IMG/VR virus record: IMGVR_UViG_3300031569_000017
Span: 1-39,214 of that record
Length of the DNA stretch: 39,214 nucleotides
Direction: 5' to 3' (one strand)
Origin: a virus
Positions 1 through 39,214 of this stretch are shown piece after piece. How positions within the stretch are numbered: position 1 is the stretch's first letter; every line of letters starts with the position of its first letter. The position numbers and the translations under genes are program-made. The notes under the pieces were generated by a model. It saw nothing but the letters and a program-made list of their open reading frames with translations, did no database searches and was not told the origin of the DNA.

Positions 1-146
1 CCAAAAATCTGTATCTAATTCTATGTTAATATTCTCTAGGTTAGTAGATATAATATCCATTAACTCTACAGTATAAGCTCCAACAAATTGGTTAAATATA
101 AAACTAGCATCTGTTTCTGCTATAGACCATTTTTTAGTAGCATAGT
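1..146. repeat. Terminal overlap, left copy (circular join)
   Basis: These 146 bases are repeated at 39069-39214 in the same orientation with a single difference: T at 20 against G at 39088. Both copies lie inside the same coding frame of a tail gene, and joining position 1 to 39068 keeps that frame open. The simplest reading is an assembly overlap of a circular or circularly permuted genome, not a biological terminal repeat. Unique length is then about 39,068 bp. Confidence 0.93.
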
Positions 147-1107
147 TATAAATAATAATTCTATCGCAAACACCTGTAGTATTGTTTAAGTTATTTACTG
201 ATGGATAAAGCCACATAGCAAGTTGATTAAAAGGATCAACAGCTGCTACTATTCTATCTAAATATGCTTTATTAACATCAAGGTCAAAAAATCTATTTAC
301 TTTTTCTGCACCTATTGAAACTACATTATCACCTTGTATTTCGTAGAATCCATCATCAGCATAAAAGAATACTCGTCTATTATCTTGTGCTACAGTCTTA
401 CCATATACAGCTCCTCTATTAGGAGATATTACTGATAATCTAAATACAGTTGATCCACCAACATAATCCATACGAATAATTTGGTTTTGTCTAAATACAT
501 AGCCATACTCACCTGAAGTTATAGCTACAATTTCACCACCTGATCCTGGAAGATCTTGTTGATCAGATTGTTTAGTTCCTGATAACCAAGTTGTAATATC
601 ATTAATACCTGACCATTGGATTCTATTTTGATTTGATGTTTGGTTACCTGTTACTAAGAAATCTCTTATAACTCCTGAAACTCTAAATGTTGGAACAGTA
701 CCTGCTGTTTGTATTGCTGACAGATTAGCAAAGTTAGTTGATGTTCCCATTAAATAATATTGAGGTGCATCTACACCATTACTTGCTATAACATAATTAC
801 CAAATTGTGTGAATGTCCAAAAATCTGTATTAGTTCCTGAAAGAGATCCTTTACGTGATGTAAAAGCTCCACCACTTAATTGGTAAATATCTGTATTCTT
901 TGCAACAAAATTAAATACAGCTCCTGCATTATTTCTAAATGATCCTCCACCTCTAGCATCAGCTGCTATATTATTAGAGCTATAGTTTACTAAAGAAGGA
1001 AATCTTTTATAAGAGTTTAATGCATAGTATACATTTGTTGCTACGTTAGCACCTGGATTCAAGTGTTTAGGTTGATCAGGTAACCATTCGCCAAAAGGTA
1101 TTTGCAT
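1..1107 (-). CDS. Tail tube protein, T7 gp12-like (N-terminal 369 codons; continues at 39068)
   Basis: The reading frame starts at the ATG at 1107, which overlaps the stop of the adaptor gene by one base (TAATG), and stays open to base 1. It continues through the circular join at 39068-38709, giving a protein of about 488 aa. The protein begins MQIPFGEWLPDQPKHLNPG and has many short beta-strand-like segments, such as GEYGYVFRQNQIIRMDYVGG and VFFYADDGFYEIQGDNVVSI. That pattern fits the beta-propeller-like tail tubular protein B / tail nozzle of podoviruses. The position directly after the adaptor supports this (adaptor then nozzle, as T7 gp11-gp12). The assignment rests on order, size and strand pattern; no catalytic motif is expected. 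It is likely a structural component of the short tail that connects the head adaptor to the fibres. Confidence 0.72.
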   Translation of the reverse strand, partial: MQIPFGEWLPDQPKHLNPGANVATNVYYALNSYKRFPSLVNYSSNNIAADARGGGSFRNNAGAVFNFVAKNTDIYQLSGGAFTSRKGSLSGTNTDFWTFTQFGNYVIASNGVDAPQYYLMGTSTNFANLSAIQTAGTVPTFRVSGVIRDFLVTGNQTSNQNRIQWSGINDITTWLSGTKQSDQQDLPGSGGEIVAITSGEYGYVFRQNQIIRMDYVGGSTVFRLSVISPNRGAVYGKTVAQDNRRVFFYADDGFYEIQGDNVVSIGAEKVNRFFDLDVNKAYLDRIVAAVDPFNQLAMWLYPSVNNLNNTTGVCDRIIIYNYATKKWSIAETDASFIFNQFVGAYTVELMDIISTNLENINIELDTDFW

Positions 1108-1772
1108 TATTTTCTCCTATAGAATGATAGATCTGTACTTACATCTGTTCTTTGAACAACAGGTGCAGATCCATATGAATCTTGTTTGTCATTATTTTCA
1201 CATCTTTCAAGAGATGCTGAATACATACCTAACCATTGTTGCGTTTGGTTAGGGTCGATCCCACCGATAAAATTACTGGCATGATATAAGGCCCCATATA
1301 AATAAACAGATGGATGACTTGCCAAAATATAATTAGAGGTATTGCTATCAGACAAAGCAGTAAAAGCTTTATAATATTGTAGCTTACCAGTATAACTCGT
1401 ATCAGGTTGGGGTGCGAATCTAAAACTTTCAGTACCATTATCTGACTCTATAGTATACGTTCTAGGCATACCTGAAGTCGAACCTCCTTTTATTTCAAAC
1501 ATATTACCTGGAGTTATATATTCCAAATGATATTTAGTACTAGCTGATAATATATGAAATGATCTTACAGCTATAAAACCTGTTGGTACAGTTACTAATT
1601 CTGCATCAAGAGTAAGATCATCATTCTGTTCCATTTGTCTTATACGTAACTTAGCATTAAAATCAGCTTCAGTAAGTTTTATAAAATCATCTTGTATTTC
1701 AGTTGTAAGATCTGATCTGTTTAAAAAATTTGCTATTGATGATTTAAGTTCTGTGTATGTTGATAATGCCAT
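1107..1772 (-). CDS. Head-tail adaptor / tail tubular protein A-like
   Basis: This 221-aa protein has a helical N-terminus (about residues 5-50, ending in LTEADFNAKLRIRQMEQ) and then beta-rich segments (RSFHILSASTKYHLEYI, FRFAPQPDTSYTGKLQYYK). The layout matches the phage adaptor family that includes T7 gp11 and SU10-type adaptors, where the helices dock under the portal ring and the loops contact the tail nozzle. Its stop and the next start share one base (TAATG at 1107), and the same arrangement joins it to the gene upstream at 1772. Capsid genes lie upstream and the tail tube gene downstream, which agrees with a connector role. The start codon is fixed by the overlap. I am fairly sure of the role and less sure of the exact family. 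Confidence 0.75.
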   Translation of the reverse strand: MALSTYTELKSSIANFLNRSDLTTEIQDDFIKLTEADFNAKLRIRQMEQNDDLTLDAELVTVPTGFIAVRSFHILSASTKYHLEYITPGNMFEIKGGSTSGMPRTYTIESDNGTESFRFAPQPDTSYTGKLQYYKAFTALSDSNTSNYILASHPSVYLYGALYHASNFIGGIDPNQTQQWLGMYSASLERCENNDKQDSYGSAPVVQRTDVSTDLSFYRRK

Positions 1773-2098
1773 TACATTTTTCCTGATGCTGTTCTAAAGT
1801 AACGATACTCGCTACTATTTAGTTTTAACTTTAAAATTTTTGTTCTTTCTACTTTTGGTATTTGCCACCAATTATTAGTTCCATTATATTCTTTAGCCCA
1901 TATTTCTAAAATCATAGTTGGAATACTAGCTATACGTTTAATATCTTTTGTATCAGAATAACCATCATTAAGATTATATAATCTTTTATTCTTTTGAAGA
2001 ATAGGATTAACATCTTGTGATCTTTTTACTGTTATTTTTCCGTTAGGTTCTACGAAATATTTAGTTCCGTCAGATTCCTGGTCTCTTAATATAGACAT
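1772..2098 (-). CDS. Conserved-looking head-tail region protein, unknown function
   Basis: A 108-aa protein overlapping both neighbours by one base (TAATG at 1772 and at 2098), so translation is probably coupled. It carries a DVNPILQKNKRLYN segment (about residues 28-42) and an ASIPTMILEIWAKEY segment (about 57-71). I recall similar segments from small proteins found next to the adaptor gene in marine podoviruses, where the product is unnamed. There is no signal peptide, membrane span or enzyme motif. The position suggests a virion or assembly role, perhaps an accessory of the connector, but the sequence alone does not show it. Confidence 0.7.
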   Translation of the reverse strand: MSILRDQESDGTKYFVEPNGKITVKRSQDVNPILQKNKRLYNLNDGYSDTKDIKRIASIPTMILEIWAKEYNGTNNWWQIPKVERTKILKLKLNSSEYRYFRTASGKM

Positions 2099-2364
2099 TA
2101 TTCACTTAATGTAGTTACGTAAACATTGGCAGAACCAATGGCAGCTAATTTTTCTCCAGGTGAAACTTTAAAATATTCATAACTTTTTGCTTCTAAAAAT
2201 ATTTTAGATGCTGTTGAAGTTGGATTAACTCCAAATTCTATATGAACATCTGCATCAGATATTACTCTAACGTATTCTATGTTAGCTTCAAAAGCAGCAG
2301 TCTGTGAAGATGTACCATCTGAAGCAAGTTTTATAGTTGTAACTGGTCTCATTGCTATATGCAT
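2098..2364 (-). CDS. Small beta-rich structural protein, possible head decoration
   Basis: I choose the ATG at 2364 (protein begins MHIAMRPVTTIKLASDG, 88 aa) because AGGA stands 7 bases upstream of it. A longer frame to 2409 would run through the hairpin at 2390-2407. The protein alternates beta-prone segments (VTTIKLASDG, IEYVRVISDADVHIEFG, SYEYFKVSPGEKLAAIG, ANVYVTTLSE) and has no cysteine. It resembles small phage beta-sandwich proteins whose sequences contain GEKLAAIG-like loops. The protein encoded at 33000-33338 has the same general layout, so the two may be structurally related. Decoration or head-completion is an inference from shape and position between the capsid and adaptor genes. 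Confidence 0.65.
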   Translation of the reverse strand: MHIAMRPVTTIKLASDGTSSQTAAFEANIEYVRVISDADVHIEFGVNPTSTASKIFLEAKSYEYFKVSPGEKLAAIGSANVYVTTLSE

Positions 2365-2389
2365 TTGTATTTCCTTTATTTGATTATTA

Positions 2390-2407
2390 GGGGAGATTGC
2401 TCTCCCC
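2390..2407 (-). terminator. Intercistronic hairpin GGGGAGA / TCTCCCC with GCAA loop
   Basis: On the minus strand a perfect 7-bp stem is capped by a GCAA (GNRA-type) tetraloop. It lies just after the stop of the 115-aa gene and before the next ribosome site. No U tract follows (the next bases are TAATAATC), so full intrinsic termination is doubtful. A 3' stabiliser, processing site or partial terminator fits better. Confidence 0.55.
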
Positions 2408-2419
2408 AATATTAATTTA

Positions 2420-2767
2420 TTATCTTCTTACTACTAATGTAACAAGACACTTCTTAGTGCCAGTAGATCCACCATCTGTAATGATTTCAATAGTGCCATC
2501 TTCAAGTACATCGTTAGCTGCTGTAGGTGCAGACGAATCTACAGTTCCAGCTGCTGAACCTGAATGTGCAACAGTTATTGCAGATCCTGTCATAGCAGTT
2601 CCACCGATTTCAAAAGTTAATGCAGCATTCGCATTTGTTATTGCACCTTGTAAAGCAGTAATAATTTTTATTACTTTTCCACCATCAGGTACTGCAACAA
2701 ATGTAGATGAAGCTGTACTAATATCTTCTATTTCGGCTTGTATAAAATAGTCGTTTAATGTTCTCAT
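2420..2767 (-). CDS. Putative capsid decoration protein
   Basis: A 115-aa protein with a clear ribosome site (AAAGGAGAAAAC before the ATG at 2767). After a short N-terminal segment (MRTLNDYFIQAEIEDIST) it is a run of beta-prone strands and small-residue loops: STFVAVPDGGKVIKIITALQ, LTFEIGGTAMTGSAITVAHS, GTIEIITDGGSTG and a final LVTLVVRR. Proteins of this shape and size, encoded directly after the major capsid gene, are often head decoration proteins in marine phages. It has its own hairpin on each side (2831-2857 and 2390-2407), which may set its expression apart from the capsid gene. The role is inferred from location and composition. Confidence 0.62.
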   Translation of the reverse strand: MRTLNDYFIQAEIEDISTASSTFVAVPDGGKVIKIITALQGAITNANAALTFEIGGTAMTGSAITVAHSGSAAGTVDSSAPTAANDVLEDGTIEIITDGGSTGTKKCLVTLVVRR

Positions 2768-2830
2768 GTTTTCTCCTTTGTATGTTCCGTATTATTGACC
2801 TCTTAATACTTCATATTTGGGTTTGATACA

Positions 2831-2857
2831 AGGGGAGTAGTTTGAGGTTACTCCCCT
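2831..2857 (-). terminator. Hairpin after the major capsid gene
   Basis: A perfect 9-bp inverted repeat (AGGGGAGTA with TACTCCCCT, 9-base loop) lies 13 bases beyond the capsid stop codon on the minus strand. T7 carries its T-phi terminator at the equivalent place after gene 10. Here no U tract follows the stem (CTTGTATC), so it may be a leaky terminator or an mRNA 3'-end stabiliser rather than a classical terminator. Confidence 0.6.
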
Positions 2858-2870
2858 ATGTATTTATAAA

Positions 2871-3818
2871 TTATGATGTTGTTAAGTCGAATACTCCACC
2901 TGAAGCACCTTCATTTCTAGAGATCAAAGTAAGTTCAGCTAATAGCTGTCTTTTTTCTGAGTCACCAGTTTTAGAAAGTTCATGCATTGTGAAGTCTCTT
3001 AAGAACCCTACAGACCAATAGTCCATATCTAGAACTAAAGCATCTCTATCTCTAGAGAATCTGTTTGGTACTACTTCTAAATCACCAAAGTCAGAAGAAT
3101 ATACATCTATTGAAGTGTATAAAGTTTTATCTTCTGAAGCATCGAATCTAGTAGATCCACCAGTAAATCCTGAGATTTTCTGTTTGTTGAATGGGCCTAC
3201 CATGATTACAGATGGGTTACCACCTGAGTTCCATGTTCCTTTGATAACTTCTTTCAACATAGATTCAGTTAAAGCTCTTTGTGTACCATCGTTTCTAGCA
3301 TCAGATCCATCAGCTGCAGTAGGAGAAGTTCCAGATGCACCTAGTGAATCGTTAGTAGCAATCCAAGCACCTATAGAAGCAAATGTTCTTGCAGTCGTTG
3401 CATTTCCAGCTGCTCTTACTTGGTTAGTTAATAAAGTAGACTCGATGTCTCTTTTTAACTCTTTGGATTTTTTTGCTATTTGGTATGCAAGTTCACTTGC
3501 TCTACCAGCTTTATCTACAGCTTCTTGTGTACCAGTAATTACTACAGTCTTATCCATGATCTGTGTGTAGTTACCAATTCTAACTGTTGCTGTTGATGCA
3601 TCTAGAGTAGCTTCATCGCCTTCAATAACAGCATTATTAGTTGCTGCAGAGGCTAAACTATCTGTTTGCCATTCGTGGAAAGTGTTTTTTACCTGCTCTC
3701 TCGCAGCTGCACTCATGAAAGGAGTTTCAGTTGGAGAAATTGAGTAAATAACATCTTGTAGATCTTCTCTAATACCTACTGCATCGTATGTATCAAAGGT
3801 GTTTGTTGGTTGTGCCAT
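2871..3818 (-). CDS. Major capsid protein, SU10/DUF5309-like HK97 fold
   Basis: This 315-aa protein has features I associate with the DUF5309 / SU10 major capsid family: an N-terminal FDTYDAVGIREDLQDVIYSISPTETPF-type segment cut here to its key parts (NTFDTY, REDLQDVIY, ISPTETPF at about residues 6-35), a middle NYTQIMDKTVVITGTQEAVD region, a helical KKSKELKRDIE spine (about 116-126), and a C-terminal GDLEVVPNRF...VLDMDYW P-domain-like stretch. The length is normal for the family. It is preceded by the scaffold gene and followed by a strong hairpin, which is the usual head-gene order. The product forms the icosahedral shell. Start ATG at 3818 follows AGGAAAATAAC. Confidence is high for the role. 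Confidence 0.9.
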   Translation of the reverse strand: MAQPTNTFDTYDAVGIREDLQDVIYSISPTETPFMSAAAREQVKNTFHEWQTDSLASAATNNAVIEGDEATLDASTATVRIGNYTQIMDKTVVITGTQEAVDKAGRASELAYQIAKKSKELKRDIESTLLTNQVRAAGNATTARTFASIGAWIATNDSLGASGTSPTAADGSDARNDGTQRALTESMLKEVIKGTWNSGGNPSVIMVGPFNKQKISGFTGGSTRFDASEDKTLYTSIDVYSSDFGDLEVVPNRFSRDRDALVLDMDYWSVGFLRDFTMHELSKTGDSEKRQLLAELTLISRNEGASGGVFDLTTS

Positions 3819-3827
3819 GTTATTTTC

Positions 3828-4826
3828 CTATTTGTTTTTTGAGATTATTTCAAGAATAGCAGAATGAGCATCGTTCAGTTTACCTGACTTTCTCAATCTA
3901 CCAATTTTTTGTTTAACAGTAGCACGTTTAGAATCCTCCATCTTAGGAGTTCCTGATTTAATTACTCTAGGAGCTGTAGTAACTTTTTTATTAGTTACTG
4001 GTGCTGCCTTCGAGGCTCTATATCCCATTGCATCTCTTAGAACCATAAGGAATCTATGATCTGCTAATGAACCAATTTCTTGCTCATTAAATCCATATTC
4101 AGATAAAGATTGCTTCATCTGATTTTTGAAAGTAACTGCTTTATTTGGATCACTATATTCAGGGATCTTAGTTGCTGCCAAAGTTTTTTGTTCTTCTATG
4201 TATTGATTATACTGCTGAGCTTTTAGTGCTTCACTTTGAGATCTTAATTTATTAAAAGATTCTCTTTGTTGACGCATTTCAAAATCTATCTTAGCAGCAT
4301 TCGCAGGATCTTCGTCATACATCTTTTTGAGATCTGCATCGTTAGAAGGTTGACTGATATAGTTACTGGCCATGCCAATTAAATCATTCAATTCTTTTAG
4401 CTTACTGTCATACGTTTGACTAAGGCTCATTCTTTGATCATCAAGTGTTTTCTTATCTTGGGATAAAGCATGTGTCTTTTGTCGATAATCTGAGTCTCTT
4501 GAATAACCTGATTTCAATTCGTCCAAGCTGACCTCTAACTCTTGACCTTGTACTTTGACTCGGTGGAGTGAAGGTTCTTGTTCTTCTTGTTGTTCGGTTT
4601 GTTCTGTCTCAGTTATTTCAGAGCTTTCAGTTTCAGGTTTAGCTTCCTCAGTCTCGGATTTGCTAACTTCTTCAACAACATCAGGTGCAGTTTCTTGAAC
4701 TGGTTTTTCCTGTGTTTGCTCTTGTGGTTCTGTCTGTTTTTTCTCAGGTTCTGATTGTCCTTCTTGAGGATTCAGTAGTCCTGTTATTTTATCAGCAGCA
4801 CCTTTTATAGTTTTATCTACTTGCAT
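3828..4826 (-). CDS. Capsid scaffolding protein
   Basis: A 332-aa protein rich in Glu, Gln and Lys. Residues about 15-85 are a disordered acidic stretch (many EE, EQTQE, SETEE and EQEEQEP clusters). Residues about 85-250 are heptad-like helices (KTLDDQRMSLSQTYDSKLKE, FNKLRSQSEALKAQQYNQY), and the C-terminus is basic (KATVKQKIGRLRKSGKLND at about 300-320). This acidic-helical-basic plan is typical of phage scaffolds, whose basic tail binds the capsid protein. It stands directly between the portal and major capsid genes, as in T7-like phages. No protease motif is visible. GGAGAAT precedes the ATG at 4826. Confidence 0.82.
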   Translation of the reverse strand: MQVDKTIKGAADKITGLLNPQEGQSEPEKKQTEPQEQTQEKPVQETAPDVVEEVSKSETEEAKPETESSEITETEQTEQQEEQEPSLHRVKVQGQELEVSLDELKSGYSRDSDYRQKTHALSQDKKTLDDQRMSLSQTYDSKLKELNDLIGMASNYISQPSNDADLKKMYDEDPANAAKIDFEMRQQRESFNKLRSQSEALKAQQYNQYIEEQKTLAATKIPEYSDPNKAVTFKNQMKQSLSEYGFNEQEIGSLADHRFLMVLRDAMGYRASKAAPVTNKKVTTAPRVIKSGTPKMEDSKRATVKQKIGRLRKSGKLNDAHSAILEIISKNK

Positions 4827-4883
4827 AGATTCTCCTTTTAGGTTGATCGCTTCCTGGATTGGATTAGCGAAATAGACTTCTAA

Positions 4884-5153
4884 TTACTTAGTTAAGTCTT
4901 GTAGTTGTTCTAGCTCTTTGGAGGCTAGTTTTCCTTCATTCATCACAGACTCAAGATGTCCTTTGATTTTGTCGACCATATTATAGGCCATCCAAAGAAC
5001 TTGTCTTTGATCGTGATCTTTATAAGACGTGTTAAATATTTCCTCTTTGTATCGAGTCTTTAAATAACTAATCGCCTCTTTCATCAGGGGTTCGTCCAGT
5101 ATTAACTGGGCCTTTGTTCCCTGCGAAATCTGTTTTGTTAGATCCTTTGTCAT
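4884..5153 (-). CDS. Small helical protein next to portal, unknown function
   Basis: An 89-aa, mostly helical protein whose first 86 bases overlap the end of the portal gene in another frame. The core (about residues 21-85) contains KEAISYLKTRYKEEIFNTS, RQVLWMAYNMVDKIKGHLE and ASKELEQLQDLTK. I recall many podoviruses with a small protein of this type (helix, then a stretch meaning roughly 'e.i.nT...d...R..lw......v..hL') beside the portal or scaffold gene, with no known function. AAAGGATC lies inside the gene, so a later start is possible, but none of the later ATGs has a better site except M24. It could be a head-assembly chaperone; that is a guess. Confidence 0.65.
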   Translation of the reverse strand: MTKDLTKQISQGTKAQLILDEPLMKEAISYLKTRYKEEIFNTSYKDHDQRQVLWMAYNMVDKIKGHLESVMNEGKLASKELEQLQDLTK

Positions 5154-7218
5154 TAAAAAATGTTTTTTGACCTTTCATTATTTCTTTAAATAAATCACCT
5201 GATTGTTTTACTTGTTGTGTTTCTACCACAGATCGGTTCTTCATTTCAAGCTCATTTATTTTAGTACCATATTTAAGTTCCATCTCTTTAACTCTTAGTT
5301 CAAAATCTAGCATACTTTGTCTTAATTCAGCTTCTAGTTTTTTCATTTGTACTTCAGCATCTAGAGATTTTCTTTGATTTTCACCTTGTACTTGAGCTAA
5401 TGATACCTTTTCAAATTCTGTTGGTGGTTTAGGAGGAAGTGGTGGCATTTGTGCTGCACCTACTTCAGGATCCATAAAGAATGGTTCTACACTTCCAAGA
5501 CCTGCATTCTCTACAAGTTTTTGTAATGTGGAATATATATTTTTAAGATTAACTACTGGGCCATATACATTCTGTTGTAATTGTATTGCTTGTAGTTGTC
5601 TTTGTAAAATACCATTAAGAAGTATAAGTTGTTGTTCTTTAGAACCTGTACCTAATCCTACTTTAACAGATAAGTTAACTCTATTTCTCCATTCGTATGG
5701 AGCCATAGGTACAAACTCACCTCTAATTCTAACTAATTTTTCTTTTTGTTGATACTTGCAAAGTAATTCAAATATCTTAATTCCTAAATCTTTAACACCA
5801 GTCTCTGCAAAAGTTCTAGCAATCAATTCCATTCTCATTTGAGATTGAGTTAAAACCTGGTTCATGCCAGTTGCAGTATCTGTATTAAGTGAATCTGTTT
5901 GTAAACCTTGTGAAGATTTTGTAACACCTGATCGTGCTTCTCTTACTGAATCTAAATAGTTTAATAATCCTGAAGCTTGTTCTGTAATAGGTTGAGCTGC
6001 CATGACTTGCATAACATTAGCAGGTGGTTGTTTAGTTCTTACAATACCTCCTGGACGATTTGTTAAAAGATCATCCATAGCTACTTGACCATCTTGAATA
6101 GCAATTCTATTATTATTAGTTAGATACATATTATCTAACATTTGTCTCATAACAGTAGATTTAATTAATTGTATATCCTCTATAAGTTCAGAAACAGATC
6201 TACCATAAAATCTGTGAGGCATAATAATTGGAGTCATTGAAACAAAAGGAATTGAATCAACTTCTGTCATATCTAATATTTTATAAGATCCATTACCTGC
6301 TAAGCAGACTTTCATTAATTCTGATTTACCATCACCATTAACATCTAATCTTACATAACATTCATGTACTAATATTTCATCAGAAGAACTATCACCTCTA
6401 TCTTGTGGTGAAGAAAAATCTGTATCTTGGTATCTTACTTGTCTATCTTCTAAATAATCTTCTGAATTACCAGTAGGTAGATCATAAACCATATCTTTAT
6501 CATAACCCATTTCTACTAATAAAGTTCTAGTCATACTTACTCTATGACAAACGAAGTTAGCAGACTCGATAGATTTAGCTCTACGTTCTATTAAAAATTC
6601 TTCAGGTGGAATAGGATCAATCTTAACTTGTCCATATTTTTGTGTCTTATGAATAACGACATCATGAAATGTTACTGTATCAATAATCTTATCATTATTA
6701 TCTTTAAATTCTTCATCGTATTCTTGATGTTCTGATTCTGTAACTTCATCATCTGCAAGTAATAAATTATACTCATCATCTGTTAATTTTTTATATTCTT
6801 CTCTTGTAGTTTTTTCAGAGTCATCCCAATAAACTTTTAAGATACCATTCTTTTGTACTAAGGCATCTTTGAATGCTGTATACAATGCAGAAAAACCTCT
6901 GTTCTCTTTATAGAAAACATGGTTAATATAATCACTAGCTTGTTTAGCTACCTTCTCATCTTCAGGCCCAGCAGGTTCACAATGAAATACATTATCTCCA
7001 GCTGTAAAAATTTTCATTAAAGAAGGCATTAAAGATTCGATCGTATCAGATACATCTGTACTTACGACTTGAGATCTTCCTTCTTGTTCATTACCAAAAG
7101 GTTTACCTAAATAATATTCTAAAGACTTACGTCTACGAGATACTATTTCACCACCGATATAACCTGATGATGATCTTAGTTCTCTATTTAATATTGCTAC
7201 AATTTCATTTTCTGTCAT
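5068..7218 (-). CDS. Portal protein, P22-type
   Basis: A 716-aa protein matching P22-type portals in size and motifs: an N-terminal helical YYLGKPFGNEQEGRSQVVS region (about residues 31-49) with DTIESLMPSLMKIF after it, a PIPPEEFLIERRAKSIESA stretch (about 203-221), IPFVSMTPIIMPHRFYGRSV (about 323-342), and a long helical C-terminus (about 600-690) full of Lys, Glu and Gln, likely the barrel. It forms the dodecameric DNA channel at the capsid vertex, where terminase docks for packaging. The gene overlaps the large terminase by four bases (ATGA at 7215-7218), so translation is coupled. This is one of the surest calls in the window. Confidence 0.93.
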   Translation of the reverse strand: MTENEIVAILNRELRSSSGYIGGEIVSRRRKSLEYYLGKPFGNEQEGRSQVVSTDVSDTIESLMPSLMKIFTAGDNVFHCEPAGPEDEKVAKQASDYINHVFYKENRGFSALYTAFKDALVQKNGILKVYWDDSEKTTREEYKKLTDDEYNLLLADDEVTESEHQEYDEEFKDNNDKIIDTVTFHDVVIHKTQKYGQVKIDPIPPEEFLIERRAKSIESANFVCHRVSMTRTLLVEMGYDKDMVYDLPTGNSEDYLEDRQVRYQDTDFSSPQDRGDSSSDEILVHECYVRLDVNGDGKSELMKVCLAGNGSYKILDMTEVDSIPFVSMTPIIMPHRFYGRSVSELIEDIQLIKSTVMRQMLDNMYLTNNNRIAIQDGQVAMDDLLTNRPGGIVRTKQPPANVMQVMAAQPITEQASGLLNYLDSVREARSGVTKSSQGLQTDSLNTDTATGMNQVLTQSQMRMELIARTFAETGVKDLGIKIFELLCKYQQKEKLVRIRGEFVPMAPYEWRNRVNLSVKVGLGTGSKEQQLILLNGILQRQLQAIQLQQNVYGPVVNLKNIYSTLQKLVENAGLGSVEPFFMDPEVGAAQMPPLPPKPPTEFEKVSLAQVQGENQRKSLDAEVQMKKLEAELRQSMLDFELRVKEMELKYGTKINELEMKNRSVVETQQVKQSGDLFKEIMKGQKTFFNDKGSNKTDFAGNKGPVNTGRTPDERGD

Positions 7219-8525
7219 ACTATATATTTATAATCCACATTTATTGGTCTTTGCCAGTCTGATGTATCAATAGGATCATGTACGCATCCATATCTAAACG
7301 CATCTGATGCGTGTGAACACCAATCGTGCAAAGGTTTATTTTTAAAAACTTGGTTCTTCTCATCCCATTGTTTACGATATTGACGTAATGCATCTAAACC
7401 CAATTTGCATTTTTCTCTATCGAACCAACAATGTGGTAAAGCATTCCTAACAGATTCTATACCATGATCAACCTCTAATTTAGCACAAACTTCAAAGTCT
7501 ATTCCTAAATCGTTAGCAACTTCTAATCTAGATTTTCCTGTTCCTAATTCCCTAGCTTGTATATCATGAGGTGCTATATGTCTTTCGTAGTTATAGTTCT
7601 TATCTTCTAAGACTTCTGCGTAGTGAGCTAAAGACTCACCTGAGTTCTCATAATAATCTATAAGGTGTATTTCTTCACCTATTCTTTGTGCAAACCAAAT
7701 AGCTGTTGAATCCCCTATACCTAAATCCCACCATGTCTCGACACCTACGTGTTCTTCGACTGGAATACTCCCAATTCTCTTTTCATTATCAGCTTTGGTA
7801 ACTAATTTTCCAAAATAACTACCACTTACAGCAGCAGTAAAAGAACATTCAAACTCTTGGTTATATTGTTCTTCAGTCATTATGGACTGTGCATCTTTTA
7901 ATTCTTCGTCAGGAACTACATTGGTTTCAGAAGCTCTATACATTTTTGCAAACCAATTCTTTTGTCCTCGTTGTGCAAAATCATATACTTCCCAAAATTG
8001 ATTATGACCCATTGGTGTTCCAATAAACATAACCCATCCCATTGTATCAGCTACTGCTGGACGTATAATTTCTGTCCAGGTTCTTGGTGCCATGATAGCA
8101 AATTCGTCCATCACAACTCCATGATAACCCATACCTCTAAGTGAATCAGGATGATCGGCTCCAAATATTTGTAGAGTAGATCCGTTAAATAATTCTATTT
8201 TTAATTCTGTTTCGTTTTTATTACCACCTAAATACATTAGTGGTTTTGTATAAATTTTTAAATATTCCCAAGCAATAGATTTACCTTGTCTATATGTTGG
8301 AGCTATAAATGCACACTTCTGATTATTTTTTTTTATAGCTGTTCTAATTAATTCGTTAATAGCTAATACTGACTTACCAAATCTACGATGGCATACTAGC
8401 ACATTAAATCTTTTAAGACTGTTATGTACTTCTCTTTGTAAAGGACGAGGTGTGTAAGGAATAACTATATCTTTAGTTTCCTCTTTACTCGTCTCCCCAC
8501 TTAATATTGATTTTGATTGGGCCAT
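7215..8525 (-). CDS. terL: Terminase large subunit
   Basis: A DNA-packaging ATPase and nuclease of 436 aa from the ATG at 8525. A TTG three codons upstream (8534) is possible but has no better ribosome site. The N-terminal ATPase has Walker A CHRRFGKS (about residues 45-52) and Walker B VVMDE (about 137-141), followed by the coupling motif FIGTPMG. The C-terminal RNase H-like nuclease shows WDLGIGDSTAI, the HIAPHDIQA aspartate and the final HASDAFRYG aspartate, all expected metal ligands. It overlaps the small terminase upstream by about 40 bases and the portal gene downstream by four. All catalytic residues are present, so it should be active. The order TerS-TerL-portal is standard. Confidence 0.95.
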   Translation of the reverse strand: MAQSKSILSGETSKEETKDIVIPYTPRPLQREVHNSLKRFNVLVCHRRFGKSVLAINELIRTAIKKNNQKCAFIAPTYRQGKSIAWEYLKIYTKPLMYLGGNKNETELKIELFNGSTLQIFGADHPDSLRGMGYHGVVMDEFAIMAPRTWTEIIRPAVADTMGWVMFIGTPMGHNQFWEVYDFAQRGQKNWFAKMYRASETNVVPDEELKDAQSIMTEEQYNQEFECSFTAAVSGSYFGKLVTKADNEKRIGSIPVEEHVGVETWWDLGIGDSTAIWFAQRIGEEIHLIDYYENSGESLAHYAEVLEDKNYNYERHIAPHDIQARELGTGKSRLEVANDLGIDFEVCAKLEVDHGIESVRNALPHCWFDREKCKLGLDALRQYRKQWDEKNQVFKNKPLHDWCSHASDAFRYGCVHDPIDTSDWQRPINVDYKYIV

Positions 8526-8763
8526 CTGATCCAAGTTTTGTAACTGTCGTAGCTAATTTTGAGTGAACGTAAGGTGCAGCTTTCTCGGCTGCCATCATCT
8601 TTCTTTCAGGAGATGACATAGGATTATTGAGTACTGCTAATAAGTAATCTAATGGAGAATGATTGTACTTGATTGCTAAATCATCAAGCATCTTCCATTT
8701 CTTAGCACAAGTAGATCCTTTCGGTCTACCAGCTCCTTCTCTTTTTCCACCACGTGTTGTCAT
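8485..8763 (-). CDS. terS: Terminase small subunit
   Basis: A 92-aa protein beginning MTTRGGKREGAGRPKGST, a Gly/Arg-rich opening common in phage small terminases. It continues with a helical SPLDYLLAVLNNPMSSPERK segment (about residues 36-55) and AAEKAAPYVHSKLA (about 58-71). The last part (TTVTKLGSDGPIKINIKWGDE) is the usual tail of this family. It recognises the packaging site on DNA and feeds it to the large subunit. It sits directly before terL and overlaps it, and shares one base with the gene upstream (TAATG at 8763). Confidence is high. Confidence 0.87.
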   Translation of the reverse strand: MTTRGGKREGAGRPKGSTCAKKWKMLDDLAIKYNHSPLDYLLAVLNNPMSSPERKMMAAEKAAPYVHSKLATTVTKLGSDGPIKINIKWGDE

Positions 8764-9047
8764 TATATAACAAATCTTCCTCGTTTATCGAACGATCTTC
8801 TTAAAGGTTTATTTGGTACTACTTTAGCACCAGCTTTTTTAATAGCTTTGGTTGCAACTACAGCACCTGTTAATCCTAAAGACAAAGGAGATAACGCAGC
8901 TCTAGCTGTAAGCTTTAAGCCTTTTTTAATTAAACCAGCTTCAGGCTTATTAGCCTTTTTAAACATTTTTGGATTTACTTTTTTTCTTCCAAAAGCTTGT
9001 TTATGTGTTCTTACACCTTCTCCTGGAATTATTTGTAGATCTTTCAT
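8763..9047 (-). CDS. Small basic protein, unknown function
   Basis: A 94-aa lysine- and arginine-rich protein (GVRTHKQAFGRKKVNPKMFKK; final PLRRSFDKRGRFVI) with a central Ala/Leu/Gly stretch (about residues 47-68, TARAALSPLSLGLTGAVVAT) that could insert in a membrane or pack as a helix. Stop and start are spaced exactly against neighbours: the upstream stop is at 9048-9050 and the terS start overlaps its own stop. It is one of five small basic proteins in a row before terS (8763-10455). I do not recognise a family. Virion-internal DNA binding is a possibility suggested only by charge and operon position. Confidence 0.6.
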   Translation of the reverse strand: MKDLQIIPGEGVRTHKQAFGRKKVNPKMFKKANKPEAGLIKKGLKLTARAALSPLSLGLTGAVVATKAIKKAGAKVVPNKPLRRSFDKRGRFVI

Positions 9048-9152
9048 TTAGTATCTTTTTTTAACTTTCTTATTTATTTTTTTTGCGTATTTTTTTGCAG
9101 CACTTTTTCCCTTTTTGCTGTAAGCAAACTTCTTTTTTCCTACCATTGGCAT
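9048..9152 (-). CDS. 34-aa basic micro-protein (MPMVGKKKF family)
   Basis: This short frame begins MPMVGKKKFAYSKKGKSAAK and ends KKVKKRY. AGGA stands 7 bases before the ATG at 9152, and the stop directly abuts the next start (TAAATG). About half the residues are lysine or arginine. I recall near-identical openings (MPMV, KKFPYT-like) in short proteins near terminase genes of many marine phages, none with a known function. The strong ribosome site and exact fit between neighbours make it a likely real gene despite its size. Confidence 0.62.
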   Translation of the reverse strand: MPMVGKKKFAYSKKGKSAAKKYAKKINKKVKKRY

Positions 9153-9228
9153 AGTTGTTTCCTTTTTCTATTTGTTCTATTAAGTTGTTGAATGATTCAA
9201 TAATTTTATCGAAGCATTTCTGTAACAT
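9070..9228 (-). CDS. Possible 52-aa overlapping reading frame, doubtful
   Basis: A frame starts at the ATG at 9228, two bases past the stop of the 29-aa membrane peptide, and begins MLQKCFDKIIESFNNLIEQI, a good amphipathic helix. Its second half overlaps the 34-aa basic gene in another frame and becomes a composition artefact of Lys and Cys. No clear Shine-Dalgarno stands before it, although coupling to the upstream gene is possible. Only the N-terminal half looks protein-like. I list it as a candidate only. Confidence 0.25.
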   Translation of the reverse strand: MLQKCFDKIIESFNNLIEQIEKGNNYANGRKKEVCLQQKGKKCCKKIRKKNK

Positions 9229-9229
9229 A

Positions 9230-9319
9230 TTATATAATTACAGCTATAACAAGTACAACTGCCACAGCGATTACTGCTTTTTTATGGTCTTTCCAATAAT
9301 GTTCAAGCATATGTTTCAT
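9230..9319 (-). CDS. 29-aa single-span membrane peptide
   Basis: A short frame with an excellent ribosome site (AAGGAGAAAAT before the ATG at 9319). The product starts MKHMLEHYWKDHKKA, a charged cytoplasmic stretch, and ends in a continuous hydrophobic run of about 16 residues (VIAVAVVLVIAVII). The topology would be N-inside with one membrane helix. I recall similar small hydrophobic peptides before terminase genes in marine podoviruses, but I have no function for them. It might affect membrane permeability as a small holin-like peptide; that is a guess. Confidence 0.55.
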   Translation of the reverse strand: MKHMLEHYWKDHKKAVIAVAVVLVIAVII

Positions 9320-9328
9320 ATTTTCTCC

Positions 9329-9568
9329 TTATTTTTGTAATAACCCTTGCATCCTAATATCTCGTTGAGATGCCATTCGGTTATTCGGTTGTCCTTTACC
9401 CATTTGGGCCATTTGAGGATTATTTTGAGGCATCTGATCTTGTAACAAACCCCTCTGTCTTTCAACTTCAGGCATAAGCTTAGCTTTGATTATAGTCTGT
9501 AGTTGTTGAGCATCGTCTTTCGACAAGTTCATTATATCGTCTGCTAGTTTTTCTAATCTATTTGCCAT
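9329..9568 (-). CDS. Small helical Gln/Met-rich protein, unknown function
   Basis: A 79-aa protein. Residues 1-42 form a charged helix (MANRLEKLADDIMNLSKDDA, QQLQTIIKAKLMPEVERQRG), and residues 43-79 are rich in Gln, Met, Asn and Pro (QMPQNNPQMAQMGKGQP), likely disordered. No enzyme motif, signal peptide or membrane span is visible. It lies 9 bases from the 29-aa membrane peptide gene, and its start is one base after the stop of the 163-aa basic gene, so it is part of the packaging-proximal operon. Function unknown. Confidence 0.6.
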   Translation of the reverse strand: MANRLEKLADDIMNLSKDDAQQLQTIIKAKLMPEVERQRGLLQDQMPQNNPQMAQMGKGQPNNRMASQRDIRMQGLLQK

Positions 9569-9569
9569 A

Positions 9570-10061
9570 TTATTTTTTTCTGTTACTTAAGACAGATTCA
9601 AATTTTTTATCTTTAATTGATTTTAAAAATTCTTTGTCTGACTTATTTATTACTAATAAATTCGCACCTGATTTACTACGTTGTACTGCTACAGCTTTAA
9701 ATTTAGGAGCTACGTTAATTTGAAATGCTCCTTTTATTTTAGATTTTCTACCTAACACATAAGCACTACCAACTCCAATAGCACCTTTTTGTGTAGTTTT
9801 TCTTTCTGCTCGTTTTGAGCCTACTTGATAACTACCTACAGCTCCAGCACCAGCTCCTGCTGCTAAAACAGCAGTTTTGTTTTTCTTAACAAATTGAGAT
9901 GTTTTATAAGATCCTTTTCTTATAGCTGTTTGCATTTTAGCTCTAGCACCAAGCACACTTTCAGGTGTAGGTGTCATCTTTGATTTTAATTTTTTAGCTG
10001 CACCTTTGGCTTTAGATCCTATTGATTTTGCTCTAGAAGCAAATTTTGCCCATTGTATCAT
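9570..10061 (-). CDS. Basic protein with a Gly/Ala hydrophobic segment
   Basis: A 163-aa, strongly basic protein. Residues about 1-60 are Lys/Arg/Ala rich (SRAKSIGSKAKGAAKKLKSK). Residues about 64-82 form a Gly/Ala hydrophobic stretch (TAVLAAGAGAGAVGSYQVG), and the rest is basic with beta-prone pieces (KFKAVAVQRSKSGANLLVIN). It overlaps the upstream 43-aa gene by four bases (ATGATGA region at 10058-10061). The pairing of positive charge and a membrane-prone segment resembles internal virion or ejection proteins. I do not recognise the family, and the role is open. Confidence 0.6.
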   Translation of the reverse strand: MIQWAKFASRAKSIGSKAKGAAKKLKSKMTPTPESVLGARAKMQTAIRKGSYKTSQFVKKNKTAVLAAGAGAGAVGSYQVGSKRAERKTTQKGAIGVGSAYVLGRKSKIKGAFQINVAPKFKAVAVQRSKSGANLLVINKSDKEFLKSIKDKKFESVLSNRKK

Positions 10062-10189
10062 CGTCCTTGTCCTCTATATCGTTTTTTGTTTGGAACCCTC
10101 TTAGAATGGCTCTTTGCGTGTCTGAGAGGCCTTTTCTTAGGGGTTGTCTTATGATAGTTACTAACTCCGTATAGTCCTTTTTTAGCCAT
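10058..10189 (-). CDS. 43-aa Lys/Arg/His-rich micro-protein
   Basis: A short frame with start ATG at 10189 (sharing one base with the upstream stop, TAATG) and stop overlapping the next start by four bases. The product contains HKTTPKKRPLRHAKSHSKR and ends NKKRYRGQGR, with almost no acidic residue. Short proteins with a 'TPKKRP.RH' core and 'YRGQGR' end are, as far as I recall, frequent beside packaging genes in marine phages and have no assigned function. Its charge suggests nucleic acid binding. The exact fit between neighbours supports it as a real gene. Confidence 0.62.
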   Translation of the reverse strand: MAKKGLYGVSNYHKTTPKKRPLRHAKSHSKRVPNKKRYRGQGR

Positions 10190-10455
10190 TAGTCATCTAG
10201 GATGTCATTAATAAATGACGTACCTAAAACTGCACTTGTAACTTTACGTTTAGTGCTAGATCCTAATGTAGCTGCGTATGCAGATCTATAACCTTTATTT
10301 ACTTTGTCGGTAACACCTGATGCTATTTTAGAAGCTTTACCTGCTGGCAACTTGCTTTTAAATTTATCAACAGATGGCTTTACTATTTTTTTGATTTTGC
10401 CTGGTCGCAGTTTTTTTGCGATGTTATAGCCAAATCTTGCTAGTGATGCGTACAT
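10189..10455 (-). CDS. First gene of the late operon, small basic protein
   Basis: An 88-aa basic protein (MYASLARFGYNIAKKLRPGK, then IKKIVKPSVDKFKSKLPAGK) ending in an acidic ILDD. An AGGAGTACAC ribosome site precedes the ATG at 10455. It is the first gene leftwards from the divergent control region, so its transcript leader begins in 10456-10620. The segment SAYAATLGSSTKRKVTSAVLG is Ala/Ser/Thr rich and may form a helix. No family is recognised. It shares the basic character of the next few genes. Confidence 0.6.
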   Translation of the reverse strand: MYASLARFGYNIAKKLRPGKIKKIVKPSVDKFKSKLPAGKASKIASGVTDKVNKGYRSAYAATLGSSTKRKVTSAVLGTSFINDILDD

Positions 10456-10586
10456 GTGTACTCCTGTTATTGTTGTTTATAATGATTCTAAGGTATAAAA
10501 CCCCCCCTAGTCCTAGAGCTGTTACTAACCTCCCTATATATTATTATACATCATACTACATATCGCTTGGGGTAACTTTAAAACCC

Positions 10587-10621
10587 CTTGTTCTAACCTG
10601 AGCTGTTAAGCTCAGAACAAG
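10587..10621. promoter_or_regulatory. Two-part inverted repeat CTTGTT...CTGAGCT / AGCTCAG...AACAAG
   Basis: A 7-bp stem (CTGAGCT at 10598-10604 with AGCTCAG at 10609-10615, loop GTTA) is extended by a 6-bp outer stem (CTTGTT at 10587-10592 with AACAAG at 10616-10621) across a 5-base bulge on one side. It could be an operator read as DNA, or a hairpin in either transcript. No U tract is adjacent. Confidence 0.6.
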
Positions 10622-10662
10622 TATATGTTTGTTGTATAAAAATTATAGTTACATTCGTCTAC

Positions 10663-10689
10663 GAGCTGTGTTCACTTGTGAACAAGCTC
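10663..10689. promoter_or_regulatory. Near-perfect palindrome, operator-like
   Basis: TGTTCAC (10669-10675) and GTGAACA (10678-10684) are perfect inverted repeats around TT. GAGCT (10663-10667) and AGCTC (10685-10689) extend the dyad on both sides with a single extra G at 10668. That gives 12 bp of symmetry in 27 bases, typical for a dimeric repressor site and strong enough for a hairpin. Confidence 0.6.
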
Positions 10690-10715
10690 TCGACTGAGTT
10701 TGTTTATGGATAAAG

Positions 10716-10775
10716 ATATTCGGCTATCTAAGGTACTTTGACTTACAAATCATTGATACCTTGATTGTCGGATAT
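10716..10775 (+). promoter_or_regulatory. Structured early leader
   Basis: Two nested helices are visible: ATATTCG (10716-10722) with CGGATAT (10769-10775), and inside it AAGGTA (10730-10735) with TACCTT (10757-10762). The outer helix uses one U-G pair that is valid only on the plus strand, so it probably forms in the early transcript leader, about 40 bases before the first early gene. Confidence 0.45.
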
Positions 10776-10817
10776 GATTAATCCACTTATCAATACTAAC
10801 TAAAGGGAGAATCTGAA

Positions 10818-10976
10818 ATGAATAAGGTACATGGAAAGAAGCCTAATCAGCTAGTTTTAGACTATAAGATCAGTCATCTAGATATAATTCCTACACCTAG
10901 TAAGCTAACAGTAGATCAGGTGTTTAAGAAGTATATACGTAGATATAACACATATGCAAAGAAAGGAGTTATATAA
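10818..10976 (+). CDS. First early gene, 52-aa basic protein
   Basis: AAAGGGAGAATCTGAA precedes the ATG at 10818. The product starts MNKVHGKKPNQLVLDYKISH, passes HLDIIPTPSKLTVDQVFKKY and ends RRYNTYAKKGVI. It is basic, has no membrane span or signal, and resembles no family I can name. Its stop shares one base with the next start (TAATG). As the first gene transcribed after entry it may act on host functions, but nothing in the sequence proves it. Confidence 0.55.
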   Translation: MNKVHGKKPNQLVLDYKISHLDIIPTPSKLTVDQVFKKYIRRYNTYAKKGVI

Positions 10977-11119
10977 TGGAGATACTAATAGGTATTGTTC
11001 TAGTTCTTTTAGCATTTAAACTAATTGCTGAATTAGCTGGGTTTTTTATAGGTATGTTCGTAGGAGCTAAGATAGCAAAGATGGACATATTCAATGAAGA
11101 TAAAGACAAGGACAAGTAG
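10976..11119 (+). CDS. 47-aa early membrane protein
   Basis: The protein begins MEILIGIVLVLLAFKLIAEL and continues AGFFIGMFVGAKIAKM. Residues about 3-34 are long enough for one extended or two short membrane helices. The end is highly charged (FNEDKDKDK) and probably cytoplasmic. Its start overlaps the previous stop, and GGAG follows rather than precedes the ATG, so translation probably depends on coupling plus the AAAGGAG at 10960-10970. It opens a run of small hydrophobic early proteins that ends at 11439. Confidence 0.55.
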   Translation: MEILIGIVLVLLAFKLIAELAGFFIGMFVGAKIAKMDIFNEDKDKDK

Positions 11120-11120
11120 T

Positions 11121-11174
11121 ATGAGGATATACATGCTATTTGTTTTAGTCATGATTGTAATAATAATAATATAG
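11121..11174 (+). CDS. Possible 17-aa hydrophobic peptide
   Basis: The frame MRIYMLFVLVMIVIIII starts one base after the previous stop and is followed by a ribosome site for the next gene. It is entirely hydrophobic after residue 3, and it has no clear Shine-Dalgarno of its own. It fits the surrounding cluster of small membrane proteins but is short enough to be chance, so confidence is low. Confidence 0.25.
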   Translation: MRIYMLFVLVMIVIIII

Positions 11175-11182
11175 GAGAATAT

Positions 11183-11263
11183 ATGAGCTATGAAGTAATG
11201 TTTTATAATTTAGCATTTTGCTTAATTGTATATGTTCTATTAAAACTAGGAGGTGTATTATGA
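11183..11263 (+). CDS. 26-aa early membrane peptide
   Basis: AGGAGAATAT stands directly before the ATG at 11183. The product begins MSYEVMFYNLAFCLIVYVLL and ends KLGGVL, with one hydrophobic span of about 17 residues. Its end overlaps the next gene by four bases (ATGA), and its last codons form the AGGAGG ribosome site of that gene. This arrangement suggests a real leader-type or coupled gene. Confidence 0.45.
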   Translation: MSYEVMFYNLAFCLIVYVLLKLGGVL

Positions 11264-11439
11264 ATATGGTACTTACAGCAATAGGTTTACTACTTGTTGT
11301 TGTGTCAGTAGAAATGCACCCTGATTTAATAAGAATGGAATTAGCGATGCTGATGTCAATTATCGGAGTGATACTTGTGTATACTCCACTAATCAACGAA
11401 AGGAAAGACGATGACGACAAAAACAGAGACAGATACTAA
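11260..11439 (+). CDS. 59-aa early membrane protein, two predicted spans
   Basis: I choose the ATG at 11260 because AGGAGG stands 6 bases upstream; a longer frame to 11218 has no such site. The protein has two hydrophobic spans (about residues 4-17, VLTAIGLLLVVVSV, and 28-46, ELAMLMSIIGVILVYTPL) separated by an EMHPDLIRM loop, then a very charged tail (NERKDDDDKNRDRY). A hairpin membrane topology with the tail in the cytoplasm is likely. Expressed early, it could protect the membrane or exclude other phages; I cannot tell. Confidence 0.58.
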   Translation: MNMVLTAIGLLLVVVSVEMHPDLIRMELAMLMSIIGVILVYTPLINERKDDDDKNRDRY

Positions 11440-11608
11440 GCAGAAGATCTACAATAATGGTAAGACTTATGCACAAAACATTTCAGATGGTACTTTTATA
11501 CCAGTAAAACATATTCAGAATCATAAAGAAGTTATGACTGAAGTTGCTGAAATGAAAGCAATGATGTCAAATATTGCTGAGTTATTAGCAAGTTCGAAAG
11601 ATAAGTAA
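11411..11608 (+). CDS. 65-aa soluble early protein, unknown function
   Basis: A protein beginning MTTKTETDTKQKIYNNGKTY, with a C-terminal helix of heptad character (KEVMTEVAEMKAMMSNIAEL). AAAGGAAAGACG precedes the ATG at 11411, inside the end of the membrane protein gene (29-base overlap). No motif is recognised. It is the last gene before the structured non-coding segment 11609-11990. Confidence 0.58.
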   Translation: MTTKTETDTKQKIYNNGKTYAQNISDGTFIPVKHIQNHKEVMTEVAEMKAMMSNIAELLASSKDK

Positions 11609-11990
11609 AGAGTTAGGACTACCCCCACTTCAGTGTGGGGGATAGCCCACAAGAATATATATCTCTTACGTTGACTGAATAATCTTCGGGAAACGTGATA
11701 AGGTAGTGTTTATGTAGTTTGTGTTAAACCACAGTTTGGGCTACATGAATATGTATGGGTGATGATACACCAGTTTTCCAAAAACTTCACCCCATTGCAT
11801 AGCAGTTCTCAGGGTTGCAACTTTGAGACGAATCTGTAGAAATACAGGTGGTTAAAAATCTATGCACGTATGAGATATATATCATAGTCTAGGTTATGCA
11901 GCTAGGAACCTCGTGATTGCACCATAGTAAAGTTTGATTATGGTAGCCATACATCCGAGAATACTTAAGCCATATGCCTAGACTAAAAGT
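11609..11990 (+). ncRNA. Candidate structured non-coding RNA, about 380 nt
   Basis: No gene is visible, but helices follow one another along the plus strand. They are: CCCCCAC/GTGGGGG (11622-11641) with an outer GG-CTA/TAG-CC extension; ATGTAG/CTACAT (11712-11746) enclosing TGTG/CACA; ATGGGTGA with TCACCCCAT (11755-11795); TGCATAG/CTATGCA (11796-11866) enclosing TCTCA/TGAGA and a CTGTA/TACAG stem with a GAAA tetraloop (11834-11847); TATGA/TCATA (11869-11886); and AGTCTAGG/CCTAGACT (11886-11984) enclosing ACCATA/TATGGT (11921-11944). The helices are nested or adjacent. I could not match it to a named RNA class. The 5' and 3' ends are unknown. Confidence 0.6.
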
Positions 11991-11996
11991 TAACAG

Positions 11997-12338
11997 ATGA
12001 GGAAGCACTTACGTGCTACAAAAATTATGATGGAACACAGTAGAGTAATATTCAAGAACAGACTACGTGGTAGGAAGATAAGTCTTAAGAGAGGATTAGA
12101 GATTATCTACAAGTTACCATTTACAGGATTTATACGTAACGATAAATTTTGGTGGTGGCGAAACAATATTGACTGGATTAAATATTTACCAATAGAGTAT
12201 CCTAGTCAAGGTATGCTTATGATTGTTAGGTTAAACGTAGATAGTAAAGATCCTAACACTATTAGAGTAGTTACCACCGGTGGTTTCAGTAAGCGAAAGC
12301 CACAGGTGCTTAAGAAAATATATGGAAAAACTAACTAG
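11997..12338 (+). CDS. 113-aa basic protein, unknown function
   Basis: The frame opens just after an in-frame TAA, so the ATG at 11997 is the earliest start. It has no Shine-Dalgarno, and the ATGs at residues 11-12 are alternatives. The first 45 residues are strongly basic (RVIFKNRLRGRKISLKRGLE). Next comes an aromatic segment NDKFWWWRNNIDWIKYL (about 49-65), then beta-prone pieces (GMLMIVRLNVDSKDPNTIRV). Nucleic acid binding is possible from the charge. The next gene begins eight bases after its stop with its own AGGAGG. Confidence 0.5.
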   Translation: MRKHLRATKIMMEHSRVIFKNRLRGRKISLKRGLEIIYKLPFTGFIRNDKFWWWRNNIDWIKYLPIEYPSQGMLMIVRLNVDSKDPNTIRVVTTGGFSKRKPQVLKKIYGKTN

Positions 12339-12346
12339 GAGGAATA

Positions 12347-12868
12347 ATGGGATTTGATCTATATGGTAAATCACCAAAAAACAAGAACGGAGAATACTTT
12401 AGAAACAACGTATGGTGGTGGAGACCATTATGGGAATACGTATCTATAGAGTGTTCAGATATAATAACTAAAAAAGATATAGAAGGTGGTCATTTTAATG
12501 ATTGTCATTTAATTACTGAAACTAAAGCTAAACAAATAGCTGATAAGTTATTAGGTTTATGTAAAGATGGTAAACCACAAGCTCAACAAGATTTGTATGA
12601 AAAAGATAGTAAGCCTAAAACAAAGTTTAATAAAATGTGTGATGAGGCAGCTAAACATTTATACGACAATATAGTTGATAAACAAGATGGTAAGATCACT
12701 TGTCCAGGAGATATGAAAGAACATGATCCTGACAATTACGAAAGATGGTCTCAATTAGCTTCAATGGGTAAGATACAGTTTATACAAACTAATTATCCCT
12801 TTGATGCAAATAATGTAAAAGAGTTCGCTGAGTTTTGTAAAGACTCAGGTGGATTCACAATTGGATAG
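12347..12868 (+). CDS. Conserved phage protein of the MGFDLYG type, unknown function
   Basis: A 173-aa protein opening MGFDLYGKSPKNKNGEYFRN and then NNVWWWRPLWEYV. I recall this combination (FDLYG...P followed by YFRNN.WWWRPLW) from many phage and a few bacterial proteins that have no assigned function. Residues about 58-115 are helical and charged (KAKQIADKLLGLCKDGKPQA). The end has a conserved-looking EFCKDSGGF stretch. AGGAGGAATA precedes the ATG at 12347, so expression should be strong. No enzyme motif is clear. The number of tryptophans suggests a compact folded domain. Confidence 0.68.
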   Translation: MGFDLYGKSPKNKNGEYFRNNVWWWRPLWEYVSIECSDIITKKDIEGGHFNDCHLITETKAKQIADKLLGLCKDGKPQAQQDLYEKDSKPKTKFNKMCDEAAKHLYDNIVDKQDGKITCPGDMKEHDPDNYERWSQLASMGKIQFIQTNYPFDANNVKEFAEFCKDSGGFTIG

Positions 12869-12878
12869 AAAGGATGTC

Positions 12879-13265
12879 ATGACAAAAAAAGGTAGTAGAA
12901 AACCAACTAATATATCAATACATAAAGAACTATCTAAGCATTTATTGTTGAATAGAGTTAGATCAGGACTTACACAAGAACAATGTTCTGAGTTAGTAGG
13001 TGTAACTTTTCAACAATATCAAAAATGGGAAAAAGGTTCTAATAGAATATTTGCTGAACAGTTAATAGAACTGTGTAGTAAAGCTAAATGGAATATTGAA
13101 ACATTTACATCACCTGCTGAAGAAGTTCTGTATATGTATAGAGAATCATTACGTGAGTTAGAATATTCTGACAATATGCTAAGTGAAAAAATTGCATTTA
13201 TCAGAAGAAAGTTCCAAGTGCTAGATGATTTAATGCCATCTATCACATTGGCAGAAAGGGAATAA
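12879..13265 (+). CDS. XRE/Cro-type helix-turn-helix regulator
   Basis: I choose the ATG at 12879 (AAAGGA upstream) over a GTG at 12849. Residues about 20-76 of the 128-aa protein fit a Cro/CI-type HTH: HLLLNRVRSGLTQEQCSELV, then GVTFQQYQKWEKGSNRI with the typical 'Q.wEkG..ri' recognition-helix end, then LIELCSKAKWNIETF. Residues 77-128 are helical and may mediate dimerisation. Such proteins bind palindromic operators, and the dyads at 10663-10689 and 10587-10621 are natural candidate sites. In a genome without integrase it is more likely an early/late timing regulator than a lysogeny repressor. Confidence 0.78.
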   Translation: MTKKGSRKPTNISIHKELSKHLLLNRVRSGLTQEQCSELVGVTFQQYQKWEKGSNRIFAEQLIELCSKAKWNIETFTSPAEEVLYMYRESLRELEYSDNMLSEKIAFIRRKFQVLDDLMPSITLAERE

Positions 13266-13474
13266 TGAACGCAATGTTAAATATTGTAAAATTTGTAGGT
13301 TTTACACTTGGCTCAGTAGTCATACGTAGAACTTACAACTGGTTAACAGAAGATGTAGATCCTGAACCAGGAACAAAAGAGTTCGCAAAGGAGCTACGTG
13401 AAACTGAAATAAAATATAAACGATTAAGGAGGAAATATGAATCGTATCGCAAAAGCAACAAGTACATTACTTAA
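13265..13474 (+). CDS. 69-aa membrane-anchored helical protein
   Basis: Starts by TAATG overlap with the regulator gene. Residues about 4-22 (MLNIVKFVGFTLGSVVIRR) are a hydrophobic or amphipathic segment. The remainder is charged and helical (KEFAKELRETEIKYKRLRRK), likely a coiled coil. One N-terminal anchor with a cytoplasmic coiled coil is the simplest model. No family is recognised. The last 38 bases overlap the next gene, whose AGGAGG lies within this one. Confidence 0.5.
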   Translation: MNAMLNIVKFVGFTLGSVVIRRTYNWLTEDVDPEPGTKEFAKELRETEIKYKRLRRKYESYRKSNKYIT

Positions 13475-13604
13475 GATTTTGACTATACCTGCTAGAGTTA
13501 CAGTAGGTCTTATCAAAGCTGTTCAGAAAGAAATGCCTGATCAGATCAAGATGCCTTATGAAATAAGGAAAAAACCAACAGAGGAGAAAAATGATAGAGA
13601 CTAA
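13437..13604 (+). CDS. 55-aa small early protein
   Basis: AGGAGGAAAT precedes the ATG at 13437. The product starts MNRIAKATSTLLKILTIPAR and continues VTVGLIKAVQKEMPDQIKMP. It looks amphipathic, with a hydrophobic face in the first 30 residues and a charged end (RKKPTEEKNDRD). It overlaps the previous gene by 38 bases and the next by 14. No family is recognised. Confidence 0.5.
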   Translation: MNRIAKATSTLLKILTIPARVTVGLIKAVQKEMPDQIKMPYEIRKKPTEEKNDRD

Positions 13605-13860
13605 ATTAACACAGAAAGAAAAAGTTACTAAAAAATATGGTGCAATGGTATCATATTATGCAGAGCTTTTATCTGAGTGTCATAATGCAGTTAGAAAAAA
13701 TAGTTTGTTAAGTAAATTAGACCCTATGGGTCAAAAGACTTCAGCAACTACATTGTTTATCAGAACGTGTTCAAGAATGGACAAAACTGATGAAACAAAA
13801 CAGAAAGCAGAGAAACTTATGGATGTAAGTGGAGAGCTTTCAAATCAAAAGATTGCATAA
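13591..13860 (+). CDS. 89-aa helical early protein, unknown function
   Basis: GAGGAGAAAA stands directly before the ATG at 13591. The protein is soluble and helical: MIETKLTQKEKVTKKYGAMV, then SYYAELLSECHNAVRKNSLL, with a KTSATTLFIRTCSRMDKTDE stretch near residue 50-68. No motif is recognised. A strong hairpin (13874-13910) follows its stop by 13 bases and may define the 3' end of this mRNA segment. Confidence 0.55.
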   Translation: MIETKLTQKEKVTKKYGAMVSYYAELLSECHNAVRKNSLLSKLDPMGQKTSATTLFIRTCSRMDKTDETKQKAEKLMDVSGELSNQKIA

Positions 13861-13873
13861 CAATTGTTATAGC

Positions 13874-13910
13874 AATGACCCCTGTATGCTCCCTTGTACA
13901 GGGGTTCATT
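13874..13910 (+). terminator. Intercistronic hairpin, 13-bp stem
   Basis: AATGA-CCCCTGTA (13874-13886) pairs with TACAGGGG-T-TCATT (13897-13910), giving 13 bp with one bulged T and a 10-base loop. The next bases are AACCC, so there is no U tract. The layout is the same as the hairpin at 14540-14572. Attenuation, RNA processing or 3' protection are possible roles. Confidence 0.55.
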
Positions 13911-13926
13911 AACCCTGAAAGGATAT

Positions 13927-14532
13927 ATGAAACCAATACGTAAAGACGAGCAAGAATACTTACGAACATATATAGGACGTAAGTTTGATAACAGAAGATC
14001 TGCACTAGAGTCAGAAAGACAAGTAGATGTAGATCAAGAAGTAGATAAAAATCTTCTTAAGTTTAGAAAAATGTTAAACATAGAAAAACTTATTAAAGAT
14101 GTTCAGAAAGCTAGTGATGAATACGAAGATTTTGTTACTAACTATGAAGCACGTAAAGCAAATAAAAAGAGTGAGTTATATAAATTAGGTTTAACACTTC
14201 AAAAGAAAATGTCTAAATGGCAATCTATTAGAAGATGGGAAAAATCACCTAGTTTTATTACTCATAATACAGAAAGAAATGAGCTACCTGTAGATATGGA
14301 TGATGCAGTTAAATACATAGCAACTGTATGCGAAGAAGAAACAATTAAAGCTTATGACCGAAGTAAAAAAGGTATAGCTATAAGAAGTTTAGATGCACAA
14401 AAAGAAGAAGCAGAAAATGCTTTGTATTCAGGTGGATCTATGGTCGATGTAAGACAATACATACACAACATATTCAATACTGCTGGTATAGCAGATAGAG
14501 TAGCAAAGAGTTTGTTGATGTTATCTAAGTAA
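13927..14532 (+). CDS. 201-aa charged coiled-coil protein, unknown function
   Basis: I choose the ATG at 13927 (GAAAGGA upstream); an in-frame TTG at 13894 lies within the hairpin. The protein is highly charged and helical: IRKDEQEYLRTYIGRKFDNR, a coiled-coil region around residues 35-95 (MLNIEKLIKDVQKASDEYED), and a middle LTLQKKMSKWQSIRRWEKSP segment. The C-terminal half contains DDAVKYIATVCEEETIKAYD and ends in helices. I do not recognise the family. It is the largest unknown in this part of the early region and is bracketed by two similar hairpins, so it may be expressed as a separate mRNA unit. Confidence 0.62.
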   Translation: MKPIRKDEQEYLRTYIGRKFDNRRSALESERQVDVDQEVDKNLLKFRKMLNIEKLIKDVQKASDEYEDFVTNYEARKANKKSELYKLGLTLQKKMSKWQSIRRWEKSPSFITHNTERNELPVDMDDAVKYIATVCEEETIKAYDRSKKGIAIRSLDAQKEEAENALYSGGSMVDVRQYIHNIFNTAGIADRVAKSLLMLSK

Positions 14533-14539
14533 ACAATTA

Positions 14540-14572
14540 AGTAATGCCCTACTCGTTTGTAGGGCAATTACT
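14540..14572 (+). terminator. Intercistronic hairpin, 13-bp stem
   Basis: AGTAAT-GCCCTAC (14540-14552) pairs with GTAGGGC-A-ATTACT (14559-14572), with one bulged A and a TCGTTT loop. The following bases are ACAGAAAGG, the next ribosome site, not a U tract. It shares its layout (7-8 bp inner stem, one bulge on the 3' arm, 5-6 bp outer stem) with 13874-13910. Confidence 0.55.
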
Positions 14573-14586
14573 ACAGAAAGGAACTT

Positions 14587-14820
14587 ATGCAATTAGTAGG
14601 ATCAAACGAAATAATAATATATTCAGTAGTAGCAATAGACTTCAGCTGGAATGACGATAGTCCAAAACCAAGTATTATAGCAACTTATAATAAACGTGAG
14701 GATGCTATTTTAAAAAAAGATCTTTGTAAGAAGATAGCAACAGTAGATCAAAGTAAAGTTCAATACCAAGTGGTATCGATTAATGTAAAGGATAAAAATG
14801 AATCACAGAAAACAACTTAG
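14587..14820 (+). CDS. 77-aa early protein, alpha/beta, unknown function
   Basis: GAAAGGAACTT precedes the ATG at 14587, right after a hairpin. The pattern is beta strand (NEIIIYSVVAIDFSW), loop with SPKPSIIATY, helix (NKREDAILKKDLCKKI) and beta strand (KVQYQVVSINVKD). This resembles small ferredoxin-like or DUF-type phage proteins, but no motif decides it. Its end overlaps the next gene by 23 bases. Confidence 0.52.
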   Translation: MQLVGSNEIIIYSVVAIDFSWNDDSPKPSIIATYNKREDAILKKDLCKKIATVDQSKVQYQVVSINVKDKNESQKTT

Positions 14821-14956
14821 TATAATAGATAAAGCCACTAAAAGAGCTTTAAAAGATGTAGATAAACTGCGTGGTGAATCACCACCTGACTTCATCAAAG
14901 AGTTTTTTAAATGGTGTACGTTAGCTAAGAAATATATCAGGGAGGCATTAAATTAA
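14798..14956 (+). CDS. 52-aa early protein
   Basis: AAAGGATAAAA precedes the ATG at 14798. The product starts MNHRKQLSIIDKATKRALKD, has a GESPPDFIKEFFKWCTLAKK middle and ends YIREALN. It is helical and soluble. The stop shares one base with the next start (TAATG). No family is recognised. Confidence 0.5.
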   Translation: MNHRKQLSIIDKATKRALKDVDKLRGESPPDFIKEFFKWCTLAKKYIREALN

Positions 14957-15120
14957 TGTTTACACCTGATCCACAAAAACAAAAGAACATAGCTGCTATA
15001 GAAAAATTATTGAAAGATAACAATCTAGAGTACGATATAACTTTAGTAACAGATAGTGATATACTTGTTAGTATAGCTGTGATGCCTAAAGACTATGTAG
15101 AAGCAGAGGAGATAGAATGA
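14956..15120 (+). CDS. 54-aa early protein
   Basis: Coupled by TAATG to the previous gene and by ATGA to the next; GGGAGG lies 10-15 bases upstream. The product begins MFTPDPQKQKNIAAIEKLLK, then a beta-prone DNNLEYDITLVTDSDILVSI segment and an acidic end (AEEIE). A helix-strand-strand fold is likely. No motif is recognised. Confidence 0.5.
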   Translation: MFTPDPQKQKNIAAIEKLLKDNNLEYDITLVTDSDILVSIAVMPKDYVEAEEIE

Positions 15121-15473
15121 AAAGTAAAACAGTATGGAATGTTATAATATGGAAAGCTAATGGCGATGAGGAATTTAGAGTGTTTGCTCAAAGACCTGAT
15201 TTCGCTAATATCTATCCATTAATTAATTGTGATATGATAGAGTTTCAAAAAGGTTATCATGAAGATTATGGTACTTTTGAAATGCATTGCGATGAAGAAA
15301 GTAAATTAAAATCTACATTTAAGAAAAATAGTAGAGCTACAAAAGCATGGCAAGAATACTTAAAAAGAACTAAACGTATGTCTATGCCAGGCGATTTTAT
15401 CGCTGGTGATGTAGCAATTTTACAGAAAGTAAAAGAACCAAATGAAAAACAGGAGGTACGTAGTGTCGCTTAA
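15117..15473 (+). CDS. DUF3846-like protein
   Basis: A 118-aa protein. Its end resembles the DUF3846 family as I remember it: a FEMHCDEESKLKSTFKKNSR stretch (about residues 54-73; acidic turn then basic N-A-T motif), RATKAWQEYLK, and a final PGDFIAGDVAILQKV strand (about 91-105). The first 50 residues are beta-prone (VWNVIIWKANGDEEFRVFAQ). DUF3846 proteins are common on phages and plasmids, and their function is unknown to me. The start overlaps the previous stop by four bases. Confidence 0.5.
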   Translation: MKSKTVWNVIIWKANGDEEFRVFAQRPDFANIYPLINCDMIEFQKGYHEDYGTFEMHCDEESKLKSTFKKNSRATKAWQEYLKRTKRMSMPGDFIAGDVAILQKVKEPNEKQEVRSVA

Positions 15474-15678
15474 ATTAGGTAGTAAAACTTATGCTATTAA
15501 ACAAGCAGAACAATCTGTTCAGAATCTATTGAAGTCTATCCATTTAATGGAAGAATTAATAGCTATAGCAGCATTAGCTGATAAACATTCACTAGAGTTG
15601 CAAAGCTGGATAAAAGAGTATAAATTAGACATAGAGCTGCTTGATGCTCAAATAACGGAGGTAAGAACACATGACTAA
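15463..15678 (+). CDS. 71-aa helical early protein with GTG start
   Basis: The best start is GTG at 15463, because AGGAGG stands 6 bases upstream; the ATG at 15442 has no such site. The protein is mostly two helices: AIKQAEQSVQNLLKSIHLME, then ELIAIAALADKHSLELQSWI and a charged end. It overlaps the previous gene by 11 bases and the next by 8. No family is recognised. Confidence 0.5.
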   Translation: MSLKLGSKTYAIKQAEQSVQNLLKSIHLMEELIAIAALADKHSLELQSWIKEYKLDIELLDAQITEVRTHD

Positions 15679-15844
15679 TAATATACAACAAGCTATGAAA
15701 GCTGATTATCTTAAAGTTCTCACAGAGAATAAAAAGATGAAGCAAGAATTAGCTAATCTAAAAAAAGAGGTAGCACATCTAAAAGGTATGATACCTAAAG
15801 ATGAAGACATAGATCTTGCTATTGGTGGTACTAATAATGAGTAA
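15671..15844 (+). CDS. 57-aa coiled-coil early protein
   Basis: GGAGGTAAGAACAC precedes the ATG at 15671. The product begins MTNNIQQAMKADYLKVLTEN and has a heptad region ENKKMKQELANLKKEVAHLK (about residues 20-39), a clear leucine-zipper-like coiled coil. The end is acidic (PKDEDIDLAIGG). It may dimerise or bind a partner; the partner is unknown. Confidence 0.52.
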   Translation: MTNNIQQAMKADYLKVLTENKKMKQELANLKKEVAHLKGMIPKDEDIDLAIGGTNNE

Positions 15845-16130
15845 CGAATATACAATAGGATCAGAAGATAAAGTTGCACGTTTAGAAAAACGTGGTAGAG
15901 GCTTTAGAAGATTAATTACTGCAATAAACGATTTACCATTATATGGTATTATGGAAGCTACGCATCCAAGTTTAGTACAGGAATTAGAAAGATTTAAAGA
16001 CTCAGTTAAACTTCTTATTGCAGAAAACAATAGAGAGTTGACTAAATTTTATATTCCTGAAGATTCATCTTATAGGACAGATCCTATGCAAGATGATATA
16101 ATAAATGAGTACACTAAAAAAGGAGTCTAA
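15837..16130 (+). CDS. 97-aa early protein, unknown function
   Basis: The ATG at 15837 (MSNEYTIGSEDKVARLEKRG) overlaps the previous stop by 8 bases and gives a sensible soluble N-terminus, unlike the hydrophobic one from 15816. The middle contains GFRRLITAINDLPLYGIMEA and ELERFKDSVKLLIAENNREL, and the tail is acidic and tyrosine-containing. It is helical with no recognised motif. Its stop and the next start share one base. Confidence 0.52.
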   Translation: MSNEYTIGSEDKVARLEKRGRGFRRLITAINDLPLYGIMEATHPSLVQELERFKDSVKLLIAENNRELTKFYIPEDSSYRTDPMQDDIINEYTKKGV

Positions 16131-16273
16131 TGGATTCTAAGACAGCATTTACATTTAAGTTATTAAGTTTAATTAAAAAATGTAAAGAAAAAGGTAAGTT
16201 CAATTTGTATACTAAATTAATTAAGAAATACAATATTGATGAAACAAAGCTACAAGAAGCTTATTACGATTAA
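16130..16273 (+). CDS. 47-aa basic early protein
   Basis: AGGAG stands 5 bases upstream of the ATG at 16130 (TAATG overlap). The product starts MDSKTAFTFKLLSLIKKCKE and ends YNIDETKLQEAYYD, with a lysine-rich middle (KEKGKFNLYTKLIKKYN). It is the last plus-strand gene before the second structured non-coding stretch. No family is recognised. Confidence 0.5.
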   Translation: MDSKTAFTFKLLSLIKKCKEKGKFNLYTKLIKKYNIDETKLQEAYYD

Positions 16274-16523
16274 AAATTCGTTCATGACGAATAGGTAAGT
16301 TAGAACCTGTATTGAGATAAATACTAGTTATTAATTTGATCTCGAGCTAAAGGCCTACTACACCCATCAGGGAGACTTGGTGGGTGGAATTAAATACAAA
16401 ATTCTTTTCTATAGAAAGATAGAAAGTATTGGAACACCGATCATTGATTAAATAAAGAATTGGAGGTGTTTAAATAGTCCAGTCTTAGGGTGATTACCTA
16501 AGTAAAAAAATCCAATACTTTTG
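16274..16523 (+). ncRNA. Second candidate structured RNA, about 250 nt
   Basis: No gene is visible. Helices in order: ATTCGT/ACGAAT (16276-16292), AGGT/ACCT (16293-16308), TTGAGAT/ATCTCGA (16312-16345) around AAAT/ATTT, CACCCATC/GGTGGGTG (16361-16386), TCTTT/AAAGA (16403-16419), then an 11-bp helix AAAGTATTGGA (16423-16433) with TCCAATACTTT (16511-16521). The last helix encloses ACACC/GGTGT (16434-16469) and CTTAGG/CCTAAG (16484-16502), so it forms a three-way junction. Two U-G pairs work only on the plus strand, which favours a plus-strand RNA. It could also be the 3' structure where the plus and minus operons converge. Confidence 0.55.
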
Positions 16524-16802
16524 CTAAATCCAATTTTTAGGTACGCAAAGTACTTCACCAAATTCAATTATATTATCATTAGCATCTTTAGAGTATGTAC
16601 CAAATGTAATAATATATTCATCTGTTTCTTTATAAATCCAACCTTTGGTTTTAGAAATAGCAGGTTTTAATTTTTCAATATCTTCTAGACTAATCCAACC
16701 AGTTTCTGATTGAGCATCGTACCAGGTAAGATGATTTTTAATAGGCTTATAAGGAAAGTCTTTTTGAACTTTCTTTTTTTTAATGTATCGTCTCTGAGCC
16801 AT
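16524..16802 (-). CDS. 92-aa phage protein of unknown function
   Basis: The ATG at 16802 begins MAQRRYIKKKKVQKDFPYKP; a TTG two codons earlier (16808) is possible. The core (about residues 27-90) runs LTWYDAQSETGWISLEDIEK, KTKGWIYKETDEYIITFGTY and a final GEVLCVPKNWI. I recall this pattern (W.D...s.GW, i.t.GWl..e...y, and a closing 'ip..wi') from small proteins in many unrelated phages; function unknown. It overlaps the upstream gene by 23 bases. It ends a minus-strand island that converges with the plus-strand early genes. Confidence 0.58.
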   Translation of the reverse strand: MAQRRYIKKKKVQKDFPYKPIKNHLTWYDAQSETGWISLEDIEKLKPAISKTKGWIYKETDEYIITFGTYSKDANDNIIEFGEVLCVPKNWI

Positions 16803-17067
16803 GATCAAGAAAATCTATTTGTGTAAATTCATCTAATGTATCATGAGGTACTGTGATACCTTTTTCTTCTAATAATAATTGTAAATGTGTTGAAGAAATA
16901 ATAGCAAGAGCCATAGAGTCAGCAACGTCTTGTGTAAGATTACAGTCTTGATTTAATAAATATTTAGATACTTTTTTAGCACTCACTTTTTCTATAAAGT
17001 GTTCAGAGTAAGCTTTCTTACTTGTTTTTTTTGGTAGGAATTTGTAAATAATTGCCATAATAAACAT
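16780..17067 (-). CDS. 95-aa protein, unknown function
   Basis: Starts at ATG 17067, or three codons later at 17058, where the AGAGG upstream is better spaced (protein MAIIYKFLPKKTSKKAYSEH). The first 45 residues are basic; the rest is helical with acidic ends (QDVADSMALAIISSTHLQLL, then VPHDTLDEFTQIDFLDHG). No membrane span is needed to explain the Ala/Ile-rich stretch. No family is recognised. It is probably co-transcribed with its four minus-strand neighbours. Confidence 0.5.
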   Translation of the reverse strand: MFIMAIIYKFLPKKTSKKAYSEHFIEKVSAKKVSKYLLNQDCNLTQDVADSMALAIISSTHLQLLLEEKGITVPHDTLDEFTQIDFLDHGSETIH

Positions 17068-17090
17068 ACCTCTAGCGAGGATAACTAAAC

Positions 17091-17459
17091 CTAATATTTG
17101 ACCTGCATAAGGAAGTCAATGTTAATTTTACAATGTGGTAAAACTTTATCATAAATCTCATTTTGAACATATTCTATGTTATTTTTATCATCTTTATCCC
17201 ATAGTTCGTAGAATAATGTAGCATATACCATAGGATCTATGCCTAATTTCTGCCAATATAGTCGTTCACCAATATGGTGCAGTTGAGAATGATGAGCATA
17301 ACAAAGTGGTATTGTCCAGCAATCGCTAACTTTTTGTGATATTCCACGTTTCTCAGCAATAGTAATATGATGAGCTTGGCATTCGTGGTACATACAAAGT
17401 AAGCATTGTTGACTAGCTACCCATTGTAGATACTTTTTTGATTTCCATCTTTTTTGCAC
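17091..17459 (-). CDS. HNH endonuclease, Ref/DUF968-like
   Basis: The start is probably the GTG at 17459, with AAAGGA four bases upstream. The 122-aa protein has zinc-ligand and HNH-type motifs: C19-x2-C22, the HH pair at about 30-31, and then IPLCYAHHSQLHHIGERLYW (about 50-69), which contains C53, H56, H57 and H61. The IPLC..HH..LH..GE..yW sequence is the signature of the phage P1 Ref / DUF968 family, RecA-dependent or recombination-linked nucleases. It may act at recombination intermediates or in host DNA degradation. It overlaps the regulator gene upstream by 47 bases. The catalytic residues look intact. Confidence 0.8.
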   Translation of the reverse strand: MQKRWKSKKYLQWVASQQCLLCMYHECQAHHITIAEKRGISQKVSDCWTIPLCYAHHSQLHHIGERLYWQKLGIDPMVYATLFYELWDKDDKNNIEYVQNEIYDKVLPHCKINIDFLMQVKY

Positions 17460-17907
17460 CTTGTCCTTTTATAGTATTTCTAACTTTTATGTAACCAAAA
17501 TATATAGCTAAATTTCTTAAAGCTTCATGTAGTAAATTTGATGCTTTTCTTTCAGAGATATACAGCAAATTACTTATTTCTTTAATACCATAATTTTGGT
17601 AACAAAAGTACTTTAGAACAATTATAAAGTGTTCTCCAAGATCTTTAGATATTTCATTTAATAAACTAAAAGCTCCAATTTTAGAATCCATTACTGTATT
17701 AGATCCAAAATCTAGTCTAGGCATATAGTTGGAAGCTCTACCTCCAAGTTGTGATACTTCACATAATCGCCTATACCTAGATCCTGCAATAAATTCAGTT
17801 TCACTTATCAGTTGTCTGTGGAACATATAGTCTAATCTAGACTCTCTTACGTTCTTCATTACAGTCTTTTTATCAAAGACCTTAGGTACTAATTCTAGTT
17901 TATCCAT
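17413..17907 (-). CDS. DUF6456-like HTH regulator
   Basis: A 164-aa protein. Residues about 70-140 fit the alphaproteobacterial DUF6456 pattern as I recall it: a SKIGAFSLLNEISKDLGEHF helix, FIIVLKYFCYQNYGIKEISN, and a C-terminal HTH-like LLYISERKASNLLHEALRNL ending in AIYFGYIK. The N-terminal 65 residues contain ESRLDYMFHRQLISETEFIA and an AGSRYRRLCEVSQLGG stretch. This family also resembles sigma-region-4-like DNA binding helices. It could switch late genes on through host RNA polymerase, since the phage has no polymerase of its own. It overlaps its neighbours on both sides. Confidence 0.66.
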   Translation of the reverse strand: MDKLELVPKVFDKKTVMKNVRESRLDYMFHRQLISETEFIAGSRYRRLCEVSQLGGRASNYMPRLDFGSNTVMDSKIGAFSLLNEISKDLGEHFIIVLKYFCYQNYGIKEISNLLYISERKASNLLHEALRNLAIYFGYIKVRNTIKGQGAKKMEIKKVSTMGS

Positions 17908-18196
17908 ACTTACTTATATACGATTGAATAGATTTATCAACGAGTGATTTGAACAAGGTATCTTTATTGTATTTACCTAGTAATCTATCTACTCGATTAC
18001 TAGACTTACAATTATGATAGAAAAGGATTTTACTTTTGCACCCATACTTTTTAGTAGGCTGCAATAAGTAAGACATAATAATTGAAAGGTTATATACAAA
18101 GTAATCTTTCTCGTTTTTAATTGTTTGTTTACCCTTCAATATTTTGATAGAAGTGTCATACTTACTATTTAAAAATGAATGAATATTAATCAACAT
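17900..18196 (-). CDS. 98-aa protein, unknown function
   Basis: A basic, Ser/Asn/Lys-rich protein (MLINIHSFLNSKYDTSIKIL, then SKILFYHNCKSSNRVDRLLG). No Shine-Dalgarno precedes the ATG at 18196, and the start lies 12 bases from the divergent nuclease start, so its leader would lie inside the nuclease gene. It could instead start later or be leaderless. The base composition is like that of its neighbours. No family is recognised, and its reality is less certain than that of the next genes. Confidence 0.42.
   Translation of the reverse strand: MLINIHSFLNSKYDTSIKILKGKQTIKNEKDYFVYNLSIIMSYLLQPTKKYGCKSKILFYHNCKSSNRVDRLLGKYNKDTLFKSLVDKSIQSYISKYG
18144..18171 (+). promoter_or_regulatory. Possible sigma70-type promoter for the nuclease-SSB genes
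   Basis: TTGATA (18144-18149) and TATTTA (18166-18171) are separated by 16 bases, and lie 37 bases before the nuclease ATG. Plus-strand transcription must restart somewhere after the minus-strand island, so a promoter here is needed. In DNA this AT-rich such matches also occur by chance. Confidence 0.35.
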
Positions 18197-18208
18197 AAAG
18201 GATTTGAA

Positions 18209-18994
18209 ATGCTAAAAAAAGAATATCGACATAGTGCGAGTAGTGCTAATGCTTTCATAGATTCTCCTGCTTACTGGGTTATTACTAAATTATACAATTT
18301 TGAAGGCCCTGTAAATAGTAGAATGGTTATGGGTACAGCAGCAGAACATGGAGCTAACGAAGCCTTATCTAATATTAATCTAAAGCCTGAAGAAGTAATG
18401 CAAAAGGCAGAAGATAAGTATTTGAAAGAAGGTGGAGATCCACATAATAGTGACATGGAAAAAGCAAGAAATATATCCATGAGATTTGTTACTAATTTAT
18501 CAGAGTTTGGTGATTTGGTATCATATCAAAATGAAAAGATGACAGATGGTAAAAAATACGGATTAAAATATCCTATTAAAACTGTTACTGACTTTGAGTT
18601 TGAAGAAGTAATTGTAGATACAAAAGCTACAGCATATCTTAAAAGACTCAAGAAAGGTAACCTAGATCCCAACTGGTATCCTAAATCATCAGATGTAAGA
18701 CAGCAGATGTTATATGCAGAAGTATACAAAAAACCTACAATGTTATTGTATTCTTCAGAAATAGATACAGAAGCAGTTGATATGGTTGATAGACCAAAAC
18801 ATCATTTAGATGATATTATCAATGCAATGAAAACTATTGAACACATATCTAGCATAGCTAAAACTAAAGAAGATATAATCAGAATGTATCCGTTGAACAT
18901 GGATAACTTTAGATGGGGTAAAGAAAGTGATTCACCACATAAAGAGTTCGCAAGGAAATTGTGGACTAAAGCATATGATTATAATATAAAATAG
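18209..18994 (+). CDS. PD-(D/E)XK nuclease, Cas4/RecB-like exonuclease
   Basis: The ATG at 18209 has AAAGGA 6 bases upstream; an upstream in-frame ATG at 18179 lacks one. In the 261-aa product the family motifs are in order: SASSANAFIDSPAYWVI (about 9-25, 'S.s....f..cP..f'), MGTAAEHGANEAL (about 41-53, G-T-x-x-H), EEVIVDTKAT (about 122-131, catalytic D and K), and RQQMLYAEVY (about 154-163, Q-x3-Y). These are the marks of RecB/Cas4-type nucleases. No iron-sulfur cysteine cluster is visible. With the SSB-like protein encoded next, it probably forms the phage recombination and replication pair. I am confident of the fold and less so of the exact polarity. Confidence 0.85.
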   Translation: MLKKEYRHSASSANAFIDSPAYWVITKLYNFEGPVNSRMVMGTAAEHGANEALSNINLKPEEVMQKAEDKYLKEGGDPHNSDMEKARNISMRFVTNLSEFGDLVSYQNEKMTDGKKYGLKYPIKTVTDFEFEEVIVDTKATAYLKRLKKGNLDPNWYPKSSDVRQQMLYAEVYKKPTMLLYSSEIDTEAVDMVDRPKHHLDDIINAMKTIEHISSIAKTKEDIIRMYPLNMDNFRWGKESDSPHKEFARKLWTKAYDYNIK

Positions 18995-19052
18995 TATGCA
19001 ACGATTTGGTGCAATAATAAAACACATTAACAACAAGAACAGGAGGAAACCT

Positions 19053-19526
19053 ATGACTCAAACAGAGACATATAAAGCAACAGTCAAGGGTGTCAAAGAC
19101 ATTCATGATGATGAAAATCCAGTTAAATACTGGCTATCCGTAGAAATGGAAAATGGTATGGATAGAAGATTGTATGTAGATCAAAATTGTAGACACATAC
19201 AAAAAGGTCAGCAAGTAACTGTAACTGGTTATCCAATAAAGAAACCAGGAAGTAACAATCAAACTTGCGTAAAAATAGAAACAGAAGAAGGATCAGAAGG
19301 AGTAGAACCAATGCAACAAGCAACAGTTAATACACCTGTTAGAACTAATGGTGCAACATCAGTAAGAAATACTCAAGATGTATGGAAAGAAAAATACAGA
19401 CTTACTATGAGTAATTTACTTTCAGCAGCAATAGGATCAGGCAAAGAAGTAGACTTCGGTCAGATTGATAAGTATGTAAGAATGATACTAGAAGCTGAGT
19501 ATGAAGGAGATAAGGCTCCGTTTTAA
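19053..19526 (+). CDS. Single-stranded DNA-binding-like protein
   Basis: The ATG at 19053 follows AGGAGG by 6 bases (an upstream ATG at 18996 has none). Residues about 1-75 of the 157-aa protein are beta-prone and fit an OB fold: YKATVKGVKDIHDDENPVKY, LSVEMENGMDRRLYVDQNC and QQVTVTGYPIKKPG. Residues 76-105 are a flexible linker. The final EYEGDKAPF has the acidic-then-PF end typical of bacterial and phage SSBs, where it recruits partner proteins. It directly follows the PD-(D/E)XK nuclease, a common exonuclease-SSB pairing. Sequence similarity is weak, so an OB-fold recombinase partner is also possible. Confidence 0.68.
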   Translation: MTQTETYKATVKGVKDIHDDENPVKYWLSVEMENGMDRRLYVDQNCRHIQKGQQVTVTGYPIKKPGSNNQTCVKIETEEGSEGVEPMQQATVNTPVRTNGATSVRNTQDVWKEKYRLTMSNLLSAAIGSGKEVDFGQIDKYVRMILEAEYEGDKAPF

Positions 19527-19729
19527 TGAACGTAGTTGTTATTATAATGCATTTAGTTAATGGATCTGTAGTTGAAGCATCGGTTTCAGCTACTGTTCCA
19601 AAGCTATTATGCACAGAAGCAGTTAAAGAAATTGCTGTATTATCTACAGAAGATAGTACAATGACATACAAGGGTAATAGAGTATTTTTATATTACTGCA
19701 AAGACAAAAAAGGAAACAGAGTAAGATGA
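19526..19729 (+). CDS. 67-aa protein, possibly exported
   Basis: Coupled to the SSB-like gene by TAATG. The product begins MNVVVIIMHLVNGSVVEASV, which is hydrophobic but short for a signal peptide, then SATVPKLLCTEAVKEIAVLS with two cysteines overall (C29 and one near 58). A beta-prone stretch (YKGNRVFLYYCKDKKGNRVR) closes it. I recall similar small proteins with 'C...' pairs in marine phages but no function. It overlaps the next gene by four bases. Confidence 0.5.
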   Translation: MNVVVIIMHLVNGSVVEASVSATVPKLLCTEAVKEIAVLSTEDSTMTYKGNRVFLYYCKDKKGNRVR

Positions 19730-20052
19730 TAGCACAAGAACGATTAGAACAAGCATTAAAGTTTTTATCTGAAACAGATGAACAACATGCAAAGCTTACA
19801 GCTGGTGTAGATTATCTAAAAGACTTATCTAAAAATATGAAAGGTAAGTTTATAGTTAATTGTGAAACAGAAAAATCTGTAGCTATGAAAGAACATGCTT
19901 GGTATGCATCAGATCATTATAAAAAACATATAGATGAGAAACGTGCATTAGTAGAAGAAGCTACTAAGTTAGAAAACAATAGATCTAAAGAAAACTTAAT
20001 CATAGATGTATGGAGAACTTTAGAAGCATCTAGACGTAATGCAAAGGTGTGA
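19726..20052 (+). CDS. 108-aa helical conserved-looking protein
   Basis: Begins MIAQERLEQALKFLSETDEQ and is helical throughout: KLTAGVDYLKDLSKNMKGKF, a strand FIVNCE, then MKEHAWYASDHYKKHIDEKR. The end is LIIDVWRTLEASRRNAKV. This 'ALk.LsetDe..A...' with a closing 'i..WRt..a.rR' recalls a family seen beside phage nuclease/SSB genes, with unknown function. Starts by ATGA overlap; its stop shares one base with the next start. Confidence 0.6.
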   Translation: MIAQERLEQALKFLSETDEQHAKLTAGVDYLKDLSKNMKGKFIVNCETEKSVAMKEHAWYASDHYKKHIDEKRALVEEATKLENNRSKENLIIDVWRTLEASRRNAKV

Positions 20053-20249
20053 TGAAATACTTATTCAAGATATTTGCTTGGCAGCCATTATCAACAGAAG
20101 TGGTTGTTCAAGCAGATACTGAACAAGAAGCAATAGAGAAAGTAAAAAATTTAAAGTCTGAAGATTTAGAGTGGAGAGATCATCCTTTAAAAAAAGAGAG
20201 AGTTACTTATGAAATCTTTATTAAATCTGACAAAGACTCAACAGAATAA
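20052..20249 (+). CDS. 65-aa alpha/beta protein, unknown function
   Basis: Starts at the ATG at 20052 (TGATG overlap; AAAGG upstream). The pattern is strand (MKYLFKIFAWQPLSTEVVVQ), helix (ADTEQEAIEKVKNLKSEDLE), loop and strand (RVTYEIFIKSDKD), a small alpha/beta fold like many DUF proteins of early phage regions. No catalytic motif. It overlaps the next gene by 41 bases. Confidence 0.5.
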   Translation: MKYLFKIFAWQPLSTEVVVQADTEQEAIEKVKNLKSEDLEWRDHPLKKERVTYEIFIKSDKDSTE

Positions 20250-20571
20250 CTCTGATAAATCTCCTGAAGAAAGAATGTGTATTAGTATAATTACACAAGC
20301 ATTTCAAGATGCACTATATCAAGGCCCATATAGAGAACTCATTAATTATAAACGAGATGCTATAGATTGGTTTAAGAATCAAAGCTATGACTTTAAACTT
20401 ATATGTACTTTATCTAATTTTGAATGGGAATATATATATGATGCTTTTATTAAGACACAAAAAAAAGGTTTAACTTCATATACAGAGTATCAATATATGA
20501 TACTTTATAATAAAGAAAAACCTATTAAGAAAGATAAATTTGTGCTAAAAGTTAAGCATGAGTACTTCTAA
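20209..20571 (+). CDS. 120-aa protein, unknown function
   Basis: AAAAGAGAGAG is the only purine-rich site before the ATG at 20209, within the previous gene. The middle of the protein has DAIDWFKNQSYDFKLICTLS and NFEWEYIYDAFIKTQKKG (about residues 50-87). I recall a 'A..Wi.s..f..vC.lA....e.v...f' pattern from phage early proteins that bind or modify unknown targets. The last third is basic (KPIKKDKFVLKVKHEYF). The end overlaps the next gene by 14 bases. Confidence 0.55.
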   Translation: MKSLLNLTKTQQNNSDKSPEERMCISIITQAFQDALYQGPYRELINYKRDAIDWFKNQSYDFKLICTLSNFEWEYIYDAFIKTQKKGLTSYTEYQYMILYNKEKPIKKDKFVLKVKHEYF

Positions 20572-20815
20572 AATGAAAAAAGCTGATAGTATATTAAGCA
20601 CAGTATTAGTAGAACATATTAAACGTCACGAAGCTGGAGCTAAAAAATATGGTGGCTCTATGGATGATAACAATAAATCAGTAGTTGCCTGGATAAAAGA
20701 TGCTAAAGAAGAAGCTATGGATTTTGTCGTTTATTTAACCAAATTAGAGAAGCTCCTGACTGGTGATAACAATTCTGACAAGCTAATGTACGATTCGGAA
20801 AAGATACATAAATAA
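20558..20815 (+). CDS. MazG-like all-helical protein
   Basis: An 85-aa protein. Residues about 18-70 (LVEHIKRHEAGAKKYGGSMD, VVAWIKDAKEEAMDFVVYLT) resemble phage MazG-type nucleotide pyrophosphohydrolases: a short 'KYG' helix end, then W-x3-A-x-E-E-x-M-D-x3-Y with the E-E-x2-D metal ligands. The first E-x-x-E pair of full MazG is not clear, so activity is uncertain and it may be a half-size member. If active it would cleave unusual or noncanonical NTPs or (p)ppGpp-linked nucleotides. It is the last gene of the early operon and faces the late operon end 88 bases away. Confidence 0.55.
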   Translation: MSTSKMKKADSILSTVLVEHIKRHEAGAKKYGGSMDDNNKSVVAWIKDAKEEAMDFVVYLTKLEKLLTGDNNSDKLMYDSEKIHK

Positions 20816-20903
20816 TATTAGACGTTATTTCTTTATTACATGTCTTGCAATTACCCACTCTAGTAGCGATATATTTCTTTTTTTTAAGCATAGATCTATC
20901 ATA

Positions 20904-21086
20904 TTATTTTGTTAGTCTATCCATATGAGCATATATCCTACCTATTACTTTATCAATATTCATAAGCTCATTTTGCAACATATAGACTAAGGTTTGTAAT
21001 TCTACTAAAGTTATTAATACCCAAGTTGATAGACCAAATAGTATAGTTCCTGCAAAAGGTACTATCCATTTACTTAGGTTCTTCAT
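20904..21086 (-). CDS. 60-aa membrane protein, end of late operon
   Basis: Residues about 8-30 (VPFAGTILFGLSTWVLITLV) are one membrane span, followed by an amphipathic helix (LQTLVYMLQNELMNIDKVIG) and a short basic end. Single-span proteins at the end of a late operon, next to other membrane genes, are often holins or spanin-like, but no family motif decides it. It starts immediately after the stop of the next gene upstream. No terminator is evident after it. Confidence 0.5.
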   Translation of the reverse strand: MKNLSKWIVPFAGTILFGLSTWVLITLVELQTLVYMLQNELMNIDKVIGRIYAHMDRLTK

Positions 21087-21338
21087 TTAATTAGCTAAAG
21101 GATTTTTTCCTAAAGTTTTTAGTTCTTTAATTTGTAAATTTAATAGTTGTATTTCTTTTTGTAATACAGCTACGTCTTTACTATTTATTTCAATGCCTGA
21201 TACATCAGGAGCTTTAGCTTCTGACAAAGCATCTAGTGTATTTTGCATTTCACCAAACTTTGCAAAACCACCACCAATGGCAATAACAGCAGCAATAAGT
21301 GCAGCTATACCAGCTAATTGATCTTTTAATTTACCCAT
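21087..21338 (-). CDS. 83-aa membrane protein with coiled coil
   Basis: Residues about 8-28 (LAGIAALIAAVIAIGGGFAK) form a membrane span. Residues about 30-45 are a linker, and about 52-76 a heptad region (KDVAVLQKEIQLLNLQIKEL). The topology, with one N-terminal anchor and an exposed coiled coil, is similar to several phage lysis accessory proteins and to inner-membrane spanins. It overlaps the larger gene upstream by 8 bases. The role is inferred from topology and place. Confidence 0.5.
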   Translation of the reverse strand: MGKLKDQLAGIAALIAAVIAIGGGFAKFGEMQNTLDALSEAKAPDVSGIEINSKDVAVLQKEIQLLNLQIKELKTLGKNPLAN

Positions 21339-22785
21339 TTTTTAACTCCTCTATTTCAAGTTTTAGTCTTTGTTTTTGTATATTAATATCATTTAATATA
21401 CGTTCAGTCTTAACTATAGGGTCGTTGTCTATATAACTAGCAAGACTAAAGTTATTATAGATTTTTCTATTATCCATAATAAAATTCTGATTTAAATATA
21501 TATCTTTGCTTTTGTAAAATTCTCTATTGTTATAGAGTGCTAAAGACAGATCACTTTTCATAGCATTAGCTATAATAATACTTTTAACTTGTAAATTTTT
21601 AACTGTATCTTTAACAACAGCATCAACCTTAGTCATAGCTTTATCTACTTTAGATTGAACAGTAACTTCTTTTTTCTTAGTTTCTGTTTTAGTTTCTTCT
21701 TTAGGGGCAGAAGCTACTTTTTTTTTAGAAGTATTTGTTTTTTCTTTTTTAATTTTTTGTATAATTTGTTTAGCAATAGCTTTAGTCTTATTCATTTCTT
21801 GAACTACCTCTTGTACTTTAGCCACTTCTTTAACTGTGGCTTCTTTAGCAGTATAAACAGTAACTAACATTGTTTCTTCGTTTAACTCTACACTAACTAC
21901 TGCACCATTAGTTTCTAAATTAAGTTTTTCACCAATGCTTTCTTCAAGTCCTGATACAACATTCCATATTTCAGACTCATTAAGATTTGTAGTGCCTAAA
22001 GATTCATTAATACTTTTAATTTCTGCTGTGCTTAATGGTTCGTAATCGTCTGTTGGAAAGTCTAAAGCCATTTCAGCACCTAATAAATTTGGTCCTCTTA
22101 AAGCTGATGATGTACTTTCTGATCCATCTATTCCTGTCCAAGACCATTCATATTTATTAGCATGAACTCCGTTATAGTGTAAACTATCGTCAAATGATCG
22201 TGCATTAAGATTGTAACCAGCATCTGTTGTTCTTATTTGAGTAGATGAAGCTAATACATTTTCGTCTGCATCTAAAACTTTCATAATAACAGTATAAGAA
22301 TCAACAGCACCTACAGAATTACCACATTGGTAATCTGATCCACTCCATTCACAGTTTTGTACTGATATAGAACTGCTTAAATTTATTCCACCATTAAGTT
22401 TTATTTGTGTAGAAGTATGGGTAACACCATCTGGTGTACTATCTCCTTCTATGCCAACTAAACTTCCAGAAGCTGTAACTGTCATGTCGTGTGATGCTTC
22501 TAACTCTCCATTAAAAGCATTACCACAAGCATTTGATACTTGGGTTTCGCAAGTAATAGTAAATCCATTGTGTGTTGAGTTATTAGTTAATGCACCAGTT
22601 GAGTTAAATTGCACTCCATCTAAAGTTGAATTAGTTAAACTTGATGTAGTTGTTCCAGCATTAGGCAATATGTTTGTAGTAAATGCTGTATCATTTTCTT
22701 CGGCTTTAAGTCCTACTGTATTTGCAAAGCAAGATAACAATGACCAAAGACAAATTAATCCTATTGTTAATCCAATGTATCTCAT
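21331..22785 (-). CDS. Large secreted protein with coiled-coil tail, unknown function
   Basis: A 484-aa protein. The first 21 residues (MRYIGLTIGLICLWSLLSCF) are a signal peptide; LLSC at 17-20 might be a lipobox. The export half (about 22-240) is Thr/Ser/Asn rich and beta-prone with four cysteines (TCETQVSNACGNAF and NCEWSGSDYQCGN), suggesting disulfides outside the cytoplasm. About residues 300-380 form a charged Lys/Glu coiled coil (KEATVKEVAKVQEVVQEMNK and a KK-EE-rich stretch). I do not recognise the family. It could act in the envelope during lysis, change the host surface or coat the virion. The overlap with the next secreted gene (ATGA at 22782) suggests the two work together. Confidence 0.6.
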   Translation of the reverse strand: MRYIGLTIGLICLWSLLSCFANTVGLKAEENDTAFTTNILPNAGTTTSSLTNSTLDGVQFNSTGALTNNSTHNGFTITCETQVSNACGNAFNGELEASHDMTVTASGSLVGIEGDSTPDGVTHTSTQIKLNGGINLSSSISVQNCEWSGSDYQCGNSVGAVDSYTVIMKVLDADENVLASSTQIRTTDAGYNLNARSFDDSLHYNGVHANKYEWSWTGIDGSESTSSALRGPNLLGAEMALDFPTDDYEPLSTAEIKSINESLGTTNLNESEIWNVVSGLEESIGEKLNLETNGAVVSVELNEETMLVTVYTAKEATVKEVAKVQEVVQEMNKTKAIAKQIIQKIKKEKTNTSKKKVASAPKEETKTETKKKEVTVQSKVDKAMTKVDAVVKDTVKNLQVKSIIIANAMKSDLSLALYNNREFYKSKDIYLNQNFIMDNRKIYNNFSLASYIDNDPIVKTERILNDINIQKQRLKLEIEELKNG

Positions 22786-23351
22786 TTTTTAGATATGTCT
22801 TTAATTATAATTTTATTTTTAGCTTTTTCTAACTTAACATATTGAACATACGTGGGCATTTTATAATCATATTTTTCTACGATTAGCTTATATGCTTCTT
22901 CACCTATTTTACCTTCTACAGGACAATAAGTTTTCGCATGAAACATAGCTTCCCATACACGTTGATCACTACATAATAAAGATATAGCTGCTACTTTCAT
23001 ACCCATAACATTTAATGTTTTAGATAAATTAATAACTTCACAAGTTTTATCTATATAAGACTTACCACCTGATACTCCTATAGAGAATGTTTGTATTCCA
23101 CCTGATAGTGCTAATGCACAAGATGCAGTACTATTCATTCCAGGAGCAGAAGATGTAGGGGGTGCAGATTTTATATTAGAATTGCTTGTTGAATTAGTTG
23201 TACTACTAGAAGTAGAACCTGATTCATAGGTTGTTGCACCTCCTGTATATCCACCTTCTATTGCAGTATTAGATCCACTAACATTTGATTGTGTAGATCC
23301 TGCATAGAGGGGTGTTGCAAACAACATTAAAAATATAACTAAATATTTCAT
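22782..23351 (-). CDS. Secreted cysteine-containing protein of marine-phage type
   Basis: A 189-aa protein with a good signal peptide (MKYLVIFLMLFATPLYAG, cleavage probably after YAG). Residues about 19-75 are Ser/Thr/Asn rich. The folded part (about 77-170) has ASCALALSGGIQTFSIGVSG, GGKSYIDKTCEVINLSKTLN and AAISLLCSDQRVWEAMFHAK with three or four cysteines. I recall the same motif order ('..C..s....i..fGisgG..y.D..C...r.s..l...G...aA..l.C.d..v') from proteins of unknown function in many marine phages. It is probably periplasmic or surface-exposed and is encoded just before the larger secreted protein. Confidence 0.65.
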   Translation of the reverse strand: MKYLVIFLMLFATPLYAGSTQSNVSGSNTAIEGGYTGGATTYESGSTSSSTTNSTSNSNIKSAPPTSSAPGMNSTASCALALSGGIQTFSIGVSGGKSYIDKTCEVINLSKTLNVMGMKVAAISLLCSDQRVWEAMFHAKTYCPVEGKIGEEAYKLIVEKYDYKMPTYVQYVKLEKAKNKIIIKDISKK

Positions 23352-23729
23352 TTACTTTCCTTTAAATATTTGAGTACCTTTAATACCAAAAATAGAAGCT
23401 ACTACTAAAATCCATAAGTTAGTAAACCATTTTGGAAGATTGCTAAAATGTTCGAAGAACACATTTACTTTTTCCATCATACCAGGATCATCTGATACGA
23501 CTGCATAAGCTAATATTAATATTGGTAAACTTAATAAGACAAGTACAAACTCATCTTTATAATCATTCTGTCTAGCTTCAAGTAATTTACCTGAGTATTC
23601 TAACTCACCATTAGCCATCTTCTCAGCATGTTTAGCTTGAGCATTGGCCATCATCATTTGAGTTTCTTTTTTCTTTTTGTATATATGACTTCCAGCAGAG
23701 ACTGCTAGTTTAATAGCACTAAACCACAT
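23352..23729 (-). CDS. Membrane protein, candidate holin
   Basis: A 125-aa protein with an amphipathic N-terminus (MWFSAIKLAVSAGSHIYKKK), a charged helix (about 20-58, AKHAEKMANGELEYSGKLLE), and two spans at about 61-79 (FVLVLLSLPILILAYAVVS) and 100-117 (WFTNLWILVVASIFGIKG). A short WF...LP.W loop joins them. I recall this layout (WKDE before span 1, LPxW before span 2) from a conserved marine-phage protein near lysis genes. It is the best holin candidate here because of its two spans, size and neighbours, but no experiment supports it. It abuts the secreted gene downstream. Confidence 0.55.
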   Translation of the reverse strand: MWFSAIKLAVSAGSHIYKKKKETQMMMANAQAKHAEKMANGELEYSGKLLEARQNDYKDEFVLVLLSLPILILAYAVVSDDPGMMEKVNVFFEHFSNLPKWFTNLWILVVASIFGIKGTQIFKGK

Positions 23730-23742
23730 AGTTTCCTTTATT

Positions 23743-24030
23743 TTATTTTGGTTGATATAGGGTGTACGTTAAAGTTAATTCATCATTAGGAAATATATCT
23801 CTTGTTGTTTTAAGATAGTATTTATTATTAACTTTAATTCTTTCGCAATTAGATTTATCAGAATGATTAATGAATCCTCCTAATGGAGTTCTATGTAATT
23901 CATTATCTATTTCAATGTGTGATATACCTAACTCAATACCTTTTTTAATTTCGTGTGTAGCAAATACACCAAGTCCTTCAATCCAGCTTGGTCTAATAGT
24001 AACAAATGGAGGCAATGGCTTGTATGACAT
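23743..24030 (-). CDS. Small SET-domain protein (lysine methyltransferase-like)
   Basis: A 95-aa protein that is almost entirely a minimal SET domain. GLGVFATHEIKKG (about 19-31) matches the N-SET G-x-G SAM-binding loop. GGFINHSDKSNCE (about 51-63) contains the NHS..NC core that forms the pseudoknot, and NDELTLTY (about 82-89) is the final E-L-x-x-x-Y motif. Key residues for SAM and lysine binding are present, but the substrate-binding I-SET part is very short. Possible targets are host or virion proteins. SET proteins are rare in small phages. It lies in the late lysis-proximal cassette, away from early host-takeover genes. Confidence 0.8.
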   Translation of the reverse strand: MSYKPLPPFVTIRPSWIEGLGVFATHEIKKGIELGISHIEIDNELHRTPLGGFINHSDKSNCERIKVNNKYYLKTTRDIFPNDELTLTYTLYQPK

Positions 24031-24282
24031 TTAACAGTTCCATGCTCTTAATGATTTGTTTATTCTACTATTAGGATCTCTTGCTGTTTTAGCAGAAGTA
24101 AGTTTACGTTTCATTCCTTTCATTCTTGCACAGAAAGAAGCTCTACGTTTATTACCTACTTTTTTACTAGGTGCTTTTAGATTACCACCAGTACTTTTTT
24201 TATAACTAGCACGTCCTTTAGCATTCAAACCACCTTTAGGGTTCTTGCCTTCTTTACGTTGCCAGGCAGCCGTCTTAGGCAT
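24031..24282 (-). CDS. DUF6321-like basic protein
   Basis: An 83-aa protein with the DUF6321 opening as I recall it: MPKTAAWQRKEGKNPKGGLN, then AKGRASYKKSTGGNLKAPSK. The middle (KKVGNKRRASFCARMKGMKR) and end (TARDPNSRINKSLRAWNC) fit the same family. It is very basic (over 30% Lys/Arg) and small, so nucleic acid or capsid binding is plausible; the family function is unknown to me. It overlaps the next small gene by one base (TAATG at 24282) and ends next to the SET gene. Confidence 0.74.
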   Translation of the reverse strand: MPKTAAWQRKEGKNPKGGLNAKGRASYKKSTGGNLKAPSKKVGNKRRASFCARMKGMKRKLTSAKTARDPNSRINKSLRAWNC

Positions 24283-24434
24283 TATCTTTTCTTAGCAGTT
24301 CTAGCTGCTCGTTTAAATTGTTTAGAAGTTGGTCTACCTTTTTGACCAGCTTTTTTCATCTTCTCATTACTACCTGTTTTTATTCTTTTACGTTTAGCAT
24401 GTATGTTTGCGTATAAACCTTTTTTCTTACTCAT
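24282..24434 (-). CDS. 50-aa basic protein (MSKKKGLYANIHAKRKR family)
   Basis: The frame runs from the ATG at 24434 (overlapping the upstream stop by four bases, ATGA) to a TAA that shares one base with the next start. The product begins MSKKKGLYANIHAKRKRIKT and ends FKRAARTAKKR. I recall this opening (KKKGLYANIHAKR.R) from short proteins in numerous phages, usually next to DUF6321 genes as here. It is strongly basic and probably binds nucleic acid or the virion interior. The tight fit supports a real gene despite its length. Confidence 0.68.
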   Translation of the reverse strand: MSKKKGLYANIHAKRKRIKTGSNEKMKKAGQKGRPTSKQFKRAARTAKKR

Positions 24435-24868
24435 GTTGTTGGATGTCCTTCCCATGCTTTTAACATTCCTTCTGAAATTACTTCATCATCATATGGTTGA
24501 TCACCATTCTCCATACGGATAATAGCTTTAACCAAAGGTAAGTAATCTTCTATACTGTTTGACAGTTCTTCATCTTTATCTTTAGATGTAGCTGCACAAA
24601 CATATTTAATATAATTGTCTGTATCGTTTTCGATGGGAGGCGCCCAGCGATGTATAATTTTCTCTATAGTTTTAATATCGTAGTTAAATCTATAAGTTAA
24701 CAGTATACGCACTAATGCACGTAAACCCCATACAGGTTCTTTAAACTGACAGAATACATCGTCATTTTGTTCGTCTGACAATCCATCCCACGCAGTTCCT
24801 AATTTTATATTACCTGGATTATGATTTCTTATTCCTCTAGGTAATGATTTTTCCGATCCATCTTCCAT
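24431..24868 (-). CDS. Phage structural/muralytic protein, P5-like
   Basis: A 145-aa protein with PRGIRNHNPGNIKLGTAWDG (about 10-29), then VFCQFKEPVWGLRALVRILL (about 38-57), YRFNYDIKTIEKIIHRWAPP and ENDTDNYIKYVCAATS. The order 'RGIRNNNPGNIr....W.G', 'F..P..G.RAl.r.L..Y', 'ti..ii.rWAPp.END...Yi..v' defines a family annotated as phage structural protein P5 or lysozyme-like. A peptidoglycan-cutting role is plausible for it (conserved glutamates at 80 and 121 area), but I cannot name the catalytic residue. It lies beside the candidate holin, SET and phosphoesterase genes and could be the endolysin of this phage. Confidence 0.7.
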   Translation of the reverse strand: MEDGSEKSLPRGIRNHNPGNIKLGTAWDGLSDEQNDDVFCQFKEPVWGLRALVRILLTYRFNYDIKTIEKIIHRWAPPIENDTDNYIKYVCAATSKDKDEELSNSIEDYLPLVKAIIRMENGDQPYDDEVISEGMLKAWEGHPTT

Positions 24869-25538
24869 GTTTATTTAATACCATTGGTATGAGTTTTGGT
24901 AAACCATTTATAATCATACCGAGTCCTATAATTGGTCTAGCTCTTTGCGTTTTATTATATCTAAAAGCTAATGAGTCTTTGTCAATAAGACAACCTACTT
25001 GTAATCCGTAGTATAGTCCTAATGAATTTCCGTAATATTTAATACTGTAGCTACTATGATAGTGTCCTTGTACGCAAGACATTCCCATAGATTGAGCTAA
25101 CTTTAAAACTTCTGCTACTTTACCATGACAAAAATAAACTGGGCCATTAGGTGTTTTAATAGTAAGGTCATCGTGCCATTTCCAGTTATGGCTAACTTGT
25201 AAAAAATCGTTATAATGTTTTAGGTATGCTTTAGGTATACCATGTTTTAAAGCTCTACGATAAACAAGACTTCCATGATTAGAATCTAATAGATCCATCT
25301 TTGGAAACAAAGCTTCCAATTCTTTAATGATAGGCAATGACTGTTTAAGTTCATCTCCTGCACTAGGTAGATCAGGATCACTATCATGCATGGACATTGC
25401 ATGTTTATCTACTTCATCTCCTATATGTACTATTCTATCAGGTTTAAAAATCTTTTTAATATTTTTTAAGAAAGGTATAAGATCCTTATGATGATAAGGA
25501 ATGTGAGTATCTGATATTATTAATATTGATTTATTCAT
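24837..25538 (-). CDS. Calcineurin-like metallophosphoesterase
   Basis: A 233-aa protein with the full metal-binding set: D10-x-H12 in SDTHIPYH, G40-D41 in VHIGDEVD, N87-H88 in DSNHGS, H138 in CHGK and G158-H-x-H161 in GHYHSS. These fit a two-metal phosphoesterase of the MPP superfamily (phosphodiesterase, phosphatase or exonuclease type). Size and motif spacing are normal. The substrate cannot be read from the sequence; a role in nucleotide recycling or RNA/DNA end processing is possible. It overlaps the next gene by 32 bases. A good -35/-10 pair (25557-25585) stands 19 bases upstream of the start, which itself has no Shine-Dalgarno. Confidence 0.86.
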   Translation of the reverse strand: MNKSILIISDTHIPYHHKDLIPFLKNIKKIFKPDRIVHIGDEVDKHAMSMHDSDPDLPSAGDELKQSLPIIKELEALFPKMDLLDSNHGSLVYRRALKHGIPKAYLKHYNDFLQVSHNWKWHDDLTIKTPNGPVYFCHGKVAEVLKLAQSMGMSCVQGHYHSSYSIKYYGNSLGLYYGLQVGCLIDKDSLAFRYNKTQRARPIIGLGMIINGLPKLIPMVLNKHGRWIGKIIT

Positions 25539-25556
25539 AACAAATCACTACTACAA

Positions 25557-25585
25557 CTTATACTATATGTATACCCATATGTAAA
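25557..25585 (-). promoter_or_regulatory. Sigma70-type promoter candidate before the phosphoesterase-lysis cassette
   Basis: On the minus strand TTTACA (25585-25580) and TATAAG (25562-25557) each match the sigma70 consensus at five of six positions and are exactly 17 bases apart. The start would fall near 25550, giving a leader of about 12 bases before the phosphoesterase ATG at 25538. It could let the lysis cassette be made independently. The region is very AT-rich, so chance is possible. Confidence 0.42.
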
Positions 25586-25586
25586 A

Positions 25587-25802
25587 CTATGAAGTGTATC
25601 CTTCAACACAAGCAAATTTAATATGAATCATATTGCGATTTACTTCTCTTGAGTTTAAATCATCTATTTTTTCATAAGCTTCTTTATGACCAGCTTGAAC
25701 ACATTGTGCAAATGTTTCATATCTTGTAGGCATTACATGAGGTTCAGCACATTCTTGTTGTACTATAGAACATATAACCATAGTTAGTTCGTATAATCCC
25801 AT
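25587..25802 (-). CDS. 71-aa cysteine-containing small protein
   Basis: The protein starts MGLYELTMVICSIVQQECAE and continues PHVMPTRYETFAQCVQAGHK, with four cysteines (about C11, C18, C34 and C66). I recall 'MVIC...Q..C..p..mP..Y......C...G' proteins from marine phages, all of unknown function. The hydrophobic start is too short for a clear signal peptide, yet the cysteines suggest export or metal binding. It starts by TAATG overlap with the membrane protein gene upstream. Confidence 0.6.
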   Translation of the reverse strand: MGLYELTMVICSIVQQECAEPHVMPTRYETFAQCVQAGHKEAYEKIDDLNSREVNRNMIHIKFACVEGYTS

Positions 25803-26008
25803 TACAAAACCTTATTTAATAATACAAATAACTCGCCTAAAATAACTAAGCCTACAGCAGAAAGGATATAGAGTATACGATCTATATCTTTTTTGATGTG
25901 TGCCAGGTGATTGTTTTCGATAGTATCTATCTTTGCAGCTAATACTCGAATATCACCTTTGACATCTGCTATCTCTAGCTTCTGTCTATCTTCTTTATAT
26001 TGTTCCAT
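25802..26008 (-). CDS. XhlA-like small membrane protein, possible holin partner
   Basis: A 68-aa protein. Residues about 1-43 are a charged amphipathic helix (EQYKEDRQKLEIADVKGDIR, LAAKIDTIENNHLAHIKKDI). Residues about 45-66 are one membrane span (ILYILSAVGLVILGELFVLL). The order coiled helix then C-terminal span is the plan of the haemolysin XhlA and related phage lysis proteins. The upstream 1079-aa gene ends immediately before its start. A holin or holin-associated role is likely but shared with the candidate at 23352-23729. Confidence 0.55.
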   Translation of the reverse strand: MEQYKEDRQKLEIADVKGDIRVLAAKIDTIENNHLAHIKKDIDRILYILSAVGLVILGELFVLLNKVL

Positions 26009-29000
26009 TTAAAACAATGTCTTGTATGGATCTCTCACAAGCCCTCCTAGTTTATATTTAGTATATCTTGGTCCTTTATATCTAGGATGACCTGACTGTC
26101 CTAATACGAAATCTAATGCTACATCAGCAGCTACGTCTGCTGGTACACCACCTTGTTCTAATTGTTCTTTAGTAGATCTTACTGCACTTTGTAACCAAAT
26201 AGGTAAGAATCTTGATCCTGCGTGTCCACCTATTTTCATAGCTTTTTCAATAGCATTATCATCATTCTTAGTAATACTTGGTGAATAGCCAGTAGTCAAA
26301 TATTGTTTATTAGTAATAACTTCTGTTACAGTTCTAGGTAAAGAACCAATCTTTTTAAGAGCTGTTTTTTGTGGATCTGTAATCCAATGAAATGGCTCCA
26401 TTAATTGTTTAGAGAATGTAAGTACATCTCCATTACCTAAATCTATTCTAGTAGGATCTTTGTTTTCTAATACTGATTTACCTGAAAATGCATAATTCAT
26501 AGCATTTCCTACTACTGCAAATATAAGTGCAGCTTTAGCAAAGTAATAACTATACATACGTCTTGCATCTGAATTAGCTTCAAATGCAGGTAATCCTTTA
26601 CCTATAATTCTTAAGTTAGATATAGTCCAATCAGGTGCAAACATAAGTAGTTGCATATAACCTCTAGATCCTGGTTGGAATGTAGTCTGTGCTAAACTTT
26701 TAAATATTGGTGTTTGTATTCTTCTAGTCATAGCAAACCAATCTTGACCACCAAATGCGTCATTAGTAAATTGTGCTGCTAGTCTAGCTTTACTATATAT
26801 ATGTGCTTGTGTTTTATCAGTAGGATCTATTATTTTATTTAATTGTGTTAAAAATGTGTAGAGTTTAGCATGTGTAAATATTCTATCCCATGTAATTCTA
26901 TCAAAGAATTTAAATACTTTTTCTATATTTTCACCTTGTTTAATACCAAGCTGATGTTTTAATAGTCTGTCAAACTTACGCATTTGTCCATAGAATCTAT
27001 CAAATCCAACATCTTCAGGTGTTGAAATAACTAATCTTGAAGCTTGTGCAAATCTAACTACATCATTAAAACCAAAATCTTTAATAGCTTGATTAGCATG
27101 AGGAAATTCTTTTAAATAAATTCCAGGATTTTCAATCATTTTCATGATTTCTGTTTTTTCTTTTCTAAATGCTTGTTTAGTAAATTTAACAATTACTTTA
27201 GCAGGTACAGTAGAAAATATCATACTTTCAATTAAAGCTCCTGCGTGAAAAAATGATCCTCCCACAGCTAATCTTTTCATCATAAGATTTGTTGTAAAGA
27301 TAGCAGACATTAATTCACCTTCTGTTGTTGCGTCAAAAACCATACGTAATGATTTTTCTGTACCACGTGCTACATAAGTAGCATCTCTTTGACCTAAGAA
27401 AGGGTGATTAAATTTTGTGTAATGTGTTCCTAAATATTTACTATACGTTCCTACTTGTCTAGGATTGTTAATCATTAAAGGAAGTTTAGCTGTAAATCCT
27501 TGACCAACAGGTATAACAAGAGGACTGTATTTAGCATTAGTTAAATACTTAATCATTTGTCTTGTCATTAAAGCTTTAGTAACTGAGCTAGTATATATTC
27601 TTAATAATTCAGCTGGATCGTCCATGCCTTTCTTAAGATTATAACCTGCTTTATAACCTTCATTAATATCAGAAAATCTTCTTTGTTTACCAAATTTTGT
27701 TACTGTAGTATTTCCATAAACTTTTTCATTAAATTTTTGTGCAAAGATTAAAGGTTCTTTTTCAAATGTATCCCATAATAAAGGCAAATAATTACTTCTG
27801 TATGATTTAATAAGTGTTGGATCTAGTTTATCTAGTTCAGCATATAAACCATCTAATGTTTTTTTAATATAGAAAGCACCTTGTGCTTCTGTTTTAGTTA
27901 AATCTTTTAATGTAAGTTGTTTACCATTAAGATCAAAGTCTAGATTTTTATTAACTTTAGTTCCTTGTATGTAATGAAATACTTTAGATTTAGAAGTTTC
28001 ATCAGGTAAAAATTCTTTAATTCTATTAACTAAAGGTATAGATGAACTTTCTAATTTATTATGATAAACATGCATTGCATCTAATGCATTTTCCATTGTA
28101 TTAATACTTTTAGTTTCAAGTTGAGAAGGCATAGTTCTCATTAATTTATAAAGACCTTTACCTGCTAAATATATACCTACACCTGCACCAAAACCTATAG
28201 CTGATTCTTGTAGTTTATCTTTAGGCTCTGTTAAAAATTGTGCAGTTGCTCCTATAGCTCCAAAACTCGCTGCTTTAAATGCAGTTGCTTTTGCCATATC
28301 TAAAGCATTTTCTATTGGTCTTTTTAAAGCAATATCTATTTGACTAGATAATCTTGCAAATTCTTCATCTGATACATTACTTAATGTTTTTTTTAATTCT
28401 TTAATAAGAGCATTAGTTGCTACTCTACCATTTCCATCAGAAGTAAGTTCTAATAGTTTGTCAGCTCTCATATTTTTTGTAGCTCTAATAAAAGCTTGTC
28501 TAACTTGTGGTTCAGCAATACCTAGATCTCTAGCAGCTAATGCTGGTATAGCTCCAAATACAGTACTCATTACGAGTCCAGCTGTTGCACCTATAGTAGT
28601 CTCTGTAGTAGTTCTACTTAAAGAGATCTCTCCTTTTTCACCTAATTGTAATCCAGTAGAAAAAGCTAATGGTGTAAATAAAGCAGCAGCTGCTCCATAT
28701 TTAATATCTTTACGATATTTCTGTTTAAACTTGTCATCTACATATCTAAATCTTTTAGAGTATTTAGCACGTGTAGCATTGACTACCCCCCTGCCTAGTC
28801 TTGTAAAAAATAAACTTGGTACAGCTAATAAATAAGGGTCTGCTACTACCATGTTAACTAGCTCAGCACCCATAATACCAGGATGTTTTTTTGCTAGTTT
28901 AACTACTTCTCCAAAATCAAATTTCTGTTCACCTTCTTCTAAAAGGTAACCAAATTTATTATATATTCTTTCAGCTTCTTTATACTGTCCAGTATTTCTT

Positions 29001-29248
29001 AATTCAGGGAATCTTTGTAAAAATCGTTTAGCATCTAATGCTTGTTTCTTTTTAGTATTACCAGTTATCCATTGATACAATGATGCAGGTAATGATTCTT
29101 CGAATAGAAGCTCCATTGGGTTTCTAAGTGTTTGAAAAAAACCTGGAGGCTTTTGTATTTCGTTTTGCAAAGGATCTTTCAAGGGATCTTGAACATCCTT
29201 TATAGGATCCTTTAGATTAGGGTCGTTAAATCTAAAGTCATTTGCCAT
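26009..29248 (-). CDS. Large internal virion / ejection protein with LPD38-like region
   Basis: The largest protein here (1079 aa). The N-terminus is polar and disordered (DFRFNDPNLKDPIKDVQDPL). Several hydrophobic Gly/Ala stretches follow: about 195-215 (AAALFTPLAFSTGLQLGE), 225-245 (TIGATAGLVMSTVFGAIPAL) and 345-370. The C-terminal third has the features of the large polyvalent-protein domain I know as LPD38: LAAQFTNDAFGGQDWFAMTR (about 855-874), FAPDWTISNLRIIGKGLPAF (about 895-914), and a final membrane-prone FAKAALIFAVVGNAMNYAFS. Such proteins are packaged and ejected into the host with DNA, like T7 gp15/gp16. Position within the virion-gene block supports this. Confidence 0.68.
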   Translation of the reverse strand: MANDFRFNDPNLKDPIKDVQDPLKDPLQNEIQKPPGFFQTLRNPMELLFEESLPASLYQWITGNTKKKQALDAKRFLQRFPELRNTGQYKEAERIYNKFGYLLEEGEQKFDFGEVVKLAKKHPGIMGAELVNMVVADPYLLAVPSLFFTRLGRGVVNATRAKYSKRFRYVDDKFKQKYRKDIKYGAAAALFTPLAFSTGLQLGEKGEISLSRTTTETTIGATAGLVMSTVFGAIPALAARDLGIAEPQVRQAFIRATKNMRADKLLELTSDGNGRVATNALIKELKKTLSNVSDEEFARLSSQIDIALKRPIENALDMAKATAFKAASFGAIGATAQFLTEPKDKLQESAIGFGAGVGIYLAGKGLYKLMRTMPSQLETKSINTMENALDAMHVYHNKLESSSIPLVNRIKEFLPDETSKSKVFHYIQGTKVNKNLDFDLNGKQLTLKDLTKTEAQGAFYIKKTLDGLYAELDKLDPTLIKSYRSNYLPLLWDTFEKEPLIFAQKFNEKVYGNTTVTKFGKQRRFSDINEGYKAGYNLKKGMDDPAELLRIYTSSVTKALMTRQMIKYLTNAKYSPLVIPVGQGFTAKLPLMINNPRQVGTYSKYLGTHYTKFNHPFLGQRDATYVARGTEKSLRMVFDATTEGELMSAIFTTNLMMKRLAVGGSFFHAGALIESMIFSTVPAKVIVKFTKQAFRKEKTEIMKMIENPGIYLKEFPHANQAIKDFGFNDVVRFAQASRLVISTPEDVGFDRFYGQMRKFDRLLKHQLGIKQGENIEKVFKFFDRITWDRIFTHAKLYTFLTQLNKIIDPTDKTQAHIYSKARLAAQFTNDAFGGQDWFAMTRRIQTPIFKSLAQTTFQPGSRGYMQLLMFAPDWTISNLRIIGKGLPAFEANSDARRMYSYYFAKAALIFAVVGNAMNYAFSGKSVLENKDPTRIDLGNGDVLTFSKQLMEPFHWITDPQKTALKKIGSLPRTVTEVITNKQYLTTGYSPSITKNDDNAIEKAMKIGGHAGSRFLPIWLQSAVRSTKEQLEQGGVPADVAADVALDFVLGQSGHPRYKGPRYTKYKLGGLVRDPYKTLF

Positions 29249-29797
29249 TTAGAATCCCATATCTTCTTTAAGTTTCTTTAAAAATTGTACTTCTCTTGTT
29301 TCTAATGAATAAGGTGTTTTACTAACAGCTTTACTAGATTTCTTAAATATACTAGCTTTAGCTCTACCAGTATATCTTTCTGTAATTTTAGTAAATGCTG
29401 CTTTAGATTTAGTGTTAGCTTGATTATAAGATTTAATAGCACCTTTAGTTTTAGCTTTAAAAATACTAGCTTTAGGTACTTTAGTTCCTTTTGCTTTTAA
29501 ACCTTTAATACCACCAGCAGTTTTAATTCTGCTAGTCTTTAATTCTTTATTAAGAGTTTTAAAAAACATTTTGTTTTCTACTTTTAATGCATAGTCTTTA
29601 ACTGCAACATCTCTAATAGATTTAGTTTGTATACCTTGTTTAGTTATATAATCAGTACCTTCACCAAACTTTCTTCTTGCAGCTTTATCTGCTAAAGATT
29701 GTTTATCCATACTAGAAAATCTAGTTGGCGATGGTTGTGCAGGTAATTTTATTGCTTTTGGCTTTGGGCCAACTATTCTAAATTTAGACCATTTCAT
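29249..29797 (-). CDS. 182-aa very basic protein, probable internal virion component
   Basis: Lysine makes up a large part of this protein (MKWSKFRIVGPKPKAIKLPA, FFKTLNKELKTSRIKTAGGI, and a KASIFKAKTKGAIKSYNQAN stretch). KASIF occurs twice in similar settings (about 111 and 147), hinting at an internal repeat. The final SLETREVQFLKKLKEDMGF is helical. There is no membrane span or enzyme motif. It directly precedes the large ejection protein, so a DNA-condensing or core role is plausible. No family is recognised. Confidence 0.55.
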   Translation of the reverse strand: MKWSKFRIVGPKPKAIKLPAQPSPTRFSSMDKQSLADKAARRKFGEGTDYITKQGIQTKSIRDVAVKDYALKVENKMFFKTLNKELKTSRIKTAGGIKGLKAKGTKVPKASIFKAKTKGAIKSYNQANTKSKAAFTKITERYTGRAKASIFKKSSKAVSKTPYSLETREVQFLKKLKEDMGF

Positions 29798-29805
29798 ATT
29801 ATCTC

Positions 29806-30840
29806 CTAGAAGTAATCAGGGAATCTGTTTTTAAGAATCTTAACAGCTCTAGCCCTTGATACATTTTTTAATTGTGGGTTAGACTCTAAAAGCATATTGA
29901 CTACTTTAGTGTCATCGTTATCTATAATGTTTCCATCTATTTTTGGTACAAACATTTCAGCACCTTCTTCACCAACTACATATTCTTTGCCTTGTGTAAC
30001 TGGGCCACCTTTAGCTCGTTTAAAAGTATCATCAGGTTTAGTTTCTAATGTTGCTTTAGTTATACCTCTTATACCACCTTTTTTCTTAATCTTACCTTCT
30101 TTAACTAATCTTTTAATAATTCTCTTTTTAAATTCCATATTAAATACTAAAGGTTTACTACTTTTGTTATTGTCTTGTAATTTTTGCATTTCTTTTTCAA
30201 GTTCAATAGTAATCATTTCAGCAGCTTCTTCATATTGAGCTTGTTTGTTTTCATTTTTAACAAATTTACCATAAGCTCTTTCAAAGAAGTTAGGTTCTTC
30301 AATATCCATAGTTTTAAGAAGTTGTTTAGTATTTTCTATTTCTCCAGCTGTTGCTTCAATAGGAGCTTGTTTTCTATCTCTTATTCTATCAGCATATTGA
30401 CCTGATATAGCACCAGCTTTTAAAGCATTATCAAATAATGATTGAGACATAGGTTGTCCAGTAGCAGAAGATTTCATCAAACCTAATCCTAATGTAAATG
30501 CAGGGTTAGCCATTAATCCTTCAAAGCCACCTTTGTCTTTCCACTGTGATCTAATACCAGCTAAGTCTAAACCAAAAAATCTTTTAGTTTGTTCATTGCT
30601 TAATCCTAAACCTGTAACACTATCAGGTGCATTCATTCCAGGCATTTGTTTTTTCTTTTGAAAATTATTAAATGGATCTACATTAGGATTAACTAAAGGA
30701 GATTCTTTTCTTTCATAACTAGGATTAGGAACTACACCTTGTTCGTTAACTTGAGGTGGCATAAGATCAGAATCCATAGGATTATCATCAGGAATAATAC
30801 CTGTAGCTCTACGTCTAAGTCTTTCTATAAATGATTCCAT
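29806..30840 (-). CDS. Internal virion protein with GGPV...YVVGEEGAEMFVP motif
   Basis: A 344-aa protein. The N-terminal 100 residues are Pro/Asn/Gln rich and probably disordered. The middle is helical (FFERAYGKFVKNENKQAQYE, EEAAEMITIELEKEMQKLQD). Residues about 280-310 contain AKGGPVTQGKEYVVGEEGAE followed by MFVPKIDG. That motif, GGxV..G..YvVGE.GpE.fvP, is best known from the C-terminal part of tail tape-measure proteins and related injection proteins. Finding it here, in a podovirus-type virion block with no long tape measure, suggests a shared docking or assembly function. The C-terminus (LKNVSRARAVKILKNRFPDYF region) is basic. Confidence 0.6.
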   Translation of the reverse strand: MESFIERLRRRATGIIPDDNPMDSDLMPPQVNEQGVVPNPSYERKESPLVNPNVDPFNNFQKKKQMPGMNAPDSVTGLGLSNEQTKRFFGLDLAGIRSQWKDKGGFEGLMANPAFTLGLGLMKSSATGQPMSQSLFDNALKAGAISGQYADRIRDRKQAPIEATAGEIENTKQLLKTMDIEEPNFFERAYGKFVKNENKQAQYEEAAEMITIELEKEMQKLQDNNKSSKPLVFNMEFKKRIIKRLVKEGKIKKKGGIRGITKATLETKPDDTFKRAKGGPVTQGKEYVVGEEGAEMFVPKIDGNIIDNDDTKVVNMLLESNPQLKNVSRARAVKILKNRFPDYF

Positions 30841-31841
30841 TATAATACTCTCCTATCTAGTTTATTTAGTTTTAAAAAATCGTAATATGGACTATCACTA
30901 ACTGCTAATAATCCTTGTTGTGTTCTTGATGAGTATAATGTGTTTTTAACATTATTATACAAATCTTGAAAGTTTGCTTTTGATCCTATGTAACTATTAA
31001 TCCATCCTGATGGATCAGGTAATCCTGTACCAGCAGTTTGTGGTGTTCTTTGTGAATCAATAATAGCTGCATAATCATCAGAAATAGTTGTTGGAGGTGG
31101 ATTGTTATTATCTCCTCCTGTTAAATTTATATCTTTAGCATCTTCTGTTCTAAATCCTGCATCAAATGCTTGTTGGTCAATAGCTTGTTGAGTTTCTAAA
31201 TCTTCAGAAGAATAATCATCTGTAAGTCCTCTAGACTCTGCCCAATCTCCAACAGTTGATTTATAATCACCTTCTCCTATACCATCTTCACCTGTAGCAA
31301 GAGTTGGTTCAGTTTTTCTTTCAGCATCTCTTTTAGCTGTATATCCTGAAAACAATGCATTTATACTAGCAGTTAAAGGAGTATTATAAAATGCATTAGC
31401 TGTTAATGCTGTACCTAAAGTTTTACTACCAAACATTGTTTTGTTTCTTAATTCATCTCTTGCATAATCTAAAACACTTGGTTGATTTATAGGATCTACA
31501 TTAAATTCTTTACCAGTAGTATATTGTGAATCTATATCATCATTATCTGAAGTAGGTGTATTGTTTATTTGATTTTGTACAGACATTGCGTAATTATAAT
31601 CATAATCACCGCCACTACTATTATCATCATTGCTACTGCTACTACTTCCTCCTTGACCATCTTCACCTGAACCATAATCATCTGATCCATAAAAACTTGG
31701 AATACCACTATTATTTATATCTATACCAGCACCACCTTTACTTGATAAAAGACCAGCTTCTTTAGCATTTATATATGCAAGAAATTCACCTTTAGGTGCT
31801 TCATCATTTAATAGACCAGCAGCTTTTTTTAATTTATTCAT
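30840..31841 (-). CDS. 333-aa acidic virion protein with YIN-type N-terminus
   Basis: Residues about 18-37 (GEFLAYINAKEAGLLSSKGG) match a motif, 'GE.lAYINp.EA.lL...GG', that I recall from internal or ejection proteins of several podovirus groups. It is followed by a Ser/Gly/Asp-rich low-complexity stretch (about 48-85) and acidic, disordered-looking segments, then a helical end (FQDLYNNVKNTLYSSRTQQG). No enzyme motif. One-base overlap with the gene downstream. A structural role inside the virion or tail is likely. Confidence 0.58.
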   Translation of the reverse strand: MNKLKKAAGLLNDEAPKGEFLAYINAKEAGLLSSKGGAGIDINNSGIPSFYGSDDYGSGEDGQGGSSSSSNDDNSSGGDYDYNYAMSVQNQINNTPTSDNDDIDSQYTTGKEFNVDPINQPSVLDYARDELRNKTMFGSKTLGTALTANAFYNTPLTASINALFSGYTAKRDAERKTEPTLATGEDGIGEGDYKSTVGDWAESRGLTDDYSSEDLETQQAIDQQAFDAGFRTEDAKDINLTGGDNNNPPPTTISDDYAAIIDSQRTPQTAGTGLPDPSGWINSYIGSKANFQDLYNNVKNTLYSSRTQQGLLAVSDSPYYDFLKLNKLDRRVL

Positions 31842-31847
31842 AAACTA

Positions 31848-32567
31848 TTAAAGTAGACCACCTAATAAACCAAAGCCTCCACCTATCGCAGCTCCCATAC
31901 CAGCTCTACCAAATTGATCACCAATAGCTAAGCCAGTTAAAGCACCACCTGCTGCCATTCCAAAAGGATTTTTGTTAAAAGATTGTGTTCCTTGTTGAGT
32001 TGGGAATCCTGCTGCTACAGGATTAATTACATTAGAGTATCTTTGTAAATTTTGATATGGAGCTAAGTTCTGTTCTTGTTGTAAACTTCTTAATTCCTCT
32101 CCAACAGCTGTTAAGCTTGGTACAGCTCTTGCAGTTTGTAACTGTCTATTACGTTCATTTTCATACGTTTGAAAAGCTAAAGGTAATGCCTGTTTCCCTA
32201 GTTGGCTCGTCACTTGTTGTTGAGACATAGGACTGCCTGGAGTTCTACCTGCACCTGAAAATTGTTCAGCAACATTCGTGTACGCACTCGATGCTGCATC
32301 AGCAATTAAAGGAGATAAAAAAGGATTAGAATATTGCCCTGAAATTGTATCTGCAATTTGCGTATTTGCCAGTCCTGCTATATTTTCTTGTGCAGCTAAA
32401 CCTGAAAGCTGTTGTGTTGTTGGATCCACATATTGTGGCCCTTGCCCATAAATAGCACTAGCATCAGTTATAATTTGATTTAATGCTGGTTGTGCTGGTG
32501 CGTAAGGTTCGTTAGCTTGTATAGTAGTGCCTCCACCACCTGATGATCCTCCTCCTCCAAATGACAT
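31848..32567 (-). CDS. 239-aa Gly-rich ejection-type protein
   Basis: Begins MSFGGGGSSGGGGTTIQANE and has a helical middle (QVTSQLGKQALPLAFQTYEN, RSLQQEQNLAPYQNLQRYSN). The Gly/Ala-rich hydrophobic end (about 205-239, MAAGGALTGLAIGDQFGRAG, then GAAIGGGFGLLGGLL) could insert into a membrane. T7-like ejection proteins of the gp14 type combine a helical body with membrane-insertion capacity. It lies next to the GNAT-like gene, the T7 gp13-gp14 order. Function is inferred from that position and composition. Confidence 0.6.
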   Translation of the reverse strand: MSFGGGGSSGGGGTTIQANEPYAPAQPALNQIITDASAIYGQGPQYVDPTTQQLSGLAAQENIAGLANTQIADTISGQYSNPFLSPLIADAASSAYTNVAEQFSGAGRTPGSPMSQQQVTSQLGKQALPLAFQTYENERNRQLQTARAVPSLTAVGEELRSLQQEQNLAPYQNLQRYSNVINPVAAGFPTQQGTQSFNKNPFGMAAGGALTGLAIGDQFGRAGMGAAIGGGFGLLGGLL

Positions 32568-32568
32568 A

Positions 32569-33003
32569 TTATTTTTTCTCCTTATTTTGTTTTTCTAATA
32601 AAACATGAGTACGATTATACCCATATCGACTTAATACTTTTTGCCAACCTGGTCTAGCAATGAGTTCCATTGAATCACATTTGTTATCCCAAGCAAACTT
32701 TTCTATATTTTTAATTAAGTGTTGCCACTTATCTCTATGATGTCCTGTCATAATTCTTATGTTAAGACATTTCTTTAATGGTCTCTGTAATATCTCGGTA
32801 ACTACAACACCATAATATTGTGTATTCTTTTCTTCATTATCCCATAGCATCCAAAGTTGCATCTTCTTTTCTTTGACCCATTCTTTAATACTAGAAGATA
32901 AAGCATAACCATTAGATCTAGCTAACGCATCTGCGATGTCTTTTTCAACGTGTTTCCACGCATCGTCAGTCATATCATGTGGTATATAAACCAATTCAAT
33001 CAT
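32569..33003 (-). CDS. GNAT-fold-like protein, possible T7 gp13 counterpart
   Basis: A 144-aa protein with a GNAT-like layout: helical start (DAWKHVEKDIADALARSNGY), strands (MQLWMLWDNEE, YYGVVVTEILQ, CLNIRIMTGHH), a helix (DKWQHLIKNIEKFAWDNKCD), then SMELIARPGWQKVLSRYGYN and a last strand THVLLEKQ. The usual acetyl-CoA loop (Q/R-x-x-G-x-G/A) is missing, so it is probably not an active acetyltransferase. T7 gp13 is also a degenerate GNAT-like protein encoded just before gp14. Overlap with the upstream structural gene is four bases. Confidence 0.58.
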   Translation of the reverse strand: MIELVYIPHDMTDDAWKHVEKDIADALARSNGYALSSSIKEWVKEKKMQLWMLWDNEEKNTQYYGVVVTEILQRPLKKCLNIRIMTGHHRDKWQHLIKNIEKFAWDNKCDSMELIARPGWQKVLSRYGYNRTHVLLEKQNKEKK

Positions 33004-33338
33004 GCACTTTTTTCGTCAAATATTTCTAAGTAACTAATTATTCCTTCAATCTTATCAGCTACCCCTACCTGTATTTTTAATATATCTTCAGCTTCCATAA
33101 CAATAGGAGACAAAGCACCATTTTCTGTAGTTCCAGCAGCCATAGTTGAATGATAAATTTCATAAGTAGCACTAGCAGAAGTATCTGTTATAGATATTTC
33201 AACAAGATTATTTGAACTATGTTCGTTTGTTATTTGTATACTTTTAACAATAGCTGTTCTTCCAGCAGGTACTGTATATACAGTAGTTAAATCTGTACTT
33301 GCTAAAGCAAATCCTTTATTTTTATATATATTAGCCAT
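33000..33338 (-). CDS. 112-aa beta-rich structural protein
   Basis: Strand-rich protein: GFALASTDLTTVYTVPAGRT, AIVKSIQITNEHSSNNLVEI, SITDTSASATYEIYHST, ILKIQVGVADKIEGIISYLE. This VYTVPAGRTAIVKSI...N pattern is common in small tail or head proteins of phages. It is linked to both neighbours by short overlaps. Its layout is like the protein at 2098-2364. The role, perhaps in tail-fibre attachment or decoration, is open. Confidence 0.62.
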   Translation of the reverse strand: MANIYKNKGFALASTDLTTVYTVPAGRTAIVKSIQITNEHSSNNLVEISITDTSASATYEIYHSTMAAGTTENGALSPIVMEAEDILKIQVGVADKIEGIISYLEIFDEKSA

Positions 33339-34387
33339 TATCTTGCTGTTGTTGGTACACCATTGGTTGAAACTAAAGGTTCATCTGCAAAAGCCATAAA
33401 AACATATTCTGTACCACTACCGCCAAAGTTTGGATTGTTACCTCTGATTTTAAAACCATTACTAAGTAAGTCTATTGCTCTTGCACTAGTATTGTTTTCT
33501 GCACCAGCACCATTAGGTTCAAATATTACTTGTGTTGGGTTACCATTAGAATTAACTGCTGTATTTCTTGTTGAATCCCATAGCATCCAGTTTTCACCTA
33601 TAGTTGCTTTGTGCAATATATATTTTGGTTTAAAACCACAATAAACAAAAGCATTATCACTAGCTTCTCCATTCCCAAGATAAGAACCTATTTTTGAAAA
33701 ACCTTTAACCTCTGCGAAGCAGTAAGCTACAAAAGTATCGCTAGACCCATTAGTTTCTGCAAAAGCTCCAACAGAAAAAACAGAAGAAGTAGGAGTTGTT
33801 GCATTCCAAGGAGCAGAGCTAGTATCTTCTGCTTCTGCTGTATTTAATCTTAAATTTTTTCCATTACCTATGGATTTATGATACATAAGCCAATCACCTG
33901 TTGAGTTTGTTCTTTTCACCAAAACTACAGAAGGAATAGCTCCTAAACCATGTCCAACTGTTGCGGCACTTCCTGTGCCTGTGTAATTTACTATTGAAAA
34001 TCCTGATGTTGTATTAGCAGATGTCTTTATTGTGTTTATAGAACCATCTGTATTTGAAGAACCCGAACCATTAGCTTTCCAATTCCAAGATACTATTCCA
34101 TTTCCATCACCATTTTCTGCTGCTTCAGTTCCTACTGTAAATCCATCACTATCAAAAGACTTTAATTCTTCTGTAACTGTATATTGTATTGCATTTAAAT
34201 TAGCATAAATAACTTTATTAGCACCTCTTACAGCATCAAATAAAGTATGATGAGTTCCAGCAGCTCGATTTTTAAACCAAACCCAATCGGGTTGAAATCC
34301 TATCCCTGATACAGCATTTTCTTCAGCTGTACCTGTATAAAGTACAATATTAAAATAATCTTTTGGTTTAAATGAAATATAAGCCAT
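33338..34387 (-). CDS. DUF7483-repeat tail adhesin
   Basis: A 349-aa protein made of three related units, as in DUF7483 tail proteins. Recurrent segments are GFQPDWVWFKNRAAGTHH (about 30-47), GHGLGAIPSVVLVKRTNSTG (about 144-163) and YCGFKPKYILHKATIGENWM (about 248-267). Each is followed by an aromatic W-x-x-Y/D part (LFDAVRG, WLMYHKSIG, LWDSTRN). Other recurrent pieces are FTVGTEAAENGDGNG and FAEVKGFSKIGSYLGNG. The protein is Asn/Thr/Gly rich and lacks cysteine pairs and transmembrane spans. It is likely an adhesin at the tail tip that binds host glycans or outer-membrane proteins. One-base overlaps tie it to both neighbours. Confidence 0.7.
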   Translation of the reverse strand: MAYISFKPKDYFNIVLYTGTAEENAVSGIGFQPDWVWFKNRAAGTHHTLFDAVRGANKVIYANLNAIQYTVTEELKSFDSDGFTVGTEAAENGDGNGIVSWNWKANGSGSSNTDGSINTIKTSANTTSGFSIVNYTGTGSAATVGHGLGAIPSVVLVKRTNSTGDWLMYHKSIGNGKNLRLNTAEAEDTSSAPWNATTPTSSVFSVGAFAETNGSSDTFVAYCFAEVKGFSKIGSYLGNGEASDNAFVYCGFKPKYILHKATIGENWMLWDSTRNTAVNSNGNPTQVIFEPNGAGAENNTSARAIDLLSNGFKIRGNNPNFGGSGTEYVFMAFADEPLVSTNGVPTTAR

Positions 34388-35787
34388 TATCCATACTCCG
34401 CTAAATTTTTAGTGTTAAGTGAAAAGTAACCACTTGGTACAGCATGCTCAAAATTTCCGAACCCATCACCATCTGCGTTGCCTGATGAAATTGCATAAAA
34501 TGGAGAGCCAAAATTACAAGAAAATTCGTGTGCTTGAGTACTACTACCATCATAGACATGAGCCGCTACTGTTCCTGTTAAATTAGTAAAAGCCGCATTT
34601 GTTTTACTTGCACCACTTGTTGGGTCGCCACTTGCTTGAAAAGTTCCATTTTTAGAAAAATAAATTGCTAGATTATCCATGTCTAAAGCGATACCAATTA
34701 TATCGTTTGCGGCATAAGTATCTCCATAAGAAGAAGATGTACCAGCATTTCTTTTATCTCCATCTGGAGCATAAATCCAACCAAAAGCACCATTTGCCGC
34801 ACCATCATCTCTAGTATAACCATCTAAATCAGCAACTCCTACTCCTGACGCAGTATTGCTAGTAGTAGCATCTATTTTAACTTCCCAATACCACTTGCCT
34901 GCTGTTACTGCAAATGTAGATTGAGCGGCAAGATAATAGTTTGAACCATCTGTAATTTTTAAATTTCCTTGAGAAAAAGTATTGTCTGTGTTTGCTAAAC
35001 GAGAAGCATCTAAAGGATTTAAAGTACAAAAATTATTTGTGCAAGTATCAGTAGATTGATCTGTTGCGGCTAAATTATATTCTGTAAAATCTGTTCCGCC
35101 ATTAGCATCATTACCTAAATTAGCACTATCTTCAAAATCTAAATAAAATCCGTTTGTTCCAAAAGTTAATCCTGAAACATCTATTGGTTTCCATATTCCA
35201 CTATCTTCATCAAATTCTCCAAATGATGTTGGTGCTAATGCTAGTCCATCTATCAAAACTACTTCTGCTAAATATCCACTAAAATATTGTTGTGTACCAT
35301 CTACTGAACCAACATAACCTGTGTCGCCATTATTAATGGTAGTATTAGTATTTACTGATGGATATTCTGATCTTGATAAAGATGTTTCTTGTACACCATT
35401 AATATAAATTTTAATTCTATCTGCTTCTGTTCCTTGTGTTGTATCTACTGCCACAACCACGTGGTAAAAAGCTCCAACATCTCTAAACAATCTATTTGTA
35501 ATAATGTAAGCTGTATTAGAACCACTTGCTCTAAAATTTACAGCCATCTGATTTGCATCATTTATAAAGATATAATCATAATTACTACTATTTACAAAAC
35601 TACCATAAAAAGTTTGGTTAGCGCCTGTTACTGAAGTTTTAAACCAAGTAGATAAAGTAAAAATTTGTCTATTTCCTGATCCTTGTGTTTTGTCCATATA
35701 AGGAGAATCTGCAAGATTAAACATACAGGAATTAGCTACATCAAAACCGCCACTTACTGCTGAATTTGCTGGTATAATTATAGACAT
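34387..35787 (-). CDS. Tail adhesin with LamG-like and SPRY-like domains
   Basis: A 466-aa protein. Residues about 20-195 resemble a LamG/concanavalin-type domain: FTLSTWFKTSVTGANQTFYG, FYHVVVAVDTTQGTEADRIK, IYINGVQE and GYLAEVVLIDGLALAPTSFG. Residues about 275-430 resemble a SPRY domain: AGKWYWEVKIDATTSNTASG, VGVADLDGY, DIIGIALDMDNLAIYFSKNG. Both folds bind carbohydrates or proteins. Two cysteines (TCTNNFCTL, about 251-256) may form a disulfide. It is probably a receptor-binding protein of the tail, encoded between a chaperone-like gene and a DUF7483 adhesin. Confidence 0.7.
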   Translation of the reverse strand: MSIIIPANSAVSGGFDVANSCMFNLADSPYMDKTQGSGNRQIFTLSTWFKTSVTGANQTFYGSFVNSSNYDYIFINDANQMAVNFRASGSNTAYIITNRLFRDVGAFYHVVVAVDTTQGTEADRIKIYINGVQETSLSRSEYPSVNTNTTINNGDTGYVGSVDGTQQYFSGYLAEVVLIDGLALAPTSFGEFDEDSGIWKPIDVSGLTFGTNGFYLDFEDSANLGNDANGGTDFTEYNLAATDQSTDTCTNNFCTLNPLDASRLANTDNTFSQGNLKITDGSNYYLAAQSTFAVTAGKWYWEVKIDATTSNTASGVGVADLDGYTRDDGAANGAFGWIYAPDGDKRNAGTSSSYGDTYAANDIIGIALDMDNLAIYFSKNGTFQASGDPTSGASKTNAAFTNLTGTVAAHVYDGSSTQAHEFSCNFGSPFYAISSGNADGDGFGNFEHAVPSGYFSLNTKNLAEYG

Positions 35788-36410
35788 TAAATCTCCAATA
35801 TTGGTAGTTCGCCTAATGGTCTTGATTGAACACCATTACCATCTGTAGTGTATGTGTATAAAGTTTCTAATGCTGGAGTATCACTTGCGTTAGTGATTAA
35901 AGTTTCCATTTCATTTGATTTAGTTCTAACACTTGCTCTATATGTTGCAATATTAGTTGGTACAGAATAATCTGCAACTTCACTTGCTTTAACTACATAC
36001 CAATCAGTAGGTGCTAATAATCCACTAGCTTGTTGTTTAATAGTTTGTATTAGATTATATTTTAATCCTCTAGTTTTAATATCATTAACTGATTTGTCAT
36101 CTGGTAAATTTCCATCATCTTCATCGTCTTGCGACCAAGTAGTATCAGCATGAGCTTTAGGAGTAGCAGTTCCATAAGAAGCAGTAACTGTTCCATCAGC
36201 AAAAGCAAAAGATTGATTTGTATTGATATACCACTTTTCATCTTTTTTATTACTGTCATCAAAGACTACTTCGTAAATACCAATAGCTTCTTTTTCTGCT
36301 ACAGACCATTTCATAAATATGTCTGCTGGATATTGTAAATCTCCTAAAGTAAATCCTTTAGGGTTATTAAAGTGTTTTGTAATTGTTCCTGATTCTACTA
36401 ATGTATACAT
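35787..36410 (-). CDS. Tail fibre assembly chaperone-like protein (DUF4376/Tfa type)
   Basis: A 207-aa protein encoded directly after the long tail fibre. The C-terminal part (about 115-160) reads LKYNLIQTIKQQASGLLAPT, DWYVVKASEVADYSVPTNIA and TYRASVRTKSNEMETLI. The 'LL..tDWYVvK..E.....P..i..yR..vR' pattern is that of phage tail-assembly chaperones of the DUF4376 / caudoviral Tfa group. The N-terminal half is beta-prone (MKWSVAEKEAIGIYEVVFDD). It may help fold or cap the fibre. The start is 8 bases after the fibre stop. Confidence 0.66.
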   Translation of the reverse strand: MYTLVESGTITKHFNNPKGFTLGDLQYPADIFMKWSVAEKEAIGIYEVVFDDSNKKDEKWYINTNQSFAFADGTVTASYGTATPKAHADTTWSQDDEDDGNLPDDKSVNDIKTRGLKYNLIQTIKQQASGLLAPTDWYVVKASEVADYSVPTNIATYRASVRTKSNEMETLITNASDTPALETLYTYTTDGNGVQSRPLGELPILEI

Positions 36411-36417
36411 AATATTC

Positions 36418-38556
36418 CTATGATAAAGTTAATGCTAAATTTCTTCCTACTTCTAACCACTTAGCACCATTATATCTAAATGTAAATACATCTCCAAGAT
36501 TAGCTGTTGCTGTTAATGTGGGTGCTGTATCAGCTGTAAATTCGTATGCTGCGTTCCAAGTAATTGTTCTTGAGCCTGTTCCATCTTGAATAATAAGTAG
36601 AGATATAAATTGACCAGCAGCTATACCTGTTCCTGTAGGTAATGCTAAAGTTCTTGAGGCTCCTAAAGTTACTTTTGCGACTGGTGAATTAATAACATTC
36701 CATACAATAGTTGCTGCGTCTGTTAGTGTATCTTCCGTATTTAACATAGCACCTGAAACTGTTGTTAGGTTATTAGCATCTGCTGTAAATACTTTTGATG
36801 CAGCAGTAGTACCTAATGTTGCAAGATCAGAATAGTTTAATTCTGCAGCAGTTGAATCTACAGCAGCAAGTTTAGTAAAATCTGCTTGTACTAATCCAGA
36901 TACTCCATCAAGTAAGTTAAGTTCATCAGCAGTAGAACTAACAGCTGCTAATTTAGTAAAGTCAGCTTGAACCAAACCACTAACACCATCTAATAAATTT
37001 AGTTCTGTTGCAGTAGAAGTTACAGCTACATCTTCATTTATTTTAGGTGAAGTTAAAGTTTTGTTTGTAAGAGTTTGTGCAGTTGTTTTATCAACAGTTG
37101 TTGCTGTATCAATTGCTATTGTTCCAGAAGATGTAATTGCACCTCCAGATAAACCAGTACCAGCAGTTATAGAAGTTACTGTTCCAACATTTTGTGGAGT
37201 AATTGTTGTAAAAGTAATTGAGTCAGAACCTAATGATGCTGTGTTATTTGTAGTACATAAGAATATTTTATTATCATTAGCACTTCCTTGATTAACAACT
37301 ACCATTTGACCTGATAATTCAGCAATAGTATTAAATTGTGTATCTCTTGATGCTGCACCACTTGCTACTGCAGTATATAAACCATTTTCACTAGCTGTAC
37401 TTTGATCTTTTAATAAGACTCTATCTCCTGCAACAAGTGTAATACCATCAATAGTATCTCCAGCTTCAAGAGCTGATGAAATTGTTACATTGGCAGTTGA
37501 AGCACACTCTGCAATAATTCTAGTTCTTAATCCAGCAACTGCATCATCAACATAAGTTGTTGCTGCTTTTGCATCTATTTGTGTTTGAGCATTAGAGGAT
37601 AAAGTATTAATGTATTGAAATTCTGCACTTGTTACTGTACCATCTGCAATTTTAGTTGCATCTATTGCTGCACTTGAATTAATATCTGCATTAACAATTG
37701 AGTCATCTACAATTTTAGATGAGTTTACAGAACTAGCTGCTAAATGAGCAAGGTCTATACTTCCGTCAACATAATGTTCTGAATCTATTTGGTCGTCTGC
37801 TATTTTAGCACTTGTAATTTGGTCTGCTGCTATATGGGCTGTATCTATTGAACCATCAACATAATGCTCACTATCAATTTGATCATCAGCTATTTTTGCA
37901 CTTGTTACAGCATCAGCATTTATTTTAGCTGTAGTTACTGCACTTGTTCCAATTTTATCTGCTGTTACTTGTGCAGATGCTATATGTGCAGTATCTATAC
38001 TACCATCAGTATAATGTTCTGAGTCTATTGCATCATCTGCAATTTTAGCTGAAGTAATTGCATCAGCATTAATTTTTGCAGTAGTAACTGCACTATCAGC
38101 TAAGTTTACAGCTTCAATAACACCAATTGGTATTGAGCTATTTGTTTCAGTTAAAGCTCCAGTAAATACATTTGTAATAGCTTCATCAGATAAAGATCCT
38201 GAATCCCAAGATATTGTAACTGTTGTATTTGTAGAAAATGCTACTGCTGTAATTGAACCATAAATAGTTCCTGGTGTACTTGCAATAATTTTAACTCTAC
38301 GTCCAACATGATAAATAGCTGTTACATTAACTCCTGCTATTGTAAAACTTGTTCCTGATACGTAAGCTGGTGTATATGTACCTGTTCCATCTCCGTATTC
38401 AACCCATTGAGAGTCATTATACCATTCTCTTATTTCAGAGGCTAAACCTCTAAATGTATTATTAATATTAGAAGGTAACATACCTTCTGCTACACTTACT
38501 CCACCTACTGTAGTGTTGTTAGCTGCTGTTGTACTAAAGTCTTTTATTCCTGCCAT
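36418..38556 (-). CDS. Long tail fibre with decapeptide and 27-residue repeats
   Basis: A 712-aa fibre protein. Residues about 20-50 (SVAEGMLPSNINNTFRGLAS and EIREWYND) resemble the N-terminal tail-attachment end of marine podovirus fibres. Residues 155-294 are 14 tandem decapeptides (such as SAVTTAKINA, DAITSAKIAD, DAIDSEHYTD, GSIDTAHIAS), probably a trimeric beta helix or fibrous shaft. Further down, VTSITAGTGLSGGAITSSGT and a 27-residue repeat (ELNLLDGVSGLVQADFTKLA, twice at about 518-565) form another shaft section. The C-terminal 130 residues are beta-rich. GGAG overlaps the previous small gene. It probably binds the host surface together with the adhesins downstream. Confidence 0.8.
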   Translation of the reverse strand: MAGIKDFSTTAANNTTVGGVSVAEGMLPSNINNTFRGLASEIREWYNDSQWVEYGDGTGTYTPAYVSGTSFTIAGVNVTAIYHVGRRVKIIASTPGTIYGSITAVAFSTNTTVTISWDSGSLSDEAITNVFTGALTETNSSIPIGVIEAVNLADSAVTTAKINADAITSAKIADDAIDSEHYTDGSIDTAHIASAQVTADKIGTSAVTTAKINADAVTSAKIADDQIDSEHYVDGSIDTAHIAADQITSAKIADDQIDSEHYVDGSIDLAHLAASSVNSSKIVDDSIVNADINSSAAIDATKIADGTVTSAEFQYINTLSSNAQTQIDAKAATTYVDDAVAGLRTRIIAECASTANVTISSALEAGDTIDGITLVAGDRVLLKDQSTASENGLYTAVASGAASRDTQFNTIAELSGQMVVVNQGSANDNKIFLCTTNNTASLGSDSITFTTITPQNVGTVTSITAGTGLSGGAITSSGTIAIDTATTVDKTTAQTLTNKTLTSPKINEDVAVTSTATELNLLDGVSGLVQADFTKLAAVSSTADELNLLDGVSGLVQADFTKLAAVDSTAAELNYSDLATLGTTAASKVFTADANNLTTVSGAMLNTEDTLTDAATIVWNVINSPVAKVTLGASRTLALPTGTGIAAGQFISLLIIQDGTGSRTITWNAAYEFTADTAPTLTATANLGDVFTFRYNGAKWLEVGRNLALTLS

Positions 38557-38559
38557 ATT

Positions 38560-38709
38560 TTATTCTCCCATAAACCAAGCAAATGCTTTGTTGTTCTCTG
38601 TGTTTTTTTCATTAATTAACGTGTTAATTGCTTCTTCAATTTGTCTTTGAAAAAACTCTTGTGTTTCAAAACTATATCTAACATTGTCTATATCTGTTTT
38701 ATCTGTCAT
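38560..38709 (-). CDS. 49-aa small protein between tail tube and fibre genes
   Basis: The frame starts at the ATG at 38709 (one-base overlap with the tail tube stop) and its stop lies just before the fibre start. The product begins MTDKTDIDNVRYSFETQEFF and ends NNKAFAWFMGE, with a helical middle (FQRQIEEAINTLINEKNTEN). It contains the fibre gene ribosome site (GGAGAA) at its end. No family is recognised. Its place between tail genes suggests a tail or chaperone function. Confidence 0.55.
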   Translation of the reverse strand: MTDKTDIDNVRYSFETQEFFQRQIEEAINTLINEKNTENNKAFAWFMGE

Positions 38710-39214
38710 TATCTGTTACCTGATTGAACTGCTGTTATATCAATACCTTGACCATGATTAAACAATGTGCCACTTGGTACTTTAACATTAGCTCTAATGT
38801 ATCTTCCTGATTGTCTAACAGGATTTAAACCATTAGCATTCATAGTAGAAGAACTAGATTCTGTAGCTGTGTCTGCAAGTTTGTTTCTTGTTTTAATTGT
38901 TACACTTGCTTCTGCATCTACAATAGGTCTTACTCCTGTAATAGAAGCTCTACGTCCAGGAAAAGCTTCGAACTCTGATGTTTCTATTTCAGCTATATTT
39001 GCAGATCCTGAAAAGATTGCTGCTTTATAGTCTCCATCAATAGCTCCTAAAAACTTTTGTCCACCTGACCAAAAATCTGTATCTAATGCTATGTTAATAT
39101 TCTCTAGGTTAGTAGATATAATATCCATTAACTCTACAGTATAAGCTCCAACAAATTGGTTAAATATAAAACTAGCATCTGTTTCTGCTATAGACCATTT
39201 TTTAGTAGCATAGT
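38709..39214 (-). CDS. Tail tube protein, T7 gp12-like, C-terminal part
   Basis: This frame is the end of the gene that begins at 1107 and runs through base 1 to 39068. The unique 120 codons (39068-38709) include SGGQKFLGAIDGDYKAAIFS and close with FNHGQGIDITAVQSGNR. Bases 39069-39214 duplicate 1-146. In the duplicated part one codon differs: Ala (GCA) here and Glu (GAA) at the left end. It is beta-rich (RASITGVRPIVDAEASVTIK). Taken alone it looks truncated, but that is only the result of where the map was opened. Confidence 0.72.
   Translation of the reverse strand, partial: YATKKWSIAETDASFIFNQFVGAYTVELMDIISTNLENINIALDTDFWSGGQKFLGAIDGDYKAAIFSGSANIAEIETSEFEAFPGRRASITGVRPIVDAEASVTIKTRNKLADTATESSSSTMNANGLNPVRQSGRYIRANVKVPSGTLFNHGQGIDITAVQSGNR
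39069..39214. repeat. Terminal overlap, right copy (circular join)
   Basis: Same 146 bases as 1-146 with a single difference (G at 39088 against T at 20). The difference changes Glu to Ala in the tail tube protein. Because the repeat is inside a coding gene and carries a variant, it more likely reflects overlapping reads from a varied population than a true direct terminal repeat. Confidence 0.93.

Follow-up and report, generated by a model that had tools for sequence, protein, structure and literature searches.

What fills a gap of about 380 bases without a convincing gene in the early region of a virus genome? To answer this question we analyzed an IMG/VR virus record of 39,214 bases with 32.7% G+C (the whole stretch is called the window in the following), for which a preliminary description had proposed a new phage structured RNA at 11609–11990. 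The gap itself is real, as the 65-aa gene upstream of it stops at 11608 and the next gene has its conserved start at the ATG of position 12027, judged from where the alignments of its relatives begin. The mechanically predicted ORF of this basic downstream gene starts at an ATG at 11997, which is found only in the closest relatives, and encodes 113 aa, of which 103 aa (12027–12338, plus strand) are counted from the conserved start. The gene belongs to no Pfam or PHROGs family and served as anchor for fetching the related loci from IMG/VR (L002, L003 and so on). At 12000–12020, a small hairpin (AGCACUUACGUGCU) separates a GAGGAAG resembling a ribosome-binding site from the conserved ATG. As the portal protein of the window is closest to that of Pelagibacter phage HTVC106P among the named phages (51% identity), a SAR11-type bacterium can be inferred as the likely host. 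Elsewhere the window encodes a 1079-aa protein (26009–29248) for which neither PHROGs nor Pfam gave a match at the thresholds used. Ahead of the early operon, the spacer carries long hairpins (window 10591–10858; L019:780–1131; L017:169–416; L130:2510–2661; L139:2359–2562) with z-scores of −3.4 on both strands in the window and −11 in L019; they look alike among the relatives with changed stem letters and might represent a bidirectional terminator together with an early leader.

The plus strand of 11600–12000 folds with −127.5 kcal/mol compared to −93.6 ± 5.4 for dinucleotide shuffles (z −6.3), the minus strand gives a z-score of −4.4, and the most stable 200 nt on the plus strand of the window fall within the gap. 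The stems, the GAAA tetraloop (11839–11842) and the 8-bp AGTCTAGG/CCTAGACT helix that had been picked out by eye are all present. The picture of nested or adjacent helices holds as far as the strong folding is concerned, but the helices belong to two separate domains (11654–11882 and 11883–11986) and not to one nested structure. The gap thus starts with a GC-rich hairpin (H0, 11616–11648, plus strand, GGACUA-CCCCCAC..GUGGGGG-AUAGCCC) closing the upstream gene, followed by a 229-nt domain and a second domain of about 100 nt. H0 was found after the upstream small gene in all relatives that were read, with or without the RNA described below and with changed stem letters, and it is possible that it acts as a processing or 3'-end-stabilising hairpin.

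For the 229-nt domain (11654–11882, plus strand) eight further distinct members with 56–97% identity were found in phages from IMG/VR, giving nine distinct members of 229–290 nt (window, L012, L002, L135, L137, L141, L143/L144, L140 and L153), and all RNA members known here come from metagenomic virus contigs. The RNA of L012 is 97% and that of L002 about 64% identical to the window, and the more distant relatives L135, L137, L141 and L143/L144 carry the same RNA again. Its position was identical in every case, behind the small gene with its hairpin and in the same direction as the early genes, with one strong covariance model match per record and a sole second match that was weak and antisense. 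The domain of the window folds with a z-score of −6.4 on the plus and −4.1 on the minus strand, and for seven members z-scores from −3.8 to −8.5 were obtained with the plus strand always being lower than the minus strand.

When a plain MAFFT alignment was searched for covarying helices without guidance, the top helices included the long-range helix A, the stem of arm P5 and the extension of the closing stem P1. Counting 34 pairs in seven members, all 238 cells were paired and 15 pairs were changed on both sides, while sliding the partners by one column as a control left only 29.8% and 29.4% of the cells paired. This count was made on a trimmed alignment from which the variable arms had been cut out and in which the strands of arm P4 had been placed by hand, so that the count for P4 is biased in favour of the structure. 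We built a covariance model (R1) from these seven members without L140 and L153, and it found these two unseen members at the same site with 159 bits (E 1e-38) for L140 and 101 bits (E 1e-23) for L153, both of which keep the helices. In the nine-member alignment fitted to R1, 99.6% of the cells are paired and 14 pairs are changed on both sides. The strongest test is L153, which was not found until the model had been made: its P1 extension reads GGUCG/CGACC against UUACG, UCACG or UCUCG with CGUAU, CGUGU or CGAGU in the others, always adjoining the same U·U mismatch, and its helix A is GACUAGU/ACUAGUU. With nine sequences including close pairs the covariation is clear but limited, and shuffles do not remove relatedness; the blind recovery of two members and the full replacement in L153 do not depend on the shuffle control. 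The covarying base pairs expected for a real RNA, and the covariance model from homologous contigs that had been suggested for finding them, have therefore both been obtained, and the general criterion for a conserved structured non-coding RNA, compensatory changes in independent relatives beyond controls, is met. This shows that window 11654–11882 belongs to a family of structured non-coding RNAs in marine podovirus-like phages, which appears to be undescribed so far.

The domain is closed by the 15-bp stem P1 with an invariant U·U mismatch, in which 11655–11670 pairs with 11867–11882 (5' strand 11655–11665, mismatch of 11666 with 11871, extension 11667–11670), and across the nine members five of its pairs are changed on both sides, among them GGUC/GACC in L153. 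GGGAAAC (11688–11694), flanked by the conserved segments GACUGAAUAAUC and GAUAAGGUA, is the 5' strand of the 7-bp helix A found by the unguided search, which pairs with 11773–11779 (alignment columns 36–42 with 183–189) and is 100% paired in nine members with five pairs changed on both sides. As helix A joins the loop of the conserved 5' segment to the interior of arm P4, it forms a pseudoknot with P4. It is absent from the single-sequence fold, and the structure read from the window alone accordingly stands only in part, as the second half of an apparent hairpin at 11666–11697 pairs with 11773–11779 in all relatives. Arm P3 (11708–11750; GUUUAUGUAG/CUACAUGAAU in the window) is variable in sequence and length and replaced by other hairpins in the relatives. 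In arm P4 (11755–11795), 11755–11762 pairs with 11787–11795, leaving one base bulged, and the arm encloses an A-rich run and the 3' strand of helix A; the P4 helix is kept with different letters in all nine members, and four of the five counted pairs covary in the seven. Arm P5 (11796–11866) consists of a 7-bp stem (paired to 98.4% across the nine members and with both sides changed in four pairs), a conserved CAGU joint, two hairpins and an A-rich joint ending with AAAUC. Its hairpin 2 (11832–11849) carries the GAAA tetraloop, and the members show ordinary loops here (UUCG, GAAA or 3 nt). We also considered a bistable switch (P2a), in which YWC after the U·U mismatch would pair either with the 3' strand of P1 or with GUGA (columns 43–46); it fits seven members and was rejected, as L140 and L153 disrupt the second pairing.

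Hairpin 1 of P5 (11807–11828) has an 8-bp stem and the self-complementary loop UUGCAA (11815–11820). The same loop is present in L012, L002, L143, L140 and L153, and L135, L137 and L141 have UUCGAA. Both forms are self-complementary, and they are found on stems that differ strongly among the members. By eye, no conserved segment complementary to this loop was found elsewhere in the RNA, and therefore a kissing contact within a homodimer is the simplest reading. The RNA perhaps homodimerises via this palindromic loop, an inference that rests on the two self-complementary loop forms only, and it is possible that UUCGAA is a T-loop instead.

The second domain (C, 11883–11986, plus strand, closed by AUAGUCUAGG/CCUAGACUA) folds separately with a z-score of −4.9. 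L012 and L002 retain it, with C-G replaced by U-A in the inner stem. In L140 this slot is taken by a different domain (z −3.7) whose outer stem is similar; beyond this stem it does not align with the domain of the window, and we rejected it as a homologue.

A better protein-coding explanation, which would have refuted the RNA if a conserved reading frame had been seen, was not found: stops occur in each of the six frames in all nine members, the longest open stretch has 54 codons and its frame differs among the members, and the coding reading was rejected as no frame is open through any member. Downstream of the RNA a scan identified an intrinsic terminator in L135 and L141, and a similar one is readable in L137. 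In the window neither a terminator nor a good promoter was found next to the RNA, and its RNA may for this reason simply be part of a longer mRNA. Early transcription is plausible from the gene order, without any expression data.

To take a closer look at the site, we compared the loci of the relatives between H0 and the downstream gene. Among the closest relatives its content differs from phage to phage, with a different structured element in L003, L007, L008 and L010, small ORFs in L004, L006, L009 and L011, and nothing in L005. L152 and L153 share their flanks (the H0 hairpin on one side and CAGAAAGGATAnTATG on the other), and the RNA is present in L153 while L152 has a clean empty site; in L151 a 142-aa ORF is found instead. 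The gene after the RNA also varies among the members (a 103-aa, a 41-aa or a 77-aa gene, or a terminator first), and L151 and L152 keep the 77-aa gene without the RNA. Thus, the presence of the next gene is independent of the RNA, which is not tied to one gene. Absence from relatives, together with pairs that do not covary, had been named as a result that would speak against a structured RNA. The RNA is indeed missing in some close relatives, but there the difference is that of a clean cassette and not of decay. Because syntenic phages exist cleanly without it or with small genes or other structured elements in its place, the RNA is a dispensable, removable cassette at a hypervariable site.

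Several of the other occupants are structured themselves. Element D (L003:3706–3828, L007:3708–3830 and L010:3677–3797) consists of ACGACUGGC..GCCAGU and a second long hairpin with a GCGCUAG loop; it folds well, and its three copies are too alike for covariation testing. L010 has two more structured stretches, one on each side of element D. In L006 (2800–2925) and L011 (3400–3530) another long AU-rich hairpin element is followed by small ORFs, and the ORF at the site in L011 is weakly GIY-YIG nuclease-like (E 0.03, below the family cut-off). L131 and L140 are parts of one contig (IMGVR_UViG_3300030098_002339, 88,284 bases) with two diverged copies of the early locus about 43 kb apart, only one of them having the RNA; this contig may be a chimeric or joined assembly.

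The Rfam check supports a new RNA: none of the 4227 models of Rfam 15 matched the window, with only a chance P9 match (E 6.8) in the gap, and eight loci, six with members and two with alternative elements, gave no match up to E 0.5. In named phages no homologue was found by blastn with the elements of the window, L143 or L135 except for short chance matches, the RNA element was not found in HTVC106P, and in a genome collection a strict pattern had no match and a loose one had two chance matches in GC-rich sequence. Two large RNAs, GOLLD and ROOL, had been named as comparable before. GOLLD is a structured non-coding phage RNA with kissing loops and unknown function, also found in marine samples, and ROOL is a phage and prophage RNA of unknown function with pseudoknots, forming RNA-only multimers via kissing loops and A-minor contacts (PMC12286853). 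The comparison describes a likeness of kind, as the RNA analyzed here is also structured, non-coding, marine and of unknown function like GOLLD and has a pseudoknot like ROOL, but there is no homology and it has less than half of their size. Many GOLLD are longer than 800 nt and close to tRNA islands, whereas no tRNA was found in the window; ROOL has about 660 nt and different helices, and multimerisation is only inferred here from the palindromic loop. The criteria for both families, a model match and 600–900 nt beside tRNA genes, are therefore not met. Another early-region phage RNA, the pRNA of phi29, oligomerises by loop–loop pairing and keeps its structure while the sequence diverges. Our RNA resembles it in its location and its conservation of structure, with loop–loop oligomerisation being inferred only, and differs in being dispensable and without an Rfam match, as pRNA is essential for packaging in phi29-like phages. 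The manA, wcaG and PhotoRC-II motifs are structured marine-phage RNAs from comparative genomics (PMC2864571). In contrast to these metabolic or photosystem gene-associated motifs, the RNA described here has no fixed downstream gene. Non-coding RNAs are not mentioned in the pelagiphage literature searched, and since there is neither a match to Rfam nor to GOLLD or ROOL, the family appears to be undescribed within the sources available. The 229-nt domain thus appears to be a new RNA family with unproven function.

With regard to this function, we lean, with some reservation, towards a stable early phage RNA acting in trans as an accessory factor. Transcribed as part of the early operon, it would be released either through processing at the upstream hairpin or, in phages that have one, by a terminator, and would then bind a factor of the host or the phage, probably in the form of a homodimer joined by the palindromic loop; trans role, release, partner and dimerisation are inferred here, as is the early transcription. 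An accessory role in host takeover or counter-defence fits better than a core role because the RNA is present in some phages and absent from others, is swapped with small genes and has fast-changing outer arms. A cis-acting mRNA element, being a leader, a riboswitch-like or a stability element that tunes the downstream or protects the upstream early genes, is a less expected explanation that has to be taken seriously. It would agree with the constant orientation within the early operon and with L153, where no more than about 10 nt separate the closing stem from the next ribosome-binding site, and it is not excluded because the window itself shows no terminator. A trans role is nevertheless favoured, as the gene downstream changes among the members and relatives with the same gene order, such as L151 and L152, do without the RNA; also the would-be switch P2a is not kept in L140 and L153, and neither a fixed class of downstream genes nor two mutually exclusive conserved pairings were found as required for a riboswitch or cis leader.

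The cassette behaviour at a hypervariable site could also be explained by a mobile ribozyme-like or intron-like element entering it, with the pseudoknot as remnant of a catalytic core. Helices A and P4 are two long helices that cross like P3 and P7 of group I introns, and the weak GIY-YIG similarity in L011 would point in the same direction, but Rfam found no group I or group II intron or other ribozyme, most members have no hairpin in the P8 position, and there is no exon and no interrupted gene, as the RNA is intergenic between two intact genes with one site only and one copy per record, which makes this explanation improbable. We give hardly any weight to the possibility that the element is not an RNA but a recombination or replication site in the DNA or a chance fold of degenerate spacer: the region is intergenic and hypervariable and its reverse strand also folds well, yet the plus strand always folds better, loop and joint sequences are conserved, and helix A stays paired by means of seven G-U cells, which are possible only in RNA of the plus strand. 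Returning to the trans-acting RNA, its most specific form remains tentative, namely a pseudoknotted self-dimerising RNA that may act on a host factor early in the infection of ocean bacteria, from a hypervariable cargo site where small proteins and several unrelated structured RNAs are exchanged between phages.

Of all RNAs that have no known function, structured phage RNAs such as GOLLD and ROOL rank among the most striking. With about 230 nt the RNA described here is small enough to be made, probed and solved, covariation now backs its secondary structure including the pseudoknot, and there are natural relatives both having and lacking it. Its carriers are probably phages of the highly abundant SAR11-type bacteria, and a site exchanging structured RNAs with small genes would suggest that such RNAs are accessory phage cargo, like small anti-host proteins.
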